IMG/VR virus record: IMGVR_UViG_3300036846_000555 | Location: 58,350 to 122,349 of that record | Length of the DNA: 64,000 bases | Strand: one strand, 5' to 3' | Origin: a virus | Part shown: piece by piece, positions 1-64,000 of the stretch | Numbering within the stretch: position 1 is the stretch's first letter | How the letters are laid out: each line of letters opens with the position of its first letter | Notes under the pieces: generated by a model | The model's input: the letters and a program-made list of their open reading frames with translations, nothing else | What the model was told of the DNA's origin: nothing | Database searches by the model: none | Translations under genes and position numbers: made by a program

Positions 1-2
1 CG

Positions 3-752
3 TTGCCGGTGGGTTACCGCCCCAAGACCGACCAAGTCTTCGACAACCTCCAAGCGAGCGGAACGGCCGGAACCTATGTGGGGGTAGGCGCAGCAGGCAA
101 CGTCTCACCGACCTACGCGGGGACCGGTGTTTACATCGACCTCAGCTTCGACACCGAGACCGTGACGCAGATGCCGACCGGGCCGACCGGGCCGACCGGG
201 CCGCAGGGGCCGCCCGGCAACCCCGCGCCGACCGTCACCTCGCTCCCGGGCAGCCCCGTCGATGGGCAGGAGTGCTACTTCGTCGCTGACGCCACGAACG
301 GCATCGTCTGGCATCTGAAGTACCGGGCCGCATCCTCGTCAACGTACAAGTGGGAGTGTGTTGGCGGGCCACCACTCCGCGCCGACGTGACCACGGGGCA
401 GACCGCATCGACAGCCAGCGCATGGGTTGACCTGGCGACTCCCGGCCCGCTTGTCACCCCGCCGCTTGGCGGTGACTTCGACGTGCTGTACGGCTGTTTC
501 ATGAGCGCAGCACCGACCAGCGGGTTCATCTGGATCGCAGGGGTTGGAGTAGGCGGCGGCGCCCCAACGCGCATGGCTAGGCTGGACGGCCCGTCGGGCG
601 GCGGAGCGGCCGTCACCTCGACTCCGTCAGACAAGTTCCGGGCGACCGGCATTGCCGCGGGCACCACGTTCAAGATGCAGTACCAGTACGTCAACGTCAC
701 CCCGACGTGGTCCCAACGTTACCTTGAGGTGCGGCCCGTGCGAGTCGGCTGA
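3..752 (+). CDS. Tail-fibre protein with short collagen-like stretch (5' partial)
   Basis: The frame is open to the left edge of the window, so the N-terminus is probably missing; the TTG at 3 is only the first possible start seen. About 60 residues in, there is a short collagen-like Gly-X-Y run (GPTGPTGPQGPPG), common as a trimerising shaft in phage tail fibres. The rest is Gly/Thr/Pro-rich and beta-predicted, as in receptor-binding tips. It lies just upstream of a PKD-domain protein and the baseplate genes, which supports a host-adhesion role at the tail tip. The exact receptor or family is not recognisable. Confidence 0.75.
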   Translation: MPVGYRPKTDQVFDNLQASGTAGTYVGVGAAGNVSPTYAGTGVYIDLSFDTETVTQMPTGPTGPTGPQGPPGNPAPTVTSLPGSPVDGQECYFVADATNGIVWHLKYRAASSSTYKWECVGGPPLRADVTTGQTASTASAWVDLATPGPLVTPPLGGDFDVLYGCFMSAAPTSGFIWIAGVGVGGGAPTRMARLDGPSGGGAAVTSTPSDKFRATGIAAGTTFKMQYQYVNVTPTWSQRYLEVRPVRVG

Positions 753-772
753 CGTCACCAGAGGAGAGGAAG

Positions 773-1465
773 ATGACCCTGATCGCAGAGCTGGACCACG
801 AGCAGGACCCCGCCGTCGTCGTCACGCTGTACGACTACGGCGCGGACACCGTACCGCCGCACATGACCGCGCCCGCGTTCGTGGACGTGACCGACGAGGA
901 CCCGCGACCCGAGCCGGGCTACATCTACGACGGGGAGGCGTTCGCGCCGGGTGCGCCGCAGCAACAGGAGGCAGTCAGGCAGCAGGCTGCGAGCAACGCT
1001 CTGGCGGCGGTCGATGCCAACGCGGACTTTCTGGCGTTGGCGAGCCCTACGCCTGAGCAGGTCATTGCGCAGGTAACGATCCTGACCCAGCACGTCAACG
1101 CACTGACCCGTGTGCAATTGTCGCGGGTGGCCCCGGGGCAGTATCCGATCGAGGGACTGCCGGGATTCCCGGCTACGCTGCCGCCGGTGCCGCCGGACGT
1201 CGAGCCGTCGCCTCCCGTCGCGTCGTTCACATTCACACCGGCCGACCCCCAGAAGGGCGACCAGATCCAGTTCGATGCGAGCGCGTCAACGGCGGGCTCG
1301 ACTCCGATCACCCGCTACGACTGGAGCTTCGGAGACACGGCTGCGCCCGATGCAGGCCCGACGCCGACGTACACGTTCACCAAGTTCGGCGACTATGACG
1401 TGACGCTGACGCTCACCGACGAGGACGGGCTCACCGACCAGGCCACCCAAACGATCACGATCTAA
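773..1465 (+). CDS. Tail-associated protein with C-terminal PKD domain
   Basis: 230 residues with a good ribosome site (AGAGGAGAGGAAG) before ATG 773. The first half is unrecognised, with an Ala/Gln-rich helical stretch at about 65-120. The last 85 residues are a PKD (polycystic kidney disease) immunoglobulin-like domain: PVASFTFTP, then a segment with WSFGD, then YTFTKFGDYDVTLTLTD. PKD domains on virion proteins usually mediate binding to cell-surface carbohydrate. The position between a collagen-like fibre gene and baseplate genes fits a tail-tip adhesin or fibre-assembly protein. Confidence 0.75.
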   Translation: MTLIAELDHEQDPAVVVTLYDYGADTVPPHMTAPAFVDVTDEDPRPEPGYIYDGEAFAPGAPQQQEAVRQQAASNALAAVDANADFLALASPTPEQVIAQVTILTQHVNALTRVQLSRVAPGQYPIEGLPGFPATLPPVPPDVEPSPPVASFTFTPADPQKGDQIQFDASASTAGSTPITRYDWSFGDTAAPDAGPTPTYTFTKFGDYDVTLTLTDEDGLTDQATQTITI

Positions 1466-1469
1466 CGCC

Positions 1470-2000
1470 ATGAGCATCATCGAACCCGACTCGCTTGACT
1501 ACGACCTGATCCCACCCGACCCGGGGCTGATCAACCCGGACCTCCAGCTCGACGCGGCGCTCGCGCCCGTCGAGGATGCCGGGCCAGACGCGCCGATCCC
1601 GTTCGGCAAGAGCTGGCGCTTCGACTTCATCGCCGGACAGTTCATCCGCGACGGGTCCGCGCCCCAGGCGACCTACGAGCTGGACAGCCTGATCATGTGG
1701 ATCGAGAAGACCGCCCGCACCGCCCGGTACGCCCACCCGATCTACTCCGACCAGTACGGCGTCGAAGAGCCGTACGGGCTGATCGGCCAGCAGGCCGACG
1801 ACGCGCTGCTGTCCGCGTACGAGGACGGGCTCACCGAGGCGCTGCTCGTCCACGACCGGATCGTCGCGGTCGAGGGCTTCGGGTTCTCGCAGGATCCGTT
1901 TGACGAGGCGCTCTACGCGTCGTTCACAGTGGTCGTTGACGCGGCGCCGCCGCTAGAGGCGCAGCCGCTTGAATTCAGCAATATTCCGATCGCGACATGA
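1470..2000 (+). CDS. Baseplate protein, XkdS/DUF2634-like
   Basis: 176 residues. The central pattern (SWRFDFIAGQF, then ELDSLIMWIEKTARTARYA, then YSDQYGVE, then a helix with EALLVHDRI) matches the DUF2634/XkdS family of baseplate wedge proteins, related to GpW/gp25. In PBSX-like phages the order is xkdS-xkdT-xkdU, and the same order follows here (this gene, baseplate J, Mu gp48-like). It starts 4 bases after the previous stop and its end overlaps a tiny ORF. Confidence 0.8.
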   Translation: MSIIEPDSLDYDLIPPDPGLINPDLQLDAALAPVEDAGPDAPIPFGKSWRFDFIAGQFIRDGSAPQATYELDSLIMWIEKTARTARYAHPIYSDQYGVEEPYGLIGQQADDALLSAYEDGLTEALLVHDRIVAVEGFGFSQDPFDEALYASFTVVVDAAPPLEAQPLEFSNIPIAT

Positions 2001-2173
2001 TCCCCCTGTCCCAGACCTGCATAGCTTGCGGCCGAGACAAGCCCGCAGACCAGTTCTACGTCAGGAGGGACGGGCGCGAGCCTCGGCTCACCGGACGATG
2101 CAACTCGTACGCCAACACGCAGCCAGCGTGCGGTCCCTGTAACTGTCGGAAGGGCGGAAGGGTGGTGATCTGA
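1997..2173 (+). CDS. Small Cys-rich protein, possible HNH remnant
   Basis: 58 residues. ATG overlaps the preceding TGA (ATGA). It has CIACGRDK at the N-terminus and a C...C.PC.C cluster near the end, with FYVRRDGR between them. This resembles the N-terminal zinc-binding part of small phage HNH homing endonucleases, but the catalytic His-Asn-His half is absent. It sits between two baseplate genes whose order is normally uninterrupted, so it may be the remnant of an inserted homing gene. Confidence 0.45.
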   Translation: MIPLSQTCIACGRDKPADQFYVRRDGREPRLTGRCNSYANTQPACGPCNCRKGGRVVI

Positions 2174-2237
2174 AACGACCGACGTCACCGACCTCACCGA
2201 GATCTTCTCCGAGACGCTCGCGCGCGTCCGGGCCCGG

Positions 2238-3680
2238 ATGGATCAGGACGCCAACGCCGGGCTGACCGACGACGACCCGGACTGGGTCGACACCCGCGAG
2301 GGCTCGTTCTACTGGGACATGACGCAGCCGTCCGCGATGGAGTGCGCGCGGCTGTGGGATGCGATGACCGAGACGATCGCCGCGGCGTTCCCGTCGACCG
2401 CGTGGGGCGACTATCTCGACGAGCACGGCACCACGTTCGGGCTGACGCGCAACCCGGCGACGCCCGCCACCGGGCAGCTCACGTTCCTCGCGTCAGCGGC
2501 GACGCTGATCGCGGCCGGGACGCAGGCGTCGGCGGTCGCTCCGCTGACCGGCGACGTGCAGAGCTACCAGACGACCGCGAGCGGCACGACCAGCGCGCCG
2601 CTGAAAGCGCCGACCGGCGTGGCGGTGGCCCCGAACAACGCGGGCGGCAAGCTGACCGCAGCCACCCGCTACTACCACGTGACCGCGCTGAACGCGTTCG
2701 GGGAGACGACCGGCACCGCCGACATCGCGGGCACGACGACGGGCACGGCGGGCCAGAACGTGATCACCTGGGGGGCGGTCACGGGCGCGACGTCCTACAA
2801 CGTGTACGTCACGCAGACGGCGCAGTCCACCGGCGCGCTGCTCGGGAACACGACCGCTCTGACCTACACCGACAACGGCAACGTCACGCCGAACGTCGCC
2901 GCGATCGAACCGACGACGAACACGACGTCGGGCATCACGCTCGACGCGGTCGCGTTGACGCCGGGCACGGCGGGCGACGTTGCCCCGAACGCCGTCACGT
3001 CGCTGGACACGGTGCTGCCGACGGTGATCTCGGTCACGAACCCGGTGCCGATGGATGGCGGCACCGAGCTGGAGTCAGACGACGACTTCCGGCTGCGGAT
3101 CCTCGGCGAGTACGTCGGCACGTCGGGCGGCGGGAACGTCACCGACTATCGGCGCTGGTCGGCGGGGGAGGGCGTCTCGCGCGTGGCGGTGATCCCGTGC
3201 TGGAACGTGACGGCGCAGAATCCAACGGGTGCCGGGACGGTGCTGGTCGTCGCGATGAACGCGGACGGCTCTCCGGTCGCGACCGCGACGGTCACCGCGC
3301 TGCAGGAGTTCCTTGACCCGGTGCCGGGGCTTGGGCAGGGCCAGGCTCCGGTTGGCGCGACGGTGACGGTGGTCACGTCCTCGATCCTGACGGTTACGAT
3401 CTCGGCCACGGTCGTCGCCGAGAAGGGCTACTCGCTGGACGGCACCGGCAACACCATCGCGACGCGGCAGGCGATCATGTCCGCGCTGGCGACCTACCTG
3501 CAGGGCCTGCAGCCGGGCGACACGATCATCTACGAGCACGTCCAGGCGGCCTTCTTCGTCACCGGCGTCCACAAGGTCAACAGCCTGCTGGTCAACAACG
3601 CCACCAACGACATCACGCTCGCGGCGGGCGCGTCGCCGCAGGTGGCGCTGCTGGGCACCGTGACCCTGACGGACGGCTGA
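2238..3680 (+). CDS. Baseplate J-like protein
   Basis: 480 residues from ATG 2238. The N-terminal DTREGSFYWD and WGDYLDEHGTTFGLTR segments and the C-terminal half (ESDDDFRLRIL, then GGGNVTDYRRWS, then VAVIPCWN) are the baseplate J signature (P2 gpJ, PBSX XkdT). Residues about 115-225 form a fibronectin-III-like insertion (TRYYHVTALNAFGETT, then ATSYNVYV). In-frame sequence upstream of the ATG (TDVTDLTEIFSETLARVR) looks like the family N-terminus but has no canonical start codon; see findings. It is followed after 2 bases by the next baseplate gene. Confidence 0.9.
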   Translation: MDQDANAGLTDDDPDWVDTREGSFYWDMTQPSAMECARLWDAMTETIAAAFPSTAWGDYLDEHGTTFGLTRNPATPATGQLTFLASAATLIAAGTQASAVAPLTGDVQSYQTTASGTTSAPLKAPTGVAVAPNNAGGKLTAATRYYHVTALNAFGETTGTADIAGTTTGTAGQNVITWGAVTGATSYNVYVTQTAQSTGALLGNTTALTYTDNGNVTPNVAAIEPTTNTTSGITLDAVALTPGTAGDVAPNAVTSLDTVLPTVISVTNPVPMDGGTELESDDDFRLRILGEYVGTSGGGNVTDYRRWSAGEGVSRVAVIPCWNVTAQNPTGAGTVLVVAMNADGSPVATATVTALQEFLDPVPGLGQGQAPVGATVTVVTSSILTVTISATVVAEKGYSLDGTGNTIATRQAIMSALATYLQGLQPGDTIIYEHVQAAFFVTGVHKVNSLLVNNATNDITLAAGASPQVALLGTVTLTDG

Positions 3681-3682
3681 GC

Positions 3683-4801
3683 ATGGCGGTCTCCGATCCA
3701 CTCGCGGTCTTCTCCTCCGGCGTCATGACGACGGTCGCCCTGAGCGAGGACACTCCGGCTGATCTGCTCGGCGAGGTGCCGCCGTTTGAGCGCACGGCCT
3801 ACGAGGTCCAGGCGGTGCTGCAGGTCGTCGCCAACGAGCTGTTCCGGCTGGAGCAGGCGCGCCAGGCGGTGATCCTGAACTTCCTGCCCAGCACCGCCGA
3901 CGCGCTGCTGCCGATGTTCGAACAGCTCCTCGGCCTGCCGGTCGACCCGCCCGGGCTGACGCTCGCGTCCCGCCAGCAGCTCGTGCTCGCAACCATGCGG
4001 CGCCTGAAAGGCCAGGGTCGCGGCCTGGACTGGGAGGCGACCATCACCGCGCTGTTCGGGACGAGCTGGTCCTATCAGGAGTACAACCCGGCAGCGACCG
4101 TCACCGCGAACTTCGTACCGAACCCGTCGTTTGAGAAGGACACGGTCGGAAGCGCACCGGCGGTGTGGGCTTCGCGCGTCAACTTCAACAGCGCTGGCGG
4201 GGCGTTGACGTGCCAGGCGCAGGCCCAGGCGGGGTCGAAAGGCATGCAGGTCGTCGCCCCTAGCGGCGGCGCGGTCGGTGCGGAGGTCCCGCTCTCTGGC
4301 ACGTTCACCAGTGGCGAGCCGTACACGTTCTCGGTCTGGTTGAAGGGCAATGCCGGTGGGGAGCGCGTTGTCCTCCTGTTCGGCAGTGCGTCCGACGTGG
4401 TTCAGGGCGCGAACCTCACGCTGACCACCACGTGGACGCGGTATTCGGTCACCTGGACGCCGACCGCGAACCGCACGGGTGTCTCGGCCGGTTTCCAGAC
4501 GACCACGTCATCCGCCGTGACTGTGTTTGCGGACAGTGCGATGGTGTCGCAGGCGGCTGCGATGGGTCCGTACGTCGATGGGGACACGTCCGGCTACTCG
4601 TGGGCGGGTACGCCGGGGCAGAGCGCGACCATGCAGGCGAGTGGACCGCCCCCGAACACGGTCTCGATCCGGATCCCGCAGGCGTACGGCGGCTTTGGCT
4701 GGCCGTTCATCCGCGACCTCACGCCCGCGCACCTCGCGATCACCGAGGGCTACTCCGACGGCTTCTTCGTCGGCATCACGAACATCGGAGGCACTCTGTG
4801 A
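3683..4801 (+). CDS. Baseplate/tail protein, Mu gp48 (DUF2313, XkdU/YmfQ)-like with inserted carbohydrate-binding module
   Basis: 372 residues. The first 135 (LPSTADALLPMFEQLLGLP, then SRQQLVLATMRRLKGQGR) and the last 50 (VSIRIPQAYGGFGWPFIRDL) match DUF2313/Mu gp48, normally about 190 residues. About 180 residues are inserted in the middle: FVPNPSFEKDTVGSAPAVW, then GEPYTFSVWLKG, then TTWTRYSVTWTP, then DSAMV, which is a CBM4/9/22-type jelly-roll. The insertion suggests the tail tip binds a glycan. The TGA overlaps the GTG of the collar gene. Confidence 0.85.
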   Translation: MAVSDPLAVFSSGVMTTVALSEDTPADLLGEVPPFERTAYEVQAVLQVVANELFRLEQARQAVILNFLPSTADALLPMFEQLLGLPVDPPGLTLASRQQLVLATMRRLKGQGRGLDWEATITALFGTSWSYQEYNPAATVTANFVPNPSFEKDTVGSAPAVWASRVNFNSAGGALTCQAQAQAGSKGMQVVAPSGGAVGAEVPLSGTFTSGEPYTFSVWLKGNAGGERVVLLFGSASDVVQGANLTLTTTWTRYSVTWTPTANRTGVSAGFQTTTSSAVTVFADSAMVSQAAAMGPYVDGDTSGYSWAGTPGQSATMQASGPPPNTVSIRIPQAYGGFGWPFIRDLTPAHLAITEGYSDGFFVGITNIGGTL

Positions 4802-5952
4802 GCAAGCACCGGCAGCTCAACTACGGCCAGCCGATTCCCCAGGACTTCCTGGACGCGCTCCAGGAGTTCGTCGGCGTCGGCAGCCGCAACCTGTTCCTGA
4901 CGCAGATCGGCTCCAACCAGGTCCAGATTGCCGCGGGCGTCGGGAACGCGCAGGTGTCGCTCGGGATCGACGGCCTGTGGCGCTACATCTCAGCGACCGT
5001 CCAGACGACCGTCACCGGCGCGGCCGGGACGTACAGCATCTTCGCGACCACCGGCAACAACGCGTTCGCGACCAACCCGACGCCGCCGCCGCCCGAGACC
5101 GACTCGACCGACTACACGTTCGCGCTGACCGCGCTGCTGACCGGCAACCCCACGGCCGCGCACTACCGCAAGATCGGCGAGGCGGTCTTCGACGGGACGC
5201 GCATCCTGAACCTCCGCCAGCTCATCGACGGCGGCGTCGACGGCGCGCAGCTCTGGCAGCCGGGCGACCTCAAGCTGACCGCCGTGGCGGCCCCGCCCGC
5301 TGGATGGCTCGCCTGCGACGGCTCCGCAGTCAGCCGCACCACCTACCCGGCGCTGTTCGCGGCCCTCGGTGGCGCGACGTCGCCGTGGGGGCAGGGCGAC
5401 GGATCGACCACGTTCAACGTCCCGGACTTCCGCGGCCGCGTCCCGATCGGGGCAGGGCAGGGCGCGGGCCTGACCAACCGCGTCCGCGGCGAGTACGGCG
5501 GCGGGACGCTCGACACGGCCAGCCCCAAGCGCGGCGAAGAGGCTCACCTGCTCGCCGCGGCCGAGTCGGGCACCAACGGCAACGGCGGCACCGGCTACGT
5601 CTCCAACGACCACTCGCACGGCGTCAGCATCCAAAGCGGCGGCGCGAGCGCCCGGCACAATCACGCCACGGTTGACACCGGTCAGTTGGTACCAGCATCG
5701 AACAACTGGGTGTTCGCCGCTAACAACATGGCCATCACCGCTGGCTCGTACCCGTTGATCTACCCGGACCGTGCCAGCACCCAGAACCGCAACACGACCG
5801 GCGCGGACAGCCCGGACCATTCGCATGGCGTCAACGGCAACACCGCCGGGATCAGCTCCAACCACACGCACGCGCTCGGCGCCCGCAACGCCGACAGCTC
5901 GCACAACAACGTCCAGCCGTACGCTGCCGCGATCTACATCGTCAAGACGTAG
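4798..5952 (+). CDS. Tail collar fibre protein
   Basis: 384 residues, starting at GTG 4798 in a GTGA overlap with the previous stop. The frame is open to 4432, but that part runs under the previous gene. Residues about 158-225 are a phage tail collar domain (PPAGWLACDGSAVSRTTYPAL, then TTFNVPDFRGRVPIG). His-rich repeats (NDHSHGVSI, PDHSHGVN, SNHTHALG) follow, as in many short tail fibres that bind metal ions along the fibre axis. It is the last gene of the rightward tail module and is followed by a terminator. Confidence 0.88.
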   Translation: MSKHRQLNYGQPIPQDFLDALQEFVGVGSRNLFLTQIGSNQVQIAAGVGNAQVSLGIDGLWRYISATVQTTVTGAAGTYSIFATTGNNAFATNPTPPPPETDSTDYTFALTALLTGNPTAAHYRKIGEAVFDGTRILNLRQLIDGGVDGAQLWQPGDLKLTAVAAPPAGWLACDGSAVSRTTYPALFAALGGATSPWGQGDGSTTFNVPDFRGRVPIGAGQGAGLTNRVRGEYGGGTLDTASPKRGEEAHLLAAAESGTNGNGGTGYVSNDHSHGVSIQSGGASARHNHATVDTGQLVPASNNWVFAANNMAITAGSYPLIYPDRASTQNRNTTGADSPDHSHGVNGNTAGISSNHTHALGARNADSSHNNVQPYAAAIYIVKT

Positions 5953-6035
5953 CACCCGTCGTGTATCCTGCGAGGCGCGAGGCACGCGAACGACCCTCAC
6001 TCCTCGGTCGGGATGACTCGCTCGCGCGCTCGCAG

Positions 6036-6070
6036 AAACGGCCGCCCCGCAGAGGCGGCCGTTTCTTGTT
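6036..6070. terminator. Bidirectional intrinsic terminator
   Basis: AAACGGCCGCC (6036-6046), a 7-base loop, then GGCGGCCGTTT (6054-6064) and CTTGTT. It lies between the convergent collar gene (+) and recT gene (-), so it can serve both strands. Confidence 0.85.
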
Positions 6071-6107
6071 CCCGGGCTCCCAGGTAGGGAGAGGGGCCCG
6101 GAAGGGC

Positions 6108-7046
6108 TCAGGCGGGCCGTGTGGGGCTCTCAGGAGCTTCCTCGATGGCCTCGCCCTCGATGGGAAGCGACCCGCCGTGACGCAGCACGAAGTCGGTGAC
6201 CTCCTGCAGGATCGCGGTCCGCTGCGCCTGGTCGGCTCCGGCGAGCTTGAGCCGCACCTTCTGGGGCAGGAAGCTGCCCGGCCGCAGCCGGTTGGCTTCC
6301 GTGAACGCGTCCTGCAGGCGCCGTCCGAGCGCCTCGTCGGGACCCCAGTCGGGCTCCTGATCGACCGGCCGATCCTGCTCGACGATCCCGCCGACCCGCT
6401 CGTCGTAGTGGGCGCCGACCTCGTCCTCGGGGATCAGGCCGGTGATCGAGAACGCCTTGCGCAGCGCCATCGACTCCGCGACCTTCAGGATCATCGCGTC
6501 CGGGTAGTTCGTCCACGCCTTGTTGCTGCGCTTGTAGCTCGCGTACTTGGCCAGGAAGAACGTCGGCTTGCGCCCGTCGCGGAACACGCGCGCCCATGAG
6601 CCGACGATGTTGGACGTCAGCCGTTCCATCGCCGCCACCGGCGCGTAGGTGTGGATGAAGCCGTCAGCGCCGCGGGCGATGACGTCCTGGGCGTAGATGA
6701 CGTCGCCCTCCATGCCGCCGAACGCGTCGTTGCGGTTGGCGATGGCCAGCAGCCCGTCGCGGGCGACGATCGTCTGATAGCTCGGCGGTTCGCCGTCCTT
6801 GCCCGGCATCTTGGCCAGGTACACCTGCTTGGCGAACGGGTCGAGCTGGTAGCGCCCGACCAGCTCCAGGAACATCAGGAACGCGTTGTCGTCCGCGCCG
6901 CGAGCGACGGTCCGTTTCATCAGGGCGAGCTGCTCGTTATCGAACGCGAACCGCGCCGGGTGCGTCACCGGCGTCGGCATCGCCCTGACCGGCATCAGCT
7001 TGCTTCCCGGCGTCTCTGCCTCTGGCTTTACCTCGGTCTCAGCCAT
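6108..7046 (-). CDS. recT: RecT-family single-strand annealing protein
   Basis: 312 residues, starting at the ATG whose first base is 7046, preceded by AGAGGAGACGAG; the frame is open farther upstream but that is the previous gene's region. The core (FLELVGRYQLDPFAKQVYLA, then QTIVARDGLLAIA, then LTSNIVGSWARVFRDGRKP, then MILKVAESMALRKAFS) is the RecT/Bet family, which anneals complementary single strands during phage recombination. It overlaps the end of an exonuclease gene by 8 bases, giving a two-gene Red-type recombination operon on the minus strand. Confidence 0.92.
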   Translation of the reverse strand: MAETEVKPEAETPGSKLMPVRAMPTPVTHPARFAFDNEQLALMKRTVARGADDNAFLMFLELVGRYQLDPFAKQVYLAKMPGKDGEPPSYQTIVARDGLLAIANRNDAFGGMEGDVIYAQDVIARGADGFIHTYAPVAAMERLTSNIVGSWARVFRDGRKPTFFLAKYASYKRSNKAWTNYPDAMILKVAESMALRKAFSITGLIPEDEVGAHYDERVGGIVEQDRPVDQEPDWGPDEALGRRLQDAFTEANRLRPGSFLPQKVRLKLAGADQAQRTAILQEVTDFVLRHGGSLPIEGEAIEEAPESPTRPA

Positions 7047-8244
7047 CTCGTCTCCTCTGTTCGGCCAGCTCCAGGGAGCGGCGGAGCTGCTCCTCCAGTT
7101 CGGGCTCTGGTTCCATCTGCGGCTTCGGGATGTGGATGTCAAAGCGCGTGCCGACCTCATCCCGATACAGATCCTCCGGTGACCGGCCCGCCGCCAGCGC
7201 GTTGGTGGTCTCTTCCCGCGTCGGCCGCCGCGTACGCACCTGGACGCGGTGGCCGTACACCCGGTTGGCTTTCGCGTCGCGGACCGGCACCGGCCCATGT
7301 ACCGCCGCCCACGCCTTCAGCGCCTCCTTGTTCTGCGCGATCGCCTTCTCGCCGACGAGCACCTGCGCGACCGCCAGCGCCGCCTCCTCCGCTGACCGGA
7401 TCGCGCCGCGGCGCCGCGCCTTGGGGAAGATCGGGCACGCCATCGGCCGGGGGCAGTGACCGCAATGGTTGCCGGGGCTCGGATGCCACACGTCCTCCTG
7501 CACCGACCGGTCAAACCGTTCGACCAGCGCCGTCATGCTCTCCTCGATCTCGGGGAGCTGCTCGCGGTACAGCGTCGCCTCCCGCGGCTGCGAGTACCGC
7601 GGGTAGAACTCCCGGAGCGTGATCGACGTGAACGTCGGATGGTTGCGGAAGCACAGCAGCGCGTACGCCCGCTGCTGAAAGAACCCGCCCTCGGAGATCT
7701 CCGACGGCGGCGGCAGCCACCAACCCGTCTTCCAGTCGATGACGATCCCGCGCTCCAGGTTCTCGCCCTCCGCGAACAGCGCGTCGAGCTGCCCGGAGAA
7801 GATTCGCTCGACCGACCCGCCCTCCGGGTTGGGGTAGTACAGCGTCGCCGCCAGGCGCTCCTCGACCGACACCAGCCCGGCGATGTTCCAGGAGTTCTCC
7901 GAGCAGAACTTTTTGGTCATCCAGATCAGGTCGTTGATCTCCTTCATCGGGCAGGTGACCATGTCCTCGATCGGCACGTCGGCCTGCCGCAGCGTCTCCA
8001 GCAGGATCGCCAGGCCGACGTCGACCTCGATCCGCTCCTCCTCCTGCGCGGCCATCTCGCGCAGCATCTTCGCCGCGGCGCGATGCCAGATGATCCCGCG
8101 TCCGGCCGCGGAGTCAGACCACGTCTTGCGGTAGCGGCGTTCGAACAGGCTGCCCAGCCCGCACTCATCGAAGGCGGAGAGAGTGCTCTGACGGACGCTG
8201 GGGAACTCCTCCAGCGCCTTGGGATACGGCGTGCGCGCGATCAT
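7039..8244 (-). CDS. PD-(D/E)XK exonuclease, RecB/Cas4-like, partner of RecT
   Basis: 401 residues; a CCGACCGAGGAGGA ribosome site precedes the ATG. The nuclease core is FSGQLDALFAEG followed by IVIDWKTG, i.e. the D...DxK catalytic strands, then a QQRAYALLC helix like the Q-x3-Y motif. A Cys cluster (HCGHCPRPMACP) near residue 275 suggests the iron-sulfur site of Cas4/AddB-type nucleases. It should resect double-strand ends to give the substrate for the downstream RecT. The last 100 residues are charged and unassigned. Confidence 0.85.
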   Translation of the reverse strand: MIARTPYPKALEEFPSVRQSTLSAFDECGLGSLFERRYRKTWSDSAAGRGIIWHRAAAKMLREMAAQEEERIEVDVGLAILLETLRQADVPIEDMVTCPMKEINDLIWMTKKFCSENSWNIAGLVSVEERLAATLYYPNPEGGSVERIFSGQLDALFAEGENLERGIVIDWKTGWWLPPPSEISEGGFFQQRAYALLCFRNHPTFTSITLREFYPRYSQPREATLYREQLPEIEESMTALVERFDRSVQEDVWHPSPGNHCGHCPRPMACPIFPKARRRGAIRSAEEAALAVAQVLVGEKAIAQNKEALKAWAAVHGPVPVRDAKANRVYGHRVQVRTRRPTREETTNALAAGRSPEDLYRDEVGTRFDIHIPKPQMEPEPELEEQLRRSLELAEQRRRDG

Positions 8245-8335
8245 GCGCGGGGTCCTCCTCGGTCGGTTCAGACCATCGTGTCAGGCAGCTCGGACATCAT
8301 CCCAATCGAAGTACCGACGCGTCGCGTCCGAGGCG

Positions 8336-8341
8336 TATCGT
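8336..8341 (+). promoter_or_regulatory. -10 box of leaderless promoter
   Basis: TATCGT ends 8 bases before GTG 8350, which starts a 9-codon leader ORF. Same arrangement as the leaderless -10 boxes elsewhere in the window. Confidence 0.5.
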
Positions 8342-8349
8342 GGCCTCCT

Positions 8350-8379
8350 GTGTCCCGACCGCACCCGCCCGCTCCATGA
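8350..8379 (+). CDS. Leaderless 9-codon leader peptide MSRPHPPAP
   Basis: GTG 8350 follows a TATCGT box; the ORF ends TGA at 8377-8379, overlapping ATG 8376 of the HNH gene (ATGA). The Pro-rich peptide and tight coupling suggest that ribosomes reaching its stop re-initiate on the HNH gene, which has no clear ribosome site of its own. It parallels the 9-codon ORF at 49120. Confidence 0.35.
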   Translation: MSRPHPPAP

Positions 8380-8972
8380 CCGAAACCGCCGCGCGGGCTC
8401 GGGCCTGGCATCGGCAGGTAGTCGGTCGTCCGCCTAAGCAATGCCCGGCCTGCAAGGCCCGGCTGGCCAAGCATGGCCACCACGTGATCACCCGCGAGCG
8501 GCTGCGCCAGGTCGAGCGCAACCGGCATCTTGCGCCCGGGACGCTGATCTGGGATCCGCGCTCCGGGATCGGCCTGTGCGAGCGATGCCACACGCGGCAC
8601 ACCGACGCGTTCCACCGCGTGCCGCGGTCGCTGCTCACCGCGGAGAACTGGGCGTTCATCAACGAGCTGGACCTTGACTGGTGGATCGCCCGCTACTACC
8701 CGGCGTCCCCGGCGGGACACACCCCACTCCACTCAGACCCCGAAGGAGACCGCAATGGCACGGCAGAACAGCAACGGCCAAGTCGTGGACGAGCAGGGCG
8801 AGCACGAGTCGCTGGACGACATGGACGCCCCGACGGTGCTCGGCTCAGCGCTCACGGGCACGGTCGAGCAGCTCAGCTTCGACCTCGGGTCGGAGTGGGA
8901 TCTGTCGGACTCGACGCTGAAGCTGGCGCCGGTGCCGCCGCTGGCGGTGGAGGGACAGTTCTCGGAGGGTGA
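8376..8972 (+). CDS. HNH-type nuclease domain protein
   Basis: The recognisable domain spans about residues 1-112: CPACKARLAKHGHHVI, then a turn with IWDPRSGIGLCERCHTRHT, then FHRVPRSLLTAENWAF. The two CxxC-type pairs and the HHV/HTRH histidines fit a zinc-supported HNH fold. After about position 8710 the frame continues without a stop to 8972, overlapping the next gene by 218 bases with Arg/Gly-rich shadow-like sequence. So either the real C-terminus is this overlap or an indel has removed the stop. Neighbour of the recombination and primase genes. Confidence 0.65.
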   Translation: MTETAARARAWHRQVVGRPPKQCPACKARLAKHGHHVITRERLRQVERNRHLAPGTLIWDPRSGIGLCERCHTRHTDAFHRVPRSLLTAENWAFINELDLDWWIARYYPASPAGHTPLHSDPEGDRNGTAEQQRPSRGRAGRARVAGRHGRPDGARLSAHGHGRAAQLRPRVGVGSVGLDAEAGAGAAAGGGGTVLGG

Positions 8973-9105
8973 CCGGGTCCGGGTCGTGCTGGAGATCGAG
9001 GTCGAGTACGTCGCCTTCCCGCCGATCAAGGACAAGGGGTTCCGGGTCGGCACCGAGCGCCGACATTTCGGGCAGGTGCTGTCCGCGTCGCATCTGACGG
9101 ACTAG
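8755..9105 (+). CDS. Hypothetical acidic protein
   Basis: 116 residues, ATG 8755 with GAAGGAGA 5 bases upstream. The N-terminus is acidic and polar (DEQGEHESLDDMDAP); the C-terminal half alternates hydrophobic and charged residues like a beta sandwich (GDRVRVVLEIEVEYVAF). No family recognised. It lies between the HNH protein and the primase-helicase and is closed by a terminator, so it is likely a replication or recombination accessory. Confidence 0.75.
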   Translation: MARQNSNGQVVDEQGEHESLDDMDAPTVLGSALTGTVEQLSFDLGSEWDLSDSTLKLAPVPPLAVEGQFSEGDRVRVVLEIEVEYVAFPPIKDKGFRVGTERRHFGQVLSASHLTD

Positions 9106-9128
9106 CCCGCAAACTGCGGGATCTTTCA
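9106..9128 (+). terminator. Intrinsic terminator
   Basis: CCCGCA-AAC-TGCGGG (9106-9120) directly after the TAG, followed by ATCTTTC. Confidence 0.7.
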
Positions 9129-9177
9129 GGTTGTGGGCGCCCGGGGGCGGGTGTAACGTGAATGGTCTACCGGCCAA

Positions 9178-9199
9178 AGCGCATGATGTGTGCTCGGCT
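9178..9199 (+). promoter_or_regulatory. Palindromic promoter-operator site of the primase gene
   Basis: AGCGCATGATGTGTGCT (9178-9194), one of the recurring dyads. Unlike the others, the -10 position reads TCGGCT, so promoter strength is doubtful. A G/C hairpin (GGGCCC-GGC-GGGCCC, about 9219-9233) and GGAGG lie between it and ATG 9244, as at other sites. Confidence 0.6.
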
Positions 9200-9243
9200 G
9201 CCTTGTTCGCGTGGAACGGGCCCGGCGGGCCCCTGGAGGTCTG

Positions 9244-11088
9244 ATGCCGTCTGAAGCCGTCACCAAGGTGCTGTCGCGTCTCTGGGCGCTGGACTGCGAC
9301 GCGAAGGGCTCGGAGCAGCATGGGTGGAACGCCAAGTGCCCGGCGCACGAGGACCGCAGCCCGAGCCTGAAGCTCGACCAGGGCAACGACGGCCGCGCGC
9401 TGATCTTCTGCCACGCCGGATGCACCCTGGAGGCGCTGACGGCCGCGATGGGCCTGGAGATGGGCGAGCTGTTCGAAGCCGAGCCCGCGCCGATCCCCGA
9501 GCGCGTCGTCATCGAACGCTACGACTACGTCGACGAGAACGACACGCTGCTGTTCCAGGTCGAGCGGATGCGGCCCAAGGCGTTCCGCCAGCGCCGCCCC
9601 AACGGCCACGGCGGCTGGGAGTACCAGCTCGGCAACACTCGCCGCGTCCTGTACCGGCTGCCGAAGGTGATCGAGGCGGTCAACGCCGGGGAGATCATCT
9701 GCGTCGTCGAAGGCGAACGCGACGTCCACACCCTGGAGGGCAAGGGCAAGGTCGCGACGACGTGCCCCGGCGGCGCCGGGAAGTGGCGCGACCAGTACTC
9801 CGAGACGCTCCGCGGCGCGAAGGTCGCGATCATCCAGGACGCCGACCCGGTCGACCCGAAGACCGGCAAACGCCCCGGGCAGGACCACGCCCTGCAGGTC
9901 CGCGCGGCGCTGGACGGCGTCGCCGTCGCTGTCAAGGTGTTCCAGCCCGCGATCGGCAAGGACGTCACCGACCACGTGAAGGGCGGCCTGCCGCTGTCCG
10001 AGCTGGTCGACGTCACCGACGGGGAGCCTGCTAGACCGAAGATGGAGGTGCTCACCGCGCGGGAGATCATGGCGCTGCCGGACCCCGACGAGGAGGGCTA
10101 CCTGCTCGGGCCGCTGCTGTACAGAGGCCACCGGATCGTGATCGGCGGCTGGACCGGCCACGGAAAGACCACCTTCACGATGCACATGGTCGCCTGCGCG
10201 GTCGAGGGCCGCGAGTTCTTGCGCCCCAAGTGGAAGGGCCGCAAGGACCGCGAGATCAACGCGCTCGTCGTCGACGTCGAGCAGGGCACCCGCACCGTCA
10301 AACGCGTGCTGCGTGAGGTCGGCCTGGACCGCTCAGACCACGTCAAGTACCTGCGCGTGCCGGACGGGCTCGGGCTCGACTCAGACCAGGAGGCGATCAC
10401 CTTCATGGAGAAGACGTTCGCCCAAGGCGGGTTCGACCTGGTGCTGTGCGATCCGCTGTACAAGTGCCACCGCGGCGACCCCAACGACACCAGGGCCGCA
10501 GCGGAGCTGATGCGCCGGTTCGACGACTGGCGCGACCGCTACCAGTTCGCCCTGATTCTGCCCATGCACTGCCGCAAGCCGCAGAACCAGCACGGCGCCC
10601 CGAAGCTCAGCCCGCACGACTTGTTCGGAAGCAGTGCATACCAGTGGGGCGCCGAGATGTTGTTGGGGGTCGAGCGCAAGTCGCCGGGCATGACCTGGGT
10701 TCACTGGTGGAAGGACAGGGAGGGCGACGCCGCCGAGGACGGCGCGACCGTCGGCAACCACTGGCCCGTCCACTTCGACCGGAAGCGCGGCTTCCAGCGC
10801 TACGTCGAGGGCAACCAGGAGCGCCTACCCACGTTCGACGCCACACCCCGATTCAGCCTGCGCGAGTACGTCTACCAGGCTGTTCGCGACCACGGACCGC
10901 AGACGTGCGCCCAGATCCGCGACAGCCTCTACCACCAGCGCAAGATCGGCTACGCGCACTCCAAGATCTACGAGGCCCTGGATGAGCTTGGCGATCGCGG
11001 CATCGTCTGCCGCCAGCCCACCAAGCTGAAGAAGACCTGGACCTACGAGCTGCAGCCCGAACTCTTGAGCGAGACGGCGTGCCCCTGA
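9244..11088 (+). CDS. Primase-helicase (CHC2-like zinc, Toprim, RepA/AAA_25 ATPase)
   Basis: 614 residues from ATG 9244 (GGAGG 4 bases upstream); GTG/ATG codons further upstream are in the leader. Domains: zinc module (KCPAHEDRSPSL ... FCHAGC, about 30-65); Toprim-like (VVEGERDVHTL, then IIQDADP, about 160-225); RecA-fold ATPase with Walker A (GGWTGHGKTTF, about 300) and Walker B (FDLVLCDPL, about 400), as in RepA/AAA_25; then a winged-helix C-terminus (about 540-600). It should unwind DNA and lay RNA primers. Followed by a terminator. Confidence 0.92.
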   Translation: MPSEAVTKVLSRLWALDCDAKGSEQHGWNAKCPAHEDRSPSLKLDQGNDGRALIFCHAGCTLEALTAAMGLEMGELFEAEPAPIPERVVIERYDYVDENDTLLFQVERMRPKAFRQRRPNGHGGWEYQLGNTRRVLYRLPKVIEAVNAGEIICVVEGERDVHTLEGKGKVATTCPGGAGKWRDQYSETLRGAKVAIIQDADPVDPKTGKRPGQDHALQVRAALDGVAVAVKVFQPAIGKDVTDHVKGGLPLSELVDVTDGEPARPKMEVLTAREIMALPDPDEEGYLLGPLLYRGHRIVIGGWTGHGKTTFTMHMVACAVEGREFLRPKWKGRKDREINALVVDVEQGTRTVKRVLREVGLDRSDHVKYLRVPDGLGLDSDQEAITFMEKTFAQGGFDLVLCDPLYKCHRGDPNDTRAAAELMRRFDDWRDRYQFALILPMHCRKPQNQHGAPKLSPHDLFGSSAYQWGAEMLLGVERKSPGMTWVHWWKDREGDAAEDGATVGNHWPVHFDRKRGFQRYVEGNQERLPTFDATPRFSLREYVYQAVRDHGPQTCAQIRDSLYHQRKIGYAHSKIYEALDELGDRGIVCRQPTKLKKTWTYELQPELLSETACP

Positions 11089-11093
11089 AATCC

Positions 11094-11121
11094 AAATGCG
11101 CCCCGTCGCCGGGGCGCATTT
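11094..11121. terminator. Intrinsic terminator
   Basis: AAATGCGCCCC (11094-11104), loop GTCGCC, GGGGCGCATTT (11111-11121), 6 bases after the primase stop. The A-rich and T-rich flanks make it usable in both directions. Confidence 0.85.
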
Positions 11122-11637
11122 AGCCTTCCCTCATGCCAGAAAGAAGAGGGGACGCAGTGTAGACCGGGTCGCGGCAGATCGCGCGGAGTCGGACGCAGCG
11201 CACGCTGTTTGAAGTGAGCGCCGGGGCATCCGACAGGCCGATGACTGGAGCTGTGGCTAACCGCCACGCCCCTCTTCCTCGCCACCGCTCGCCGGTAGCC
11301 AGCCCGGCGGCAGAGTACGGGGAGGTTCGGCTCAAGGTCATCGCTCAGCCCCAGGCTTGACCACCGTCAGAGGGTGCTGCTCAGCCTGCCCGAAGCGCGG
11401 GGATCGCTCAAACTCATCCCGGCGGGGGGGACGACACGAGTCCGCCCTTCGGGCGGTAATCGACCGGGCTACCCGCCCGGACCCGGCTCCTCCCGGAGGG
11501 GGCAGGGTGCTCGATCGGGACCTTCGCCCGGGACACCGCGCGGCACCGCATCTCCGCGCGGCCGGGCGAAAGCTCCCGATCTCCGCTCCCCTGACTTCTT
11601 CTACGCGGGTGGTCGAAAAGGGGAGGGGCCGGTTCGC
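11122..11637. other. 516-base hairpin-rich non-coding region
   Basis: No convincing gene on either strand; a 73-codon minus ORF (11120-11341) lacks a ribosome site and any family resemblance. The block is full of perfect short hairpins: GTGGC-TAACC-GCCAC, GCCGG-(8)-CCGGC, CCGCCC-TTC-GGGCGG (a UUCG-type loop), CCGGGC-TACCC-GCCCGG, then the long one at 11513-11581. It lies between a rightward replication gene and a leftward gene. It may be an origin, a structured non-coding RNA, or both. No known RNA family recognised. Confidence 0.6.
11513..11581. repeat. Long imperfect inverted repeat
   Basis: Nested arms: GATCGGGA (11513) with TCCCGATC (to 11581), TTCGCCCGG with CCGGGCGAA inside, and two self-complementary CCGCGCGG blocks flanking a 10-base loop. 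Only a few unpaired bases interrupt a 69-base stem-loop. No T tract follows on either side, so it is not an ordinary intrinsic terminator. Confidence 0.8.
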
Positions 11638-12111
11638 TTAGTCGTTGAGCCGCCGCTTGAGTCGCTCGATGGCGGCTTTGGCGGCTTCGACTTCGCCGGG
11701 TTCGGCGTTCGCGGATGGGTCGAGGACGCGTTCCATCAGCTCGATCCGGCGTTGCAGCGGGCGGCGTTTGGCCATGCTGTTGAGCACGTCGTTGACGCTG
11801 TCGCGCAGGTATTCCAGCTCTTCGACGAACCGCTCCTCGTCGTACTCGTCGATCACCTTCTCGACGGCGTTGTCGTAGGTGCTGGTGTAGGTAAGGTCGG
11901 CCGCGATCAGCTTCTCGATGTACCGGATCACCGCGATCAGGTCTTCGGTCTTGCGGTGGTACTGGTCGCGCAGGCCGGGCCGGTGGCGGTAGCTCGGCTT
12001 GATCGTCCAGCCGTACCACTGCTGGAACGCGGGCTGGGTATAGATCGACCCTTCGTTGACGTGGTACAGCTCGCCGTCGATGACGGACCGGACGTAGACC
12101 TTCTTGGGCAT
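11638..12111 (-). CDS. Hypothetical helical protein
   Basis: 157 residues on the minus strand; CCGACCGAGGAGCACCA precedes its ATG. The N-terminus (KKVYVRSVIDGELYHV) looks like a small beta sheet; from about 55 on it is charged helix with coiled-coil character (EKVIDEYDEERFVEELEYLR, then a KAAIERLKRRL end). No enzyme motif. It is transcribed towards the structured region, and its promoter is divergent from the next gene's. Confidence 0.75.
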   Translation of the reverse strand: MPKKVYVRSVIDGELYHVNEGSIYTQPAFQQWYGWTIKPSYRHRPGLRDQYHRKTEDLIAVIRYIEKLIAADLTYTSTYDNAVEKVIDEYDEERFVEELEYLRDSVNDVLNSMAKRRPLQRRIELMERVLDPSANAEPGEVEAAKAAIERLKRRLND

Positions 12112-12139
12112 TGGTGCTCCTCGGTCGGTTGCACCGCGC

Positions 12140-12155
12140 AGGATAGCGCAGGTTG
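12140..12155 (-). promoter_or_regulatory. Divergent minus-strand promoter, degenerate palindromic type
   Basis: Read on the minus strand: TGCGCTATCCT, i.e. the extended -10 (TGC TATCCT form) seen at the recurrent sites, about 30 bases before the ATG at 12111. Confidence 0.55.
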
Positions 12156-12170
12156 GGTACCCTCCGACCC

Positions 12171-12181
12171 TGTGCTAGTCT
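12171..12181 (+). promoter_or_regulatory. Extended -10 promoter (leaderless)
   Basis: TGTGCTAGTCT; the -10 TAGTCT (12176-12181) ends 8 bases before ATG 12190, so the mRNA probably starts at the start codon. Confidence 0.6.
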
Positions 12182-12189
12182 TCTGCACC

Positions 12190-12366
12190 ATGGCAACTGT
12201 GACCATACGGTTTGAGACCCCCGAGGATCTCGGCCGCAAACGTGTTGAACGAGAGGTGGCGGACGCGGTGCAGGCCGTCAAGTGGGCTGCTCACGGTGGA
12301 CCGCGAAGAGTGGTCGCCGACCCGGAGACCGTCACCTACACCATCGACTACAAGCAGGAGGACTAA
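12190..12366 (+). CDS. Small hypothetical protein
   Basis: 58 residues; leaderless ATG 12190. MATVTIRFETPEDLGRKR start, then a helix and a beta hairpin (RRVVADPETVTYTIDY). Its TAA overlaps the ATG of the next gene (TAATG), so the two are co-translated. Function unknown. Confidence 0.65.
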   Translation: MATVTIRFETPEDLGRKRVEREVADAVQAVKWAAHGGPRRVVADPETVTYTIDYKQED

Positions 12367-13244
12367 TGAGCAGGAGAACGTGGGAGGACAACGCCAAGGA
12401 GTTCGGTGCGCTGTCCAGGCAGGGCAAGGACATGCGACTGGCGGTGCTGGTCGCGTGCTCGGTAGAGAAGGGCGCAGGCCAAGGTGCCCGGCAACCTCTT
12501 TCCGATCGGAAAGAGGTTCGTGGCAAGGCCAGCGCGGCGGAGTTCGGTCGAGTGGGAACCACCACCGCACAACGCGTGCTGCGTCATCTCACCGCCTGGA
12601 ACAAGCTGGCCCGCGAGGGGCTGGTCAAGGCGGCGGCGGAGCTGAAGCCGAATGACGCCACGACCATCGAGGTCTCAGACGAGGCGATCGAGCGGTTCGA
12701 CGAGGTGTTCGACGCCACCGATTCCGGTGGGCGCCCGCGCGCGAGCGTGGAGGAGATCAGCCGGGCGATCGTGACCAATCCGGAGTACGCCAAGAAGCTG
12801 GCACCGGCCATCGCCAAGGCGATGGAGACGCCGGAGGTGACGCAGGAGATCACCACGCAGGCCAGCCAGCAGGCGCTTGGCAACGTTGACACCGCCGCCA
12901 GCACCGAGAGCTACCTGCGGCGCAGGAAGGCCGCGGCCGAGCACGAGCCGCCGGAGGATGCCGCGAGCCGCCAGCTCGGCGGGGTTGGCCCGGCGGCGCT
13001 CGCCGACAAGCTCCACAAGGAGACGATGGAGCCGCGGCTCGATCGGATCATCAGCGCTTTCGACTTCGCTGCGATCCACTGGGGGCAGTACGGCTTCCGG
13101 CTGGCGCTGACCGACGTGGACGAGTTCGACGAGCTGGACGAGCGGCTCGCCCGGGTCGGCAAGTTGTACGCCGAGCTGATGGATCTCTACGACGCGGCCA
13201 AGGCGGCGAAGATCGCCAACGAGGCCGAGGGAGCGCGCCAGTGA
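12366..13244 (+). CDS. Putative DNA-binding protein with helix-turn-helix segment
   Basis: 292 residues. Residues about 55-90 (KASAAEFGRVGTTTAQRVLRH) look like a helix-turn-helix, followed by long amphipathic helices and a C-terminal region with WGQYGFRLALTDVDEFDELD and a DLYDAAKAAKIANEAE end. The shape (HTH plus helical oligomerisation part) resembles actinobacterial plasmid or phage partition/repressor-like proteins, but I do not recognise a named family. A candidate binder of the recurrent palindromic sites. Confidence 0.7.
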   Translation: MSRRTWEDNAKEFGALSRQGKDMRLAVLVACSVEKGAGQGARQPLSDRKEVRGKASAAEFGRVGTTTAQRVLRHLTAWNKLAREGLVKAAAELKPNDATTIEVSDEAIERFDEVFDATDSGGRPRASVEEISRAIVTNPEYAKKLAPAIAKAMETPEVTQEITTQASQQALGNVDTAASTESYLRRRKAAAEHEPPEDAASRQLGGVGPAALADKLHKETMEPRLDRIISAFDFAAIHWGQYGFRLALTDVDEFDELDERLARVGKLYAELMDLYDAAKAAKIANEAEGARQ

Positions 13245-13265
13245 CCCTCAAGGACAGGAGACGTC

Positions 13266-13712
13266 ATGAAGTCACGTAGGTTCCGCAGGTCTGGTCATCC
13301 GCTGACGCAGGCGATCGACGCTTCGGTCGATTCCCGCCAGGCGCTCGGGCTGCCGGTCACGACTGGCCAGGTCACATCTGACCTGGTCGGCACCGTTCCC
13401 GCTGCGTTGATGCTGACTGAGTTCGGTCGGCTGGTCGGCGGCAGGGTTCGTGACCGGCTACGAGCACGCGGGGAGCTGGTCATCGACGAGACGACGTGGG
13501 AGCGCGCCACGGACGTTGACGTCACCGACCAGCAGTTCAAGGTGACCGTCGCGATCAAGCAGGAGAACGTCAACCGGGTCACTGCTCGCCTGAAGGCCGA
13601 GAAGGAGATCGAGAAGTTCCTCGACCGCCAGGCCGCCCGGCTGAGCCGTCCGGTGACGATGGGCGAGTTCGAAGCGCAGATCGACAAGATCTACGCCAAG
13701 CACGGGTTCTAA
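13266..13712 (+). CDS. Hypothetical basic protein
   Basis: 148 residues, ACAGGAGACGTC before ATG 13266. Basic N-terminus (MKSRRFRRSGHP), hydrophobic centre (VGTVPAALMLTEFGRLVGG), then a charged helical part (RVTARLKAEKEIEKFLDRQ). No recognised family; within the replication-associated cluster ending in RusA. Confidence 0.7.
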   Translation: MKSRRFRRSGHPLTQAIDASVDSRQALGLPVTTGQVTSDLVGTVPAALMLTEFGRLVGGRVRDRLRARGELVIDETTWERATDVDVTDQQFKVTVAIKQENVNRVTARLKAEKEIEKFLDRQAARLSRPVTMGEFEAQIDKIYAKHGF

Positions 13713-13722
13713 GAGGTGCGCC

Positions 13723-14052
13723 ATGGCCGTCGTCGATGCCGACATCGAGATCCTTGTCGACAACGTCGACGGCCAGTACCGCCTGTTTGACATCGAGCAT
13801 GAGCAGGCGCACGCCGCCCGCGTCCTGAACAGCGAGGCGACTCAGCTCGCGCTCGACCTGGATCTGTTCCCGGAGTTCGCGTGGCCGACCGACGAGCCAG
13901 AGCCCGACTTCACGCCGATGTGGGAGGAGACAGCGCGTCTGTATCGGCCCCGGCGCAACACCTGGGGCCTGGACGTGGAGACGCTGCCGCTATTCGAAAC
14001 CTGGATCAAGAACATCCAGCAACTGCACCCGACCGAGGAGAACCATGGTTGA
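13723..14052 (+). CDS. Hypothetical protein
   Basis: 109 residues, AAGAGGTGCGCC before ATG 13723. Acidic, with aromatic-rich C-terminal half. The tail HPTEENHG is the translated ribosome site of the next gene. Unknown function. Confidence 0.65.
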   Translation: MAVVDADIEILVDNVDGQYRLFDIEHEQAHAARVLNSEATQLALDLDLFPEFAWPTDEPEPDFTPMWEETARLYRPRRNTWGLDVETLPLFETWIKNIQQLHPTEENHG

Positions 14053-14209
14053 CACCGACTGGAGAGACGAGGCCGCTGAGGCGGCCGTCAACGGCGACAC
14101 GATGTACTGCGACTACTGCTATGAGGATCAGCCGGTGGAGCTTGGGCCGGACGGCTCGGTGGTCGTCTGCTCGGTCTGCCAGCACGGGCTAGCGCCAGTC
14201 TCGTCCTAG
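14045..14209 (+). CDS. Small zinc-ribbon protein
   Basis: 54 residues; ATG 14045 preceded by GACCGAGGAGAACC, overlapping the previous gene by 8 bases. Two CxxC knuckles (YCDYCYE and VCSVCQHG) about 26 residues apart form a zinc ribbon. Probably a DNA-, RNA- or protein-binding accessory; specific role unknown. Confidence 0.7.
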   Translation: MVDTDWRDEAAEAAVNGDTMYCDYCYEDQPVELGPDGSVVVCSVCQHGLAPVSS

Positions 14210-14217
14210 CCTGCCCG

Positions 14218-14223
14218 TAGACT
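14218..14223 (+). promoter_or_regulatory. Leaderless -10 box of rusA
   Basis: TAGACT, 6 bases, then GTG 14230; no Shine-Dalgarno sequence. This spacing would place transcription start at the start codon. Confidence 0.6.
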
Positions 14224-14229
14224 CACACC

Positions 14230-14754
14230 GTGATCCAATTCACGGTCATCGGCAAGCCCGTCACAAAGGGTTCGACGACGTCGTTCGCCGCCAAGCGCAA
14301 GGACGGCAGCCTCGTCACCCGCGAGAACGGCAACCCGGTGGTGGTGACCCGCAACGCGTCCGGCGCCCGCGGCCGCACCTGGGAGAACGCCGTCGCGAGC
14401 TGCGCCCTGGAGGCCCGCGAGCTGGCCGGTGGCCGGATCGCCCGCGGCGAGCCCGTCGGCGTGGAGGTGATCTTCTACCAGCCCCGCAACGCTGGGCACT
14501 ACGGCACTGGTCGCAACGCGTGCAAGCTCAAGGATTCCGCGCCGCCGTTCCCGGCTGTGAGACCAGACGTCGACAAGCTCTTGCGCTCGACGCTCGACGC
14601 GCTCACCTCGGTGCTCTACGCCGACGACGGGCAGGTCGTGACCGTCCGCGCGGAGAAGCGGTTTGGCGATCCGGCGCGCGCGGAGATCAAGGTCTGGGTA
14701 GTGTCTGCGCTACCGGTCGACGGCCAGCTCGACCTGGAGCTGGCGGTCGCCTAA
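14230..14754 (+). CDS. rusA: RusA-family Holliday junction resolvase
   Basis: 174 residues, leaderless GTG. The signature is clear: FTVIGKPVTKGS at the N-terminus and PAVRPDVDKLLRSTLDALTS followed by LYADDGQVV, which carries the acidic metal-binding residues of RusA nucleases. RusA (normally about 120-140 residues) cuts four-way junctions made during recombination and replication. About 40 extra residues here come from an inserted loop (KDGSLVTRENGNPV) and a C-terminal extension. Works with the RecT/exonuclease pair. Confidence 0.92.
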   Translation: MIQFTVIGKPVTKGSTTSFAAKRKDGSLVTRENGNPVVVTRNASGARGRTWENAVASCALEARELAGGRIARGEPVGVEVIFYQPRNAGHYGTGRNACKLKDSAPPFPAVRPDVDKLLRSTLDALTSVLYADDGQVVTVRAEKRFGDPARAEIKVWVVSALPVDGQLDLELAVA

Positions 14755-14773
14755 AGGTTCGTACCGAGGAGAC

Positions 14774-14806
14774 GACCGGCCCGGGTTCCACGCACCTGGG
14801 CCGGTC
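14774..14806. terminator. Hairpin terminator between convergent genes
   Basis: GACCGGCCC (14774-14782) pairs with GGGCCGGTC (14798-14806). It separates rusA (+) from the minus-strand cluster; no clear T tract. Confidence 0.6.
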
Positions 14807-14813
14807 ACCCCGG

Positions 14814-15089
14814 CTAGGCCCAGCCCGCGAGCGCGTCGACCTGGTCGCGGCCCTCGCGGCTCTTCTTCAGCGCGGCCCGGTGCTCCTTACCCTCGGCGCG
14901 CGCCTGGTGGTAGAGATGCGACTCAAGCTCCGCGATCAGCACGTTGCGCAGCGCCCGCCGGTCGACGTCGGTCGAGAGCTGCGCGATCGCGATCGTGTGC
15001 AGGAGCGCGTCGACGCGCGCGGCTGACTTCTTGGCCAGCGTCCGCCAGCGCGGCGGCGCCATCACCTTGAGCTGCTCGCGGCTGGGCAT
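14814..15089 (-). CDS. Hypothetical basic helical protein
   Basis: 91 residues, Lys/Arg/Ala-rich helices (PPRWRTLAKKSAARVDALLH). GAGGAGGACGACTG precedes the ATG, whose A overlaps the stop of the SprT-like gene (TGATG). Last gene of the minus-strand operon. Function unknown. Confidence 0.65.
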   Translation of the reverse strand: MPSREQLKVMAPPRWRTLAKKSAARVDALLHTIAIAQLSTDVDRRALRNVLIAELESHLYHQARAEGKEHRAALKKSREGRDQVDALAGWA

Positions 15090-15730
15090 CAGTCGTCCTC
15101 CTCGATCCAGACTCGCCCGTTGCCGCCGAGCGCCTGGGTGACGCGCCGGTCGAGCGCGTACTTGCTCTCGCCGGGCCGCGCCTGGACGTCCACGCCGTAG
15201 GCCTCACGGACCAGGCGCGCGTAGCAGCGCGCCCAGCGGTCGGTGTGCTTGGCGGTGGGCAGCGCGTAGTGCGCCAGCTCGTGGCAGGTGATCATCTTCA
15301 CCTCCGCGGCCGGGATGTCCCCGAGGCTCAGGTGGATCCGGCTGCGGGGCCAGGCACGGCCGCTGTAGCTGCCGTTGTCGGTCCGGTGCAGTGTCCAGTC
15401 GACCTTGCGGCCGCGCATCCGCGACGGCAGCTCGTCGCGCAGAGCGGGCAGCCGGACCAGCCGCGCGATCTCCTTGCCGACGTCGACGCCGTCGATGATC
15501 TCGCGCTGCGCCCGCGTCACTCGCGCGCGCTCGCGCTGCTTGGCGGTGCGCTCGGCGCGCTTGGTCTTGGCCTGCTCGCGCTGGCGCTCCAGCGCCGGGC
15601 TCGATCGCTCGACCAGGCGGCCGGTCGTTTCGCTACAGCGCAGGCACCACCGTCGGACGTCGTCGCGCCGCGGCCGGTCGGGTCCGTTGACGCCGCCGCC
15701 GCATACGGGGCACACCCACCGCCGGGCCAT
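15089..15730 (-). CDS. SprT-like zinc metallopeptidase with N-terminal zinc ribbon
   Basis: 213 residues from ATG at 15730. N-terminus: CPVCGGG ... WCLRC, a zinc ribbon. Middle: basic coiled helix (ERQREQAKTKRAERTAKQRE). The C-terminal peptidase core has SRIHLSLGDIP and the HELAHYALP zinc motif (HExxH), then HTDRWARCYARL supplying the third histidine region, as in SprT/Spartan proteins, which cleave DNA-bound or DNA-crosslinked proteins. Frame-open sequence before 15730 belongs to the previous gene. Confidence 0.85.
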   Translation of the reverse strand: MARRWVCPVCGGGVNGPDRPRRDDVRRWCLRCSETTGRLVERSSPALERQREQAKTKRAERTAKQRERARVTRAQREIIDGVDVGKEIARLVRLPALRDELPSRMRGRKVDWTLHRTDNGSYSGRAWPRSRIHLSLGDIPAAEVKMITCHELAHYALPTAKHTDRWARCYARLVREAYGVDVQARPGESKYALDRRVTQALGGNGRVWIEEDD

Positions 15731-16038
15731 CAGGCGCTCTCTTTCAGCGCCGCGTCGATGGCCTGAGCGCGCGTCGTGGACTCCCAGTCCACCGGCCCGG
15801 TCCAGTCGTCGCTGTCGTAGACGAGGTTCTCGTAGGTCTCGCTGTCGAGCCCGTCCTGCCAGGGGATCCGCCCGATGTACTTCCATGCGCCCCAGAACGT
15901 CCGATCTCGCGGCCACTCCTCCAGCCCGTAGGACGGGCCGTCTTCGTACCGGCGGATCCGCCAGAGTGTCTGGCCGTCGTTGGACGGCAGCAGGTAGTCA
16001 CCCTGCGCGATCTTGATCAGCGAGTAGTTGCGGTCCAT
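15730..16038 (-). CDS. Hypothetical protein
   Basis: 102 residues starting MDRNYSLIKIAQGDYLLP; both ends overlap neighbours by one base (TGATG), so it is translationally coupled. Aromatic-rich with many Trp (LWRIRR, FWGAWKY, IPWQDG), beta-type. No family recognised. Confidence 0.7.
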   Translation of the reverse strand: MDRNYSLIKIAQGDYLLPSNDGQTLWRIRRYEDGPSYGLEEWPRDRTFWGAWKYIGRIPWQDGLDSETYENLVYDSDDWTGPVDWESTTRAQAIDAALKESA

Positions 16039-16238
16039 CAGTCGTACCTCGGTGTCCGCCGCGTGGCGAGATGCCACCCGCCGCAGAATGTGCAGGGGTA
16101 GACAAGGACGCTGTAGCCGTAGGTCTCGGCGTAGGCCTCCGCTTCCGCGTGAGTGTCGAACCGGCGCTTGGGTTTGCCGTCGGCGGTGAAGTGCTCGCCG
16201 ACGATCCGTTGGCGGGGCTGCTGGCGCTTGCGCATCAT
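16038..16238 (-). CDS. Small hypothetical protein
   Basis: 66 residues. The start is ATGATG at 16238/16235; either can be used. RRFDTHAEAEAYAETYGYSV followed by YPCTFCGGWHLATRR: an AEAEAYA helix, then a CxxC...H knuckle. A common short-protein pattern in actinophages; function unknown. Confidence 0.65.
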   Translation of the reverse strand: MMRKRQQPRQRIVGEHFTADGKPKRRFDTHAEAEAYAETYGYSVLVYPCTFCGGWHLATRRTPRYD

Positions 16239-16444
16239 CCGCTCCCCCGATCCGGATGCTCGGGGCAGCCCCGGCAGCGCGGCAGATGCCACTTCTCGCG
16301 GCCTGCCGCGTAGTCGAGATACCCGTCGTACCACGCGTCGGGCGCGTTCATCGCGTCGCCGCGCTCCAGCGTGGCGGTGACGCCGCTGGAAGAGCGCCAG
16401 CCCTTGTTGTACCAGCGCTTGTACTCAGCGCTCATCTCGATCAT
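16235..16444 (-). CDS. Small hypothetical protein, first gene of minus-strand operon
   Basis: 69 residues, MIEMSAEYKRWYNKGW, GAWYDGY-like repeat pattern (WYDGYLDYAAGREKWHLP) and a CxxC. CCGACCGAGGAGCTTTG precedes the ATG and the palindromic promoter lies 50 bases upstream. Confidence 0.65.
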   Translation of the reverse strand: MIEMSAEYKRWYNKGWRSSSGVTATLERGDAMNAPDAWYDGYLDYAAGREKWHLPRCRGCPEHPDRGSG

Positions 16445-16464
16445 CAAAGCTCCTCGGTCGGATG

Positions 16465-16487
16465 GTGCGGCCACACTGACCGCACCA
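16465..16487 (-). other. Leader hairpin of minus-strand operon
   Basis: On the minus strand GGTGCGG (9-base loop) CCGCACC, between the promoter and the ribosome site. Confidence 0.65.
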
Positions 16488-16490
16488 CCA

Positions 16491-16513
16491 TTGTAGCACA
16501 CGACGTGTGTCAG
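16491..16513 (-). promoter_or_regulatory. Palindromic promoter-operator site (minus strand)
   Basis: Minus strand: ACACGTCGTGTGCTACAAT, -10 TACAAT (complement of 16491-16496). The dyad also covers the last codons of the upstream gene (stop at 16510). Confidence 0.8.
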
Positions 16514-17169
16514 TCGATGCGCGACTGGGCCCAGGCCTCGATGCCTGCTTCGCGCAGGACATTGGCGATGGCCGTGGCCGCCGCGTCCCAGCGGACGTAG
16601 GACTGGGAGTACCGGTCCCCGCACATCTTCCAGGTGCTCAGGGCGATGCCGCCGTTGTAGCTGTCGCGCCGCGCCATGCCCTCGCTGAGCAGGTAGCGCG
16701 CGAACCGTGAGCCGCCCGGCTTGACGTTCACCCAGGCCGTCCCGCAGATGCCCTCGTTGACTGCGTAGACGGGCTCGTTGGGATCCGCTCCGCCGTCATC
16801 GCCGCCCATCAGGGAGCCCAGTACGTCCCGGGGCGTATACACGATCATCGGCGTCGGCACGGCGCCGCGGAACGCGGCCTCACCGGCCTCACCGGCGCGG
16901 GCGATCAAGGCCTTCATCGCGGCCTTGCTCATCTTCACCGAGCCGCCGCCCTCGATCTTCGTCCGGCAGCGAGCGCAGACGTAACCGTCACGGCCGATCT
17001 CGTTCGCGTCCTGGCGCTCGATCCGCCCGCGGCTCCATGAGCCACGACGGTCGCCCTTCACCTGCGCGACGTCGATGCCGCACATCGTGCGGCTAGACTC
17101 AGCGTCGGCGGCGTAATGCCAGCGCGGTTGACGGTAGGCGCCCGGATTGGTCTTCCGGATCACTTCCAC
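16510..17169 (-). CDS. Hypothetical protein with CxxC site
   Basis: 219 residues from GTG at 17169, chosen because CCGACCGAGGAGGTATC lies upstream; the longer ORF runs back to 17217 through the leader. MEVIRKTNPGAYRQPRWHYA start, YVCARCRTKI near 80, a helix (KMSKAAMKALIARAGEAGEA), then a C-terminal domain with WKMCGDRYSQSYVRWDAAAT. Not a recognised family. Expressed from the minus half of the divergent promoter at 17222-17258. Confidence 0.7.
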   Translation of the reverse strand: MEVIRKTNPGAYRQPRWHYAADAESSRTMCGIDVAQVKGDRRGSWSRGRIERQDANEIGRDGYVCARCRTKIEGGGSVKMSKAAMKALIARAGEAGEAAFRGAVPTPMIVYTPRDVLGSLMGGDDGGADPNEPVYAVNEGICGTAWVNVKPGGSRFARYLLSEGMARRDSYNGGIALSTWKMCGDRYSQSYVRWDAAATAIANVLREAGIEAWAQSRID

Positions 17170-17198
17170 TGTTTCGATACCTCCTCGGTCGGGGAGTC

Positions 17199-17215
17199 GC
17201 GGCCAATCCGGCCGC
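17199..17215 (-). other. Leader hairpin
   Basis: GCGGCC-(5)-GGCCGC in the leader of the 16510-17169 gene, same position as in the other leaders but with different stem bases. Confidence 0.65.
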
Positions 17216-17221
17216 ACCTAC

Positions 17222-17244
17222 ATTGTAGCACACATCGCGTGTTA
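17222..17244 (-). promoter_or_regulatory. Palindromic promoter-operator site (minus strand)
   Basis: Minus strand: CGCGATGTGTGCTACAAT, -10 TACAAT. The dyad abuts a plus-strand promoter, so one bound regulator could control both directions. Confidence 0.8.
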
Positions 17245-17258
17245 GGGTGTGCTATCCT
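17239..17258 (+). promoter_or_regulatory. Divergent plus-strand promoter
   Basis: GGTGTGCTATCCT with -10 TATCCT (17253-17258); leader CCAGGGCGAACGTCCC (small hairpin) then AAAGGAGTGAGCA and GTG 17299. Confidence 0.65.
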
Positions 17259-17298
17259 TCCAGGGCGAACGTCCCGACCACAACCAAAGGAGTGAGCA

Positions 17299-17799
17299 GT
17301 GAAGTTGACCGAAGTCACAATCCTCAACGTGCCGACCGAGGTTCACATCAATGCGGGCGGCACCTTCCGCGTGTACCTGAAGGGTCACGCGGAGGACGAC
17401 GACGCGCAAGCGCTGTCGACCGGTGCCTCGCTCAGCGAGGCCGTTGAGAGGGCCAAGCCGCAGGTCCGGCAGCGCAAGGTGAAGGTGAACGTGCCGTTCT
17501 ACCGGATGACGCACTTCCAGAAGGACGACGGCGTGTCGTTCCAGCAGGGCACCGCGACCGGGTTCCATGCAGGCACCGGCAACGTGCTCGCGGTCGTCAA
17601 CGGCGAAAACGAGCAGCTCGGCAGCTCGGGCTACCGCAGCGGAACCGCATACCGGGGCGACATGCCGCAGGAGGCTCGCGACGAGCTGATCCGGCTGCGC
17701 CGGGAGATCCGCGAGCGAAGCGACCGGCAGCGGGAGATCGACGGCACGTGGAGCTTCGACCTCGCCGAGGCGGTCCGCGAGGCCATCGAGGCATCATGA
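17299..17799 (+). CDS. Hypothetical protein
   Basis: 166 residues from GTG 17299. Beta-rich N-terminal 115 residues (KLTEVTILNVPTEVHINAGG), then a charged helix (ELIRLRREIRERSDRQREI). No family recognised. First gene of a rightward unit ending at terminase. Confidence 0.7.
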   Translation: MKLTEVTILNVPTEVHINAGGTFRVYLKGHAEDDDAQALSTGASLSEAVERAKPQVRQRKVKVNVPFYRMTHFQKDDGVSFQQGTATGFHAGTGNVLAVVNGENEQLGSSGYRSGTAYRGDMPQEARDELIRLRREIRERSDRQREIDGTWSFDLAEAVREAIEAS

Positions 17800-18080
17800 C
17801 GACGACGGATCCGCGCGCGGAGGAGCAAGCCGCGCGCGCCCGTCACCGGCAGCTTGAGCGTGCTCGCAAGGAGGCCAAGCGCAAGCGCGACAACGAAGCA
17901 AGCACCAAGCTCCAGGGGATCATTCGCGAGGAGATGGCGCGCCCCCGCGCGCGAGCTTGCCGGTGCGGGATCACGACGCGCACGACGCGTGCTGAGCTGG
18001 ACGCGCTGGGCGCGGGCTGCACCGCTGGCCGGTGGGTGTGCGAGACGCTGGCGGCAATCCGGCGCCGGATGGACCGGTAA
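17796..18080 (+). CDS. Hypothetical basic protein
   Basis: 94 residues, ATGA overlap with the previous gene. A basic helix (ARHRQLERARKEAKRKRD) and a CRCG near the middle, plus a second Cys pair. May bind nucleic acid; unproven. Confidence 0.6.
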   Translation: MTTTDPRAEEQAARARHRQLERARKEAKRKRDNEASTKLQGIIREEMARPRARACRCGITTRTTRAELDALGAGCTAGRWVCETLAAIRRRMDR

Positions 18081-18100
18081 CGCCAATCGTGTGCTACCCT
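18081..18100 (+). promoter_or_regulatory. Palindromic-type promoter, half site
   Basis: CCAATCGTGTGCTACCCT: the right arm and -10 (TACCCT, 18095-18100) are intact, the left arm is degenerate. Confidence 0.6.
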
Positions 18101-18187
18101 GAAGGAATCATGACGACCACCAGGGGGAGCGCGAAAGCGAAGTCGGATCGCGGCCAGGCTCACGCGAGTCGCTCCAGAGGGAGAACG

Positions 18188-18451
18188 ATGAGCAAGGAGA
18201 ATGGCAGCGAGCCGATCGGCCCGCCCAAGCAGCCGCGCGCGGTCAGGCAGCTCGACATCGTCGGGACGGCCGAGGCCGCCGCGCTGCTCGGCGTCGAACG
18301 ACCGCGCATCGGACGATGGGTCAAACGCGGCGTGATGCCGCCGACAGCGGCGATGCTGCAGGCGACGCCGGTGTGGTATCGCCGGGACATCCTGAAGATG
18401 CAGAGCTGGGTTGAGCGCAACCGCCGCAACCGCGAGCCGGTGGCGGGCTGA
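18188..18451 (+). CDS. Excisionase/MerR-like helix-turn-helix protein
   Basis: 87 residues from ATG 18188 (GAGGGAGAACG ribosome site). An alternative ATG 18110 lies 9 bases after the -10 box and would add 26 basic residues. The core (DIVGTAEAAALLGVERPRIG followed by RWVKRGVMPP and YRRDILKMQSWVERN) is a winged HTH of the excisionase/MerR type. As a small regulator directly behind one palindromic site it could be autoregulated, and is a candidate binder of the dyads. Confidence 0.75.
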   Translation: MSKENGSEPIGPPKQPRAVRQLDIVGTAEAAALLGVERPRIGRWVKRGVMPPTAAMLQATPVWYRRDILKMQSWVERNRRNREPVAG

Positions 18452-18455
18452 CTGC

Positions 18456-18668
18456 ATGCACCGAGCCGAACGCGCCCGGCTGGCGCGCGAGGCCGCGCTG
18501 GAACGCATCCGCCGTCAGCAGGAGGACGGAGTGCTCACCATCCGTCAGATGACCCCCGAGGAGCGGGAGCACTGGGGGCCGCCGCCCGACCACCCAACGG
18601 GACGCAAGCCGAGCTACCGGCCGTCGCTGGCCCGGTTCAAGCAGGCGCCGCCCGACGACGACGAGTAG
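18456..18668 (+). CDS. Hypothetical basic protein
   Basis: 70 residues, 4 bases after the previous stop. Arg/Glu-rich helix (ARLAREAALERIRRQQ), then a Pro-rich tail. Unknown. Confidence 0.55.
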   Translation: MHRAERARLAREAALERIRRQQEDGVLTIRQMTPEEREHWGPPPDHPTGRKPSYRPSLARFKQAPPDDDE

Positions 18669-18685
18669 AACCGAGGAGACCAGAG

Positions 18686-18961
18686 ATGGCAGCAACCAAC
18701 GATCGCCCGGCGACGACCGCGACCGAGTACGTGGTGTTGGAGCAGCGCGAGTTCAAAGACGACTCGTCCGGTGAGGTCACCGTCGCCTGGGTCGAGTCCG
18801 GCCACACCACCGGCACGACCCGCAACGGCGTGGTCCTGGAGATCGCCGGGGACAAGGAGGGCATCTGGCGCCCGGTGCCGACCCGCAACTGGGCCGACGC
18901 CATCCGGACGCGCGAGGAAGTCAGCCGCAAGATGAAGGCCGAGCCCGTCGAACCGTTTTGA
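18686..18961 (+). CDS. Hypothetical protein
   Basis: 91 residues, ACCGAGGAGACCAGAG before ATG 18686. Beta-type (TEYVVLEQREF, VTVAWVESG, GVVLEIAGD) with a helical end (WADAIRTREEVSRKM). Resembles small unnamed actinophage proteins; function unknown. Confidence 0.7.
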   Translation: MAATNDRPATTATEYVVLEQREFKDDSSGEVTVAWVESGHTTGTTRNGVVLEIAGDKEGIWRPVPTRNWADAIRTREEVSRKMKAEPVEPF

Positions 18962-19278
18962 CCGAGCCCGAGACGCCCGCGCCCGAGGAGGAGAAGGACC
19001 CGTTCGAAGAGCTGCGGAAGATCGCGGACTTCGGCGACTACGACGAGCGCGCGCTGGACGACTACCAGGCGCTGTCCTACTACTTCTCGCTGCGCAAGGA
19101 AGGCATGCCGCGCCCGACCGCCAGAGTGCAGACGTGCGCCATGTTCGGCCATGACGCGCCGCGCGGCCAGTGCCTGCGCTGCGGCATCGGGGTCGACCCC
19201 AACAGCGACGAGGCCGGAGCCAAGCGCGAGCGCAGACGGATGGCTGAGCGTGACGCGTGGCTGGCTTCCCGATGGTGA
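18958..19278 (+). CDS. Hypothetical protein with zinc knuckle
   Basis: 106 residues from TTG 18958, overlapping the previous TGA. Acidic start (PETPAPEEEKDPFEELRK); CAMFGHD...CLRCG near 80 suggests one zinc site. Directly upstream of the terminase genes. Confidence 0.65.
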   Translation: MTEPETPAPEEEKDPFEELRKIADFGDYDERALDDYQALSYYFSLRKEGMPRPTARVQTCAMFGHDAPRGQCLRCGIGVDPNSDEAGAKRERRRMAERDAWLASRW

Positions 19279-19290
19279 TCTGAGCGTCGG

Positions 19291-19296
19291 TACGAT
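19291..19296 (+). promoter_or_regulatory. Leaderless -10 box of terminase unit
   Basis: TACGAT, 6 bases, GTG 19303; no ribosome site. Confidence 0.6.
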
Positions 19297-19302
19297 GGCG
19301 CC

Positions 19303-19875
19303 GTGGACGACGACGGCGACCGCTCACTTGACGATCTGACCGGGCGCCACATGCGCAAGCGGGGGCGGATCCCCGGGATGAGCGAGATCGAGCGCGAGGA
19401 GCGCAACGCCGAGATCGTCCGCGACCGGCTGCGCGGCCAGAGCTGGGAGTACCTGGCGGAGAAGTACAACCTGACCATCCGCCAGATCCGAGACATCTAC
19501 AACGGCTGGCGCGCCGACAACCAGCCGACCTACCAGGGCCGCGACCCGATCGAGATCGTCCACTCGATGCTCGACCGGCTCAATAGCTGGGTCGAGCAGC
19601 TCGCCGAGGTGGCCGACACCGCCAGCGCCGACGCGACGAGGATCGCCGCGATCAACGCGCAGCTCAACGCGCTGACCCGCACCGCCGAGCTGATGCAGGC
19701 CACCGGCATCCTGCCGCACGATCTCGGCACCCTGCGCCTGGAGCTGGACGTCCAGACGCTCGCCGTCAAGCTCGTCACCGTCCTGACCGACCAGGGCGCC
19801 ACGCCGGAGATGAAGCGCGCGATCCTGGAGACGCTGAGAGCCGATGCGCTGCAGCAGCCCGCGCTGCCCGCTTGA
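19303..19875 (+). CDS. Putative terminase small subunit
   Basis: 190 residues, leaderless GTG. Residues about 35-75 (AEIVRDRLRGQSWEYLAEKY, then NLTIRQIRDIYNGW) form a helix-turn-helix of the type that recognises pac/cos DNA. A long helical middle (RLNSWVEQLAEVADTA, then AAINAQLNALTRTAELM) would oligomerise. The assignment rests on the HTH plus the position 200 bases upstream of the large subunit. Confidence 0.75.
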   Translation: MDDDGDRSLDDLTGRHMRKRGRIPGMSEIEREERNAEIVRDRLRGQSWEYLAEKYNLTIRQIRDIYNGWRADNQPTYQGRDPIEIVHSMLDRLNSWVEQLAEVADTASADATRIAAINAQLNALTRTAELMQATGILPHDLGTLRLELDVQTLAVKLVTVLTDQGATPEMKRAILETLRADALQQPALPA

Positions 19876-20098
19876 CCGCGTCGACGGCTCCCGCTTCTGC
19901 GCAGGCCACCGCGAGCTGTTCGCGTCCATCGCGACCGAGATCGACGACGGCCGCGACGCGCGCCGCCGGTCGCCCGAGCGCCGCCGCCGCACCCTGTTCA
20001 AGGAGTGCGACTGGGCAGGCTGCCCCGAGTGCGCCGCGCCGCGCGAGTCCTACTGCGCATACCACGTGAGGGTGCTGAGCGGTGCCTCTGCGACTTGA
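19844..20098 (+). CDS. Small Cys/His-rich zinc protein between terminase genes
   Basis: 84 residues; ATG 19844 lies inside the end of the small-subunit gene. Two repeats of a treble-clef-like pattern: CSSPRCPLDR...FCAGHR and CDWAGCPECA...YCAYHV. Its end overlaps the large-subunit GTG. Such zinc proteins occur beside phage terminases, but this role is inferred. Confidence 0.65.
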   Translation: MRCSSPRCPLDRVDGSRFCAGHRELFASIATEIDDGRDARRRSPERRRRTLFKECDWAGCPECAAPRESYCAYHVRVLSGASAT

Positions 20099-21839
20099 CC
20101 CGCGCGAGCACTTCGGGCTGACCGTCTCCGACGCGTTCCTGGACGCGCTGGAGTCAGACATCGCCGCGCATGAGCAGCGCCGCGCCAGCTTTCTGCAGTG
20201 GGCGATCAAGGTCCCCGAGACCCGCGGCCCACTGAACTTCGACCGCTGGCCGTTCCAGCGCGAGCTGTACGAGCAGGGGTTCGACGACAAGGAGGTCGTC
20301 GTCATGAAGGCCACGCAGCTCGGGATCTCCGCGTGGCTGGTCCGGTGGGCGCTGTGCTGGGCCGACATGCACGCTGCCCGCGTCCTGTACATCTTCCCCC
20401 GCGAGCGCCAGCTCCTGGACTTCTCTGACGGCCGCATCAAGCCGCTTATCTTGGGTGAGTACCTGAGGACTCGTGTGCCTGCCGCGTCGGTGCAGAACAA
20501 GACGCTGAAGTCCGTCGGCCTGGGGATCATCTACTTCCGCGGCTCCGAGGCCGAGGCCGGGCTGGAGTCGATTGACGCCGACGCGCTGTGCCTCGACGAG
20601 CACGACCTCCTGGTGCAGGCGCACATCCCGATCGCCGAGCGCCGCGTCGGCGGCCAGGACTCGCTCGGGCTGATCCGCCGGATCGGCTTCCCGACCATCA
20701 GCGACCACGGCATCCACAAGGAGTACAAGAAGACCGACCAGCGCGAGTGGACCGTCCGCTGCGAGTTCTGCGGCGAATGGCAGTCGCTGACGTGGGCTGA
20801 CAACGTCGACGTCGAGCGCGAGATCCGCGTGTGCCGCAAGTGCCGCAAGCCGCTCGACGTCGCCACCGGCGAGTGGGTCGCGACGCACCCGGACCGCAGC
20901 ACCCGCGGCTACCACATCACCAAGCTGATCCTGCCGCGCCCCGAGATCGTCAGCACGCTCGTCGCCGCCTCCCGCGAGCAGGTGGCCTACCAGCGCCAGA
21001 TCTTCTTCAACCGCGATCTCGGTGAGCCGTGGGAGGCCGAGGGCGCCCGGCTGACCCCCGCGATGATCGCCGCGGCGCAGCGCGGCTACGCGCAGCTCAC
21101 TGCCTACACCGGCACCAACCCGGTGATCATGGGCGTCGACGTCGCGTCGGTTCGCGCGCTGAACGTGTGGGTGACCGAGCAGGTGTCAGAGACGCAAGGC
21201 CGCGTCCTGTACCTCGGCCTGGTCGACAGCTTCGACGAGCTGGCCAAGCTCATGGACCGCTTCCGGGTGGTCATGGCCGGGATCGACCACCTGCCCGAGA
21301 ACCGGCTGGCGCAGGCGTTCGCGAACCGCTTCGCCGGACGGGTGTACATCATCAGCTACGGCACCGAGACTCAGCGCGACGTGCTCAGCGTCGACGATCA
21401 GCAGCGGCGCGCGTCGGTCCGGCGCACCGAGGCCATCGACGCCGCGCAGGAGCGCGTCCGCGCGCAGCGCGAGTATCTGCCGCAGGATCTCCCGACCGGG
21501 TTCGTGGAGCAGATGTGCGCCAACGTCCGCTCCGTCGAGCGCAACGACGTCGGCCGCGTCCAGGTGCGCTACCGCGCCGACGGCCCGGACGACTGGATGC
21601 AGGCGCTCACCTACGCCATCGTCGCGAACGAGTGCTGGTGGATCCGCCAGCAGGTTGATCACGAGGAGATCACCTCCATCGACGAGATGACCGAGCTGGG
21701 GTTCGAACGCTCGACGCTGCGCGACCCCGACTCGATGGAGTACTCGCCGGGCCGGTCCGATGGCGACTACCAGCTCCACGACGGCCAGGTCAACGGGAAC
21801 GGGTACGGGTACGACGATGGCTACGGCTGGGACGAATAG
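20082..21839 (+). CDS. terL: Terminase large subunit, GpA-type
   Basis: 585 residues from GTG 20082. ATPase half: RWPFQRELYEQGF, deviant Walker A (VVVMKATQLGISAW, about 70), Walker B (DALCLDEHD, about 170). A zinc-like CEFCGEW...CRKCRK insertion (about 228-260) is typical of lambda GpA-type terminases. Nuclease half: VIMGVDVASVRALNVW (first Asp, about 350) then MAGIDHLPENR (second Asp). It translocates DNA into the prohead and cuts the concatemer. The acidic Gly/Tyr tail (YGYDDGYGWDE) is unusual. Confidence 0.93.
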   Translation: MPLRLDPREHFGLTVSDAFLDALESDIAAHEQRRASFLQWAIKVPETRGPLNFDRWPFQRELYEQGFDDKEVVVMKATQLGISAWLVRWALCWADMHAARVLYIFPRERQLLDFSDGRIKPLILGEYLRTRVPAASVQNKTLKSVGLGIIYFRGSEAEAGLESIDADALCLDEHDLLVQAHIPIAERRVGGQDSLGLIRRIGFPTISDHGIHKEYKKTDQREWTVRCEFCGEWQSLTWADNVDVEREIRVCRKCRKPLDVATGEWVATHPDRSTRGYHITKLILPRPEIVSTLVAASREQVAYQRQIFFNRDLGEPWEAEGARLTPAMIAAAQRGYAQLTAYTGTNPVIMGVDVASVRALNVWVTEQVSETQGRVLYLGLVDSFDELAKLMDRFRVVMAGIDHLPENRLAQAFANRFAGRVYIISYGTETQRDVLSVDDQQRRASVRRTEAIDAAQERVRAQREYLPQDLPTGFVEQMCANVRSVERNDVGRVQVRYRADGPDDWMQALTYAIVANECWWIRQQVDHEEITSIDEMTELGFERSTLRDPDSMEYSPGRSDGDYQLHDGQVNGNGYGYDDGYGWDE

Positions 21840-21848
21840 GCTTCCATA

Positions 21849-21870
21849 AGCGCACGATGTGTGCTATCCT
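21849..21870 (+). promoter_or_regulatory. Palindromic promoter-operator site
   Basis: AGCGCACGATGTGTGCT, -10 TATCCT (21865-21870). Opens the small-gene array after terL. Confidence 0.85.
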
Positions 21871-21916
21871 GTAGGTGGACCCGGAGAGGGTTCAGCTCCC
21901 GACCGAGGAGGACAAG

Positions 21917-22153
21917 ATGGAGGCCACGACGATCTACCTCGCCAATGGCCAGGTGCGGACGGTCAAGGGCCGCGCCGAGGACATCGCCGTCGCGCTGCGG
22001 CGCCGGACGATGACCGAGGACGACCGGATCCGTCAGTTCACCACCACCGACGGCGGCACGCTGACGATCAACGCCGACGCCGTCGCCATGACCGAGACCG
22101 CGACCACGCGGGCCGACCGAGCGTTCGGCTTCGCCCGAGCCCTGGAGGCCTGA
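21917..22153 (+). CDS. Hypothetical protein
   Basis: 78 residues, CCGACCGAGGAGGACAAG before ATG. Short beta protein (MEATTIYLANGQVRTVKG) with a helix (EDIAVALRRR). No family known. Confidence 0.65.
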   Translation: MEATTIYLANGQVRTVKGRAEDIAVALRRRTMTEDDRIRQFTTTDGGTLTINADAVAMTETATTRADRAFGFARALEA

Positions 22154-22407
22154 TGAGCGACTGGACCACCAAGTACTACCCGGTCGGATCGCGCTACTGG
22201 GTGCTGCCCGGCACCGAGTACACGATCGAGACCACCGGCTACAACACGACGACCTGGAAGTCCGGGGCTGAGAAGGGGCGCCGCATGGGCGGCGGCTACT
22301 GCCCGCGCCGCGGGCGGCAGCGCCTGGGGAGCTACCCCACGCTGCAGATGGCCAAGGACCGGGTTACCCGCGACATCGCCCGCCGGGCGGAGAGGGAGGC
22401 AGCATGA
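22153..22407 (+). CDS. Hypothetical protein
   Basis: 84 residues, TGATG overlap. Tyr/Gly/Arg-rich, positively charged (YWVLPGTEYTIETTGYN). Unknown. Confidence 0.6.
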   Translation: MSDWTTKYYPVGSRYWVLPGTEYTIETTGYNTTTWKSGAEKGRRMGGGYCPRRGRQRLGSYPTLQMAKDRVTRDIARRAEREAA

Positions 22408-22607
22408 GGACCGCAAGCGAACGGTTCCCGATCGGAACGCGCATCGAGCACACCACCGACGGTGAGACCGGCACGGTGATCGGCCACCTCTCCTTCGGCA
22501 TTCGCGTCGCGGTGGACGTCAACCCCGACGAGTGGCGCTGGTGCGTCATCGGCCCGCCGTCCAACGTGACCGCGGTGTGGGAGTCCTGGACCTGCGCGCG
22601 GACCTAG
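22404..22607 (+). CDS. Hypothetical protein, small beta barrel type
   Basis: 67 residues, ATGA overlap. PIGTRIEHTTDGETGTVIG and VAVDVNPDEWRWCVIGPPSN suggest an SH3-like barrel. Unknown role. Confidence 0.6.
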   Translation: MRTASERFPIGTRIEHTTDGETGTVIGHLSFGIRVAVDVNPDEWRWCVIGPPSNVTAVWESWTCART

Positions 22608-22611
22608 TAAG

Positions 22612-22633
22612 AGCACACGACGTGTGCTATGAT
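22612..22633 (+). promoter_or_regulatory. Palindromic promoter-operator site, perfect dyad
   Basis: AGCACACGACGTGTGCT (perfect 8-base arms around one base), -10 TATGAT (22628-22633). Confidence 0.88.
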
Positions 22634-22638
22634 GTGTG

Positions 22639-22657
22639 TGCGGTCAGAGAGGCCGCA
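22639..22657 (+). other. Leader hairpin
   Basis: TGCGG-(9)-CCGCA between the promoter and CCCCCGACCGAGGAG. Confidence 0.65.
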
Positions 22658-22680
22658 ATCCCCCGACCGAGGAGATCACG

Positions 22681-22899
22681 ATGGCAGCACGACAGATCAT
22701 GGACGCCACCGACCAGATCGAGGTCGAGGGCTACACCGGCCGCGTCAAGGTGATCGTCGAGGGTGACGACATCGTCGCCATCGCCTGCACCTGGTTCGCG
22801 CGCTGCGAGAACGAGGCCACGACCACCCGGTCGCATCCCGTCCTGGGCGACGCGCCCATCTGCGAGCGCTGCGACAAGAGGATCGAGGCGCTGGCATGA
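22681..22899 (+). CDS. Hypothetical zinc-binding protein
   Basis: 72 residues. N-terminal beta part (VEGYTGRVKVIVEGDDIVAI), then C...C and ICERCDKR, a treble-clef-like set also present in the next gene, suggesting a duplication. Confidence 0.65.
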   Translation: MAARQIMDATDQIEVEGYTGRVKVIVEGDDIVAIACTWFARCENEATTTRSHPVLGDAPICERCDKRIEALA

Positions 22900-23081
22900 C
22901 CTCGACCGTCACCGCCTGCTGGTCCGCGCACTGCGCGAAGGAGGCTGTGACGACCTGCGAGCACCCCATCTGGGGCCGGATCAAGGTCTGCGACGGGTGC
23001 GACGCGAAGCTTGCGGGGCTATGCGCCCCGTACGAGGAGCACGTCCGACAGACCAAGACCGAGGAGACCAAGACCACATGA
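22896..23081 (+). CDS. Small zinc-binding protein, paralogue of previous
   Basis: 61 residues, ATGA overlap. CWSAHCAKEAVTTCEHP ... VCDGCDAKL mirrors the Cys spacing of the upstream protein (ARCENEATTTRSHP ... CERCDKR). Ends in TEETK, the translated ribosome site of the next gene. Confidence 0.65.
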   Translation: MTSTVTACWSAHCAKEAVTTCEHPIWGRIKVCDGCDAKLAGLCAPYEEHVRQTKTEETKTT

Positions 23082-23338
23082 CCATCACCGCCACGCCAGG
23101 CACCGTCGGCAAGCGCAAGGCCGCCCGGCGCCGAGTCCGTAACTGGCTCGGCACGTCCAGCGACCCCGCACCGAGGCTGCGCTCCGTGCTGCTGGCCGCG
23201 ACGTCGCTGAACTACCTGCTCAAGCTCACGACCGGCCGCGCCTACGAGCTGCGGCTGCTGCGAGGCACCGAGCTGATCACCATCGACCAGGCGATCACTG
23301 AGATCGACCAACAGACCGAGGAGACCAACACCGCATGA
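23078..23338 (+). CDS. Hypothetical basic protein
   Basis: 86 residues. Basic start (GKRKAARRRVRNWLG), hydrophobic helix (SVLLAATSLNYLLKL). Ends QQTEETNTA. Unknown. Confidence 0.6.
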   Translation: MTITATPGTVGKRKAARRRVRNWLGTSSDPAPRLRSVLLAATSLNYLLKLTTGRAYELRLLRGTELITIDQAITEIDQQTEETNTA

Positions 23339-23979
23339 CCACCACCATGACACCGCGAGAGACCGATATGGCGCTCGCTGAGCTGTGGCGCGAGATGTAC
23401 CGCATGCGCGACAAGCTTGGCTGGAACGCGAGCACCCTGCTGCGCCTCGCGGGCGCGAAGTACTACTACCGCGGACGCCAGCGCGTCACCGACATGAAGC
23501 TCAGCGAGGCGATCGAGATCCTGAACGCCGAGATCACCAGGCTCGATGCGTACAAGGCGTCGCACAAGGTCACCGAGGCCGACGGCTGGGAGCGCACCGA
23601 CTGGACGGAGTGGAGCGGCCTCGTCCGCGGCTACGACGCCGACGCGCCCGCGGAGACGCTCGCTGAGCGCGACACGCTGCTCGACGAGCTGCACGCGCTG
23701 CAGGAGCGCGCCGACGACCTGGAGGCGACGTACACCGGCTGGTCGCGGTTCTTCCTGGTGACGTCGAGCCCCGGCCACGTCCACAGCTCGATGAGCTGCT
23801 CGACCTGCTACCCGACGACCCGCTTCGGCTGGATGCCCGAGCTGTCGGGCCACACCGAGGCCGAGGCCGTCGACGAGCTGGGGCCGACGCTCTGCACCGT
23901 CTGCTTCCCCAGCGCGCCGGTCGACTGGACCACCGGCAAGAAGCTGACCAAGGCGCAGGCCGAGAAGAAGGCGGCGTGA
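23335..23979 (+). CDS. Conserved actinophage-type protein with Cys motifs
   Basis: 214 residues. Helical first half (ELWREMYRMRDKLGWN; ETLAERDTLLDELHALQERA). The last 80 residues (WSRFFLVTSSPGHVHSSMSC, then STC, then LSGHTEAEAVDELG, then LCTVCFPSAPV) form a His/Cys module often found at the C-terminus of unnamed actinobacteriophage early proteins. Likely zinc-binding; function unknown. Confidence 0.75.
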   Translation: MTTTMTPRETDMALAELWREMYRMRDKLGWNASTLLRLAGAKYYYRGRQRVTDMKLSEAIEILNAEITRLDAYKASHKVTEADGWERTDWTEWSGLVRGYDADAPAETLAERDTLLDELHALQERADDLEATYTGWSRFFLVTSSPGHVHSSMSCSTCYPTTRFGWMPELSGHTEAEAVDELGPTLCTVCFPSAPVDWTTGKKLTKAQAEKKAA

Positions 23980-24179
23980 TGCGTGCGTATCAGACCGGCT
24001 ACGGCGCCGGGAAGGTTCACCTTGGTGAGCCCGCCCGGCGCCAGCGCTTCTACACGATCCTGTACTGCACCGGGCGCGCCGTGAGCGGCGCGTACACCAC
24101 CGGCGCCGCCGTTGACTGCAAGGCGTGCCTCAAGCGCGCCAAGGCCAACGGCATCGACCCGACCGAGGAGACCCCATGA
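23979..24179 (+). CDS. Small hypothetical protein
   Basis: 66 residues from ATG 23979 (TGATG); GTG 23976 is an in-frame alternative. VHLGEPARRQRFYTILYCTG...CKACLKRAK. Ends DPTEETP. Confidence 0.6.
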   Translation: MRAYQTGYGAGKVHLGEPARRQRFYTILYCTGRAVSGAYTTGAAVDCKACLKRAKANGIDPTEETP

Positions 24180-24394
24180 CCACAACCACGATCAAGCTGA
24201 GCCCGAAACAGCGCGAGATGCTGGAGAAGGCTGCCGCCGACCCGGACTTCCGCGCGGGCGTCGGCTTTCACGTAGCCACGCGACGCACCGCCGAGAAGCT
24301 GGTGGAGTACGGGCTGGGCACGATCGCCTTCTACGGCGCGACCGTGTTCTACATCAACCGCGCCGGGCTGGCCTACCTGGCCGAGGCCGGATGA
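24176..24394 (+). CDS. Small protein with winged-helix-like profile
   Basis: 72 residues. IKLSPKQREMLEKAAADPDF, then ATRRTAEKLVEYGLG, then NRAGLAYL: helix, helix-turn-helix and wing spacing of a short wHTH. DNA binding is only suggested. Confidence 0.6.
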   Translation: MTTTTIKLSPKQREMLEKAAADPDFRAGVGFHVATRRTAEKLVEYGLGTIAFYGATVFYINRAGLAYLAEAG

Positions 24395-24618
24395 CCGAGC
24401 CGGTCCTCCGGCGGCGCCGTCGCATCTACGTCGACGGCGTCTACGTCGGCTGGGTGGTCAAGCGCGACGGCGAGTTCCGCGCGTACGTCACCCACCCGCA
24501 GGGCGGCTTCATGAGCGTCGAGGGCAGCTCCCGCCGCGCCGCCGCAGCAAACGCCTGGAGCGCACGATGTGTGCTAGAATCACTGTACAACGAGCAATCG
24601 ACCGAGGAGACGAAATGA
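24391..24618 (+). CDS. Small hypothetical protein whose end overlaps a promoter
   Basis: 75 residues. Beta start (RRRIYVDGVYVGWVVKRDG). The last 20 residues are encoded by the palindromic promoter and ribosome site of the next gene (ending NEQSTEETK), so the C-terminus may be a by-product of promoter insertion. Confidence 0.6.
   Translation: MTEPVLRRRRRIYVDGVYVGWVVKRDGEFRAYVTHPQGGFMSVEGSSRRAAAANAWSARCVLESLYNEQSTEETK
24559..24580 (+). promoter_or_regulatory. Palindromic promoter-operator site
   Basis: AGCGCACGATGTGTGCT, -10 TAGAAT (24575-24580); inside the 3' end of the preceding gene. Confidence 0.85.
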
Positions 24619-24911
24619 GCGCGCCAAAGATCCGCGCCGTGTATCGCCTTGAGCCCGCCGGGCTCATTGACCGCACCGACAAGCGCGTGACGGCGTACGC
24701 CGGACGCGAGGTGCAGATGATCCAGCCGTGGGGTTGCCCCCGCAACGGGACGATGGGGATGGTGTACGTCCAGCTCGCCGAGGAGGGCGAGTTCATCGGG
24801 CTCGTCAGCAAGGCGTCGCTGGTCAAGACCGGCCGCACCGCGCCGGTGCGCGACCTGGCCGCCGAGGCTCGCGACGCGCGCTCGGCCGCGATCATGCGGG
24901 GGGTGAGGTGA
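24615..24911 (+). CDS. Hypothetical protein
   Basis: 98 residues, CGACCGAGGAGACGAA before ATG. Beta-rich (IRAVYRLEPAGLIDRT; GMVYVQLAEEGEFIGLVS). Unknown. Confidence 0.65.
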   Translation: MSAPKIRAVYRLEPAGLIDRTDKRVTAYAGREVQMIQPWGCPRNGTMGMVYVQLAEEGEFIGLVSKASLVKTGRTAPVRDLAAEARDARSAAIMRGVR

Positions 24912-25183
24912 TGGCAGACCTGACGCCCTTCCTCATCCATGTCCACGTCGATGACCGGCCGAAGCCGACGCTGACCGAGTGGCTCGACGAGAGCTACGAC
25001 CGCGCCGACCGGCAAGTCAAGGCCCGGATCGAGGACGCCAACCGAATCCACCGGGGGAAGCCGAAGGGCTACACCAAGCATCTCGCGGCGATCGAGCGAG
25101 ACATCGCCGCCGTCCGCGGCTATCGCAACGCGGTCAACGAGCTGCGCGAGGCGATCGAACGCGGGGACGTGATCCTGCCATGA
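24911..25183 (+). CDS. Hypothetical protein
   Basis: 90 residues, TGATG overlap. LIHVHVDDRPKPTLTEWLDE then charged helices. Unknown. Confidence 0.6.
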   Translation: MADLTPFLIHVHVDDRPKPTLTEWLDESYDRADRQVKARIEDANRIHRGKPKGYTKHLAAIERDIAAVRGYRNAVNELREAIERGDVILP

Positions 25184-25479
25184 GGATCACCGACGAGCTG
25201 GTGCAGCAGGCGTGCCTCGCTTACGGCGGGGGCGCCTTCCCGGCACGCATGCGCGCTGCCCTGGAGGCGGCGCTTGCCGACGCGCAGCCCGGCCTGCGCG
25301 CGCCGATGCTGGAGCTGGAGAAGCTCCAGAAGCTCGCGCGCGAAGCCGTCGAGATCTGGACCGCCGGATCCGCCATGTACTCCGCTCACGAATACGAGAC
25401 CGCGATGGGCGACCTGGCCCGCGCGCTGCCGCCCAAGCCGCACGCGCCGATCGAGACGCATCCCGATGACCCATTTTGA
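25180..25479 (+). CDS. Hypothetical helical protein
   Basis: 99 residues, ATGA overlap. DELVQQACLAYGGGAFPARM and a Leu-rich helix (LELEKLQKLAREAVEIW). The pattern of a short helix plus ...MRAALEAAL is frequent in actinophage small proteins. Unknown. Confidence 0.6.
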   Translation: MRITDELVQQACLAYGGGAFPARMRAALEAALADAQPGLRAPMLELEKLQKLAREAVEIWTAGSAMYSAHEYETAMGDLARALPPKPHAPIETHPDDPF

Positions 25480-26092
25480 GGACGCGGTTGTCGCTATCGC
25501 GAACGAGGTGCTGGCGCCGCTGGAGGACTGGGCGGCCCAGTGCCATGCCGCGTCGGTGAAGCTGGTGCAGTCCGGGCGCTTCGACGTCTGCCGTGTCGCA
25601 CGCGGATCCTGCACCGGCGTTGGCGGCCAGCACTCCTGGGTGGTGCTCGGCGACGACTGCTACGACATGGATGCGACACTCATCGACCCGACGCTCTGGA
25701 GTTACGACGACACCGTCACCGGCGTTTGGGTCGGCACCTACCGCGATGGGAAGCACACGCCGCACGGCAAGGGCTCGATTTGGGCGTGGGGCCGCCCCGA
25801 CGAGGCGACCGGCCCGGTGATCGAACTGACGCCCCGCGAGCCGTTCTCACAGTCGGCGCTCGACTTCCTGGAGCTGCTCGGCCCGCTCGACCGCGAGGGC
25901 TGGATCATGCTGGCGCACGCGCCCGTCGAGTTCTGGCCCGCCGCCGAGATCATCGACGCGATGTGCGAGACGCCGCACCCCACGATCCCCAACCAGACCC
26001 TGGAGGGCTACGTCCCGATCGACATCGTCGGGATGGTGACCACCCGCAACCCGGGCGGGCTGTACCTGCCCGAGGAGGACGCTGATGCCTGA
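25466..26092 (+). CDS. Possible papain/transglutaminase-fold protein
   Basis: 208 residues, overlapping the previous gene by 14 bases. Residues about 22-80 show an ordered Cys-His-Asp set: CHAASVKLV (helix after Cys), then GGQHSWVVLG, then CYDMDATLIDPTLW. Cys on a helix, His-x-Trp strand and DPT are typical of transglutaminase-like or related cysteine-protease folds. The rest (GREGWIMLAHAP-like helix and PTIPNQTLEGYVPIDIVG) is unassigned. Enzymatic function is inferred. Confidence 0.6.
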   Translation: MTHFEDAVVAIANEVLAPLEDWAAQCHAASVKLVQSGRFDVCRVARGSCTGVGGQHSWVVLGDDCYDMDATLIDPTLWSYDDTVTGVWVGTYRDGKHTPHGKGSIWAWGRPDEATGPVIELTPREPFSQSALDFLELLGPLDREGWIMLAHAPVEFWPAAEIIDAMCETPHPTIPNQTLEGYVPIDIVGMVTTRNPGGLYLPEEDADA

Positions 26093-26474
26093 GCTGGTGA
26101 CCTGCACCGTCTGCGGCGACGAGGACACGCTCACGTTCTCCGGCGACATCGGCGCGCGGATGCGCGAGCGCCGCGAATGCTTCCGCTGCGCGTTCTGGCT
26201 GACGCTGGCCGAGCAGGACAAGGCGGCGCCCGAGAACGTCGCGATCATCAGCGGCCGCCACTACGTGATCGCGCCGGACCTCACCCGCGGCCCCCGCTCG
26301 CTGGCGGGCATGGGCGGCGCCCGGTGCGTCATCGCCTTCCACGACGGGCGCGAGGTAGTCACGCACAACCTGTGGCACCAGGGCTCGATCCCTGACCGCT
26401 TCCGCGACCTGTTCCCGGACAACGCGTCCTGGGGCGAGCAGGGGCGACTGACGGTCCGCCAGAGGACACCATAA
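26085..26474 (+). CDS. Hypothetical zinc-ribbon protein
   Basis: 129 residues. CTVCGDEDTL ... CFRCAFW at the N-terminus; then GRHYVIAPDLTRGPRSLAGM and RCVIAFHDGREVVTHNLWHQ. The latter half looks like a small beta domain. No named family. Its stop adjoins the next promoter. Confidence 0.65.
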   Translation: MPELVTCTVCGDEDTLTFSGDIGARMRERRECFRCAFWLTLAEQDKAAPENVAIISGRHYVIAPDLTRGPRSLAGMGGARCVIAFHDGREVVTHNLWHQGSIPDRFRDLFPDNASWGEQGRLTVRQRTP

Positions 26475-26495
26475 GCGCACGATGTGTGCTACAAT
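26474..26495 (+). promoter_or_regulatory. Palindromic promoter-operator site, leaderless
   Basis: AGCGCACGATGTGTGCT, -10 TACAAT (26490-26495), 6 bases, GTG 26502: here the palindromic promoter is used without any 5' leader. Confidence 0.85.
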
Positions 26496-26501
26496 GAACT
26501 T

Positions 26502-26702
26502 GTGACCAGAGACAAAGAACAGGCCCGATACACCGTCGTCGACCGGTACGCCACCACGGCGTCTGAGCTACGCCCCAAGTCGACCGCGATCAACCCCCGC
26601 TACTGGGTGTGGGACACGGTCGAGCACACCATCGTCGACGAGTTCACCACCAAGCGCCCGGCCACGATGGCCGTGCGCGACCTGAACAGGGAGGCACGCT
26701 GA
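26502..26702 (+). CDS. Small hypothetical protein
   Basis: 66 residues, leaderless GTG 26502. MTRDKEQARYTVVDRYA, then NPRYWVWDTVEHTIVDEF. Unknown. Confidence 0.65.
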   Translation: MTRDKEQARYTVVDRYATTASELRPKSTAINPRYWVWDTVEHTIVDEFTTKRPATMAVRDLNREAR

Positions 26703-26962
26703 TGATCAAGCCGATCGAAGGCTGGACCTGGTGGCTCGACGAGGGCCAGGAGTCCGGCGTCTGGCCGTGCGAGGTGCTCGACTACCTGGGGCCGGTGTTC
26801 GGCGTCAAGGTCAGGCCCACACACGAGGGCAGCCTGTACTACGGGCAGACCCTCTGGGTCGACCACAACCGCGTCTACGACTCCGGATTCCACCGGGTCC
26901 GCGAGGCGCAGATCCGCGCCGAGGACCGCCCGTCCGACCGTCCGGCGACGAGCTGGCTCTAG
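26702..26962 (+). CDS. Hypothetical protein
   Basis: 86 residues, TGATG overlap. Trp-rich beta (GWTWWLDEGQESGVWP; YYGQTLWVDHNRV). Stop lies in the next promoter's left arm. Confidence 0.6.
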   Translation: MIKPIEGWTWWLDEGQESGVWPCEVLDYLGPVFGVKVRPTHEGSLYYGQTLWVDHNRVYDSGFHRVREAQIRAEDRPSDRPATSWL

Positions 26963-26982
26963 CGCACAACGTGCGCTAGAAT
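26961..26982 (+). promoter_or_regulatory. Palindromic promoter-operator site with compensatory arm change
   Basis: AGCGCAC-AAC-GTGCGCT: the right arm has changed with the left arm so that the dyad is perfect. -10 TAGAAT (26977-26982). Confidence 0.88.
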
Positions 26983-26988
26983 GAACAA

Positions 26989-27004
26989 GGCGGCATGAGC
27001 CGCC
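26989..27004 (+). other. Leader hairpin
   Basis: GGCGG-CATGAG-CCGCC, then ACCCCGACCGAGGAGA. Confidence 0.65.
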
Positions 27005-27024
27005 ACCCCGACCGAGGAGACCAC

Positions 27025-27294
27025 ATGAAGCTGACACTGACGGACGCGACCGCGCGCCTGTCCACCCTGGTGCGCGAGAACCTGCTGGGCGCTGAGCTGC
27101 AGGAGTTCCGGCTCGTCGAGGAGTACGACGACGAGAGCGCCTACGTCGTGCGCTGGAGCCGGGACATCGGCCGCGGCCGCACCGAGTACGGCACCCACCG
27201 CGCCGCGATCAACATCGAGGGCGGCATGCTGCTCTGGGGCCACTACACCCGAGACGAGGCCGACGCCTGTCGCGACTACCAGGAGCGCACATGA
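27025..27294 (+). CDS. Hypothetical protein
   Basis: 89 residues. Helix (TDATARLSTLVRENLLGAEL) and beta strands (YVVRWSRDIG; AINIEGGMLLWGHY). Unknown. Confidence 0.65.
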   Translation: MKLTLTDATARLSTLVRENLLGAELQEFRLVEEYDDESAYVVRWSRDIGRGRTEYGTHRAAINIEGGMLLWGHYTRDEADACRDYQERT

Positions 27295-27500
27295 CCACCA
27301 TCGAGGCCATCATCGAGCGCGACGGCGACGGCTACACCGTTCTGACGCGCCGCGACGGCAGCAACCCCTGGGGCGTCGGCGTGACCTTCCCGAGCTGGAG
27401 CGGCGCGCGCAGCGTGGCCGTAGCCATCCTGAACGCCACCCACTGGGGCGACAACAGGCCCGAACAAAAGCTGACCGACACGACCGAGGAGAAAGCATGA
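27291..27500 (+). CDS. Small hypothetical protein
   Basis: 69 residues, ATGA overlap. TTIEAIIERDGDGYTVLTRR, Trp-rich middle, tail DTTEEKA from the next ribosome site. Confidence 0.6.
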   Translation: MTTIEAIIERDGDGYTVLTRRDGSNPWGVGVTFPSWSGARSVAVAILNATHWGDNRPEQKLTDTTEEKA

Positions 27501-27928
27501 CCATCACCACCACCGAGCCGCGCATCACCTTCAACAAGAGCGCGAGGACGATCAAGGCCGACTACCTGATCGCCACCGACAACGGAGGACTCAGCGGGCG
27601 CGAGCGCCGCGTCCTCGCGAGCTTCCGCGTCGGCTACGACAAGGGCGGGCCGAATTACTTCAGCGGCGGAACGACGCCGCGGAGCTACAGCGCGTCCATC
27701 AGCCGCGTGACTGAGGAGGAGATCTTCGATCGCGACGGCAACCGGATCGGCACGTCGCAGAGCTTCACCCTGTTCAAGGGGCTCGGCCTGATGCGCTCCG
27801 AGCCGGTGGGGCGCTACAGCGAGAAGGGGCTGCGCGCCTTCTACGACGAGGCCAAGGCCCGCTTCGACGAGCTGCGGCTGGAGGACGAGCGCATCGCCCG
27901 CTACTTCGATCCCGACGCCGACGCATGA
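27497..27928 (+). CDS. Hypothetical protein
   Basis: 143 residues. RERRVLASFRVGYDKGGPNY, Ser/Tyr-rich middle, then GLRAFYDEAKARFDELRLED helix. Unknown; part of the early-type cluster. Confidence 0.65.
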   Translation: MTITTTEPRITFNKSARTIKADYLIATDNGGLSGRERRVLASFRVGYDKGGPNYFSGGTTPRSYSASISRVTEEEIFDRDGNRIGTSQSFTLFKGLGLMRSEPVGRYSEKGLRAFYDEAKARFDELRLEDERIARYFDPDADA

Positions 27929-28170
27929 GCGAGTTCTCGCTCAACCACGAGATGCCTAACGGCGCGTCCATCGCCGACTGGCTCGGCACTGCCGCATCCG
28001 CCGCGCGCGGCGCGGCGTGGTACATCGAGGACGTCCGCGGCGCGGAGACCGAGCACCAACGCAAGGTGGGCACCGCGCGGATGAAGCTGCGCAAGGCCAT
28101 GGAGCAGCTCAAGCAGGCGCAGAGCGAGATCGAGGCCGTCCTGCTTTACACCCGCGGGGAGGAGGAGTGA
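27925..28170 (+). CDS. Hypothetical helical protein
   Basis: 81 residues, ATGA overlap. Ala-rich helix then coiled-coil-like segment (KLRKAMEQLKQAQSEIEA). Unknown. Confidence 0.6.
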   Translation: MSEFSLNHEMPNGASIADWLGTAASAARGAAWYIEDVRGAETEHQRKVGTARMKLRKAMEQLKQAQSEIEAVLLYTRGEEE

Positions 28171-28721
28171 GCAAGGGCAACCCCCGCACGTGGGATCCGC
28201 TGGTCATCGGACCGGCCTCCCGCGGCGACGGGCGCCCGAGCATGGCGCAGGCCTTCTACGAGAGCGGCGGCCGCAAGCACTTCTTCACCTACCGGGAGAA
28301 CATCCCCGCGACGAAGTGCCTCGGCTTCCGCAACCGGCTGTACAACGGGTTCGCGCTCGTGTTCGAAGACGGGTCCATGCACCTGAGCTTCAAACGCAAC
28401 GACCGCGCCGCCGTCCGCGACTGGCGTCACTTCCAGGCGATCAAGAACGAGGTCGCCGGGCCCGAGCGCGAGGCGGTCGAGATCTTCCCGCCCGAGTCGA
28501 TGCTGGTCGACGCCGCCAACGAGTACCACCTTTGGGTGCTGCCGGAGGGCAAGATGAGCCCGCTCGGCTTCATCGTCCGGCAGGTAGCGGAGCAGGTACA
28601 GGACGACACCGTCCACCACGACCACGCGCTGTACCGCCAGACCGGCCAGTCCGGCTACCGGCAGCGGGCGTGGGAGCCCGGCCTGCCGACCGGCCCGACG
28701 ACCGGGCCAGTCACCACTTAG
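28167..28721 (+). CDS. DUF7694-like phage protein
   Basis: 184 residues, GAGGAGGA before GTG in a GTGA overlap. The core (MHLSFKRNDRAAVRDWRHFQ, then IKNEVAGPEREAVEIFPPES, then ANEYHLWVLP) is a pattern recurrent in phage proteins of unknown function that I associate with DUF7694. A second, more diverged copy is at 62617-62997. Function unknown. Confidence 0.7.
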   Translation: MSKGNPRTWDPLVIGPASRGDGRPSMAQAFYESGGRKHFFTYRENIPATKCLGFRNRLYNGFALVFEDGSMHLSFKRNDRAAVRDWRHFQAIKNEVAGPEREAVEIFPPESMLVDAANEYHLWVLPEGKMSPLGFIVRQVAEQVQDDTVHHDHALYRQTGQSGYRQRAWEPGLPTGPTTGPVTT

Positions 28722-28741
28722 CGCACGATATGTGCTACAAT
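28720..28741 (+). promoter_or_regulatory. Palindromic promoter-operator site
   Basis: AGCGCACGATATGTGCT, -10 TACAAT (28736-28741). Confidence 0.85.
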
Positions 28742-28747
28742 GTAGGT

Positions 28748-28764
28748 GCGGTCAGAAGAGCCGC
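28748..28764 (+). other. Leader hairpin
   Basis: GCGG-(9)-CCGC, then CCCCCGACCGAGGAGA; close in sequence to the 22639 hairpin. Confidence 0.6.
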
Positions 28765-28788
28765 GAATCCCCCGACCGAGGAGAAACA

Positions 28789-29109
28789 GTGAGCACAGCA
28801 GCCGAGTTCCGTGAGTGCGACACCCAGCAGATCGTCGCGCAGATCGGCTTCATGAACATCGCCGCGATCAGCGGCGGGCGGATCATCCGCCGCGACACCG
28901 GGATCACCCTGCCCGTCGGCGCCGGATACAGCGTCACCGTCGACCTGGACTGGGGCGACGACTACGTCGTCCGGCGCGTCTTCAAGCGCGGCGCCAAGGT
29001 CTGGATCAAGGGCGAGCAGCGCGGCGTCTACTGCGACGAGGTGGGCGAGGTGGCCTACCGCGCGTCCTGCTTCCGCAACGGCGCCTGGGGCGAGGAGGTG
29101 ACGGCGTGA
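28789..29109 (+). CDS. Hypothetical protein
   Basis: 106 residues from GTG 28789 (GACCGAGGAGAAACA). Beta-rich with several charged strands (GYSVTVDLDWGDDYVVRRVF; KVWIKGEQRGVYCDEVGEV). Unknown. Confidence 0.65.
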   Translation: MSTAAEFRECDTQQIVAQIGFMNIAAISGGRIIRRDTGITLPVGAGYSVTVDLDWGDDYVVRRVFKRGAKVWIKGEQRGVYCDEVGEVAYRASCFRNGAWGEEVTA

Positions 29110-29321
29110 GCATCGAAGCAGCAGAGATAGCGGCCCGGCGCTCGATCACCGAGGAGCAGGCCGAGGCGCTCGTCGAAGCGGCCCGGCCGCTCTGGTCAGC
29201 GCTGGAGGACGTCGGCTTTGTCGATGCCCACGGCGGCGCGGAGTTCGCGCGGATCTTCCCGGAGACCATCGACGCGATCCACAAGCTCGCCAACCCCCTG
29301 GCCTACGAGGAGATCGCATGA
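29106..29321 (+). CDS. Hypothetical helical protein
   Basis: 71 residues, GTGA overlap. EAAEIAARRSITEEQAEALV, acidic helices. Unknown. Confidence 0.6.
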   Translation: MSIEAAEIAARRSITEEQAEALVEAARPLWSALEDVGFVDAHGGAEFARIFPETIDAIHKLANPLAYEEIA

Positions 29322-29611
29322 CGAGCGCGCTCTCAGCCTACGAGCAGTGGATGGTGACCAGCAACCTGAAGACCATCCGCGAGACCCGCGTGACCGCTGC
29401 CGAGCAGGCCGCGATCCTGCGAGCGAATGGCTACTCCCGCATCGCAGACGCGATCGAGATCGAGACCGCCAAGGCGGAGATCCGCCGCACGGTCATGGCC
29501 CGCTTCGGCGGCCACTTCGGCGGCGCCTTGACCGGCGTCGAAGTCAGCGACGACGACGCCCGCCGGTACATCGGCGGCGCCACCATCGACGAGCTGCTGG
29601 AGGCATCATGA
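29318..29611 (+). CDS. Hypothetical protein
   Basis: 97 residues, ATGA overlap. Helical start (YEQWMVTSNLKTIRETRVT), then RFGGHFGGALTGVEVSDDDA. Unknown. Confidence 0.6.
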   Translation: MTSALSAYEQWMVTSNLKTIRETRVTAAEQAAILRANGYSRIADAIEIETAKAEIRRTVMARFGGHFGGALTGVEVSDDDARRYIGGATIDELLEAS

Positions 29612-29820
29612 CCAAGCTCGTGATCGCCTACACGCGCGGGCGCAAGCTGCACGCCGCCCGCCTTGACGAGGGCCGCACCAGTGGCGCGACGCTCTGCGGA
29701 AGCTACGGCTTCCAGCACCCGCGCTTCGACAGCGGCACCGGCACGGCAGTGGGGTTGACGCTCCGCTTCAACGGCGGCTGCGCGCACTGCATCCGCGCAC
29801 TGGACAGGACAGGCGCATGA
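29608..29820 (+). CDS. Small hypothetical protein
   Basis: 70 residues. KLVIAYTRGRKLHAARLDEG ... CGSYG ... CAHCIRAL: likely one zinc site near the end. Unknown. Confidence 0.6.
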   Translation: MTKLVIAYTRGRKLHAARLDEGRTSGATLCGSYGFQHPRFDSGTGTAVGLTLRFNGGCAHCIRALDRTGA

Positions 29821-30161
29821 GCCTGTCCTTCACCACGAGCCGCGACGGCGCCCGGCGAGCAACGGTCCGGCTCGACCACCGAGTCGGCCTGGAGCAGCTC
29901 GCGACGGCAGCGGCGCTGGCGCTGGACGAGGGCTACCTGGAGGGCGAGGATCTCGACGCGCGCGCGGCCCGCCTGACCAGGCGCGACATCGAGCGAGAGC
30001 TGCGCGACCGACTGCAGGCCGGTGGCGACGACGGCTTCCTGTTCGTCGGCGAGCGCAGCTTCATGGGCTACGAGCTGTTCGACGAGACCGTCGCAGGCGC
30101 CTGCCGTGCCCGCGTGCTGGCGCTGTGGCCCGAGCTGACCCCGACCGAGGAGACGACATGA
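29817..30161 (+). CDS. Hypothetical protein
   Basis: 114 residues. SRDGARRATVRLDHRVGLEQ, helical middle (LTRRDIERELRDRLQAGG), tail LTPTEETT from the ardA ribosome site. Unknown. Confidence 0.65.
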   Translation: MSLSFTTSRDGARRATVRLDHRVGLEQLATAAALALDEGYLEGEDLDARAARLTRRDIERELRDRLQAGGDDGFLFVGERSFMGYELFDETVAGACRARVLALWPELTPTEETT

Positions 30162-30772
30162 CCATGACCACCACCGAGACACCACGCATCTGGATCGCCG
30201 ACCTGGCCGCCTACAACAACGGCGTGCTGCACGGCCGGTGGGTTGACGCCACCGACGCCGCCGAGCTGACCGAGGCCAAGGACCAGATCCTCGCCTCCAG
30301 CCCCGAGCCCGGCGCGGAGGAGTGGGCCATCCACGACTACGACGGCTTCGGCAGCGACCTGACCTACAAGCTCGGCGAGTACGCCAGCTTCGACACGATC
30401 GCGAAGCTCGGCGCGCTGATCGAGGAGTACGGCGACGAGTTCCTCGCCTACGTCTCCGCGGTCGAGCCCGCCCCCGAGGACATTGACGAGCGCAGCTTCC
30501 AGGAGGCCCGCCGCGGCGCCTGGGACAGCGAGGCCGACTGGGCCCGCGACCGCGTCGAGAGCCTCGGCTACGAGGGCGTCCAGCCCGGCGAGTACGTCCC
30601 CAAGGACGACCGCGGCTGGAGCAGCAGCGACGGCGCGATCGACGTGATCGACCTGCTGCTGAATCACCTTGACCTGGACATGGTCGCGCGCGACTGCAGC
30701 GCCAACGGCGAGGTGGACTTCGCGACCGTCAACGGCACCGTTTACGCCTTCGACCCGAACGCGGGTAGGTGA
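30158..30772 (+). CDS. ardA: ArdA-like antirestriction protein
   Basis: 204 residues. Opening IWIADLAAYNNGVLHGRWVD, then EEWAIHDYDGFGSDLTYKLG and EYASFDTIAKLGALIEEYGD, then a C-terminal DLDMVARDCSANGEVDFATV: the ArdA family, an acidic B-DNA mimic that occupies type I restriction enzymes. Family members are usually about 165-180 residues; the extra residues lie in the middle (PAPEDIDERSFQEARRG). Two hairpins follow, so it ends a transcription unit expected to be expressed early. Confidence 0.9.
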   Translation: MTMTTTETPRIWIADLAAYNNGVLHGRWVDATDAAELTEAKDQILASSPEPGAEEWAIHDYDGFGSDLTYKLGEYASFDTIAKLGALIEEYGDEFLAYVSAVEPAPEDIDERSFQEARRGAWDSEADWARDRVESLGYEGVQPGEYVPKDDRGWSSSDGAIDVIDLLLNHLDLDMVARDCSANGEVDFATVNGTVYAFDPNAGR

Positions 30773-30799
30773 GGCGACAAAGCTGCGGATGGGGGCACC

Positions 30800-30863
30800 G
30801 GGTGAGCGGGGCGGCTCACCCGGACGCAGACCGAGCAAGGGGGCCGCGTGGGGCGCGCGGCCC
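30800..30863 (+). terminator. Tandem hairpins after ardA
   Basis: GGGTGAGC-(6)-GCTCACCC (30800-30821) and GGGCCGCG-(7)-CGCGGCCC (30841-30863). No T tract. Confidence 0.6.
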
Positions 30864-30872
30864 TCAGCTCAA

Positions 30873-30894
30873 AACACAAGACTTGTGCTACACT
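30873..30894 (+). promoter_or_regulatory. Palindromic promoter-operator site, variant arms
   Basis: ACACAAG-A-CTTGTGCT: CAAG/CTTG replaces CACG/CGTG in both arms, preserving the dyad. -10 TACACT (30889-30894). Confidence 0.85.
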
Positions 30895-30927
30895 GAGCGC
30901 ATTGACCAACCCGACCGAGGAGGAAAC

Positions 30928-31242
30928 ATGAGCAGCAGCAAGGTCAAGATCATGGGCGCTGACACCGTCATCGCCCTGAACAAGAAGGCAGTCCTGAAGA
31001 GATACAACCGCACGCTGAGCAGCAAGTTCATCGGGCGGCTTGACGACGACGGCGTCAACATCGTCGTCACGCAACTGCTGCACGGCGACGGCGACTACGT
31101 CCGCACGCTGACGATGTTCAAGCTCGCCGACCGCGACGAGCCCGTCGAGGCCTGGTTCGACATCAGCCTGGACGGCTTCAACCGGCTCGCTGAAGTCGAG
31201 CGCCAGCCCGACGGCACGTACGACGTCAAGGCGGCGACGTGA
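30928..31242 (+). CDS. Hypothetical protein
   Basis: 104 residues, CCGACCGAGGAGGAAAC before ATG. Basic N-terminal half (KVKIMGADTVIALNKKAVLK), then WFDISLDGFNRLAEVER. Unknown. Confidence 0.65.
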   Translation: MSSSKVKIMGADTVIALNKKAVLKRYNRTLSSKFIGRLDDDGVNIVVTQLLHGDGDYVRTLTMFKLADRDEPVEAWFDISLDGFNRLAEVERQPDGTYDVKAAT

Positions 31243-31514
31243 GCGCCAGGATCCTGGTAGGCCATGAGGAGGGCGACAGCGGCTACGAGACCGCGCTCGC
31301 TTGCCTGTTTGACAGCGTCACCGGCTGGGCGTTCGGCCCGGTGTTCCGCCGCGGCGACGACGGCGAGTCCCCCGAGGACGCCGCGCAGGCGTTCCTCGAC
31401 TGGCTGGAGGAGACCGAAGGGACCGACCCGCGAGTGGTCGGTCCGCGCGAGCTGGAGGAGCTGCACGGCCGCTGGCACAAGGAGCACTACCCGCAGGCGC
31501 GCACGAACCTGTAA
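31239..31514 (+). CDS. Hypothetical acidic protein
   Basis: 91 residues, GTGA overlap. FGPVFRRGDDGESPEDAAQA then AFLDWLEETEG. Looks like a small actinophage family; unknown function. Last gene of the early-type array. Confidence 0.65.
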   Translation: MSARILVGHEEGDSGYETALACLFDSVTGWAFGPVFRRGDDGESPEDAAQAFLDWLEETEGTDPRVVGPRELEELHGRWHKEHYPQARTNL

Positions 31515-31519
31515 GCCGT

Positions 31520-31550
31520 TTGACCCGTCCGGCCCGGCCGGACGTACGCT
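31520..31550 (+). promoter_or_regulatory. Promoter with -35-like box and spacer palindrome
   Basis: TTGACC (31520-31525), 19-base spacer containing GTCCGGC-CCG-GCCGGAC, then TACGCT (31545-31550). Unlike the recurrent sites it has a -35-like box, and its dyad is different. It precedes the head-gene region; a second box TAAGGT lies 6 bases before GTG 31609. Confidence 0.5.
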
Positions 31551-31608
31551 CGGATCGTGGGTGCGATCCGCCTGTGGAGGCCCGCGAGGGCGGCAGTAAG
31601 GTTGGCGC

Positions 31609-31983
31609 GTGAGCGAGTACTTCGAACGCGTCGTCGTACCGCACCCCGCCGAGCCGCCCTGCCCCGCCGGTGCCCTGGTCTCGGAAGCGGCTGGGGGCAC
31701 CGGCTGCATCTGTCGCATCACCCGGAACCTGATCGACAGCCGACGGAACCCTTCGACACTGCGGGCCTACTGCTTCAGCTCGGACGGCTATCAGACGTGC
31801 CCCACGTGGCGCGCCGACCGCGAGGAGCTATGGCGCAGCAAGACGACCCGCGACCTACTGGACCGCCGCGGGGATCTCGTCGCGGGACACCCGGAGGACC
31901 GGGAGCGCAACCAGGGGCTGGCGATGGCGATCGAAGCACAGGAGCGCGAGGCGTGGCTGTCGCAGAAAGAACGCGAGCGCTAG
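31609..31983 (+). CDS. Hypothetical protein with Cys residues
   Basis: 124 residues, leaderless GTG 6 bases after TAAGGT. MSEYFERVVVPHP, CICRITRNLI, then YQTCPTWRADREELWRSKTT. Directly upstream of portal; function unknown. Confidence 0.6.
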   Translation: MSEYFERVVVPHPAEPPCPAGALVSEAAGGTGCICRITRNLIDSRRNPSTLRAYCFSSDGYQTCPTWRADREELWRSKTTRDLLDRRGDLVAGHPEDRERNQGLAMAIEAQEREAWLSQKERER

Positions 31984-32150
31984 CCACGCACGTGTACGTG
32001 ACGGACGAGAGCACGCTCCTGTACGTGCTGGAGATCGGCGCTCCCGACGCCGCCGTCGTCGAGGACGTGCTGACCGGCAACATCGTCAAGATGAGAGCGT
32101 CGGCGCTGCGCGAGTGGCGCGTCGTCACCCCGATGGAGAGCGATGGCTGA
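31953..32150 (+). CDS. Small hypothetical protein
   Basis: 65 residues from GTG 31953 (GGAGCGCGAGGC upstream), overlapping the previous gene by 31 bases. TESTLLYVLEIGAPDAAVVE-like beta/alpha core (sequence THVYVTDESTLLYVLEIG). Ends inside the portal start. Unknown. Confidence 0.55.
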   Translation: MAVAERTRALATHVYVTDESTLLYVLEIGAPDAAVVEDVLTGNIVKMRASALREWRVVTPMESDG

Positions 32151-34191
32151 CTGGCTGAACCGGCTGCAGGAGGCCGCCGAGATCCGGACCGGCAAGAAGG
32201 TCGTCGACGCCGACTACGTCGAGCTGCTGGAGGCCTCAGACGTCGAGCGGCGCGCCATGCAGAAGGAGCTGGATCTCCTCGGCTGGTACGTGCTCGACTA
32301 TATAGGCGGGCAGCCTCAGGAGGTCAAGCCTCAGGAGCGCCGTCGGATGGCGGCGCAGGCGCGCATGGTGTGGGTGCAGGACCCGGTCGCTGGAGCCAAC
32401 GTCGAGCTGTCCTGCAACTTCATCTTCGGCCGCGGCGTCCCGAAGCCGAAGGCCGCCGACGAGAAGGTGCAGGAGGTCATCGACGAGGCGTGGGACGACT
32501 CGGACAACAAGGCGGTGCTGACCACCTACCCGGCGCAGGTGGCGCTCTGCACCGATCTCGTACTCCAGTCCAACCTGTTCCTGCTGTTCTTCCAGGGCGA
32601 CGACGGCAAGGTCAAGCTCGGCCTGCTCGACCACGACTCCGTCGAGGACGTCGTCCGCGACTCCAACAACCGGCTGCGGGTCCTGTACTACGTCGCCCGG
32701 CGCCGCACCTACGGCTGGGACTTCGACAACGACCGGCCGTCCATCCGGGCTCAGATGGACAGCCAGGATCCCAGCAAGCCGCGGGTCATGTACTACCAGT
32801 CGCTCGCCGCCACCGACTCCGAGACCGGCGAGCTGGACACCGAGGACAACCAGTGCCCGCCGACCAAGCTCGGCGACGGGCTCGTCTACCACATCGCCAT
32901 CAACCGCGGCTCCGAGCAGGTGTTCGGCGTCCCGGCGATGCGCCGCCTCGTCAAGTGGATGGCCGCCCTGAACGACTTCATGGCCGCCCGCGTCGACCTG
33001 ACGCAGGCCGCCGCCGCGTTCATCATGCGCCGGTCGGTGAAAGGCTCACCGCAGCAGGTGGCGAACATCGCCGCCAAGGCCATCTCCCGCCGGTCGAACC
33101 TCGCGGCGACGTCGATCGACGACCCGTCAATGGGCATGATCCAGCCGGGCCCGCGACCCGGCTCGATCCTGAACGACTCCGACGCGGTCACGACGCAGCC
33201 GTTCACCGTCCCGACGCAGGCGGCGCAGGCGGCGCAGGACGCGCAGATGATCCGCTCCCAGATCAGCGCCGCGACCTGGCCGCAGCACTACCTCGGCGAC
33301 CAGTCCAACGCGAACCTCGCGACCGCGACCGCGCTGGAGCTGCCGGTCGTCAAGAAGGTCGAAGCGTTCCAGGAGCTGTTCGAAGGCCTGTTCCGCACGT
33401 TCATCGACCGGTCCATCCAGCAGGCCGTCGACAACGGCACGCTGCCGACCGCGCTCACGCCCGAGGAGCGCGCCAGGCTCAAGTCAAAGAAGCCGGAGAA
33501 CCAGGTGCCGGGCGCGCCGGGGATCACGCCGCCCGCCGCTCCGATCCAGACCGAGCCGCCGTCGTCGCAGACCGAGCCGAGCACGAACGGTGCCGCGCCA
33601 ACCGCGCTCAGCGCGGGCTACGAGGGCCAGACCGAGGACGAGGAGGACACCGAGCGCGACCTGAGCTATGAGTTCTCGATGCCGAATCCGCTGAAGCGCC
33701 AGATGGCCGACCTGGTCAACTCGATCGCGAACATCGCGCGCACCTTCGACCCGAACAACACCAACGTCGAGCTGTCCCGCACGCTGCTGGGCGTCGCACT
33801 CGGCCAGGGTCTGGAGCTGGCCGACCCGGCCGCCGCCGTCGAGCGGATCCTGCCCGAGGGGTACGTCGACCCGATGCTCGCGGCGCAGATGCAGGCAGGC
33901 GGCGGCGGAGGTCCGCCACCGCCGCCGCCGCCGCTGATCCCGGACGAGCCGAATATGTTCGGGCCCGGCGGCCCGGCACCCGGCGAGGGTCCGACGCCCG
34001 GCCAGGGCCCGGACGGCGAGCAGAACCCGTACGGCGCGCAGGGCTTCAGCTCCGCATACCAGGGCAACCAGGGCCAGATCGGCGAGGCGTCCGCGCGCCA
34101 GGCGGAGCTGGAGGCGCTGCTGGAGCAGGAGCTGGGCGCGATCGTCGACGGGCTGCTGGCCGAGGCCAGCACGAACGGCGACGGGCACTAG
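32143..34191 (+). CDS. Portal protein
   Basis: 682 residues, ATG 32143. Pattern of a dodecameric portal: N-terminal helix (WLNRLQEAAEIRTG), RRRMAAQARMVWVQDP, FIFGRGV, CTDLVLQSNLFLLFFQGDDG, then FGVPAMRRLVKWMAALNDFM and a stem region with SQISAATWPQHYLGDQSNAN, then ATALELPVVKKVEAFQELFE. This matches SPP1-gp6-like portals. The last 200 residues are a Pro/Gly-rich linker (a run of Gly then Pro near 585) and an acidic helix, likely internal to the capsid. Next to the MuF gene, as usual. Confidence 0.9.
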   Translation: MADWLNRLQEAAEIRTGKKVVDADYVELLEASDVERRAMQKELDLLGWYVLDYIGGQPQEVKPQERRRMAAQARMVWVQDPVAGANVELSCNFIFGRGVPKPKAADEKVQEVIDEAWDDSDNKAVLTTYPAQVALCTDLVLQSNLFLLFFQGDDGKVKLGLLDHDSVEDVVRDSNNRLRVLYYVARRRTYGWDFDNDRPSIRAQMDSQDPSKPRVMYYQSLAATDSETGELDTEDNQCPPTKLGDGLVYHIAINRGSEQVFGVPAMRRLVKWMAALNDFMAARVDLTQAAAAFIMRRSVKGSPQQVANIAAKAISRRSNLAATSIDDPSMGMIQPGPRPGSILNDSDAVTTQPFTVPTQAAQAAQDAQMIRSQISAATWPQHYLGDQSNANLATATALELPVVKKVEAFQELFEGLFRTFIDRSIQQAVDNGTLPTALTPEERARLKSKKPENQVPGAPGITPPAAPIQTEPPSSQTEPSTNGAAPTALSAGYEGQTEDEEDTERDLSYEFSMPNPLKRQMADLVNSIANIARTFDPNNTNVELSRTLLGVALGQGLELADPAAAVERILPEGYVDPMLAAQMQAGGGGGPPPPPPPLIPDEPNMFGPGGPAPGEGPTPGQGPDGEQNPYGAQGFSSAYQGNQGQIGEASARQAELEALLEQELGAIVDGLLAEASTNGDGH

Positions 34192-34217
34192 TTTGCGCTA
34201 GCCGGTCAAGGCGCCCG

Positions 34218-34223
34218 TAGCCT
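34218..34223 (+). promoter_or_regulatory. Leaderless -10 box of MuF gene
   Basis: TAGCCT, 6 bases, GTG 34230; no ribosome site. Confidence 0.55.
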
Positions 34224-34229
34224 TCAGGC

Positions 34230-37200
34230 GTGGCGGTCCCCGACCAGCAGGCACCACCGCAGACGCATCCGCAGGTTCAGCGCCTGCTCGACGCTGCGCA
34301 GACCGGCGCGACCATCGCCGCCGCCGGTCAGGTCACGAAGGCGGCGACCGTCGGTCCGGGAATCGCGGTCGCGGCGCCAGCGGTCGCCGCGGGCAAGATC
34401 GTATCGGCGGCCGCCGAGCCGGTGGAGTTCGGCATCAAGGTCGCGCTCGCGCTCCGGATCCTGCGCCGCCTGTTCCGCGGCCACAAGATGGAGAGCGCGA
34501 GCTGGCTGGAGAACGAGCTGCGCCGCCGCTTCCCCGACGCCGACCCGGCCGTGATCCGCGCCGCGGTGCAACGCGAGATGACGTTCGAACAGGCGTTCCA
34601 ACGCAAGGCGCTGGCCCGCACCGAGACCGACATGCACGCCGCCGGGCAGCTCCCGACGCCGCGGGCGCGCGCCAAGCGTGCCGGGGAGATCATCGCCCGC
34701 GAGAAGCACTACAACGCGCTGCGCGAAAAGGCGCTGCTGAACCGCGCGGTCGCGCATGTCGAGAACGCCGGGGTCAAGGCCGTCTCACCGCAGGGCGCGA
34801 AGTGGGTGCTCGGCCAGCGCAAGAACCACACGCTCGGGTGCCTGGCGCTGGCGGGCAAGAACTGGCCGTGGGAAGTGCTGGACATGATTCCGCCGCCGCT
34901 GCACACCGGCTGTGGCTGCAGCCTTGCGCCGCTGAAGCCGGGCGACACGGTGCCGCCGGTGGCGCAGGCGCTGCGCGCCGCGCAGGCCGCCATGGCGCTG
35001 GAGGAGGCTGTCCGCAGCGTCGCTGACGCCGGGGAGATCAACGCCTACCTGGACGGCTGGCCGGTCCGGCCGAGCGTCGAGCGCGCGCTCATGCAGCTCA
35101 CCGAGGCCGACTACAAAGAAGCGCTTCATCCCCGTGGCCGCGGTGGCCGCTGGGTGCAGATCCTGAACAAGATCAAGGCCGCGAAGATGGACGACATCAC
35201 CGACGTCGAGGGCCACAGCGTCATGCGGCTCAAGGACGAGGGCTACAGCGTCCGCGTCGGCGCCGGGAACCGGGTCAGGACGCACGATCCGGAGGTGGTC
35301 GCTGACGCGATCGTGAAGCATCTGGACGAGCGGGCGAAGCTGGGCACGCCGGTGACGCTGGCGAACATGGACGACAACTTCCAGAAGTGGTTCAGCCCGC
35401 AGAAGCTGGACGGCGGCAAGGAGACCCATCCGAAGTCCGGCTACGACGTGCATGTCGGCAAGTGGCTGTCGGTCAAGCAGCCCGAGCCCGACGTCGACGG
35501 CCCGCCGATCTTCAAGGTGACCGACTACGGCGCGCACGCTGGCGAGCAGATGTTCCCGACGGATGCCGGGACGCAGCCGATCCGGGAGCTGTACCGCGGC
35601 ATGAGCATCGACGAGTGGAACCAAGCCGTCGAACGTGGGTACATCCAGTCAGACCGGCGCGGCGTGATCGGAAGCTGGGAGGGCACGAACGCCGGGATCG
35701 ACCCGCAGACGTCGCAGTCCTACCTGCCGCGCGGCGCGGAGTCGGTGATCGCGAAGATCGCCGTGCGGCCCGAGGATGGGTGGTTCGCCCGCAACGAGGA
35801 CGGTTACCTGCGCACACGCAACCGGGTCCCGATGAGCCAGGTGACGGCCGTCTCGCCCGTCCTGTACAAGGATCCCGACGAGGGCCTGTTCGTGCGGTCT
35901 GACTCAACCTCGGCTGCTAAACTCACAAAGGAAGCTAATGGACAACGAACAGCTCAAACAAGAGGCGCTGCTGGGAGCGGTGGACGAGCACGGGGAGCCA
36001 ACCTGGTTTCACTCGCCTCGCTCGATGCGTCCACCGACGCCGGATACAAGCGCTACACCGACGCCGTCCGAGCCAACCCCCACTCCGAGTACGTCACCCA
36101 GCCGTCCCAAGCAGAGCTAGGCGCCAAGCGGGTCTGGCTCTCGGACGACGGTCAGACCGGCGTCACCGTCTCGGCGGACGGCGAGGTCGGGAACCTGTTC
36201 GCCAACAACGACCAGGGCGCCGGAGGCGCGGCGCTTGATCACGCCGTCGCGAACGGCGGCACGTGGCTGAACTGCTTCGACGGGGCGCTCCCGAAGATCT
36301 ACCAGCGCCACGGGTTCACCGAGGTCGCGCGCCTGAAGTTCGACCCGGAGCACAAGCCTGAGGGCTGGGACATGGCGAGCCTGGACTCGCCCGACGTCGT
36401 GTTCATGGGCCACGGCGGCGAGCCGGTGCATCCGGTGCCGACGTTCACCGACTGGGACACTGCCGAGCGCGCCGTGCTGGAGCACATCGGGGCGCTGCAG
36501 GAGGCGCACTGGACCGAGTGGCTGCACCCCCGCGGCCGGGGTGGTGTCTGGGTGGACGCGATCCACCACGAGATCAAGGAGCCCAAGGCCGAGAAGCCGC
36601 ACGCGGAGTTCACCGGCGAGGACTTCGCCCGGGCGATGGACGGCTTCACGCACGGCGGGATCACCGCGGTGCGCGCGAACCGCACCAGTGTCCAGAACCT
36701 GTACGGCGAGGTGTGGCTGAACCTGCAGAAGCAGGGCGAGATCCGGCCGGTCGGGCTGGCGCGCGTGATCGTCAAGCCGCCCAACCACCGCGGCGAGCGT
36801 GTCGCGGAGCTGGCGAACATCTACCTGCACGAGGACGAGCAGGAGCACGGCTTCGGCCGGGCGTTCACCGACTACTTCCTCAAGACGCTGCGCGACGGCG
36901 GCGTGGACAAGGTCAACGTCGAGGCCGTCTCCGTCGGCGGCTACGCGTGGGCCCGGCGCGGCTTTCAGTGGACGGCCGACAAGAAGGCCGAGCAGCAGCG
37001 GATCGTCGCCGACGCCAAGACCGACGGGCGCTGGGCGGAGATCGCCCGGCGCACACCACCGGCGGCGCTGGCCGAGTTCGAAGGCAAGATCGAGCGCGGA
37101 GAGTTCTCCTCCGAGGCGGAGCTGGCCGCCTACGGCATCGACCAGGGATGGCGCGAGTCTGACCCGGCGACCGGCGCGAGCACCGGCGCGCGGATGTGGC

Positions 37201-38036
37201 TCGGCAAGCAGCTCATGCTCGGCTCGCGCTGGAAGGGATCACGGCCGGTCACCGTCACGGCCAGCCTGCAGGAGGCGCTCGACGAGCTGGAGCTGAGCGA
37301 GCGCGCCGAGGAGATCCGCCTGCTGTGGGATCCGGCCAAGCACGCGCGAGGCTGGCACGGGCACTTCGCCGAGATGCTCAAGCAGCTCCCGAAACCAGGC
37401 CTGCGCGGCCGCGGCGGCGGGCGGATCGAGGTGACCGACGGCCACCGCGTCACCCGCACCCGCCACGGCTTTGAGGTCACGCATCCCAGCGGCCACACCG
37501 AGACGGTCGCGACGGCGGAGGAGGCCGCCACGATGGTCCACGACCGCTACGAGTCCGCGCGGATGGAGGCCGAGGTCAAGGCAGAGCTGGCCACCTCCGC
37601 GATCGAACGCGAGACACGCAAGCAGCGCGAGCGCGAGCAGCGCAAGGCCGAGATCGCCAGCCGCACCTTCTACCGCTTCGAACCACCCGAGATCGCCCGC
37701 AGGATCGCGGAGACCGGCGAGATCTGGGGACTGCCCGGCACGCAGGGCCGCGGCACCACGGAGGTCCGCGCTCTGCCGGGCCGCCCCGACGCGAGCCAGA
37801 TCGCGTACGAACGCAGCCACAACGGCCGGGTGGTGGTCGAGTTCCACACCAACGTCGCGCCGGACAACCCGTACGGCGAAACGCACTTCTCATGGTCGCC
37901 CGAATCGTCCGCGCAGCGTCGCAACGAGGAGTCCTCCGGCGTCGTCCACGAGCTGAAGTTCGAACCCGAGACGACCAAGTACGGGCACGTGCCGGTGGCG
38001 AAGCTGCACGTCCACCACGTCCACCCCGGTAACTAA
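34230..38036 (+). CDS. MuF-type head protein fused to ART-like and two GNAT-like domains (polyvalent protein)
   Basis: 1268 residues. About 1-265: MuF head-morphogenesis module (FEQAFQRKALARTETDM, ending PPPLHTGCGCSL). About 297-309: LHPRGRGGRW box. About 310-560: ADP-ribosyltransferase-like (LYRGMSIDEWNQAVERG; ESVIAKIAV). About 640-710: GNAT-like (WLNCFDGALPKIYQRHGF). About 762-775: second LHPRGRGGVW box. About 850-915: second GNAT-like (LANIYLHEDEQEHGFGRAFT; AWARRGF). About 1031: degenerate box (WDPAKHARGWHGHF). C-terminus unassigned. MuF proteins with such cargo are known as polyvalent proteins, thought to be packaged and delivered with the DNA. A low-G+C seam at 35901-35970 may be an old gene boundary. 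Confidence 0.85.
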   Translation: MAVPDQQAPPQTHPQVQRLLDAAQTGATIAAAGQVTKAATVGPGIAVAAPAVAAGKIVSAAAEPVEFGIKVALALRILRRLFRGHKMESASWLENELRRRFPDADPAVIRAAVQREMTFEQAFQRKALARTETDMHAAGQLPTPRARAKRAGEIIAREKHYNALREKALLNRAVAHVENAGVKAVSPQGAKWVLGQRKNHTLGCLALAGKNWPWEVLDMIPPPLHTGCGCSLAPLKPGDTVPPVAQALRAAQAAMALEEAVRSVADAGEINAYLDGWPVRPSVERALMQLTEADYKEALHPRGRGGRWVQILNKIKAAKMDDITDVEGHSVMRLKDEGYSVRVGAGNRVRTHDPEVVADAIVKHLDERAKLGTPVTLANMDDNFQKWFSPQKLDGGKETHPKSGYDVHVGKWLSVKQPEPDVDGPPIFKVTDYGAHAGEQMFPTDAGTQPIRELYRGMSIDEWNQAVERGYIQSDRRGVIGSWEGTNAGIDPQTSQSYLPRGAESVIAKIAVRPEDGWFARNEDGYLRTRNRVPMSQVTAVSPVLYKDPDEGLFVRSDSTSAAKLTKEANGQRTAQTRGAAGSGGRARGANLVSLASLDASTDAGYKRYTDAVRANPHSEYVTQPSQAELGAKRVWLSDDGQTGVTVSADGEVGNLFANNDQGAGGAALDHAVANGGTWLNCFDGALPKIYQRHGFTEVARLKFDPEHKPEGWDMASLDSPDVVFMGHGGEPVHPVPTFTDWDTAERAVLEHIGALQEAHWTEWLHPRGRGGVWVDAIHHEIKEPKAEKPHAEFTGEDFARAMDGFTHGGITAVRANRTSVQNLYGEVWLNLQKQGEIRPVGLARVIVKPPNHRGERVAELANIYLHEDEQEHGFGRAFTDYFLKTLRDGGVDKVNVEAVSVGGYAWARRGFQWTADKKAEQQRIVADAKTDGRWAEIARRTPPAALAEFEGKIERGEFSSEAELAAYGIDQGWRESDPATGASTGARMWLGKQLMLGSRWKGSRPVTVTASLQEALDELELSERAEEIRLLWDPAKHARGWHGHFAEMLKQLPKPGLRGRGGGRIEVTDGHRVTRTRHGFEVTHPSGHTETVATAEEAATMVHDRYESARMEAEVKAELATSAIERETRKQREREQRKAEIASRTFYRFEPPEIARRIAETGEIWGLPGTQGRGTTEVRALPGRPDASQIAYERSHNGRVVVEFHTNVAPDNPYGETHFSWSPESSAQRRNEESSGVVHELKFEPETTKYGHVPVAKLHVHHVHPGN

Positions 38037-38052
38037 CGTCGTGCGCTAGAAT
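38031..38052 (+). promoter_or_regulatory. Palindromic-type promoter, leaderless
   Basis: AACGTCGTGCGCTAGAAT, -10 TAGAAT (38047-38052), 8 bases before ATG 38061. The left arm is degenerate. Confidence 0.65.
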
Positions 38053-38060
38053 TGGGTGAA

Positions 38061-38408
38061 ATGGCCAAACCATGGACAAGCGACCCGAACGCACCGGCGG
38101 TGCCTGACGAGTTCTTCCAGATGCGCCAGGTGGCCGTCCTGCCGCTCGGACCGGACTGGTTTGAAGGCCAGGGCGTGGCGATGAAGGAGGAGGAGATCGA
38201 GGACAACTGGCCGCTGCTGTACGGCACGATCCGCACCGACGCCGGAACGTTCATCGTGGTCGGCACGCCCGGCGCCGACAGCGTCGAAGTGTGGGCGTCC
38301 CGAGACATGACGCCGCAGGAGGCCGCCGACGAGCTGGAGGCGACACTGGAGCACGGCGCCGAGTCGACCGTGTTCGACAGCGACGCCGGATACTGGGGCG
38401 GGTCCTGA
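38061..38408 (+). CDS. Hypothetical protein between polyvalent genes
   Basis: 115 residues from ATG 38061 (TTG 38052 is inside the -10 box). PNAPAVPDEFFQMRQVAVLP, then GTIRTDAGTFIVVGTPGADS and DMTPQEAADELEATLEHGAE. The last segment is an acidic helix like those before the LHPR boxes. Possibly a head-associated accessory. TGATG overlap with the next gene. Confidence 0.65.
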   Translation: MAKPWTSDPNAPAVPDEFFQMRQVAVLPLGPDWFEGQGVAMKEEEIEDNWPLLYGTIRTDAGTFIVVGTPGADSVEVWASRDMTPQEAADELEATLEHGAESTVFDSDAGYWGGS

Positions 38409-41400
38409 TGGACTGGGCGACCGCGGCGGCGATTGTCGCCGACGGGATGCCGAGCCTGTCCGATCCGCCCGACGCGCCCGGCGACGACTACGAGTTCTGG
38501 CAGCGAGTCAAGGCGCTCGTTGACAGCAACGGCAACGGCGAGCTGAGCGAGGCGTACCTGGAGGATCTCCACCCCCGCGATCGCAGTGGTAAGTGGATGG
38601 AGAAGCTGGGGCTGTCGCATCTGCGCGAGGTCGGCGGAGCGCCCCGCGACGAGCTGATGGGCAGGACGCCGAAGGACATCGACTACGTCGCGGCCGAGAC
38701 GCCGGAGCGGATCAAGCAGGCAGTCGAGCAGGCAGGCGGAAAGGCCGAGGAGCTGATGGTCCGCGACCGGCTGGTCGGCGTCCGCGCCACGCATCCCGAC
38801 CTGCCGCCCGACGGCGTCGAGATCGTCCCGCCGCGCATCGAGCAGTCCACCGGCGCCAGCCGTCACGACTTCACCATCGTCCCGCACCCCGGCCTGGACG
38901 GCTCAGCCACACCCGAGCGGATGCTCGCCGACGACGCGCAGCGCCGCGACTTCACCGTCAACGCGCTGTACCGCGACCCCGTGACCGGCACGCTGACCGA
39001 CCCGACCGGCCGCGGTGAGCAGGACGCGCGCAACCGGGTGCTGCACATGGTCCACGACACCAGCTTCCAGGAGGATCCGCTGCGGATGCTGCGCGGCGCA
39101 CGGTTCGTCTCCCAGCACGGGCTGGAGCCCGACGCCGAGACGCTGGCGGCGATGCGCCGCGACTCCGGCGGTATGACCGCGCTGACCAACAAGGGCGTCT
39201 CCGGCACCGTCCAGACCGAGCTGGGCAAGCTGCTGATGGGCGACAGCCCGGGCAAGGCGCTGCGCGTCATGCGCGACACCGGAATGTTCCAGACGCTGCT
39301 GCCCGAGCTGGCGCCGATGGTCGGATTTGATCAACGTTCGCCCTACCACGAGCACGTGCTTGACGAGCACACGTTCAACGTCATCGACGAGCTGGCGCGG
39401 ATGGGCGCCAGCCACGACGCGCGGCTGGCGGCGCTGTTCCACGACTCGGGCAAGCCGCTGACCGCCAACCTCAAGCCGGGCACCGACACGTTCCGCTTCC
39501 ACTCCCACCCCGAGCACGGCGATCACGCCGACGTCGGCGCCGACATCGCGCGCAGCACCCTGAACCGCCTGAACTACCCGGCCGACACGATCAACCACGT
39601 CACCGGGCTCGTCCGCGATCACATGCTCACCGCCGTCGAGAAGCCGACGCCGGTCAAGGCGCGACGTCTGCGCGCCGCGCACTCCGACCGGTTCCTGACC
39701 GACCTGCTGGACCACAAGCAGGCCGACATGGAGGGCCATGGCGAAGCGATCGCCAAGAGCCTGGAGGGCGTCCACAAGCTACGCGGCCTGCTGGCCGAGA
39801 ACGCCACGGCGCCGCGGTCGCTCAAGGATCTGAACGTGACCGGCAGCGACCTGATCGCCAACGGCATGGAGCCCGGCCCGCGAATGGGCGCCGTGCTGCG
39901 CCAGCTCCTCACCGAGGTGGTGGTCGACCCGACCCTGAACCGCCACGAATGGCTGCTGCACCGCGCCGAACGCCTGGCGGCCACGCCGGTGCAGGAGGCC
40001 GAGCTGGAGGAGGCCAAGAGCATCTACGAGGAGGTGCTCCACCCCCGCGACAGGCTGGGCCGCTGGATGCTCAAGCGCGGCTACAACGTCCATTTCGAGC
40101 AGGCCGACAAGCCGTCGGCGACCCGCAAGAGCAAGACGATCACCGTCCGCGGGCCGACGCCCGAGCACCAGTACGACGCGCTGCTGAACGCCGGGGAGGG
40201 GCTCACCGGCGTCTTCCCGAAGGGCCCGCCGCGGCCGATCGAACGCGCCGCGATGGTCAACGCGGCCCGGCCGACACGCGTCGAGCAGCGGCTGCGGACC
40301 ATCGACAAGATCGCCACCCGCGCGCACGCGGGCCAGACCGACAAGTCCCAGCGCCCGTACATCGACCACGTCCACGCGGTCGCCGACTCGGTCGGGCCCG
40401 AGGCGCGTCCCGTTGCGCTGATGCACGACGCGCTGGAGGACACGCACCTCACCGAGCGCGACCTGGAGCCGGTCCTCAGCCCCGACGAGCTGGACGCGGT
40501 CAAGCTGCTGACCCGCCCGCACAGCCCCGACTACAACTACGACGACTACATCGACCGGATCGCCAACAAGACCGGCAAGGCCGGGGAGCTGGCGCGCGAG
40601 GTCAAGCGCGCCGACCTGCAGCACAACCTGGGGCGGCTCGGCAACCTGGACGCCAAGACGCAGGCGCGGCTGCGCCCCAAGTACGAGGACGCGCTCCGGC
40701 GCCTGGCGCGCACGCCGCACGTGTTCGAACAGGAGGGCGCGCCGGATAACCTCTCCGGGCTCAGCGCCGAGCAGGTCGAAGCCAACCTCCGCAGCTTCTA
40801 CCAGGGCAGCCTCAAGTCACCCGACCACCACACCGACCTGGCGTGGTACGACATCCAGCACGCCCTGATCGACAAGACGGCCAAGGAGCACGGCATCGAC
40901 CCGGTCACGTGGGCGGCGATGATCTCGGCGACGTCGCCGCAGCTCGCGTGGGACTTCACCACCAAGGCCGGGGTGTTCAAACGGCCGAACATGGACCTGG
41001 CCGAGAACGCGCTGCGGCTCGCGCGCCGCTACCCCGACGAGCCCGCGCCCAAGCTGGTCGACCGGCTGCTGAAGGCGTCGGAGGGCAAGAAGGGCCCGAG
41101 CGAGGTGGGCGGTCTCGGCGGGTCGGTCGAGAACGCGATCAGGATCTACCGCGGCGAGGATCCCGACAAGGTGCTCAACGCGCCGAAGACCCGCAGCTTC
41201 TACAACAACCTCGTCTGGCCCGAGCGCAGCACCACGGTCACCGTCGACGCGCACATGGCGCGCGCCGCGATGGGGATCGTCGAGAAGAAGGGCTACGCGC
41301 GCGCCGACAAGGCCATCGACGTCAAGGCCAAGGGCAGCGGCTACACGTGGGTGGCGGACATCGTCACCAAGCTCGCTGACGAGTACCACGTCCGGCCGCA

Positions 41401-41497
41401 CGAGATGCAGGCGGCCATCTGGATGGAGCGCAAACGCCAGTCCGACGCGCGCGAGGCTGCCGAGAAGGCCGCCAAGAAGGCAGCTAAAAGCGCATGA
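38408..41497 (+). CDS. Polyvalent protein: CCA-adding enzyme, HD hydrolase, alarmone-hydrolase-like HD, C-terminal unknown domain
   Basis: 1029 residues. About 1-50 acidic helix, then LHPRDRSGKW (about 53-62). About 70-260: tRNA nucleotidyltransferase head and neck (GGAPRDELMG, DIDY, RRDFTVNALYRDP, EDPLRMLRGARF). About 310-410: HD phosphohydrolase (YHEHVLDEHTF, LFHDSGKP, HPEHGDHADVG). About 543-553: LHPRDRLGRW. About 630-770: (p)ppGpp-hydrolase-like HD (RAHAGQTDK, PYIDHVHAVAD, LMHDALEDT, VKRADLQHNL), as in Mesh1/SpoT. About 790-1010: helical domain with WYDIQHALIDKTAKEHGID and SFYNNLVWPERSTTVTVDAH, reminiscent of HhH DNA-glycosylase-like phage domains. Likely virion-delivered host-takeover enzymes; inference. 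Confidence 0.85.
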   Translation: MDWATAAAIVADGMPSLSDPPDAPGDDYEFWQRVKALVDSNGNGELSEAYLEDLHPRDRSGKWMEKLGLSHLREVGGAPRDELMGRTPKDIDYVAAETPERIKQAVEQAGGKAEELMVRDRLVGVRATHPDLPPDGVEIVPPRIEQSTGASRHDFTIVPHPGLDGSATPERMLADDAQRRDFTVNALYRDPVTGTLTDPTGRGEQDARNRVLHMVHDTSFQEDPLRMLRGARFVSQHGLEPDAETLAAMRRDSGGMTALTNKGVSGTVQTELGKLLMGDSPGKALRVMRDTGMFQTLLPELAPMVGFDQRSPYHEHVLDEHTFNVIDELARMGASHDARLAALFHDSGKPLTANLKPGTDTFRFHSHPEHGDHADVGADIARSTLNRLNYPADTINHVTGLVRDHMLTAVEKPTPVKARRLRAAHSDRFLTDLLDHKQADMEGHGEAIAKSLEGVHKLRGLLAENATAPRSLKDLNVTGSDLIANGMEPGPRMGAVLRQLLTEVVVDPTLNRHEWLLHRAERLAATPVQEAELEEAKSIYEEVLHPRDRLGRWMLKRGYNVHFEQADKPSATRKSKTITVRGPTPEHQYDALLNAGEGLTGVFPKGPPRPIERAAMVNAARPTRVEQRLRTIDKIATRAHAGQTDKSQRPYIDHVHAVADSVGPEARPVALMHDALEDTHLTERDLEPVLSPDELDAVKLLTRPHSPDYNYDDYIDRIANKTGKAGELAREVKRADLQHNLGRLGNLDAKTQARLRPKYEDALRRLARTPHVFEQEGAPDNLSGLSAEQVEANLRSFYQGSLKSPDHHTDLAWYDIQHALIDKTAKEHGIDPVTWAAMISATSPQLAWDFTTKAGVFKRPNMDLAENALRLARRYPDEPAPKLVDRLLKASEGKKGPSEVGGLGGSVENAIRIYRGEDPDKVLNAPKTRSFYNNLVWPERSTTVTVDAHMARAAMGIVEKKGYARADKAIDVKAKGSGYTWVADIVTKLADEYHVRPHEMQAAIWMERKRQSDAREAAEKAAKKAAKSA

Positions 41498-41510
41498 TGT
41501 GTGCTACGAT
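41489..41510 (+). promoter_or_regulatory. Palindromic promoter-operator site
   Basis: AGCGCATGATGTGTGCT, -10 TACGAT (41505-41510); it contains the stop of the previous gene. Confidence 0.85.
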
Positions 41511-41524
41511 ATGTGTGGAATGAC

Positions 41525-43651
41525 ATGATCGACCCGACACGACAGCCCCTCACCGTCGACGACGGCCCCCTTGACCTGGAGCCGCCGGACGACGAGCTGC
41601 AGGAGTGGGTGTCCGGCGGAGGTCTCGACGACGTCGTTGACGGTCTGATCGCCGCCAAGGACGTGCAAGAGGCCAGCTACGCCGAAGAGCTTCACCCCCG
41701 TGGCAGGGGTGGAAAGTGGATTCGCAAGCTCGGCGGGCCAGCGCGCGAGATGAGCGGAGACGAGTGGGCCGACTTCAAGGACAGGGCGCGCGCCGACCCG
41801 TTCTCTCACGTTCACCCCGGCGACGACGCCGACCCGATCGTCAACGCGCTGCACCAGATCGACAGCGGCTGGACGATGAAGATGTCCAAGAACCGCGACG
41901 AGCTGCCGACCGGCAGCCTGCCGTTCGGCGTCGAGGGCGTCACCCGCTTCGACAAGCAGGTCGGTCCCGGCGAGACGCCCGACTCGCTGGTGCTCCACAT
42001 GCGCCAGAAGGAAGGCGGCGGGCTGGAGGTCATCAACGCGGGCCACGGGTCGATGGTCTGGGACCACATGATCGCCACGCCCGAGATGCGCGCTGACGAG
42101 GAGCGAGTGTGGAAAGAGGGCCAGGCCCAGATCGCGGCCCAGCAGGCCGAGCGCGAACGCGAACGCGACGAGCAGGGACGCAAACAGGCTCAGACCATCG
42201 CCGCGATCGGACCGGCGGTCACCAGCGGCAACACCGAGGCGCTGCGCGCCGCACTGGGAGGCCACAGCATGAGCGGGGCTGTCGGGCTCCTGGCCGCCGC
42301 CGGACTTCAGCATCGCGAGCGTCTCACCGACGCGAACGAGAAGAGCCAGATCGACATCCTTCGCGGCGAGCATGGTGAGACCGTGAAGATCGTGGGTCGG
42401 GCGCCGGAGAAGGACTGGTTCAAGGAGATGGAGGACACGGTCGACCAGGCGCTGGACCCCAACGGGCAGATCGACGACCGCCTCGTCACGCAGGCAGCGA
42501 CCGCGCTCCGTCCCGAGGGCGACCGGCGCCCCGACGATCCGGAGGGAGCGGCAGCGTGGCGCGCCCGGCGCGACGCGCTCGTCCAGCGGCTGGCATCCCA
42601 GCACTACACCTGGGTCGGCCGGGCCGAATCGCCCCAGGCCTACCCTGACGTCGGCCTGTGGGCCACCCTGCAAGGCGAGGACGGCAACCAGTACTGGGTG
42701 GACTGGGGCGGCAACCTGCAATCGGCCACCAAGCATGCGCAGGGCGACTCCGAGGCCGTCGGGGACCGAGCCGTGATCCGCGGGCGACGCGACGACCGGC
42801 GGCTGACAGAGGAGCAGAGGCGCGGAGGCGTCACCGATGTGCGGATCACGCCCAACCCGCAGGGCGGCAACCGCACCCGGCTACCGGACGGCCAGGCCCC
42901 GAAGACCGTCGGTGAGCTGCTGATCGACACGCTCGGCCGCGCCGACGAGCTGGGACGGAAGTACGACACGGGCGTCAGCGTGCAGGCCGTCGTCCACGAC
43001 GTCGTTCCCGACGGTTCCGCAGCCGTCCACGAATGGAACGGCACGATCTCGATCGACGAGCGCTACCTCGATGACATCAAGAAGTACCTGGACACCCGCG
43101 CGCTCGTGGCCAAGCACGCCGAGCACGGCATATCGCCGATCAGCGACCGGGAGCACCTGGACTTCTACAACGCCCTGGAGATCCTGCAGCACGAGATCAA
43201 CCACGGCGTCGGCGTCAACGGCGGCATCGACACCAAGAACTACCAGGGGCTCGGCAAGAACGTCGAAGAGGGGCTCACCGAGGAGACCGCGCGCCTGGAC
43301 GTCGCCGACTGGCTGCGCTCCTACGGCATGACCGACGTGCTCGCCGCGGTCAAACGCAACCCGGACGATTGGCGCGTTCAGGGCACCTACTTCGACTACC
43401 GCACGCAGCTCAAGAAGCTCATGGACGACGCGGGCCTGAACGACGAGCAGCGGCGAGCGAAGCTCCGCCAGATGAAGTTCCAGATGACCCCGAACCAGCA
43501 GTACGCGGAGATCATCCGGCTGGCGCAGGTCAAGCGGCCGAACGTCACCGACCTCGGTGCTGCGCTGCCGTCGCCCGGCCTGCCCGCCCGGCTGGAGTTC
43601 CAGCCGGTGGTCAACCCCGACCTGTCCGACATCCGCGAGGAGGTGAGGTAA
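41525..43651 (+). CDS. Polyvalent protein with HExxH metallopeptidase domain
   Basis: 708 residues from ATG 41525; the ORF's earlier ATG overlaps the -10 box. About 1-54 acidic, then LHPRGRGGKW (about 56-65). About 70-190: domain with WTMKMSKNRDELPTG and DSLVLHMRQKEGGGLEVINA. About 190-460: charged helical linker, then a WATLQGEDGNQYWVDWGG segment. About 470-620: zincin with ALEILQHEINHGVG (HExxH) and EEGLTEETARLDVADWL as the likely third ligand helix. Could mature head proteins, cleave the boxes, or act in the host; undecided. Confidence 0.8.
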   Translation: MIDPTRQPLTVDDGPLDLEPPDDELQEWVSGGGLDDVVDGLIAAKDVQEASYAEELHPRGRGGKWIRKLGGPAREMSGDEWADFKDRARADPFSHVHPGDDADPIVNALHQIDSGWTMKMSKNRDELPTGSLPFGVEGVTRFDKQVGPGETPDSLVLHMRQKEGGGLEVINAGHGSMVWDHMIATPEMRADEERVWKEGQAQIAAQQAERERERDEQGRKQAQTIAAIGPAVTSGNTEALRAALGGHSMSGAVGLLAAAGLQHRERLTDANEKSQIDILRGEHGETVKIVGRAPEKDWFKEMEDTVDQALDPNGQIDDRLVTQAATALRPEGDRRPDDPEGAAAWRARRDALVQRLASQHYTWVGRAESPQAYPDVGLWATLQGEDGNQYWVDWGGNLQSATKHAQGDSEAVGDRAVIRGRRDDRRLTEEQRRGGVTDVRITPNPQGGNRTRLPDGQAPKTVGELLIDTLGRADELGRKYDTGVSVQAVVHDVVPDGSAAVHEWNGTISIDERYLDDIKKYLDTRALVAKHAEHGISPISDREHLDFYNALEILQHEINHGVGVNGGIDTKNYQGLGKNVEEGLTEETARLDVADWLRSYGMTDVLAAVKRNPDDWRVQGTYFDYRTQLKKLMDDAGLNDEQRRAKLRQMKFQMTPNQQYAEIIRLAQVKRPNVTDLGAALPSPGLPARLEFQPVVNPDLSDIREEVR

Positions 43652-43833
43652 TGGACGCGAACGCATACGCCGACAAGATCGAACGCAGCTACGACGACCC
43701 GGGCGAGCTGAAAGCCATCCGGGCGCAGATCGAAGCCGACCCCGAGCTGGCCGCGGACGACAAGTGGCGGCTGAGCACCCGAGTCGGAACCCACCTGCTC
43801 GGCGCCCAGCCCAACCCGCCAGGCACGCCCTGA
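43651..43833 (+). CDS. Small hypothetical protein
   Basis: 60 residues, TAATG overlap. YADKIERSYDDPGELKAIRA, acidic helix. Follows the third polyvalent gene. Unknown. Confidence 0.6.
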   Translation: MDANAYADKIERSYDDPGELKAIRAQIEADPELAADDKWRLSTRVGTHLLGAQPNPPGTP

Positions 43834-43921
43834 GCGCCCCACACGGGCCGCTGGAGGCCCTCCGAGCCGCTGCCTGAACCCCCGGGTCAAGTCGGAATCC
43901 CATCCCGTCAGCGGCCGCGCG

Positions 43922-43927
43922 TACAGT
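43922..43927 (+). promoter_or_regulatory. Leaderless -10 box of endolysin unit
   Basis: TACAGT, 7 bases, GTG 43935. This decides for GTG 43935 over GTG 43926, which lies inside the box. Confidence 0.6.
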
Positions 43928-43934
43928 GCCAGAC

Positions 43935-44558
43935 GTGAGCTTGAACGGGCGCCTGACCGCCAGCGAGCTGTCGCCGATCGCGGGCGGCGTGCTCGCCCAC
44001 GACGCCGCCGCCGCGTGGAACGCCATGAACGTCGAATGCCGACGCAACGGCGTCGAGCTGCGCCCCAACGGATCGAAGTCCAGCTACCGCACCTACGCCC
44101 AGCAGCAGGAGCTGTGGAACCTGTACGTGTCCGGACGCGGCAGCCTCGCCGCGCACCCCGGCACGTCGAACCACGGCTGGGGTCTGGCCGTCGACCTCGC
44201 CACGCACGAGATGCGCGCAATGCTCGACCGCGTCGGCGACAAGTACGGCTGGAGCAAGCGCACGTCAGACGCCCAGTCGGAGTGGTGGCACATCGCCTGG
44301 CGCACCGGCTCATGGCGCGGACCCGACCCCGGACCGTATGGTCCCAGCACACCACCCCCCACACCCCTACCAGAAGGAGCCGCGATGGCGGATCTCGTCG
44401 CCGTCCTCAAAGACAACAAGGCCATCGAACTGTTCGTGATGGACAAGAACGGCACCGTCTGGCACGCCTGGCAGACCGCCCCAAACGGCGGCTGGGCGGG
44501 CGCCCAAGCGGGCAAACGCAACGCCGCCTGGTACTCGCTGGGCGCGCCGGGCAAATGA
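43935..44558 (+). CDS. Endolysin: M15/VanY-type peptidase with C-terminal domain shared with the lysozyme
   Basis: 207 residues, leaderless GTG. About 1-125: D-alanyl-D-alanine or L-Ala-D-Glu peptidase with zinc ligands in SNHGWGLAVDLA (H..D pattern SxHxxGxAxD) and EWWHIAW. A Pro-rich linker (PPPTPLPEG) leads to a 57-residue C-terminal domain (NKAIELFVMDKNGTVWHAWQ, then GGWAG, then WYSLGAPGK) with beta-propeller-repeat-like WH.WQ and GGW motifs; probably wall-binding. The same domain ends the GH24 lysozyme at 57196. Cuts peptidoglycan at lysis. Confidence 0.88.
   Translation: MSLNGRLTASELSPIAGGVLAHDAAAAWNAMNVECRRNGVELRPNGSKSSYRTYAQQQELWNLYVSGRGSLAAHPGTSNHGWGLAVDLATHEMRAMLDRVGDKYGWSKRTSDAQSEWWHIAWRTGSWRGPDPGPYGPSTPPPTPLPEGAAMADLVAVLKDNKAIELFVMDKNGTVWHAWQTAPNGGWAGAQAGKRNAAWYSLGAPGK
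44385..44558 (+). CDS. Possible separately translated C-terminal domain of endolysin
   Basis: Internal ATG 44385, in frame, with AGAAGGAG ending 5 bases upstream, exactly at the linker-domain border. Gives a free 57-residue domain. Known endolysins of other phages make such extra wall-binding subunits from internal starts. The paralogue at 57667 has the same arrangement. Confidence 0.5.
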   Translation: MADLVAVLKDNKAIELFVMDKNGTVWHAWQTAPNGGWAGAQAGKRNAAWYSLGAPGK

Positions 44559-44932
44559 ACCTCGGCCAGATCGCCAGCGACAAGCCGGTCGTGACGATCC
44601 TGACGCTCGTCGCCGCGACCGTCGCGATCGTCGTCGGCGGGATCGTCACCATCACCAATCCGCAGTCGCTCAGCTTCCACCAGTACGTGCAGGACATCGC
44701 GTTCATGGCCGGAGCGCTCGGGCTCGGCTCCGGGATCGGCCGCGGCATCGACAGCTACGGCGGCCGCGTCACCGCCACGCAGCGGACCATGATGGATCAG
44801 CAGATCGCCGCCATGCAGGGCACACAGCAGCCGCCGCCGCCGCCCGGGCCGCCGCCCGCCGCCGATCTGGCGTCCGGACCACCCGGCATGCCGCCGCCAC
44901 CACCCGAGCCGCCGCCCGCCCGTCACGCCTGA
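44555..44932 (+). CDS. Holin candidate with Pro-rich tail
   Basis: 125 residues, ATGA overlap with the endolysin. One strong membrane segment (VVTILTLVAATVAIVVGGIV) and a second weaker Gly-rich one (FMAGALGLGSGIG); then a Pro-rich tail (QPPPPPGPPPA). Two-helix proteins immediately after endolysins are usually holins, making membrane holes to start lysis. Confidence 0.75.
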   Translation: MNLGQIASDKPVVTILTLVAATVAIVVGGIVTITNPQSLSFHQYVQDIAFMAGALGLGSGIGRGIDSYGGRVTATQRTMMDQQIAAMQGTQQPPPPPGPPPAADLASGPPGMPPPPPEPPPARHA

Positions 44933-44948
44933 CCACTAAGGAGAGCCG

Positions 44949-45185
44949 ATGGCCATCACCGTCACCACCAGCGCCACCAAGATCTACGCCGCGTCCACCG
45001 CCGAACACTTCGTGACCGTCCGCAACAACGGCGCCGCCGTCATCTCGATGGGCAAGTCTTCAGCCGTCACCGTTGCGTCCGGCATGAGTCTCGCATCCGG
45101 CGCCAGCGAGAGCGTCGATCTCGCGCCCGGCGAAGAGCTGTACGCCATCGTCCCGTCCGGCACCGCCACCGTCGACGTCCTCTGA
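44949..45185 (+). CDS. Small beta-rich virion-like protein
   Basis: 78 residues, TAAGGAGAGCCG before ATG. TVTTSATKIYAASTAEHFVT and GEELYAIVPSGTATVDVL: pattern of small phage head/tail decoration or fibre-adaptor proteins. Role inferred only. Confidence 0.65.
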   Translation: MAITVTTSATKIYAASTAEHFVTVRNNGAAVISMGKSSAVTVASGMSLASGASESVDLAPGEELYAIVPSGTATVDVL

Positions 45186-45373
45186 TGGACGAACCGAAAG
45201 ACCAGCTCGCCGTCATGCGCGCCCAGCTTGACCAGATGATCGCGCTCATGCCCGAGATCGCGCACACCGCGCGAGCCTGGCACGAAGCGTTCATGGCCGA
45301 AGGGTTCGCCGACAGCCAGGCGCTCTACCTCACTGCCGCGGAGATCCTCCAGAACCCCGGCTCCGCGCCCTGA
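45185..45373 (+). CDS. Small hypothetical protein
   Basis: 62 residues, TGATG overlap. Helical (LAVMRAQLDQMIALMPEIAH; EGFADSQALYLTAAEIL). Similar helices are found in small actinophage proteins of unknown role. Confidence 0.6.
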   Translation: MDEPKDQLAVMRAQLDQMIALMPEIAHTARAWHEAFMAEGFADSQALYLTAAEILQNPGSAP

Positions 45374-45609
45374 TGACCGACATCGCCGCCCTCTCCGACG
45401 TCGAGTTCGACCGCCACGTCCAGGAGAAAGCGCTGGCGCACCTGGAGGCCTGCCTGGAAGCCGAAGACGACTGGGAGGCCGTCAGCCCCGCATACGCCCC
45501 GTTTGACGGCTGTTACACCTGCATCGTCCGCGAAGTGCTGATGGTCGCCTGGGACGAGATGTGGGCGCGCGCCCAAGCCGACGCCCGCCGGGCACTCGAC
45601 ACGAGCTAG
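45373..45609 (+). CDS. Hypothetical protein
   Basis: 78 residues, TGATG overlap. Acidic helix with EDDWEAVSPAYAPFDGCYTC and a Trp/Ala-rich end. Unknown. Confidence 0.6.
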   Translation: MTDIAALSDVEFDRHVQEKALAHLEACLEAEDDWEAVSPAYAPFDGCYTCIVREVLMVAWDEMWARAQADARRALDTS

Positions 45610-45664
45610 CCGAAAAGCTCGCAACGTGCGGTAAGACGCCGCGGCGCGGTCTCGACCGATGGCG

Positions 45665-45670
45665 TACGAT
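45665..45670 (+). promoter_or_regulatory. Leaderless -10 box
   Basis: TACGAT, 7 bases, ATG 45678; an in-frame ATG at 45669 overlaps the box. Confidence 0.5.
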
Positions 45671-45677
45671 GCGAGCG

Positions 45678-45968
45678 ATGCCGCTGTCGAAGATGACCGG
45701 GAAGTCCGAGGAGCCCGGCGACCGGCTCGGCCGGATCGCCGCCGCCATGCTCAAAGCAGGCGAGGACCATGTCGAGTCCCACGTGGACGACAAGGTGATC
45801 ATCATGCTCGACTCCGGCGAGACCGGCATGCTCGCCCACGGCGGCTACGACCGCGAGCAGGACGGCGCCGACGCGTTCGTGAACCTGCTCGCGCACCTCG
45901 ACGCGCTCGCGCAGGCCAACGGCATGCAGCTCAGCTTCATCCCGATGGCCGAACCGGGACAAGGCTGA
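45678..45968 (+). CDS. Hypothetical protein
   Basis: 96 residues. GDRLGRIAAAMLKAGEDHVE, then VIIMLDSGETGMLAHGGYD and FVNLLAHLDALAQANG. Small alpha/beta protein, possibly a conserved phage fold; unknown. Confidence 0.65.
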   Translation: MPLSKMTGKSEEPGDRLGRIAAAMLKAGEDHVESHVDDKVIIMLDSGETGMLAHGGYDREQDGADAFVNLLAHLDALAQANGMQLSFIPMAEPGQG

Positions 45969-45970
45969 CC

Positions 45971-46282
45971 GTGCCGAACTGTCCACCGCACTACCTCTGC
46001 ACGTTCACGCCCCAGCAACGCTACGTCGTGACCCGCCACCTCGGCGAATGGTGGCACGGCACCGGCGGGCTCGTCGTCGCCATCATCGCCGTCGTCGCCA
46101 TCGCCGTCGTGCTCACCACCGCCGTCGTGTTCGCCTACAACTCCCGCGAAGCCGGACGCATCCGCGGCGAGCGCGAAGCCGAACGCCAGCACAAGCTCGC
46201 CATCGAAGAACAGCGCACCATGCAGGCCGACATGGCCAAAGGCAACCCCGACCTGCTGCGGGCCATCCGCGCGAACCAGTGA
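45971..46282 (+). CDS. Single-span membrane protein
   Basis: 103 residues from GTG 45971. CPPHYLCTFTPQQRYVVTRH, then membrane helix (LVVAIIAVVAIAVVLTTAVV), then a charged cytoplasmic-type helix (EREAERQHKLAIEEQRTMQ). Spanin-like or holin-associated role possible from lysis-region position; unproven. Confidence 0.65.
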   Translation: MPNCPPHYLCTFTPQQRYVVTRHLGEWWHGTGGLVVAIIAVVAIAVVLTTAVVFAYNSREAGRIRGEREAERQHKLAIEEQRTMQADMAKGNPDLLRAIRANQ

Positions 46283-46476
46283 CCGACGGCGAGCCCGACG
46301 TGACCGAATGGGAAGCGTTCCTGGAGGAGGCGCTCCGGATCCCCGAGCCCGCCGCCGACAAGGACCGCAGGCTCCGTCAGCTTCAACGCGACATGCTCAC
46401 CGCCAACCTCCCACCCGGCGCCGACGCGCTGCTCGCCCGCACCGAATCCGTGATCGCCGCCCTGGAGAACCGATGA
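46279..46476 (+). CDS. Small hypothetical protein
   Basis: 65 residues, GTGA overlap. Acidic helices (VTEWEAFLEEALRIPEPAAD). Unknown. Confidence 0.55.
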   Translation: MTDGEPDVTEWEAFLEEALRIPEPAADKDRRLRQLQRDMLTANLPPGADALLARTESVIAALENR

Positions 46477-46955
46477 CCGCCTGCCCTGACTGCGGCGTCG
46501 ACGACGCGCTCGGCCGCCACGACCCCGCCTGCGCGCACGCCATCGCCATCGACCTGCCGCGGCTCGCCGAAGGCGAAGACCCGATCGCGCCGCACGAGGA
46601 CGATGACCCGCTCGCCGAATCCGGCTACGACGGCCCACCCTCCGACACCGTCTCACCCAACCACCCCGCCTACCAGATCCGCGACGAGCCCGGCGACATC
46701 CAACGCGCACCCGACGAGGACTACGTCGCGCGCCAGCGACCCGACGGCCAGTGGGAGCCCGTACCGCGCAGCCAGAACCCCGACGCCGGGCTGTACACCG
46801 GCCTGTGGATCTCCTACCGCGGCGAACGCGACGACGGCAAGTTCGACGCCGTCGTTTTCGCATCCGAACTCGACGCGCTCCGCCACGCCGTCCGCGAGGG
46901 CTACAACGTCCATCCGCTGGAACTCGGCCGCAGCCTCCGCGAGCAAGTCCAGTGA
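46473..46955 (+). CDS. Hypothetical protein with N-terminal zinc site
   Basis: 160 residues, ATGA overlap. CPDCGVDDALGRHDPACAHA at the start, acidic middle, then GLWISYRGERDDGKFDAVVF and ELDALRHAVREGYNVHPLEL. Unknown. Confidence 0.65.
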   Translation: MTACPDCGVDDALGRHDPACAHAIAIDLPRLAEGEDPIAPHEDDDPLAESGYDGPPSDTVSPNHPAYQIRDEPGDIQRAPDEDYVARQRPDGQWEPVPRSQNPDAGLYTGLWISYRGERDDGKFDAVVFASELDALRHAVREGYNVHPLELGRSLREQVQ

Positions 46956-47035
46956 CCCTCTACAAGAACAGCATCGCCTGGCGGTTCGTCATCTTCGACG
47001 ACGGCGCCTGGGCGTGGATCCGGCAATGGCGATGA
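46952..47035 (+). CDS. Tiny hypothetical protein
   Basis: 27 residues between two ATGA/GTGA overlaps (LYKNSIAWRFVIFDDGAWAW). Only its exact packing between coupled genes supports it. Confidence 0.35.
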   Translation: MTLYKNSIAWRFVIFDDGAWAWIRQWR

Positions 47036-47655
47036 GCGGCCACGAACACACCCGCGCGCACATCCACATCCGCATCCACCCCGGCCTGCTCCGCGCCACC
47101 AAGGCCCGCGGCGAAGAACACGACCTCGGCGTCCCGCAAATGATCGAATGGGCGCTCGCCAACCTCCTCGACATCCCGCCCTACGTCGAAGGCGCCGGAC
47201 AGCCGCTGTCGCTGTGTCCCGATTGTGAGCACGCGCTCATCGTCAACAACAACTGCCCCAACTGCGACTGGCACGCCATCGGCAAACGCGACACCCTCGC
47301 CTACAACAAAGGCACCCGCCGCCGGTTCTACGACCTCACCGACAAGCACGGACCCGTCCCCGACCACGCGCCCGACCTCGACCACTGCTGGACCTGGAAC
47401 GGCCCGACCGACCACCAAGACCGCCCCATCTACATGGTCACCACCCGCTTCCGGCTAGCCCGCACCCTCGCCTGGGAGGACACGCACGGGCCGCTTCCCA
47501 ACGCCCGCCAGCTCATGACGATGTGCGGCACCCCGACCTGCATCCGCCCCAGCCACCACACGCCCGTCCGCGTCACCTGGCACGACTACAAACCGGTGAC
47601 GGCCAGCGCGCGCGCGCTGAACCCCGACCCACAACACCCTAACCACACGCAATGA
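47032..47655 (+). CDS. HNH endonuclease (HNH_3-like) with zinc ribbon
   Basis: 207 residues from ATG 47032 (ATGA). N-terminus MSGHEHTRAHIHIRIHPGLL; zinc ribbon CPDCEHALIVNNNCPNCDWH (about 63-82); C-terminal HNH_3: CWTWNGPTDHQDRP, then RFRLARTLAWEDTHGPLP, then TMCGTPTCIRPSHHTPV. Probably a homing-type or DNA-processing nuclease. It interrupts a run of tiny genes. Confidence 0.8.
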   Translation: MSGHEHTRAHIHIRIHPGLLRATKARGEEHDLGVPQMIEWALANLLDIPPYVEGAGQPLSLCPDCEHALIVNNNCPNCDWHAIGKRDTLAYNKGTRRRFYDLTDKHGPVPDHAPDLDHCWTWNGPTDHQDRPIYMVTTRFRLARTLAWEDTHGPLPNARQLMTMCGTPTCIRPSHHTPVRVTWHDYKPVTASARALNPDPQHPNHTQ

Positions 47656-47849
47656 GCGAACCCCTCCTCATAGCACTCATCTGGGGCTTAGCAGTCATCC
47701 TCGCGCTCATTCTCGCACGCCTCATCCGACACCGCCGACACCGCCGCCCCGCCTGCATCACCGAATGGCAAGCCCGACAGAACGCCGCACCGCTCACCAA
47801 CGCGTTCATCGCCCGCCACACCCGCACCGACTACCCCCGCAAACCATGA
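47652..47849 (+). CDS. Small membrane protein
   Basis: 65 residues, ATGA overlap. One membrane helix (LLIALIWGLAVILALILARL) followed by a basic segment (IRHRRHRRPAC): N-out/C-in single span. Unknown; within the post-lysis cluster. Confidence 0.65.
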   Translation: MSEPLLIALIWGLAVILALILARLIRHRRHRRPACITEWQARQNAAPLTNAFIARHTRTDYPRKP

Positions 47850-48097
47850 CGCCCGCCAGCCGCAAGAAACCCGCCAAGACCGAACCCGCCAAACCCGCCG
47901 CACCACGCGGCCACAGCACCGACAACTATCCTGGCGCGCCGACCGACCCGACCGACCGGCTCGCGTACATCCGCCGCCGCAACGCGCTCATCCAAGGCGT
48001 CGACCCCGACACCTACATGACCCTCATCCAAGACCAAGACCGCCGACGCCAGACCATCGCCCAACGAGACCCGACCGGAGCCCGCAACCACACATGA
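47846..48097 (+). CDS. Hypothetical protein
   Basis: 83 residues, ATGA overlap. Lys/Ala/Pro-rich start (SRKKPAKTEPAKPAAPRG), then RLAYIRRRNALIQGVDPDTY. Unknown. Confidence 0.6.
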   Translation: MTPASRKKPAKTEPAKPAAPRGHSTDNYPGAPTDPTDRLAYIRRRNALIQGVDPDTYMTLIQDQDRRRQTIAQRDPTGARNHT

Positions 48098-48351
48098 CCC
48101 AACCGTTCAAAGTCATCTGCACCATCAGCATCGCGTTCGACACCCCGAGCTACCAATCCGCAGGCGAGAAGCTCGACCAGATCGACCGCAAGCTCACCAA
48201 GATCCTCGACGGCCACGGCCACCACGAGATCACCGGCTTCCAGACCCGCCCCTGCAAAGCCATCCAGTTCGAACGCCGCCTCGACCACGAAGACCAGGCG
48301 ATGATGGCCCAACCCGAGATGCTGCCCGGACCCGAGCCCAGCTACCGATGA
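48094..48351 (+). CDS. Hypothetical protein
   Basis: 85 residues, ATGA overlap. FKVICTISIAFDTPSYQSAG then KLDQIDRKLTKILDGHG: beta-alpha. Unknown. Confidence 0.6.
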   Translation: MTQPFKVICTISIAFDTPSYQSAGEKLDQIDRKLTKILDGHGHHEITGFQTRPCKAIQFERRLDHEDQAMMAQPEMLPGPEPSYR

Positions 48352-48812
48352 GCCACCCCAACGACCCGATCCACCAGCTCATCGGCAACAACAACGCGCA
48401 GGACTGGGCCCGAGCGTTCATCGACATGCTCACCGAGCAGGAAGGCGCAGGCGCGCAGCTCCCCGTAGACGAAGGCACGATGATCGGCTGGTTCGCGAAC
48501 GCGATCATGACCGGCTACGACGCAGGCGCCGAATACGAACGCAAACGCGACCTCCTCGACAAGATCCGCGAGATCGTCTTCACCGCCGCAGGCGCCGCCA
48601 CCGGGCCGCTGCTGGAAGACAACCCCGACTACACCTTCCCGTCCCGCCGCGTCAAGGACGCCGTCGACCACGCGCTCATGGAGTTCGGCATCCCCGTCGA
48701 CCCGCCCGAGCCCGAGCCCGCACCATCAACGCTCGCCCGCGCCATCCACGACGAACAAGCACCACCCGACCCCAAGCACTCCGCCTACCACAACCCGCCG
48801 CCCGCAGCGTGA
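48348..48812 (+). CDS. Hypothetical helical protein
   Basis: 154 residues, ATGA overlap. NNAQDWARAFIDMLTEQEG, then TMIGWFANAIMTGYDAGAEY, Pro-rich tail. A MTGYD-type helix is common in unnamed phage proteins. Unknown. Confidence 0.65.
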   Translation: MSHPNDPIHQLIGNNNAQDWARAFIDMLTEQEGAGAQLPVDEGTMIGWFANAIMTGYDAGAEYERKRDLLDKIREIVFTAAGAATGPLLEDNPDYTFPSRRVKDAVDHALMEFGIPVDPPEPEPAPSTLARAIHDEQAPPDPKHSAYHNPPPAA

Positions 48813-48937
48813 CCATGCTGCTCGCCGCAGGCTTCGCGACCATCACCGCCATGAGTCTCACCATCCGCCACCACCACCGCCGGATCCGCCGCACGCTTGA
48901 CCGCGTCGACCGTCGCCTTGACCGGATCCGCGCATGA
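48809..48937 (+). CDS. Micro membrane protein
   Basis: 42 residues, GTGA overlap. Short hydrophobic helix (MLLAAGFATITAMSLTI) and a strongly basic tail (RHHHRRIRRTLDRVDRRLDR). Position and overlap are the main support. Confidence 0.5.
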   Translation: MTMLLAAGFATITAMSLTIRHHHRRIRRTLDRVDRRLDRIRA

Positions 48938-48960
48938 CCACTGTGGGGCGCAGCCCGGCA

Positions 48961-49019
48961 GCGGGCGGCGTCAACGAAGACGCCGCCCGCCACGATGCCC
49001 GGCCGTGTGCCAGCCGGGC
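48961..49019. terminator. Tandem perfect hairpins
   Basis: GCGGGCGGCGTC-(6)-GACGCCGCCCGC (48961-48990) and GCCCGGC-(9)-GCCGGGC (48997-49019). No T tract. A leaderless promoter follows, so this probably ends the 43935-48937 unit. Confidence 0.6.
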
Positions 49020-49108
49020 AGCCCCAAGTATCGCCCCGCCAGCAGGGCGATGGCCAGATGGGAACTGGCTAGGCGCGGGTAGCGGGAAGGACCGACGCGG
49101 GGCTGGCA

Positions 49109-49114
49109 TACCGT
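49109..49114 (+). promoter_or_regulatory. -10 box of leaderless unit
   Basis: TACCGT, 5 bases, GTG 49120. Confidence 0.45.
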
Positions 49115-49119
49115 CGCCG

Positions 49120-49149
49120 GTGAACCGCCCCGCGCTCCCAGGCCGATGA
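49120..49149 (+). CDS. Leaderless 9-codon leader peptide MNRPALPGR
   Basis: GTG 49120 to TGA 49149, overlapping ATG 49146 (ATGA). Same length, Arg-Pro start and coupling as MSRPHPPAP at 8350. Confidence 0.35.
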   Translation: MNRPALPGR

Positions 49150-49319
49150 CCAGACCAGAGCCACCGCTTCCGCCTCAGTGGGGCCTGCCGAAGCCACCCG
49201 CTCAGGAGCGCGACGAGGCCATCACCGAGCTAGCCCGAGCAGCGACAGAGGTGCTCCGCGGGGAGCTGCCCGAAGCGATCGCCGAAGCCCTCCGCGCCTG
49301 GACGCGCGCACACTCATGA
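49146..49319 (+). CDS. Small hypothetical protein
   Basis: 57 residues. Pro-rich start (MTRPEPPLPPQWGLPKPP), then an acidic amphipathic helix (ITELARAATEVLRGELPEA). ATGA overlaps at both ends. Unknown. Confidence 0.55.
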   Translation: MTRPEPPLPPQWGLPKPPAQERDEAITELARAATEVLRGELPEAIAEALRAWTRAHS

Positions 49320-49645
49320 CCACCACCACGCACCAGCACAAGTGGACCACCACCGTCCACCTCGACGGCTGCCACTACTACACCACCACCGCCACCTGCC
49401 GCTGCGGCGCCGTCCTGTCCATGACCAGCGAACGCAACCCGCAAGAGGACCCGTACTCACTCATCTGGATGGAACCCAAGGTCGAACGCGTCACCCGCGA
49501 CGAACGCGGCCGGTACTGCACGCCGCGGTGGGTCGAACGCCCGTGTGAACGTTGCCAGGCGTTACAGGCAGGCGCCCAACCCAAGTTCGATCTTGTCATC
49601 ACCGACAACCGCGGCGAGATCCTCCGCGAAGAGCACCATGGCTGA
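49316..49645 (+). CDS. Hypothetical Cys/His-rich protein
   Basis: 109 residues, ATGA overlap. Thr-rich start; HLDGCHYYTTTATCRCG, then YCTPRWVERPCERCQAL. Two CxC/CxxC clusters suggest zinc binding. Unknown. Confidence 0.65.
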   Translation: MTTTTHQHKWTTTVHLDGCHYYTTTATCRCGAVLSMTSERNPQEDPYSLIWMEPKVERVTRDERGRYCTPRWVERPCERCQALQAGAQPKFDLVITDNRGEILREEHHG

Positions 49646-49898
49646 GACCTGCAGCGCCTGCCACTGCCGACTCGTGTGGGCGGTCACCCCGACCGGCGCC
49701 CGCGCCCCGATCGAACGCGACCCCGACCCGGACGGGAACGTGCTGATCCTCGACGTCTCACACCTCGGCCTGATGGCCGTCACGCTCAGCAAGGAAGGCC
49801 TGCAGCTCGCGCGTGATCACGGGCTCCCGCTCCGCCTGAACCACTTCGCGAGCTGCGAGTTCAAGGAGCAGTTCCGCCGCCAGAAAGCTCCGGCGTGA
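49638..49898 (+). CDS. Hypothetical zinc-knuckle protein
   Basis: 86 residues, overlap of 8 bases with previous. CSACHCRLVWAVTPTGARAP and HFASCEFKEQF: the pattern C..C..(W)..T..G..P(I/L) followed later by H...C is common in small actinophage proteins of unknown role. Confidence 0.65.
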   Translation: MAETCSACHCRLVWAVTPTGARAPIERDPDPDGNVLILDVSHLGLMAVTLSKEGLQLARDHGLPLRLNHFASCEFKEQFRRQKAPA

Positions 49899-49981
49899 AC
49901 TGGCAGGGCTGGGCGTTCATCGCGCTGCTCGTCGTGCTGCTCGGGCTCGGCTACTGGTACTGGTACACCAACCGACCGTAA
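49895..49981 (+). CDS. 28-residue single-span membrane peptide
   Basis: GTG 49895 (GTGA) to TAA 49981. MNWQGWAFIALLVVLLGLGY then WYWYTNRP: almost entirely one membrane helix. Similar in size to phage toxins/holin regulators; function unknown. Its stop lies in the next promoter. Confidence 0.5.
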   Translation: MNWQGWAFIALLVVLLGLGYWYWYTNRP

Positions 49982-50001
49982 CGCGCATCATGTGGTACCC
50001 T
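49980..50001 (+). promoter_or_regulatory. Palindromic-type promoter before a long leader
   Basis: ACGCGCATCATGTGGTACCCT, -10 TACCCT (49996-50001); dyad imperfect. Confidence 0.65.
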
Positions 50002-50158
50002 GAGCGCGACCAGACGCGGCGGCCGTCAGGTGCGCGGAACGAGGCAACCGAGGGACGCTCCGGTTGAACCCTCCCAGGACTCCGGAGCGCGGACGCCGGT
50101 CCGCGACCCCCGCCGATCCCGCGGCCGCCGCTCTGGCCTAAATCGACCGAGGAGACCG
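50002..50158 (+). other. Long structured 5' leader (possible regulatory RNA)
   Basis: 157 bases between promoter and ATG, against about 30-60 at the other sites. GCGGCGGCC (50016-50024) can pair with GGCCGCCGC (50123-50131), enclosing GCTCCGG-(18)-CCGGAGC (50057-50088) and GCGGAC-GCCG-GTCCGC (50089-50104): a multi-branched fold. It ends in the usual GACCGAGGAGA. No known riboswitch recognised. Confidence 0.55.
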
Positions 50159-50389
50159 ATGGCCTATCTGAAGATCACCCGCTACGGCTGCCGACCGCTT
50201 GGCTACGGCCCGCTCGCGCTCGGCGGCGAACCCGTGCTCGCATGGCGGCACATCGCCACCGGCATCCGAGTGTTCACCTGCCCCGAAATGCCCGGGTTCG
50301 GCTGGCACATCGAGGGCGACGACTCCGACGCGTTCTCCAGCTCGCTGCGCGCCGTCGCCGCCCGCCTGGAACGGAGGATCCGAGCATGA
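50159..50389 (+). CDS. Hypothetical protein
   Basis: 76 residues, TCGACCGAGGAGACCG before ATG. LKITRYGCRPLGYGPLALGG, WHIEGDDSDAFSSSLRAVAA. First gene after the structured leader. Unknown. Confidence 0.65.
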   Translation: MAYLKITRYGCRPLGYGPLALGGEPVLAWRHIATGIRVFTCPEMPGFGWHIEGDDSDAFSSSLRAVAARLERRIRA

Positions 50390-50604
50390 GCGAACTGAGC
50401 CGCGACAAGCTGTACCTGTGGGCGCTGCTGCGCATCGCTCGCGGCGACCCGACCGGCGACCCGGAGCTGGACGCTGCAGGCTTCAACAAGCCGGTCAGCG
50501 ACCCGTCCGCGCTCGCTGAGGCCGCGCTGCGCGGCGAGGAGGAGATCGTCACCGAGAGCTGCCCGGTGGGCCTTGACCGCGCGATGATCATCTTCTCGCC
50601 ATGA
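50386..50604 (+). CDS. Hypothetical protein
   Basis: 72 residues, ATGA overlap. KLYLWALLRIARGDPTGDPE, then ALAEAALRGEEEIV. Unknown. Confidence 0.6.
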   Translation: MSELSRDKLYLWALLRIARGDPTGDPELDAAGFNKPVSDPSALAEAALRGEEEIVTESCPVGLDRAMIIFSP

Positions 50605-50912
50605 CCGACGCTGACCGCGCCGACCCCGACGAGCACATCGACCAGGATGACCCGCGCTACGACGGCTTCCGGATCCGGGAGATCTGGGCCATGACCGCCA
50701 TCGCCCCCGACAATCAGGAGGCGCTGCTGTGGGTCGAACCGCACGACGCTAGGCCGTTTCACCTGTCGCCCGGGCCCGCGTTCGCATCCGACGCGCGACG
50801 CCTGAAGCATCTCCGCGAGTACGCGAAGGCGCAGGCGGGTCTCTACGGGATTGAGGTCCGGATCCGTCACTTCGTGCCCGCCGCCGATGACGGCGAGGTG
50901 ATCACACCGTGA
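50601..50912 (+). CDS. Hypothetical acidic protein
   Basis: 103 residues, ATGA overlap. Acidic start (ADRADPDEHIDQDDPRYD), then FRIREIWAMTAIAPDNQEAL, ends beta-like. Unknown. Confidence 0.6.
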   Translation: MTDADRADPDEHIDQDDPRYDGFRIREIWAMTAIAPDNQEALLWVEPHDARPFHLSPGPAFASDARRLKHLREYAKAQAGLYGIEVRIRHFVPAADDGEVITP

Positions 50913-51229
50913 GCACGCCCGACCACTACGACCCGACCGCGGCCGAGCACGACCCGCCGCTCGCGAACGGCTGGTTCGCGATGAGGATCCAGTGCGACCG
51001 GCACCTGACCGCCGGGGATGTCAGCGACGCCCTGTACGCGCAGTTCGAAGCCCGGCCCGGGTTCACCGCATCGGTCGTGAAGGTCCGCGAGCGGACGCAC
51101 GACCGGCTCAACGAGGCCCGGGTGCTGCGCGAGGCGCTGGAACGCATCGTCCGCGAGGATCACGCGGGTGGAGCGGGCTGGATGGCGGAGATCGCGCAGG
51201 CGGCGCTCGACGCGGCCGATGAGCCATGA
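50909..51229 (+). CDS. Hypothetical protein
   Basis: 106 residues, GTGA overlap. WFAMRIQCDRHLTAGDVSDA, then helix LNEARVLREALERIVREDHA. Unknown. Confidence 0.6.
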   Translation: MSTPDHYDPTAAEHDPPLANGWFAMRIQCDRHLTAGDVSDALYAQFEARPGFTASVVKVRERTHDRLNEARVLREALERIVREDHAGGAGWMAEIAQAALDAADEP

Positions 51230-51390
51230 CCGGCGAGGAGCTGCTGGAACGCATCGACCGGACGGTTCGAATGATCGTCGAGCTGGACCAGCCCGACCTG
51301 TCTGAGGATGACCGCGAGACGCTGATCGGGCACTTGACCGGCGCCGTGTTCGTCACGGTGTCGAAGCCTTCCGCGACCGACGAGGCTTGA
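51226..51390 (+). CDS. Small hypothetical protein
   Basis: 54 residues, ATGA overlap. Helices ELLERIDRTVRMIVELDQPD and LSEDDRETLIGHLTGAVFV. Ends the unit; 114 bases without a gene follow. Confidence 0.55.
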   Translation: MTGEELLERIDRTVRMIVELDQPDLSEDDRETLIGHLTGAVFVTVSKPSATDEA

Positions 51391-51504
51391 CGCCGGGTCT
51401 ACGATTCGGCGCGAGAACGCTGCACGCCGGATCGCCGGACGTTGAATGCGCCGGGCGAGGATGGAAGCGGCGGGATCCCATCGCGAATACAGTCCTCTCG
51501 CGTT

Positions 51505-51526
51505 AGCACGCGATGTGTGCTAGACT
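51505..51526 (+). promoter_or_regulatory. Palindromic promoter-operator site
   Basis: AGCACGCGATGTGTGCT, -10 TAGACT (51521-51526). Confidence 0.85.
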
Positions 51527-51532
51527 GTGGGT

Positions 51533-51549
51533 GGAGGCTGAGAGCCTCC
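51533..51549 (+). other. Leader hairpin
   Basis: GGAGGC-(5)-GCCTCC, then ATTCCCGACCGAGAGGAG. Confidence 0.65.
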
Positions 51550-51573
51550 GATTCCCGACCGAGAGGAGCAAGG

Positions 51574-51792
51574 GTGCCGAGCACAACCGAGCGGCTTGCT
51601 ATCGAGCTGCGCGCCGAACGCGCTCGCTTGATCCGCAGCCAGCACGCGCTGGCGGCGGAGATCAACCGCTACTACCCCCGCGTGAGCGCTGGGTCTCGTC
51701 CGCTGGGCGAGGCGCAGGCCTGCGCCAGAGCGGAGGCCAACACGCTGAGGCTGCGTGAGATCAAGGCCGACCTGGAGCGGCTCGGAGGATGA
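51574..51792 (+). CDS. Hypothetical helical protein
   Basis: 72 residues from GTG 51574 (AGAGGAGCAAGG). Long basic helix (RLAIELRAERARLIRSQHAL), then a second (ACARAEANTLRLREIKADLE): coiled-coil hairpin. Unknown. Confidence 0.65.
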   Translation: MPSTTERLAIELRAERARLIRSQHALAAEINRYYPRVSAGSRPLGEAQACARAEANTLRLREIKADLERLGG

Positions 51793-52025
51793 GCTACGAG
51801 CGGATCACGTACCGGCCCGTCGGCGCGACCCGGTCACGGACAGTCATCCTCCGCGACGTGCGCGAGCTGGACGCGGTGCCTGCGGTCACCGGCATCGAGG
51901 TGAACCGCCACGGCGAGACCGTCGCTCCGCGCGGCGTTGACGAGCGGCGGCACATCATCGCCGTGGAGCTGATCTCCCGGCGCCGGGAGCTGCACTGGGA
52001 TCTGCACTACGGGGTGCTGGCATGA
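51789..52025 (+). CDS. Hypothetical protein
   Basis: 78 residues, ATGA overlap. Arg-rich beta protein (YERITYRPVGATRSRTVILR). Unknown. Confidence 0.6.
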   Translation: MSYERITYRPVGATRSRTVILRDVRELDAVPAVTGIEVNRHGETVAPRGVDERRHIIAVELISRRRELHWDLHYGVLA

Positions 52026-52180
52026 CCGTGACCCCGAGGATGATCGAGGCGGCCGCGCGCGTCATCGCGCACAGCGAGGAGTTCAACGCCGAGCTGTGGC
52101 GCAAGTACGCCGCGGTGGCCGAGCGCGCCGTGAGGGCGGCGCTGGAGGCTGAACGTAAACCCGACCGAGGAGCAGCATGA
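52022..52180 (+). CDS. Small hypothetical helical protein
   Basis: 52 residues, ATGA overlap. MIEAAARVIAHSEEFNAELW then RAALEAERKPDRGAA; its tail runs through a GACCGAGGAG ribosome site. That site leads only to a 10-codon ORF (52177-52209) ending in the next promoter, as if a gene had been deleted there. Confidence 0.55.
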   Translation: MTVTPRMIEAAARVIAHSEEFNAELWRKYAAVAERAVRAALEAERKPDRGAA

Positions 52181-52183
52181 CTA

Positions 52184-52205
52184 AACGCACGACGTGTGCT
52201 AAACT
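52184..52205 (+). promoter_or_regulatory. Palindromic promoter-operator site
   Basis: AACGCACGACGTGTGCT, -10 TAAACT (52200-52205). Confidence 0.85.
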
Positions 52206-52237
52206 GTAGGTAGGACCCCGACCGAGGAGGAAGTGAA

Positions 52238-52381
52238 ATGGACAAGCCCGTCTACTACGACGAACGCCGCCCCGCATCGCGCGGCAAGTGGGTCGTGATC
52301 GAGCGATCCGGGTGCATCGTCGAGCACATCGGCTACGCCACCGAAGCAGAGGCCCGCGAGGCCGCCCGGGGGAGCGCATGA
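52238..52381 (+). CDS. Small hypothetical protein
   Basis: 47 residues, GACCGAGGAGGAAGTGAA before ATG. MDKPVYYDERRPASRGKWVV then EHIGYATEAEAREAARG: a short beta-alpha fold common in actinophage microproteins. Confidence 0.6.
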   Translation: MDKPVYYDERRPASRGKWVVIERSGCIVEHIGYATEAEAREAARGSA

Positions 52382-52689
52382 CCAAGCCGCCGGTAGACAC
52401 GTTCTGGATCGGTGACGAGCCGATCAAGTACACGGTCCGCCGGACCGAGGGCACCATTGAGCGCGGCGCGGGCGTGACGATCGTCCGCTGCGAGGGCAGC
52501 GACGAGGACTGCCAGCAGGCGCTGCTGGAGATCCGGCATGACGGCGACACGCTGCGGCTCGTGCAGGTCGACGGTGACCTGGACGCGCGGAAGGTGATCG
52601 CGGCTGATCAGCACTCGGCGTCGTTCGGCGGCCGGACTCGTCCGCCGCTGAACATCTGGCGCCGCGTCTGGAAGGTGGCGACCGGATGA
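52378..52689 (+). CDS. Hypothetical protein
   Basis: 103 residues, ATGA overlap. FWIGDEPIKYTVRRTEGTIE; beta strands; basic end (NIWRRVWKVATG). Unknown. Confidence 0.6.
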   Translation: MTKPPVDTFWIGDEPIKYTVRRTEGTIERGAGVTIVRCEGSDEDCQQALLEIRHDGDTLRLVQVDGDLDARKVIAADQHSASFGGRTRPPLNIWRRVWKVATG

Positions 52690-52922
52690 ACCCGCGCCTG
52701 CAGCGAGCCATCGACAGCGAGACGGCCGATCTCGCGCGCATCACGGCGAACATCACCCGGGCGTGGGAGAACGGCCTGATCTCGGAGCATGACCGCGATG
52801 AGCGGATCGCCCGCCGGGAGCATTGGACGGAGGGCCGGATCGCGCACCTGAAGGGTGAGAGGGCGCCGCGGATGCGTGAGCGCCAGCCGCTTGACGACGA
52901 GAACGCCGGGCGGGTCGGATGA
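52686..52922 (+). CDS. Hypothetical helical protein
   Basis: 78 residues, ATGA overlap. Charged helices (AIDSETADLARITANITRAW). Unknown. Confidence 0.6.
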   Translation: MNPRLQRAIDSETADLARITANITRAWENGLISEHDRDERIARREHWTEGRIAHLKGERAPRMRERQPLDDENAGRVG

Positions 52923-53185
52923 CCGAGCGCTTCAGTTCGGCGCAGCGCGATGCGCTGACCTGGCTGAGGGGCGACTGGCCGGACACGCCCGGCTTCAACG
53001 GCGCGACTCGCAGCACGCTGGTGGCGCTGGAGCGCCGAGGCCTGGTGCGCTGGGTGCTGTGGGACAGCTCAGAGACCGGCCCGCGCCCGTACTGGGTGGA
53101 GCCGCTGGACCCGTCGCAGTGGACGGATCACTACGGGCCGGTGCTCACCCAAGAAGGCGAACGCGTAGCGCACGACGTGTGCTAA
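52919..53185 (+). CDS. Small winged-helix-like protein
   Basis: 88 residues, ATGA overlap. FSSAQRDALTWLRGDWPDTP, then FNGATRSTLVALERRGLVRW: helix-turn-helix followed by a wing, like the protein at 54230. The last residues (AHDVC) are encoded by the next promoter's dyad. Possible regulator. Confidence 0.65.
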   Translation: MTERFSSAQRDALTWLRGDWPDTPGFNGATRSTLVALERRGLVRWVLWDSSETGPRPYWVEPLDPSQWTDHYGPVLTQEGERVAHDVC

Positions 53186-53188
53186 ACT
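53167..53188 (+). promoter_or_regulatory. Palindromic promoter-operator site
   Basis: AGCGCACGACGTGTGCT, -10 TAAACT (53183-53188); overlaps the previous stop codon. Confidence 0.87.
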
Positions 53189-53223
53189 GTAGGTGTAACC
53201 GAGAAACCGACCGAGGAGGATGG

Positions 53224-53523
53224 ATGAGCTTCTTCTACGACGAAGAGCTGCCCGCCGGATACCAGGACGCCGACATCGAGATGGCTGAGATGGAGGCCGA
53301 GGGCCGCCGGATCGCGGCTCTGCACCGCCGGGGCGTCTGCACGCACGGCGCCGGGCTGGGCCACAAGAGCCCGAGCATCTACGACGCGGCAGCGATCGCG
53401 GGGATGCTGGAGCGCGGCCGGTTCGGTAACCGCGGCGGGTTCGCGGGCGAGCAGTCCGACATCGGCGAGGGCCGCGTGCTCTGCACCGACTGCGGCATCG
53501 TCCAGGACGACCGCTTCGCATGA
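53224..53523 (+). CDS. Hypothetical protein with zinc site
   Basis: 99 residues, ACCGACCGAGGAGGATGG before ATG 53224. Acidic helix (YQDADIEMAEMEAEGRRIAA), then CTHGAGLGHKS ... CTDCGIV. A frequent arrangement in phage proteins of unknown role. Confidence 0.65.
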   Translation: MSFFYDEELPAGYQDADIEMAEMEAEGRRIAALHRRGVCTHGAGLGHKSPSIYDAAAIAGMLERGRFGNRGGFAGEQSDIGEGRVLCTDCGIVQDDRFA

Positions 53524-53771
53524 GCGGCGCTCCCTACGACATGCTCGCCTACTTCGGCGTTGACGACGACTCCCTGAACATCGTCGAGGTGGCAGGCGAC
53601 GACCGCGAGTGGATCGCGGTCACGCCGTTCGCGCCCGACGCGACGCTGCTCGTCGTGCTCTACCAGCGCGGAGTCCGTCGCGTCGCTGTCCGTTCCGCTG
53701 ACCGGGTGGCCGAGTTCGACCTGAAGGCGGTCATCCTCCGCGACGGCAGCCCGATCGGTGTTGACCGATGA
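53520..53771 (+). CDS. Hypothetical beta-rich protein
   Basis: 83 residues, ATGA overlap. LNIVEVAGDDREWIAVTPFA, VVLYQRGVRRVAVRSADRV. Unknown. Confidence 0.6.
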   Translation: MSGAPYDMLAYFGVDDDSLNIVEVAGDDREWIAVTPFAPDATLLVVLYQRGVRRVAVRSADRVAEFDLKAVILRDGSPIGVDR

Positions 53772-53953
53772 CCGTCGAGGCCTACTCAGAGGAGCGCTAC
53801 GAGCATCATCACGCCGAGTGGATCGAAGCGCGCAGCCGCCGTGACCACAGGCAGGCGGCGCGGCATCTGTACGCGCTCCGCGCTCACCTGCACCAACTGG
53901 GGTGGCTGGACCCGAGGTACGACGTGCCCGGCTACGGCGTGCGCCCGCGATGA
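53768..53953 (+). CDS. Small His/Arg-rich helical protein
   Basis: 61 residues, ATGA overlap. RYEHHHAEWIEARSRRDHRQ then LHQLGWLDPRYD. Unknown. Confidence 0.55.
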   Translation: MTVEAYSEERYEHHHAEWIEARSRRDHRQAARHLYALRAHLHQLGWLDPRYDVPGYGVRPR

Positions 53954-54237
53954 CCCTCGATGACATGACGTTCACCGCGTGGGAGCTGATCGGCTTTGAC
54001 GGCACCACCGAGGTGATCGACCGGCTATGGCAGCGCAACCCGAGCTACGCCGAGCCCGACTACGAGGCCGAGGCCGCGACCGTCCGGATCCGCGGCGGCC
54101 GCGCGCTGTACGAGGCGGTCGGCAACGACGGCGGCGATCTCGTCCGGCTGTCGCGGCTGGCCATCGACGCTGACGGCCTGCGCCCGGTCGTCCGCTACGT
54201 CGACCCGGACACCGAGCTGGAAGTGATCGTTGACTAG
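53950..54237 (+). CDS. Hypothetical acidic protein
   Basis: 95 residues, ATGA overlap. MTFTAWELIGFDGTTEVIDR; beta-rich. Unknown. Confidence 0.6.
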   Translation: MTLDDMTFTAWELIGFDGTTEVIDRLWQRNPSYAEPDYEAEAATVRIRGGRALYEAVGNDGGDLVRLSRLAIDADGLRPVVRYVDPDTELEVIVD

Positions 54238-54424
54238 GCGGCAGCTAGAGGCGATTGAGTGGCTGGAGCGTGTTGGGAAGGCGACACCGAAGGTGGTGCG
54301 CGCCAGCGGCTTCGCTCAGCGCACGTTTGACTCGCTGGCCGACGATGGCTTCATCCGGCGCGAGTACATGCCGCGCACGGTCGGCGGCCCGTTCCCCGTC
54401 TATCGCCCGCTTGTGAACCGCTGA
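54230..54424 (+). CDS. Small winged-helix-like DNA-binding protein
   Basis: 64 residues from TTG 54230, overlapping the previous stop. RRQLEAIEWLERVGKATPKV then VRASGFAQRTFDSLADDGFI and RREYMPRTVGG: HTH plus wing. A plausible regulator; target unknown. Confidence 0.65.
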   Translation: MTRRQLEAIEWLERVGKATPKVVRASGFAQRTFDSLADDGFIRREYMPRTVGGPFPVYRPLVNR

Positions 54425-54555
54425 GAAGAGTCACAGGATCGCCTCTGATTTGTGACCGGCGCTTGTCAATGGGGTATGTGTGTGCTGTTAGGAATTGACG
54501 AGTAGGGCGCGTCGGGGATCGCCTCAGCACATATCCTGTTCTAAGTGAGGCCCTG
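54425..54555. promoter_or_regulatory. Intergenic region with possible promoters
   Basis: Lower G+C than its surroundings. TTGTCA (about 54457) upstream of GTGTGTGCTGTTAGGAAT, and a second GCACATATCCTG about 20 bases before ATG 54556. Both resemble degenerate -10 elements of the recurrent type, without a clear dyad. Confidence 0.35.
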
Positions 54556-54762
54556 ATGAGTTGGACTGAGATCGCTATCGAAGCGGCGGAGATGATCGCT
54601 AGGCAGCGCGGCTGCGACCTGGCGTCCTTCAGCGTCGACGACGTCGACTGCTACGAGGCCGAGGACGGCACCGAGGTCGTGATGGTCAAGGCGTCCTGCC
54701 AGGTCACCCGCGCGGACGACGACGACGAGATCCCCGGGTTCCGACTAGCCGCCGCCGAGTAG
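54556..54762 (+). CDS. Small acidic protein
   Basis: 68 residues; weak ribosome site (GAGGCCCTG). MSWTEIAIEAAEMIARQRGC, acidic middle. Unknown. Confidence 0.55.
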   Translation: MSWTEIAIEAAEMIARQRGCDLASFSVDDVDCYEAEDGTEVVMVKASCQVTRADDDDEIPGFRLAAAE

Positions 54763-54765
54763 CCT
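54760..54765 (+). promoter_or_regulatory. Leaderless -10 box
   Basis: TAGCCT, 6 bases, ATG 54772; the box overlaps the previous TAG. Confidence 0.5.
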
Positions 54766-54771
54766 GTCGGC

Positions 54772-54957
54772 ATGCCGCCGGGCGTGTCGCTGTCGAAGCT
54801 GGGCCTGGTCGCGCCCGATGGCCTAGAGTGCCCCGCGGGCGGTCAGCATCATGTGCTGGAGCCCGAACTCTTGATTGCGGCCGCGTCGGGTGGTGGCAGC
54901 CCCCTCTGCCAGAAGTGTGGGCAGCCGGTCGCGTTGGCGTCGGCGCGCGAGCTTTGA
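54772..54957 (+). CDS. Small zinc-binding protein
   Basis: 61 residues, leaderless. GLECPAGGQHHVLEPELL, then LCQKCGQPVALAS: one possible zinc site. Unknown. Confidence 0.5.
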   Translation: MPPGVSLSKLGLVAPDGLECPAGGQHHVLEPELLIAAASGGGSPLCQKCGQPVALASAREL

Positions 54958-55058
54958 GACGGGCTCGCGCGCCGACAATGTCGTACCTGCGCTGCTAGCT
55001 CACGACGTATTCCTCGCAAAGAGCACGAAGCTAGTCACACGCGCGCCGGGTGACGGGG

Positions 55059-55064
55059 TATCGT
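55059..55064 (+). promoter_or_regulatory. Leaderless -10 box
   Basis: TATCGT, 6 bases, GTG 55071. Confidence 0.5.
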
Positions 55065-55070
55065 GGCTGC

Positions 55071-55154
55071 GTGATCGTTCACGCTGGCCAGCAGAAGCGC
55101 GGTAACGCCCGGGAAGCCGAGGAGCGCGACGTGGTGAACCGGGGTCCAGCGTGA
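55071..55154 (+). CDS. Leaderless 27-residue leader peptide
   Basis: GTG 55071 to TGA 55154 (MIVHAGQQKRGNAREAEERD...), overlapping GTG 55151 of the next gene. Third case of a short leaderless ORF coupled to a downstream gene. Confidence 0.4.
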   Translation: MIVHAGQQKRGNAREAEERDVVNRGPA

Positions 55155-55471
55155 CGATCCGGACCGGGACGGACGCGGTCGGGCATCACAGCCACACGAT
55201 GAGACGCGCGCGCCTGCCGTCGGCGCCGGTCCGTCCGACGGTCACGCAGCAGGGCATCAAGCGCCTGCCGCGTGAGCGCCAGGCAGCCGATCTCCCGCTC
55301 ACCGAACGCCAGCAGGCGGTGTACGACGCGATGGGCGACGGACTGGTCTCAGCGACCGCGCTGGCGCGCGAGATGAGCCAGCCGATCGGTGGCGTCCAGT
55401 CGATGATGTACCGCTTGGCGGACCGCGGCCTGGTCGAGCGGATCCCGCGCAAGGGCTGGCGCCGGACGTGA
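55151..55471 (+). CDS. Winged-helix DNA-binding protein
   Basis: 106 residues from GTG 55151. Basic N-terminal 45 residues, then LTERQQAVYDAMGDGLVSAT, ALAREMSQPIGGVQSMMYRL, ADRGLVERIPRKGWRRT: helix, HTH, wing, as in MarR-like regulators. Candidate regulator of late or lysis genes downstream. Confidence 0.75.
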   Translation: MTIRTGTDAVGHHSHTMRRARLPSAPVRPTVTQQGIKRLPRERQAADLPLTERQQAVYDAMGDGLVSATALAREMSQPIGGVQSMMYRLADRGLVERIPRKGWRRT

Positions 55472-56121
55472 TCGTCCCGGCGTTCATCTTCGACTCCGCG
55501 GAGAAGTGGCTGCCGTCGCCGGTTGAGACGATCATCCTCCGCGGCGCGAAGATCGGCGGCGAGCAGATCACCGACCTGGATGAGCTGACCGCTGACGTGT
55601 CCCCGCGCGCGCAGATCGACTTCCCGGCCGACATGCGGCCCGTCAACGATCAGCCGACCGGCTACCACCGCGTCGTGACCGGCGGCTCGCTGTGGTGGTT
55701 CCAATACTGGCTGTTCTTCCTCTACAACCCGAAGGTGTACGCCGGGTTCGGCGCGCATGAGGGCGACTGGGAGATGGTGCAGCTCGGCTGCCGCGACCCG
55801 GAGGGCAACGTGCCGATCCTGATGACGTTCAGCCAGCACGGGTCCGGCGAGAAGAAGGAGTTCTGGAGCACCGAGCTGGTCGGCGGGCGTCCCGCCGTCT
55901 ACGTCGCAAGAGACTCGCACGCGAACTACCCGAGCCCGCACCGCGACGTGACGGACGTCGCGGACGGCAAGATGGGCGCCGTCTCGATCCGCTGGCAGGA
56001 GTTCGGGGACTGGGCGGCCTGGCCGGGCAAGTGGGGCAACAGCACCAACAGCCCGGGCCCGCTGACAACCCGGCGCGCATGGCAGGCGCCGCACGCGTAC
56101 CACAGCCAGGCGCGAGGATGA
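55468..56121 (+). CDS. Vps62/DUF946-like protein
   Basis: 217 residues from GTG 55468. WWFQYWLFFLYNPKVYAGFG, then AHEGDWEMVQLGCRD, then MTFSQHGSGEKKEF, then RPAVYVARDSHANYPSPHRD and VTDVADGK. These are the core motifs of the Vps62 (DUF946) family, found in plants, fungi and bacteria, of unclear biochemistry. A phage copy is unusual. Neighbours are a DNA-binding protein and lysis genes. Confidence 0.75.
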   Translation: MIVPAFIFDSAEKWLPSPVETIILRGAKIGGEQITDLDELTADVSPRAQIDFPADMRPVNDQPTGYHRVVTGGSLWWFQYWLFFLYNPKVYAGFGAHEGDWEMVQLGCRDPEGNVPILMTFSQHGSGEKKEFWSTELVGGRPAVYVARDSHANYPSPHRDVTDVADGKMGAVSIRWQEFGDWAAWPGKWGNSTNSPGPLTTRRAWQAPHAYHSQARG

Positions 56122-56306
56122 AGCGCCCGCGTGGCATCTGCCCGGTCTGCGGACGCAGCGTGACGGTCCGCAGCGACGGCGAGCTGCGCGACCATCAGGG
56201 ACGCAGCGTGCTGGTCGAGACGGCTTCCGGGCGCAGAGCCTACGCGTGGTGTCCCGGGTCCGGGACCAACGTGATTGACGCCGACATCCATCCGCGAGCA
56301 GGATGA
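56118..56306 (+). CDS. Small zinc-finger-like protein
   Basis: 62 residues, GAGGATGA overlap. ICPVCGRSVTVRSDGELRDH, HQG...WCPGSGT: one C2H(C)-type knuckle with the pattern CPxCG...DH, common in actinophage proteins. Confidence 0.65.
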   Translation: MKRPRGICPVCGRSVTVRSDGELRDHQGRSVLVETASGRRAYAWCPGSGTNVIDADIHPRAG

Positions 56307-56319
56307 CCGAGGAGGACTG

Positions 56320-56952
56320 ATGGAACTGAACATGATCGAGATCCCCGAGGAGCAGGCCCGCAGCGCGTACGAGGAGTACGCGGCCGCGGTCAAGGTCAAC
56401 CGAGACGAGGAGGACCGCGCGATCGCTGAGGGCTACAAGGCGCTGGCGGAGGGCAAGCGGCTGATTCATCTCGGGCAGACGCTGCAGATCGGCGGCACCA
56501 GCATCGTCGAGGTCCGCTCGCGCTGGGACGGCCGCGACGTCCAGGTGGCCGTCCCGAACCTGGCGTGCTGCCGCGCGGACGCGAAGATCGCGTGGACGTC
56601 AGGCGTGGACAGCGATGGCGGCTGCGTGATCACCGCCGACCGGCAGGCCAACCAACTGCACGCCGCCAACCGCAAGGACCGGTTCGTGATCGCCGACGGT
56701 ACGTTCGAACGCCCGGAGAGGACGCTGCTGCGGCCGCTGCGCGCCATCGTCCCGAACGTCCCGCCCAGATTGCGGCCCAAGCGTGGCCTGCAGCTCTACA
56801 CGCTGCTGTGGGAGGCGGAGTGGGCGCCCGATCCGAGCGCGCCCGAGGATCCGGCGCTGCTGCGGCGGCTCGGCGGGGAGCTGTACATCGTGCTCGGCAC
56901 CTGGGATCTGACCGAGCTGGAGCGCACGGTCCTGTCGGGCCGGGCGAACTGA
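56320..56952 (+). CDS. Hypothetical protein
   Basis: 210 residues, GACCGAGGAGGACTG before ATG. Helical start (IPEEQARSAYEEYAAAVKVN, then EGYKALAEGKRLIHL), then beta-rich (TSIVEVRSRWDGRDVQVAVP; LQLYTLLWEAEW; GELYIVLGTWDLTELER). Two related beta repeats are possible. Resembles unnamed actinophage proteins. Confidence 0.7.
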   Translation: MELNMIEIPEEQARSAYEEYAAAVKVNRDEEDRAIAEGYKALAEGKRLIHLGQTLQIGGTSIVEVRSRWDGRDVQVAVPNLACCRADAKIAWTSGVDSDGGCVITADRQANQLHAANRKDRFVIADGTFERPERTLLRPLRAIVPNVPPRLRPKRGLQLYTLLWEAEWAPDPSAPEDPALLRRLGGELYIVLGTWDLTELERTVLSGRAN

Positions 56953-56979
56953 AGTCAAACCCACCAACGAGGAGGACGC

Positions 56980-57183
56980 ATGTCGACCGAGACACCACCC
57001 GCACCGCCGCCTGAGCCTGGGCCGGGGGAGACTCCGGCACCGCCGCCCGAGCCCGCGCCGGGCACGACGCCACCGCCGCCACCCGAGCCAGGCGTGACGC
57101 CGGAGTCAGACCCGAACGTCGACACGCCGACGCCGGAGACCGACCCGAACGTCGACGCCGAGACCGGCGGCGAGGTCGAGTAG
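56980..57183 (+). CDS. Pro/Glu-rich low-complexity protein
   Basis: 67 residues, AACGAGGAGGACGC before ATG. PPAPPPEPGPGETP repeats, then two NVDTPTPETDPNVDAE-like acidic repeats. Probably an extended, disordered protein; just before the lysozyme. Confidence 0.6.
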   Translation: MSTETPPAPPPEPGPGETPAPPPEPAPGTTPPPPPEPGVTPESDPNVDTPTPETDPNVDAETGGEVE

Positions 57184-57195
57184 CAGGGCCGCAGC

Positions 57196-57840
57196 ATGAA
57201 CCTGAGTCCACGGGGGGCTGAGCTGATCGCGGAGTTCGAAGGTTTCAGCTCGGCCCCGTATCGAGACCCGGTCGGCGTCTGGACCCAAGGGTTTGGCAGC
57301 ACGAAGGGCGTCGGGCCGAACTCGCCGCCCGTGACTCGCCAGCAGGCGCTTGACCGGATGATGCGCGAGGTCGACCAGACCTACGGCGCGGCTGTGAACG
57401 CGCTGAACCTGCCGCTGAACCAGAACCAGTTCGACGCGTTGACGAGCTTCGTCTACAACGTCGGGCCGGGCGGCATCGCGCCGAGCACCAATGTCGGACG
57501 CGCACTGCGAGCGGGCAACTATCAGGCGGCCGCGGACGGTCTGCTGGCGTGGGATCACGCGGGCAGTCAGCGTCTGCCGGGACTGACGCGCCGCCGCCAG
57601 GCGGAGCGCGCGCTGTTCATGAGCAAGGCGCCGCCGCCGCCGACACCTCTACCGAAGGAAACGACGATGGCTGATCTGGTGGCTGTGCTGAAGGCGAACA
57701 AGGCGATCGAGCTGTTCGTCATGGACAAGAACGGGACGGTCTGGCACACGTGGCAGACCGGGGAGGGCGGAGGCTGGGCGGGCGCGCAGGCAGGCAAGCG
57801 CAACGCGGCGTGGTACAGCCTGGGCGCGCCCGGGAAGTGA
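57196..57840 (+). CDS. Endolysin: GH24 lysozyme with shared C-terminal domain
   Basis: 214 residues. About 1-145: T4/P22-type muramidase (LIAEFEGFSSAPYRDPVGVW with the catalytic Glu in FEGF, then GFGSTKGV, then NQNQFDALTSFVYNVGPG, then RRRQAERALFM). PTPLPKE linker, then the 57-residue domain nearly identical to that of the M15 endolysin, though the DNA has diverged at third positions. ATG 57196 is preceded by AGGGCCGCAGC, a weak site. Confidence 0.9.
   Translation: MNLSPRGAELIAEFEGFSSAPYRDPVGVWTQGFGSTKGVGPNSPPVTRQQALDRMMREVDQTYGAAVNALNLPLNQNQFDALTSFVYNVGPGGIAPSTNVGRALRAGNYQAAADGLLAWDHAGSQRLPGLTRRRQAERALFMSKAPPPPTPLPKETTMADLVAVLKANKAIELFVMDKNGTVWHTWQTGEGGGWAGAQAGKRNAAWYSLGAPGK
57667..57840 (+). 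CDS. Possible separately translated C-terminal domain of lysozyme
   Basis: In-frame ATG 57667 with GAAGGAA 7 bases upstream, at the same linker-domain border as in the first endolysin. The same CTACCGAAGGA string serves as a true intergenic ribosome site at 63230. Confidence 0.5.
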   Translation: MADLVAVLKANKAIELFVMDKNGTVWHTWQTGEGGGWAGAQAGKRNAAWYSLGAPGK

Positions 57841-58181
57841 CGCACGCGATCATCCGGTTCGCGACGCCGCCGCTGACGCTGAAGGACTGGGAGGCGTTCT
57901 GTGCCGAGCATAAGCTCAAGCACTCCAGCGCGCTGGCGGGCGGGAACGTGTGGACGCGCGGCGGCCGGACGGGGATCGAGGCGGCGTTCGGGCAGCCGAC
58001 CCGCGGGGTGCGTGACCCGCCGCCGCCGGATGAGGCGACCGACGTCGTGTTCATGACGCCGTTCGGCGGGGAGAAGGCCCGGGAGCTGGCGCGGCTCGCG
58101 GCGGAGTTCTGGACGCGGTATGGCGGCGCGATGCAGGCGGAGGAGAGCATCCGGCTGATGGTGGTGGGGCGGGAGCCGTGA
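57837..58181 (+). CDS. Hypothetical protein
   Basis: 114 residues, GTGA overlap. THAIIRFATPPLTLKDWEAF, Pro-rich loop, then EKARELARLAAEFWTRYGGA. Unknown; co-translated with lysozyme. Confidence 0.6.
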   Translation: MTHAIIRFATPPLTLKDWEAFCAEHKLKHSSALAGGNVWTRGGRTGIEAAFGQPTRGVRDPPPPDEATDVVFMTPFGGEKARELARLAAEFWTRYGGAMQAEESIRLMVVGREP

Positions 58182-58378
58182 CCGGCTCGGAGATCACGCA
58201 GGAGAACGTCGACAATCTCCGCGACTGGCTGAAGCGTCAGCACGCGCCGGGCGCGGACGCGTCTGACGAGGTGCTGCGCGAGGCGTTGGAGGGCGCCGTG
58301 AAGTGGATCGGCGGCACCCGCCGGTCGTTCACGATCGTCGCGGCGAACTATCTGCGGGACGGCACCTTTCACGGGTAG
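58178..58378 (+). CDS. Small hypothetical protein
   Basis: 66 residues, GTGA overlap. ENVDNLRDWLKRQHAPGADA, EVLREALEGAVKWI. Unknown. Confidence 0.55.
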   Translation: MTGSEITQENVDNLRDWLKRQHAPGADASDEVLREALEGAVKWIGGTRRSFTIVAANYLRDGTFHG

Positions 58379-58399
58379 CGCGTACGCTGTCCCCCGGCG

Positions 58400-58720
58400 A
58401 TGAGCGACGAGATGCTCGACTACCTCCGGACGCTCCGCACCAAGTACCTCAAGTTCTGGCCCCTCACCAACCTGTTGGAGGCAATGATGGCGGACATCGA
58501 GCAGATCAAGGCTGACGTGAAGGCGCTGCAGGACGCGCAGGCTGCCGCGGCGGACGAGCTGGAGGACTTGACGAACATCGTCGCGGAGCTGCAAGCCGGG
58601 ACGGTCACGCAGGCGCAGCTCGACAACCTGCACGAGAGCCTGCAGTCGGTGACGTCGCAGCTCACCGCGGCGACGCAGGCCGCGGATCAGGCCGAGCCGC
58701 CGCACGCGACGACGGAGTAG
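58400..58720 (+). CDS. Coiled-coil protein in lysis region
   Basis: 106 residues; TACGCT lies 11 bases upstream of the ATG. Basic-aromatic start (LRTLRTKYLKFWPLTNLLEA), then a long heptad-rich helix (MMADIEQIKADVKALQDAQA ... LDNLHESLQSVTSQLTAATQ). The shape suits a fibre, head-tail or membrane-adjacent oligomer; not recognised. Confidence 0.65.
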   Translation: MSDEMLDYLRTLRTKYLKFWPLTNLLEAMMADIEQIKADVKALQDAQAAAADELEDLTNIVAELQAGTVTQAQLDNLHESLQSVTSQLTAATQAADQAEPPHATTE

Positions 58721-58722
58721 CG

Positions 58723-58790
58723 CGCGCATCGTGCGTTAGCCGAGTTATCGGCCCCGAGATTCGGGTAGGCACAAGCTACGTGCTAACAAC
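58723..58790 (+). promoter_or_regulatory. Two degenerate palindromic promoter elements
   Basis: GCGCATCGTGCGTTAGCC (about 58725-58742) and GGCACAAGCTACGTGCTAAC (58768-58787), then GGAATCCGGAGGTCGT and ATG 58809. Neither has a perfect TANNNT, but both keep half of the recurrent dyad. Confidence 0.4.
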
Positions 58791-58808
58791 CCGGAATCCG
58801 GAGGTCGT

Positions 58809-60278
58809 ATGAGTGCTGTGAAGGATGCTGCAGGCAAAGCGAAGGACACGGCGGGTGATGCCGCTGACGGGGCGAAGGGCGCGACCGATGGCGTGACCGG
58901 CGGGCTGCGCAAAGAGATCCTGTCGAGCTTCGGCGACGTGCTCGGCCCGGCGATCAAGGAGATGTCCTCGCAATCGGCCGAGAAGATCCTGGCCTACGCC
59001 AAGGAGCAAGGTCCGACGATCTTCAAGGACCAGGCGCTCCCGAAGATCATGAAGTCGGCCGGGGTCGATAACCCCGAAGATCTCGCCAAGGCCGGGGTCG
59101 GCAAGGTGGGCCAGATGATGTCCGGCAGCGGCGGGATCACCGGCATCGCCGGGAAGATCATGGGCAAGATCGGCGGCAAGGGCGGCAAGAAGGCGGCCGC
59201 GACCGGCTACGGGCAGGGCCGCCGGATCATGATCCAGCAGCACCAGTTCATCCCGGTCGAGACCGAGGCGGTCTACCGCGCGTGGACGACGAGCGAGTGG
59301 CCGGAGTACATGCACCGCGTCAACACGCTGGACCGCCAGGTCGAGGACGACGCGGTCCGCTACGCGATCGGCGTGAAGGGCTTCTGGTTCAAGAAGAACT
59401 TCACCGCGCAGATCCAGGAGGCGGTGCCGTTCCGGTTCATCGTGTGGTCGACGACGCAGGGGAACATCAAGAACACCGGCCGGGTCAGCTTCCACGCCGC
59501 GGGCGACGACATGACGCTGATGGTCCTGAACCTGGACATGGCGCCGTCGGGGCTGCGCGAGAAGTGGGTGCGCGGCTTCCGCTACCACAAGCGCGGCGTC
59601 CGCTCTGACTTCCACCGCTTCTCGGCGTGGGTGCAGATGCGCACGCAGGAGCAGCTCGATGACATGGAGGGCTGGCTCGGGACCATCGAGGGCGGCAAGG
59701 TCGTCAAGAGCCACGAGGACGAGCAGCAGGAGATCGAGGAGCGCGATCAGCGCGAGGAGGACGGCCCGCCGTCACTGGAGGACGACGAGCGCGACGGTGA
59801 GCCCGAGCAGGACGAGGGCGAGGAGGACGCCGACGACAGCGACGAGCCCGCCGAGGAGGATGAGGACGACGACGCTGACGCCGACGAGGACACCGGCGAG
59901 GACGAGGATCAGCCCGAGGTCGCGGCCGAAGCCGAGTCGGATGACGAGGAGCCGGACGAGGAGCCCGACGCCGAAGAAGCCGACGACGACGAGGACGAGG
60001 AGGAGGTAGACGACGACGAGCCGGACGATGAAGACGAGGATGAAGAAGAGGACGACGACGAGCCCGAGGACGAGAGCGACGACTACGACGAGATGAGCGT
60101 CACGGAGCTGCGCAACGAGCTGCGCGACCGCGATCTACCGCACCGCGGGCGGCGCGCGGAGCTGGTCGACCGGCTGCGTGAGGCCGACGAGCAGGATGAG
60201 GGGGAGGACGACGAGGAGCCGGAGGAGGAGCCCGAGCCGCCGCGCCGTCGTCGCCGCGCGAAGGCTGGGAGCCGCTAG
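58809..60278 (+). CDS. SRPBCC-fold protein with long acidic tract and SAP domain
   Basis: 489 residues. About 1-60: Ala/Lys/Gly-rich helix (KDAAGKAKDTAGDAADGAKG). About 140-280: SRPBCC/START-like domain (QHQFIPVETEAVYRAWTTSE, then WPEYMHRVNTLDRQ, then VPFRFIVWSTTQG). About 300-425: extremely Asp/Glu-rich. About 430-465: SAP-like motif (MSVTELRNELRDRDLPHRGR, then RAELVDRLREAD). Basic tail. The combination suggests a lipid- or small-molecule-binding fold joined to DNA binding and an acidic DNA-mimic-like linker. Looks host-derived; role unknown. Confidence 0.8.
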   Translation: MSAVKDAAGKAKDTAGDAADGAKGATDGVTGGLRKEILSSFGDVLGPAIKEMSSQSAEKILAYAKEQGPTIFKDQALPKIMKSAGVDNPEDLAKAGVGKVGQMMSGSGGITGIAGKIMGKIGGKGGKKAAATGYGQGRRIMIQQHQFIPVETEAVYRAWTTSEWPEYMHRVNTLDRQVEDDAVRYAIGVKGFWFKKNFTAQIQEAVPFRFIVWSTTQGNIKNTGRVSFHAAGDDMTLMVLNLDMAPSGLREKWVRGFRYHKRGVRSDFHRFSAWVQMRTQEQLDDMEGWLGTIEGGKVVKSHEDEQQEIEERDQREEDGPPSLEDDERDGEPEQDEGEEDADDSDEPAEEDEDDDADADEDTGEDEDQPEVAAEAESDDEEPDEEPDAEEADDDEDEEEVDDDEPDDEDEDEEEDDDEPEDESDDYDEMSVTELRNELRDRDLPHRGRRAELVDRLREADEQDEGEDDEEPEEEPEPPRRRRRAKAGSR

Positions 60279-60301
60279 CCCGGTTACCCTGTCCAGGACG
60301 G

Positions 60302-60338
60302 GGGCGGGTCGGCTGCAGCGCCCCAAGCCGACCCGCCC
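60302..60338. terminator. Hairpin terminator between convergent genes
   Basis: GGGCGGGTCGGCT-(11)-AGCCGACCCGCCC. It separates the SRPBCC gene (+) from the gene at 60402-60692 (-). Confidence 0.7.
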
Positions 60339-60401
60339 TAGCCCTGTCGCACTCATTATCGGCACTTTGGGCGGGGACTTGAGCCCGGAGCGCCGTCTAG
60401 G

Positions 60402-60692
60402 TCAGTGATCTGACGCGAAGAACGGCATGCGCCCGTCGTCGTGCGCGGCGTTCATCCGCTGCCGGGGCGTGAACCGCCGGTCGATGAGCGTCGCGAACCC
60501 CATGCCCTTGTCGTGCGTGACGGCGGCGTGCGCCGCCTGGATCTGAAACGGCCACGTGCGGATCGGCCGGAACCGCTGCGGCGCGAAGCGCACGGGCTGG
60601 AGCGCGGGCGCTGGCTTGCGCCGGATGACGGTCAGCGTGAGATGGTTGACCCGGACGCGCCCGTCCTTGATGGTGATGCTTGAGATGTCCAT
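60402..60692 (-). CDS. Hypothetical basic protein
   Basis: 96 residues on the minus strand, AGAGAGGT before ATG. SSITIKDGRVRVNHLTLTVI then Arg/Pro-rich RRKPAPALQPVRFAPQRFRP and FATLIDRRFTPRQRM. The only minus-strand gene in the right 47 kb of the window. Unknown. Confidence 0.6.
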   Translation of the reverse strand: MDISSITIKDGRVRVNHLTLTVIRRKPAPALQPVRFAPQRFRPIRTWPFQIQAAHAAVTHDKGMGFATLIDRRFTPRQRMNAAHDDGRMPFFASDH

Positions 60693-60726
60693 ACCTCTCT
60701 AGAAGGTGGCGTCGGGCCGAATGTGT

Positions 60727-60748
60727 AAAACAAGACGTGCGTTAGACT
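60727..60748 (+). promoter_or_regulatory. Palindromic-type promoter, degenerate
   Basis: ACAAGACGTGCGTTAGACT, -10 TAGACT (60743-60748). Expected transcription start about 60755, right at the structured element that follows. Confidence 0.6.
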
Positions 60749-60756
60749 CGGCGGAC

Positions 60757-60838
60757 CCCTCGCGTCCGGCACCGGTGCCGGGCTGCCTCATGAGCACCCC
60801 GGGGATCCCGCTGGCGGAGTTCGGGGCGCGAGGGACCA
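60757..60838 (+). ncRNA. tRNA-like structured RNA or short ORF (unresolved)
   Basis: CCCTCGC (60757) pairs perfectly with GCGAGGG, followed by A and CCA at 60838, like an acceptor stem. Inside: CCGG-(8)-CCGG (D-arm-like) and a 5-bp stem with one mismatch closing a 7-base loop CTCATGA (CAT anticodon position). The T-arm is not canonical. A 24-codon ORF (ATG 60790) crosses it and contains GIPLAEF, also present in the next gene, from an 18-base duplication. So it is either a degenerate tRNA-Met-like RNA or a gene fragment. Confidence 0.35.
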
Positions 60839-60900
60839 ATTTCGCCCAAGATGTGTGCAAATAGCGAGGAAGCGACTAGCTCACGTCTGGAGCCGCCTGC

Positions 60901-60906
60901 TAGGGT
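60901..60906 (+). promoter_or_regulatory. Leaderless -10 box
   Basis: TAGGGT, 7 bases, ATG 60914. Confidence 0.55.
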
Positions 60907-60913
60907 CCGGCGC

Positions 60914-61234
60914 ATGAGCCGAATCATCCTGACCCGTTGGCCGTCCGGGCAAGAACGCTTCGTTGTCGGCTGGGATCATCCGCAGAAGGGGGCGTTCTGG
61001 CAGGAGTTCACCGAGGAGCCTGCCGACGGCGAGTACCCCGACGACTTCGAAGAGCTGATCCGCGAGGGCGGCTTCTTCGTCGGCATCCCGCTGGCGGAGT
61101 TCCGCGCGGACGTGCCCGAGGATCTGCGGCCGCTGATCACCGATGACGTGATGGGGCTGCTGGCCCGGCATGAGCGGGATCCCAGCTCGGGTTACGTCGG
61201 TCATGGCGCGCAGACGGTTGACTTGAGTGGATGA
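60914..61234 (+). CDS. Hypothetical protein
   Basis: 106 residues, leaderless ATG. IILTRWPSGQERFVVGWDHP, then PDDFEELIREGGFFVGIPLA and EDLRPLITDDVMGLLARHER. Small conserved-looking alpha/beta protein; unknown. Confidence 0.65.
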   Translation: MSRIILTRWPSGQERFVVGWDHPQKGAFWQEFTEEPADGEYPDDFEELIREGGFFVGIPLAEFRADVPEDLRPLITDDVMGLLARHERDPSSGYVGHGAQTVDLSG

Positions 61235-61464
61235 GCGTCGAGCCTCAGGAGTGCGGCCACAAGCTGTGTCACGAGCCCGCGACCAAGGCGATCACCGTGT
61301 TCAACCCGTGGGTGAAGTGCGTGTTCACGCCTGACCGTGACGAGGACCGGCGCGAGTACGCGCTGTGCCCGGCTCACTTTGAGCGCTACTTCCCGCAGGG
61401 CGTCGGCTACATGCAGCGCGAGCATGCGGTTGCGCTGCGCATCCAGTGCCGGGTGGCGGCATGA
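61231..61464 (+). CDS. Hypothetical Cys-rich protein
   Basis: 77 residues, ATGA overlap. CGHKLCHEPATKAITVFNPW, then LCPAHFERYF: treble-clef-like C...C...C..H zinc site. Unknown. Confidence 0.6.
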   Translation: MSVEPQECGHKLCHEPATKAITVFNPWVKCVFTPDRDEDRREYALCPAHFERYFPQGVGYMQREHAVALRIQCRVAA

Positions 61465-61841
61465 CCGCGGCGGCGACCGAGGTGCGGCGCCGTCGCGTTG
61501 ACCTGACCGACGAGCAGATCAAGGCGCTCTGGGACCTGTACCCGCTCGATCCGGAGCTGATCGCGCTGCACTGCCGCGAAGCGCTGGCCCACCTGAGCAT
61601 CCCGCGCAAGACCGGCGTCTGGACGCGCTGGAACGTCCGCTGCTACTACGACGACGGGTTCATGGGCAGCGGATACCTGCTGGTCCACTGGGATGACGCG
61701 GAGCGGGCGCCGAACTGTCAGAGCAACGGCTACTGCACCGACCCGAACTTCCGCTCGGAGGAGATCGTCTGGGATGAGAACCCCGAGCGTGAGCGGCTGC
61801 TGAGCATCCAGCACACGCTGGCCCACTGGGCGTACCGATGA
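61461..61841 (+). CDS. Hypothetical protein
   Basis: 126 residues, ATGA overlap. DLTDEQIKALWDLYPLDPEL, then WNVRCYYDDGFMGSGYLLVH and NCQSNGYCTDPNF. Unknown. Confidence 0.6.
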   Translation: MTAAATEVRRRRVDLTDEQIKALWDLYPLDPELIALHCREALAHLSIPRKTGVWTRWNVRCYYDDGFMGSGYLLVHWDDAERAPNCQSNGYCTDPNFRSEEIVWDENPERERLLSIQHTLAHWAYR

Positions 61842-62281
61842 GTAAGCCGCCGCCGGAGGATCTGATGGAGTGGCCGAAGGCCGAGCTGGCCAAGGAGGTC
61901 GCGCGGCTGCGCGCGATCAACCGCGAGTTCGCCGACCGGCCGCACGACGACGCGACGTCCGGCGGCGGGATCACCGACGTCGCCGGTGACCCGCACGCTC
62001 GCGGCGGCGTGATCCTCGACGCGCGCGGAGCGGTGCTGATGGACACGGTCGACGTGTCGCTGATCGACACCAAAAAGGAGGAGGAGCGCCCGGCGATGTT
62101 CCTGGTGATCGGCGGCCGCGTGAACTTTGAGACGCGCCGGACCAGTCAGGCGTTCATGTTCGGCGCGGACGGCGCCGCGGGGCTCGCGACAGAGCTGATC
62201 GCGCTGGCCGGGCGCGCGGGCGGCGACTTCTTTGACGAGTTCAGGGAGTCGTTCACGCAGCGGATGGGCGAGATGCCGTGA
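61838..62281 (+). CDS. Hypothetical protein
   Basis: 147 residues, ATGA overlap. Helical start (MEWPKAELAKEVARLRAINR), then AMFLVIGGRVNFETRRTSQA and ATELIALAGRAGGDFFDEFR. Unknown small phage protein. Confidence 0.65.
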   Translation: MSKPPPEDLMEWPKAELAKEVARLRAINREFADRPHDDATSGGGITDVAGDPHARGGVILDARGAVLMDTVDVSLIDTKKEEERPAMFLVIGGRVNFETRRTSQAFMFGADGAAGLATELIALAGRAGGDFFDEFRESFTQRMGEMP

Positions 62282-62472
62282 TCGTGTTCTGGGACAAGGC
62301 GTGCTACTGGACTGAGCGGGTCGGGGACTGGCTGTCGACGCCGTGGTTCCGGCTGAGCCGTTACTGCTATGCGCGCTGGCGGGCCGCCGACAGCTACTGG
62401 CGCTGCCCGCGCTGCGGCGAAGCGAACGGCGCCCGGCGATCCTGCTACGCCTGCGGATGGCCCTATGACTGA
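62278..62472 (+). CDS. Small zinc-ribbon protein with aromatic helix
   Basis: 64 residues, GTGA overlap. Aromatic helix (MIVFWDKACYWTERVGDWLS) and a C-terminal zinc ribbon CPRCGEANGARRSCYACGWP (RanBP2-like spacing). Unknown. Confidence 0.65.
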   Translation: MIVFWDKACYWTERVGDWLSTPWFRLSRYCYARWRAADSYWRCPRCGEANGARRSCYACGWPYD

Positions 62473-62620
62473 GGGCCAAGGCGCAACATCAGATCGGCTT
62501 GGCCTGATCGGCATTGTGCTGGTGCTGGCGATCAAGGACAACGACGCGAAGCTCAGAGCCATCGCGGAGCGCGAGCTTGATCGGGCCGTGCGCGAGCACC
62601 GGGGGCGATCCGAGACGTGA
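62465..62620 (+). CDS. Small hypothetical protein
   Basis: 51 residues, 8-base overlap. Hydrophobic stretch (LGLIGIVLVLAIKDNDAKL) then basic helix. Unknown. Confidence 0.5.
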   Translation: MTEGQGATSDRLGLIGIVLVLAIKDNDAKLRAIAERELDRAVREHRGRSET

Positions 62621-62997
62621 GCAGCCTGATGCCCGGTTCGCTGGTCGCTGCCGAGGCGCGGCTGAAACGCCACCGCTGGAAGCAGCACACGCCCGGCATG
62701 GACGGGCTCGGCCGGTGGACGCACGGGCCCCGGCGGCTGCGGATGGTTCACTCCATCGCGATCGAGCAGGACGGCGAGCTGTGGGAGCACGTCTCCGTCT
62801 CGCGCGATGATGGGACGATGCCATCCTGGGAGCAGACCCGCGACGTGTTCCGCGAGGTCGCGGGCGACACCGCGCTCGGGATCATCGTCGTCCCGCCGAA
62901 GTCCGAGCACGTCGACATTGCCGAGGTCGCGCACGTGTGGCACTGCCTGACCCGGCGTCCGCTCCCTGACTTCGCCCGTGGCGGCGGCTCGATATGA
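62617..62997 (+). CDS. DUF7694-like phage protein, second copy
   Basis: 126 residues, GTGA overlap. ELWEHVSVSRDDGTMPSWEQ, then RDVFREVAGDTALGIIVVPP, then HVDIAEVAHVWHCLTRRPLP. Same order of motifs as the 28167 protein but without its KNEV..GPE segment. Unknown function. Confidence 0.65.
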   Translation: MSSLMPGSLVAAEARLKRHRWKQHTPGMDGLGRWTHGPRRLRMVHSIAIEQDGELWEHVSVSRDDGTMPSWEQTRDVFREVAGDTALGIIVVPPKSEHVDIAEVAHVWHCLTRRPLPDFARGGGSI

Positions 62998-63248
62998 CCG
63001 AGCCGCCCTACGACCGTGAGGCCGACGTTGGTGGCCCCCCCACCGGCCCCATCGTCGGTCTCACCATCGACGTCGCCTGGCAGGACGGCTGGCGGATCAC
63101 GCTCGGCGTCGGCAAGCTCGGCGTCGAGATGACCGGCCTCAGCGACGCGATCCTCCGCGAGCTGCTGGGCGTCGAGACGACGGACATCCTGGTCGCCCGG
63201 CGTGATGAGGTGACCGAGGTTCATCAACCCCTACCGAAGGAGCAGTGA
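62994..63248 (+). CDS. Hypothetical protein
   Basis: 84 residues, ATGA overlap. GLTIDVAWQDGWRITLGVGK, beta type; tail PLPKEQ from the next ribosome site. Unknown. Confidence 0.6.
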   Translation: MTEPPYDREADVGGPPTGPIVGLTIDVAWQDGWRITLGVGKLGVEMTGLSDAILRELLGVETTDILVARRDEVTEVHQPLPKEQ

Positions 63249-63457
63249 TGCAGCTCTTTGAGTACGCCGTGATCCTGAACGAGAAGCGCGACAAGGACGG
63301 CGAGGTCACCGAGGACGCCGAGATCGTCGTGCCGCTGACCGCCACGCTTGCCCGCGACCCCGAGCAGGCGCAGTTGCTCGCTGCTCGGGCGATCCCCAGC
63401 GAGATGGTCAACAACGGCAAGCTTGACCGGCTGGTGGTCGTTGTTCGCCCTTTTTGA
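63248..63457 (+). CDS. Conserved small phage protein
   Basis: 69 residues from ATG 63248 (TGATG), CGAAGGAGCAG upstream; GTG 63245 is an alternative. MQLFEYAVILNEKRDKDGEV, then LAARAIPSEMVNNGKLDRLV: pattern found in small proteins of several actinophages; beta-alpha, function unknown. Confidence 0.7.
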   Translation: MQLFEYAVILNEKRDKDGEVTEDAEIVVPLTATLARDPEQAQLLAARAIPSEMVNNGKLDRLVVVVRPF

Positions 63458-63711
63458 GGGCGCCCGCTGACGAGGCGGGCGAGATCCTGGAGGCCGCCGC
63501 GAGCGGCGGGATCGTGATGCCGCACAACCAGGGCATCGGCTACGGCCTGGAGGGTGAGCCGGGCCATTTCGGCGGCTCCTACCGCACGCTGGCGCCATCG
63601 CCGGGCCCGCAACCGAACGTGTGGGGTGTCACTGGCTCGCCGAACGTGATGGTCAGCGGCAACACGGCTCAGGCGACGTACACGAACGCGTCGGCGCTGC
63701 TGGCGAAGTGA
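63454..63711 (+). CDS. Hypothetical protein
   Basis: 85 residues from TTG 63454, overlapping the previous TGA. Gly/Pro-rich (PHNQGIGYGLEGEPGHFGGS). Unknown. Confidence 0.5.
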   Translation: MRAPADEAGEILEAAASGGIVMPHNQGIGYGLEGEPGHFGGSYRTLAPSPGPQPNVWGVTGSPNVMVSGNTAQATYTNASALLAK

Positions 63712-64000
63712 CCGACCGGCACAGCTACTCCGGGCTGTCGGCGCTCCCGGCATGGTGGCTGCTGGACGCCGACGACAACCTGGTCGCATCCATCCGCGCG
63801 GAGTCCGCCGTCGCAGCTCGCGATCTCTTCAAGCGCGAGGGCCTGCAGGGCGTCCGGGTGCGCAAGGCGGACATCGCGCCGGTGGATGAGACAACCCCGG
63901 AGCCGGGCGCGCGCTGCGAGATGTGCAAGCGGCTGATCAACGAGGCGATCGACTACCGGACCGTGACCGGTTGGGAGCGGATCTCGCGCGGCGGCGCGGG
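63708..64000 (+). CDS. Hypothetical protein (3' partial)
   Basis: GTG 63708 in a GTGA overlap; open to the window edge (97 codons seen). PAWWLLDADDNLVASIRAES, then RCEMCKRLINEAIDYRTVTG with a CxxC. Unknown. Confidence 0.55.
   Translation, partial: MTDRHSYSGLSALPAWWLLDADDNLVASIRAESAVAARDLFKREGLQGVRVRKADIAPVDETTPEPGARCEMCKRLINEAIDYRTVTGWERISRGGA

Follow-up and report, generated by a model that had tools for sequence, protein, structure and literature searches.

Candidate virion effector precursors with repeated tags and predicted maturation-protease sites in a tailed phage

For few systems (T4, phage P1 and phiKZ-like phages) is it known by what means a phage selects, loads and releases the enzymes to be injected. 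The internal proteins and Alt of T4 carry capsid-targeting propeptides and are cut by gp21 at [L/I]-x-E, and some of them are ejected (PMC9026906). Head and ejection proteins of the SPN3US/phiKZ type, as far as the consulted part of the source describes them, are cut at A-x-E (PMC10052503). MuF polymorphic toxins of temperate phages, which consist of MuF followed by an effector domain, are encoded among the clustered packaging genes (Jamet et al., 2017, PMC5576092); according to a word search, that paper mentions neither cleavage or proteolysis nor a motif. Polyvalent proteins combine unrelated enzyme domains in one polypeptide, are encoded beside packaging genes and are proposed to be injected; they include MuF and portal fusions as well as GNAT, NUDIX, LPD1 and ART-PolyVal domains, and processing by built-in peptidase domains has been proposed (Iyer et al., 2017, PMC5512222). 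In the part of that article drawn upon here, a word search found neither linker nor tRNA nucleotidyltransferase, and an inter-domain tag or a prohead-protease site is not described.

In the window, i.e., the whole 64-kb stretch of phage DNA that was analysed, three consecutive ORFs (P1, P2 and P3) contain five strict copies and one degenerate copy of the box LHPR[GD]RxGxW, all in frame and on the + strand. This bears out the initial annotation, which had noticed a repeated box in three consecutive proteins. The composition-based chance expectation for the strict box in P1, P2 and P3 together is 6.5e-6 matches, and a six-frame scan of the window found no further LHPR[GD]RxGxW outside the three ORFs. 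The residue numbers first given for the boxes of P1 were off by 3-7 residues only (actual starts: 299, 765 and 1037), and those for P2 and P3 fit, provided that internal ATG starts are taken. The portal gene and the elements of P1 are:

32143..34191, + strand: portal gene, immediately preceding the effector genes; match to the PHROG portal family with E 2e-28
34230..38036, + strand: P1, consisting of a putative MuF-like head domain (residues 1-259), which resembles head-morphogenesis proteins in fold, and three tagged units behind it
34998..35009, + strand: LEEA (residues 257-260), predicted cut ending the MuF part; invariant in 13 MuF homologues
35097..35108, + strand: LTEA (residues 290-293), predicted cut preceding tag 1, with L and E unchanged in all 13 homologues
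35124-35153, + strand: tag 1, LHPRGRGGRW; H, P, R, R, G and W invariant in 13 homologues
36081..36341, + strand: part of unit 1 (residues 618-704), matching PHROG 2563
36495..36506, + strand: LQEA (residues 756-759), predicted cut before tag 2
36522-36551, + strand: tag 2, LHPRGRGGVW; a GNAT unit lies behind it
37266..37277, + strand: LQEA (residues 1013-1016), predicted cut before tag 3, 22 residues upstream of this degenerate tag
37338-37367, + strand: tag 3, degenerate, KHARGWHGHF (WDPAKHARGWHGHF in context); kept in the L075 orthologue

In favour of a MuF-like identity of the N-terminal part of P1 are C and H..C.C residues that are invariant among the MuF homologues, as well as a structure comparison, which matched it to head-morphogenesis and minor capsid proteins; a Pfam match to MuF was obtained for 1 of the 13 homologues (E 0.027) and none for P1 of the window. 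In the AlphaFold model of P1 1-630 the MuF part alone is usable, confidence being low from residue 289 on, with a pLDDT below 50 in the box region. Of the acidic helix that had been proposed to precede each box, the acidity holds on average (net charge of -3.5 over 45 residues, as compared to 0.0 in random stretches of the same proteins). PHROG 2563, matched within unit 1, also occurs in Microbacterium phages, where it lies behind MuF and is GNAT-like.

P2 and P3 are organized as follows:

38291..41497, + strand: P2, a predicted propeptide, a CCA-adding enzyme unit and an HD_4 + DUF7178 unit; likely start ATG 38408
38543..38554, + strand: LSEA (residues 85-88), predicted propeptide removal in P2
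38567-38596, + strand: P2 tag 1, LHPRDRSGKW
39989..40015, + strand: VQEA and LEEA (residues 567-575), where the two enzymes of P2 are predicted to be separated
40037-40066, + strand: P2 tag 2, LHPRDRLGRW
41501..43651, + strand: P3, a predicted propeptide and one unit of no recognised family
41663..41674, + strand: VQEA (residues 55-58), predicted propeptide removal in P3
41690-41719, + strand: P3 tag, LHPRGRGGKW

The CCA-adding enzyme lies behind the first box of P2 and HD_4/DUF7178 behind the second, and the earlier claim that a new enzymatic domain follows the box is true of the Pfam-recognised domains (CCA enzyme, HD_4/DUF7178 and GNAT). P3 contains a zinc-peptidase-like sequence, HEINH, near residue 556, with a weak metallopeptidase match (E 0.063). 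Neither P2 nor P3 gave a match to MuF.

Scans of related metagenomic phages revealed about 100 strict boxes in long ORFs, with 3-8 per large contig, and one box in the Gordonia phages GodonK/Phendrix; chance ORFs were taken out by hand before the box profile was built. The box marks the start of movable units, comprising GNAT, CCA-adding enzyme, HD/DUF7178, Zeta, NUDIX, cytidylate kinase and HicA. One type of unit may stand alone or lie inside a MuF protein or another polyprotein, with the box at the boundary, and the GNAT unit behind tag 2 of P1 recurs in other contexts. This shuffling supports the view, put forward at the outset, of a repeated protein-level tag on interchangeable effectors. 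In stand-alone ORFs, i.e., P2 and P3 (as had been noted), GodonK gp67, L028 and the HicA ORFs, the tag is found near the N-terminus. Two supposed rearrangements were withdrawn: an internal position of the P3 unit in L009/L035, where the clustering had linked the units indirectly, via an additional domain in L019, and a swap of the CCA and HD/DUF7178 units in L017, of which 'CCA second' alone stands.

The core of the box, [WFY]xExxHPR...G[KQE][FW], represents a shortened version of a much more widespread tag, apparently unnamed in the literature, into which tag 3 of P1 fits through an aromatic residue at -5. A pattern for this wider tag in the correct register matched at least 120 further stretches, on proteins of the portal, MuF, S78-protease and polyvalent types, compared to 8 matches of an out-of-register control pattern. 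The tagged proteins occur in a head-gene or effector context, and the tag is also present inside an ORF that encodes a protease-capsid region as well. These matches confirm that HPR-type boxes follow MuF and portal modules elsewhere. Among cultivated phages, tblastn with tag peptides of 29-34 residues returned GodonK/Phendrix as the sole credible matches; the wider tag is not countable there by short-peptide BLAST, which is too insensitive. The tag is not universal, since it is absent from Microbacterium phage Caron (MuF-GNAT) and from Streptomyces phage Araceli, in which portal and MuF are followed by ADP-ribosyltransferase.

The wider form runs into Gly/Ser-rich linkers and units shuffle at the box, both of which would suit a neutral flexible joint, retained since modules recombine there. 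This explanation is quite improbable, however, given that H, P, R, the aromatic residue and E hardly vary among widely differing proteins, even at N-termini that need no joint, and given the 8 matches of the out-of-register control against at least 120 in the correct register. Moreover, the codon choice of the box is as varied as background, and DNA homology is therefore not what is kept; with a codon entropy close to background, a DNA element or recombination site is ruled out.

A second element lies upstream of the boxes: [LIVM]-x-E is found 7-12 residues upstream (E at -7 to -12) in 84 of 102 boxes, with a null of 7.6%, and the position of E peaks at -8 and falls between -7 and -10 in 66 of 100. 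Eight of the 18 boxes without L-x-E at this spacing belong to the N-terminus of the peptidoglycan-binding protein, and some others lie in truncated ORFs or have sequences related to L-x-E. L-x-E-A also recurs within the protease-scaffold, is conserved at the N-terminal junction of the capsid protein (about two dozen relatives) and does not vary at the MuF end (13 homologues). Protease-scaffold, capsid and portal together contain 18 [LI]xE[AG] motifs against 3.3 expected (p 3e-9), and control motifs in these proteins are flat. The protease model strongly matches named phage capsid maturation proteases; its fold matches solved structures weakly (herpesvirus proteases, best E 0.12), and a sequence search against PDB gave no match. 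Because L-x-E-A is common to the boxes, the capsid junction, the protease-scaffold and the MuF end, division of the polyproteins into effectors is probably the work of the maturation protease; L-x-E-A could also be a helix feature.

The initial annotation had considered a processing tag, which holds as regards the tie to processing signals and head proteins, but the predicted scissile bond lies 7-10 residues upstream, outside the box. As the capsid and scaffold L-x-E sites occur without any box, the box is disfavoured as the cut site itself. The fixed spacing to L-x-E might instead indicate a recognition element or exosite by which the box directs the nearby cut, but these box-free sites, together with the existence of the wider tag without L-x-E, make this very improbable: in the wider tag family, L-x-E occupies the box-upstream position in 13 of 146 cases, which is chance level. 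Since L-x-E belongs to the protease and is at chance in that family, processing and tag are two different elements. In GodonK the tag is present and L-x-E absent, and the alternative site proposed there was chosen after inspection.

Another explanation leaves the proteins uncut: box and leader would form a capsid-targeting signal that binds scaffold, portal or capsid lining, with L-x-E as a helical part of it. Stand-alone ORFs do have the tag near their N-terminus, as a loading signal would require, and the wider tag lacks L-x-E yet sits on the same head and effector proteins. Nevertheless, this is unlikely, as chains that already contain MuF have two to four more tags, needless for loading, and L-x-E-A also occurs at the capsid-protein junction and the MuF end with no tag directly after it. 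A tag that served packaging only would fail to explain the repeated internal tags, because the MuF part could package P1 untagged.

We therefore favour, as reasonably likely, that P1, P2 and P3 are precursors of virion effectors made of exchangeable cut-and-tag cassettes, which would be cut by the protease in the prohead with the tag retained. The cassettes are conserved and shuffled, and share a motif with the head proteins; each comprises an acidic leader, a predicted L-x-E|A site, the tag aromatic-x-E-x-L-HPR(G/D)RxG(K/R)W and an effector. The P1 chain would be anchored to the head by its MuF-like domain, a role that in P2 and P3 might be taken by the N-terminal acidic propeptide of about 50 residues, comparable to the propeptides that target T4 internal proteins to the capsid. 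Within the prohead, the maturation protease would cut after the Glu of L-x-E, in the same kind of sequence as on the major capsid protein and on the protease's own scaffold. This would presumably release MuF plus three effectors from P1, two from P2 and one from P3, six in all. Each freed effector would have the tag, which is distinct from the cleavage site, close to its new N-terminus, where the tag would most likely hold or position the effector in the filled head, or feed it out with the DNA on infection. A broader proposal, which we regard as quite possible though short of probable, is that [WFY]-x-E-x-x-HPR...G-[KQE]-[FW] serves head-carried proteins in many unrelated tailed phages as a general address label, placed on portal-, MuF-, protease- and capsid-linked effectors, and that lineage-specific protease sites just upstream cut the strings into labelled effectors.

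Cassettes of this type suggest how phages might load, trim and label proteins that are injected into bacteria. The compact arrangement gives exact bonds and an exact element, and the tag is present in cultivated Gordonia phages. Effector discovery could become a motif search, with at least 120 stretches already matched, and if the address-label proposal is true, injected effectors could be predicted genome-wide from nothing but the label. Such cassettes would also mean that some polyvalent proteins are precursors, comparable to animal-virus polyproteins, rather than giant multi-activity enzymes.

With polyvalent proteins the locus shares disparate enzymatic domains in one chain (CCA, HD_4 and DUF7178 in P2; MuF-like and GNAT in P1; NUDIX and Zeta in chains of relatives) and a position near packaging genes, the effector genes following directly after the portal gene, likewise in GodonK. 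The cut sites, however, match the phage's own maturation protease and not built-in peptidases as proposed in the consulted part of that work (PMC5512222). P1 resembles the MuF polymorphic toxins in having a putative MuF-like domain followed by an effector domain near packaging genes, but carries three tagged units instead of a single variable C-terminal toxin domain, and P2 and P3 are without MuF. A lineage-specific, Glu-directed motif common to capsid, portal and ejected proteins is also described for the SPN3US/phiKZ type, which differs by its A-x-E motif and by N-terminal propeptides only, with no common tag reported in the part of the source consulted (PMC10052503). The T4 internal proteins, as read from sequence, share the acidic leader or propeptide and Glu-directed [L/I]-x-E sites; as with gp21, the phage has [L/I]-x-E in its capsid protein and scaffold too. 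In T4, single units lose their targeting peptide, whereas here effectors are strung together and the tag would be retained, since it lies after the predicted cut.

Three consecutive ORFs preceded by the portal gene encode the proteins P1, P2 and P3:
34230-38036, plus strand: P1
38291-41497, plus strand: P2
41501-43651, plus strand: P3
Where P2 and P3 start is not certain: ATG at 38408 (P2) and an internal Met (P3) are plausible alternatives. Together, the ORFs contain five exact copies of the box LHPR[GD]RxGxW, where composition predicts about 7e-6, and one degenerate copy; a six-frame scan of the 64 kb detected no further boxes outside P1-P3. The parent viral contig (G000:C1, 122,349 bases, of which the window covers positions 58350-122349) encodes two more box proteins outside the window:
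C1:10672-13485 (L097): Zeta-toxin protein of 937 residues with a degenerate box, RRILRGRGGRFAGSLGGK
C1:20166-21596 (L098:166-1596): peptidoglycan-binding protein (two PG_binding_1 domains); its canonical box, the contig's sixth, lies near the N-terminus
A homologue of the Zeta-toxin protein (L042, 48% identical) carries a canonical box, LQEVDWTEVLHPRGRGGKW, and homologues of the peptidoglycan-binding protein (L012, L024, L061, and others) run on into a second box and effector unit.

About 57 kb separate the portal and effector genes (window 32143-43651) from the genes for protease-scaffold, capsid, sheath and tape-measure proteins (C1:31721-41497); in the relative G002, the capsid gene is also more than 50 kb from the main box cluster. 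A VanY-type endolysin gene (43926) adjoins the portal/effector genes, and an ArdA antirestriction gene (30125-30772; Pfam E 9e-25) lies just upstream of the portal.

A degenerate DNA pattern of the box matched 93 stretches in viral contigs, which are metagenomic and in several cases fragments; this first scan was restricted to CTN/CGN codons and W, so that frequencies are lower bounds. The profile built from 86 non-redundant copies, leaving out chance ORFs, reads L(-10), E(-8), A(-7), aromatic(-5, 94%), E(-3, 76%), L(-1, 88%), H-P-R-[G/D]-R-x-G-[K/R]-W, followed by I-x-K-L-G (negative positions are upstream of the box). Searched with this profile, four large relatives yielded eight boxes apiece, two others yielded five and three, and GodonK a single one. 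Among cultivated phages, tblastn detected the box only in Gordonia phages GodonK and Phendrix, around residue 26 of a 1479-residue protein directly after the portal. Codon variety within the box is close to background, and hence the peptide, not the DNA, is conserved.

Four tests agree in pointing to L-x-E-A as the predicted cut site. [LIVM]xE with E at -7 to -12 precedes 84 of 102 boxes (null 7.6%). In the major capsid protein, relatives as distant as about 48% identity keep a conserved motif, mostly [LV][EQR]EA[DA]S[KR]ADF, that separates an N-terminal stretch of variable length from the capsid core; in the most distant proteins LEEMDTRFDF or VQETETRADF stands in this place. Among 149 predicted contig proteins, [LI]xE[AG] clusters in the protease-scaffold, capsid and portal proteins (18 observed vs 3.3 expected, p 3e-9), whereas four control motifs do not. 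Finally, in 13 MuF-like proteins LEEA is invariant where the MuF part ends, as is L-x-E ahead of the box. The box of the C1:20166 peptidoglycan-binding protein lacks a preceding L-x-E. The C1:31721 gene product matches named capsid maturation proteases from phages of Clavibacter and Arthrobacter (E 1.3e-8 and 8.3e-8) and, judged by fold, is probably a maturation protease. From these sites and this protease, the following products are therefore predicted:
P1: MuF 1-259; excised peptide of 33 residues; effectors 293-758, 759-1015 and 1016-1268
P2: propeptide; effectors 88-574 and 575-1068
P3: propeptide; effector 58-716

A longer tag form was indicated by LQEARMLLEGKWDASLHPRWPKGTPRAGEF in the relative G036 (L171), which has the same protease type. 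A scan with HPRxPxGxxxxG[KQE]F returned at least 120 stretches (frequencies of this wider tag are likewise lower bounds), against eight for a control pattern differing by one base. Of 133 non-redundant copies, 97% carry W/F at -5 and 77% carry E at -3; neither position was part of the search pattern, and both offsets match those of the box. Within single proteins (L274, L275, L260) the long form alternates with the short one, and one 1767-residue protein (L205) has five tags. The 47 wider-tag proteins scanned contain portal, MuF, S78-protease, capsid and peptidoglycan-binding domains as well as polyvalent-type effectors (ADP-ribosyltransferases, ART-PolyVal, NUDIX, DUF7178, InPase, Zeta, GNAT, 2H). 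One ORF joins several such parts:
L225:3727-7872, minus strand: 1382 residues; two tagged units, then a region with matches to prohead-protease/major-capsid proteins from other phages
L-x-E upstream of the wider tag is at chance level (13/146), and cut site and tag are thus separate elements, joined in the window's group. Among the open-access papers searched, we found none printing the wider motif with its core [WFY]xExxHPR...G[KQE][FW]. In Nostocoides jenkinsii (L104, NZ_HF571038.1), neighbouring ORFs start with MSVHDESQHPRGRGGKW and MSVQPRVKPGVPTGGQYA, the latter type also matching, weakly, plasmids of Pseudarthrobacter and Arthrobacter, e.g., NC_011879.1; the tag may reach other mobile elements.

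GodonK has no match to the C1:31721-type protease and no L-x-E ahead of its box. The 53 GodonK proteins checked contain 11 copies of L[VT]A[ASG], ten of them in head-cluster proteins, a number that includes the copy just ahead of the box:
NC_048176.1, gp66-gp76 (L105): L[VT]A[ASG] almost confined to head-cluster proteins and the position just upstream of the box in gp67
As a candidate cut motif of another protease it is only a lead, the motif having been chosen after inspection.

Splitting proteins at their boxes and comparing the pieces shows, at the level of sequence, that the units behind boxes are exchangeable. The P1 GNAT unit is 61% identical to a stand-alone ORF (L028), with similarity beginning at most four residues from the box, and is the third unit in the MuF chains of L056 and L017. 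The L061 peptidoglycan-binding protein and the L076 MuF chain share a Zeta unit at 73% identity, and the CCA-enzyme unit takes first place in the window, in L056 and in L090, but second place in L017. The box moves together with its downstream effector. The set also includes NUDIX, cytidylate kinase, DUF7178 and LPD1-like units, plus a small HicA ORF:
L168, L169, L170 (contigs G002, G005, G003): ORFs of 141-159 residues; tag DPSHxxWDEILHPRxRxGEF joined to a HicA toxin domain
In this arrangement, a toxin-antitoxin toxin resembles phage head cargo.

The simplest reading of these sequences is that tagged strings would enter the prohead through fusion to MuF, portal or capsid, or by means of an acidic propeptide, and would be cut inside it by the phage's own protease, so that each effector would end up separate and carry the tag near its N-terminus. 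Since the tag would survive the predicted cut and recurs where MuF would already package the chain, it more probably serves in retention, DNA association or exit with the DNA than in entry alone. The predicted cleavage has a counterpart in phage T4, where the site of gp21 is [L/I]-x-E (PMC9026906), resembling the conserved L-x-E-A ahead of window-type boxes.
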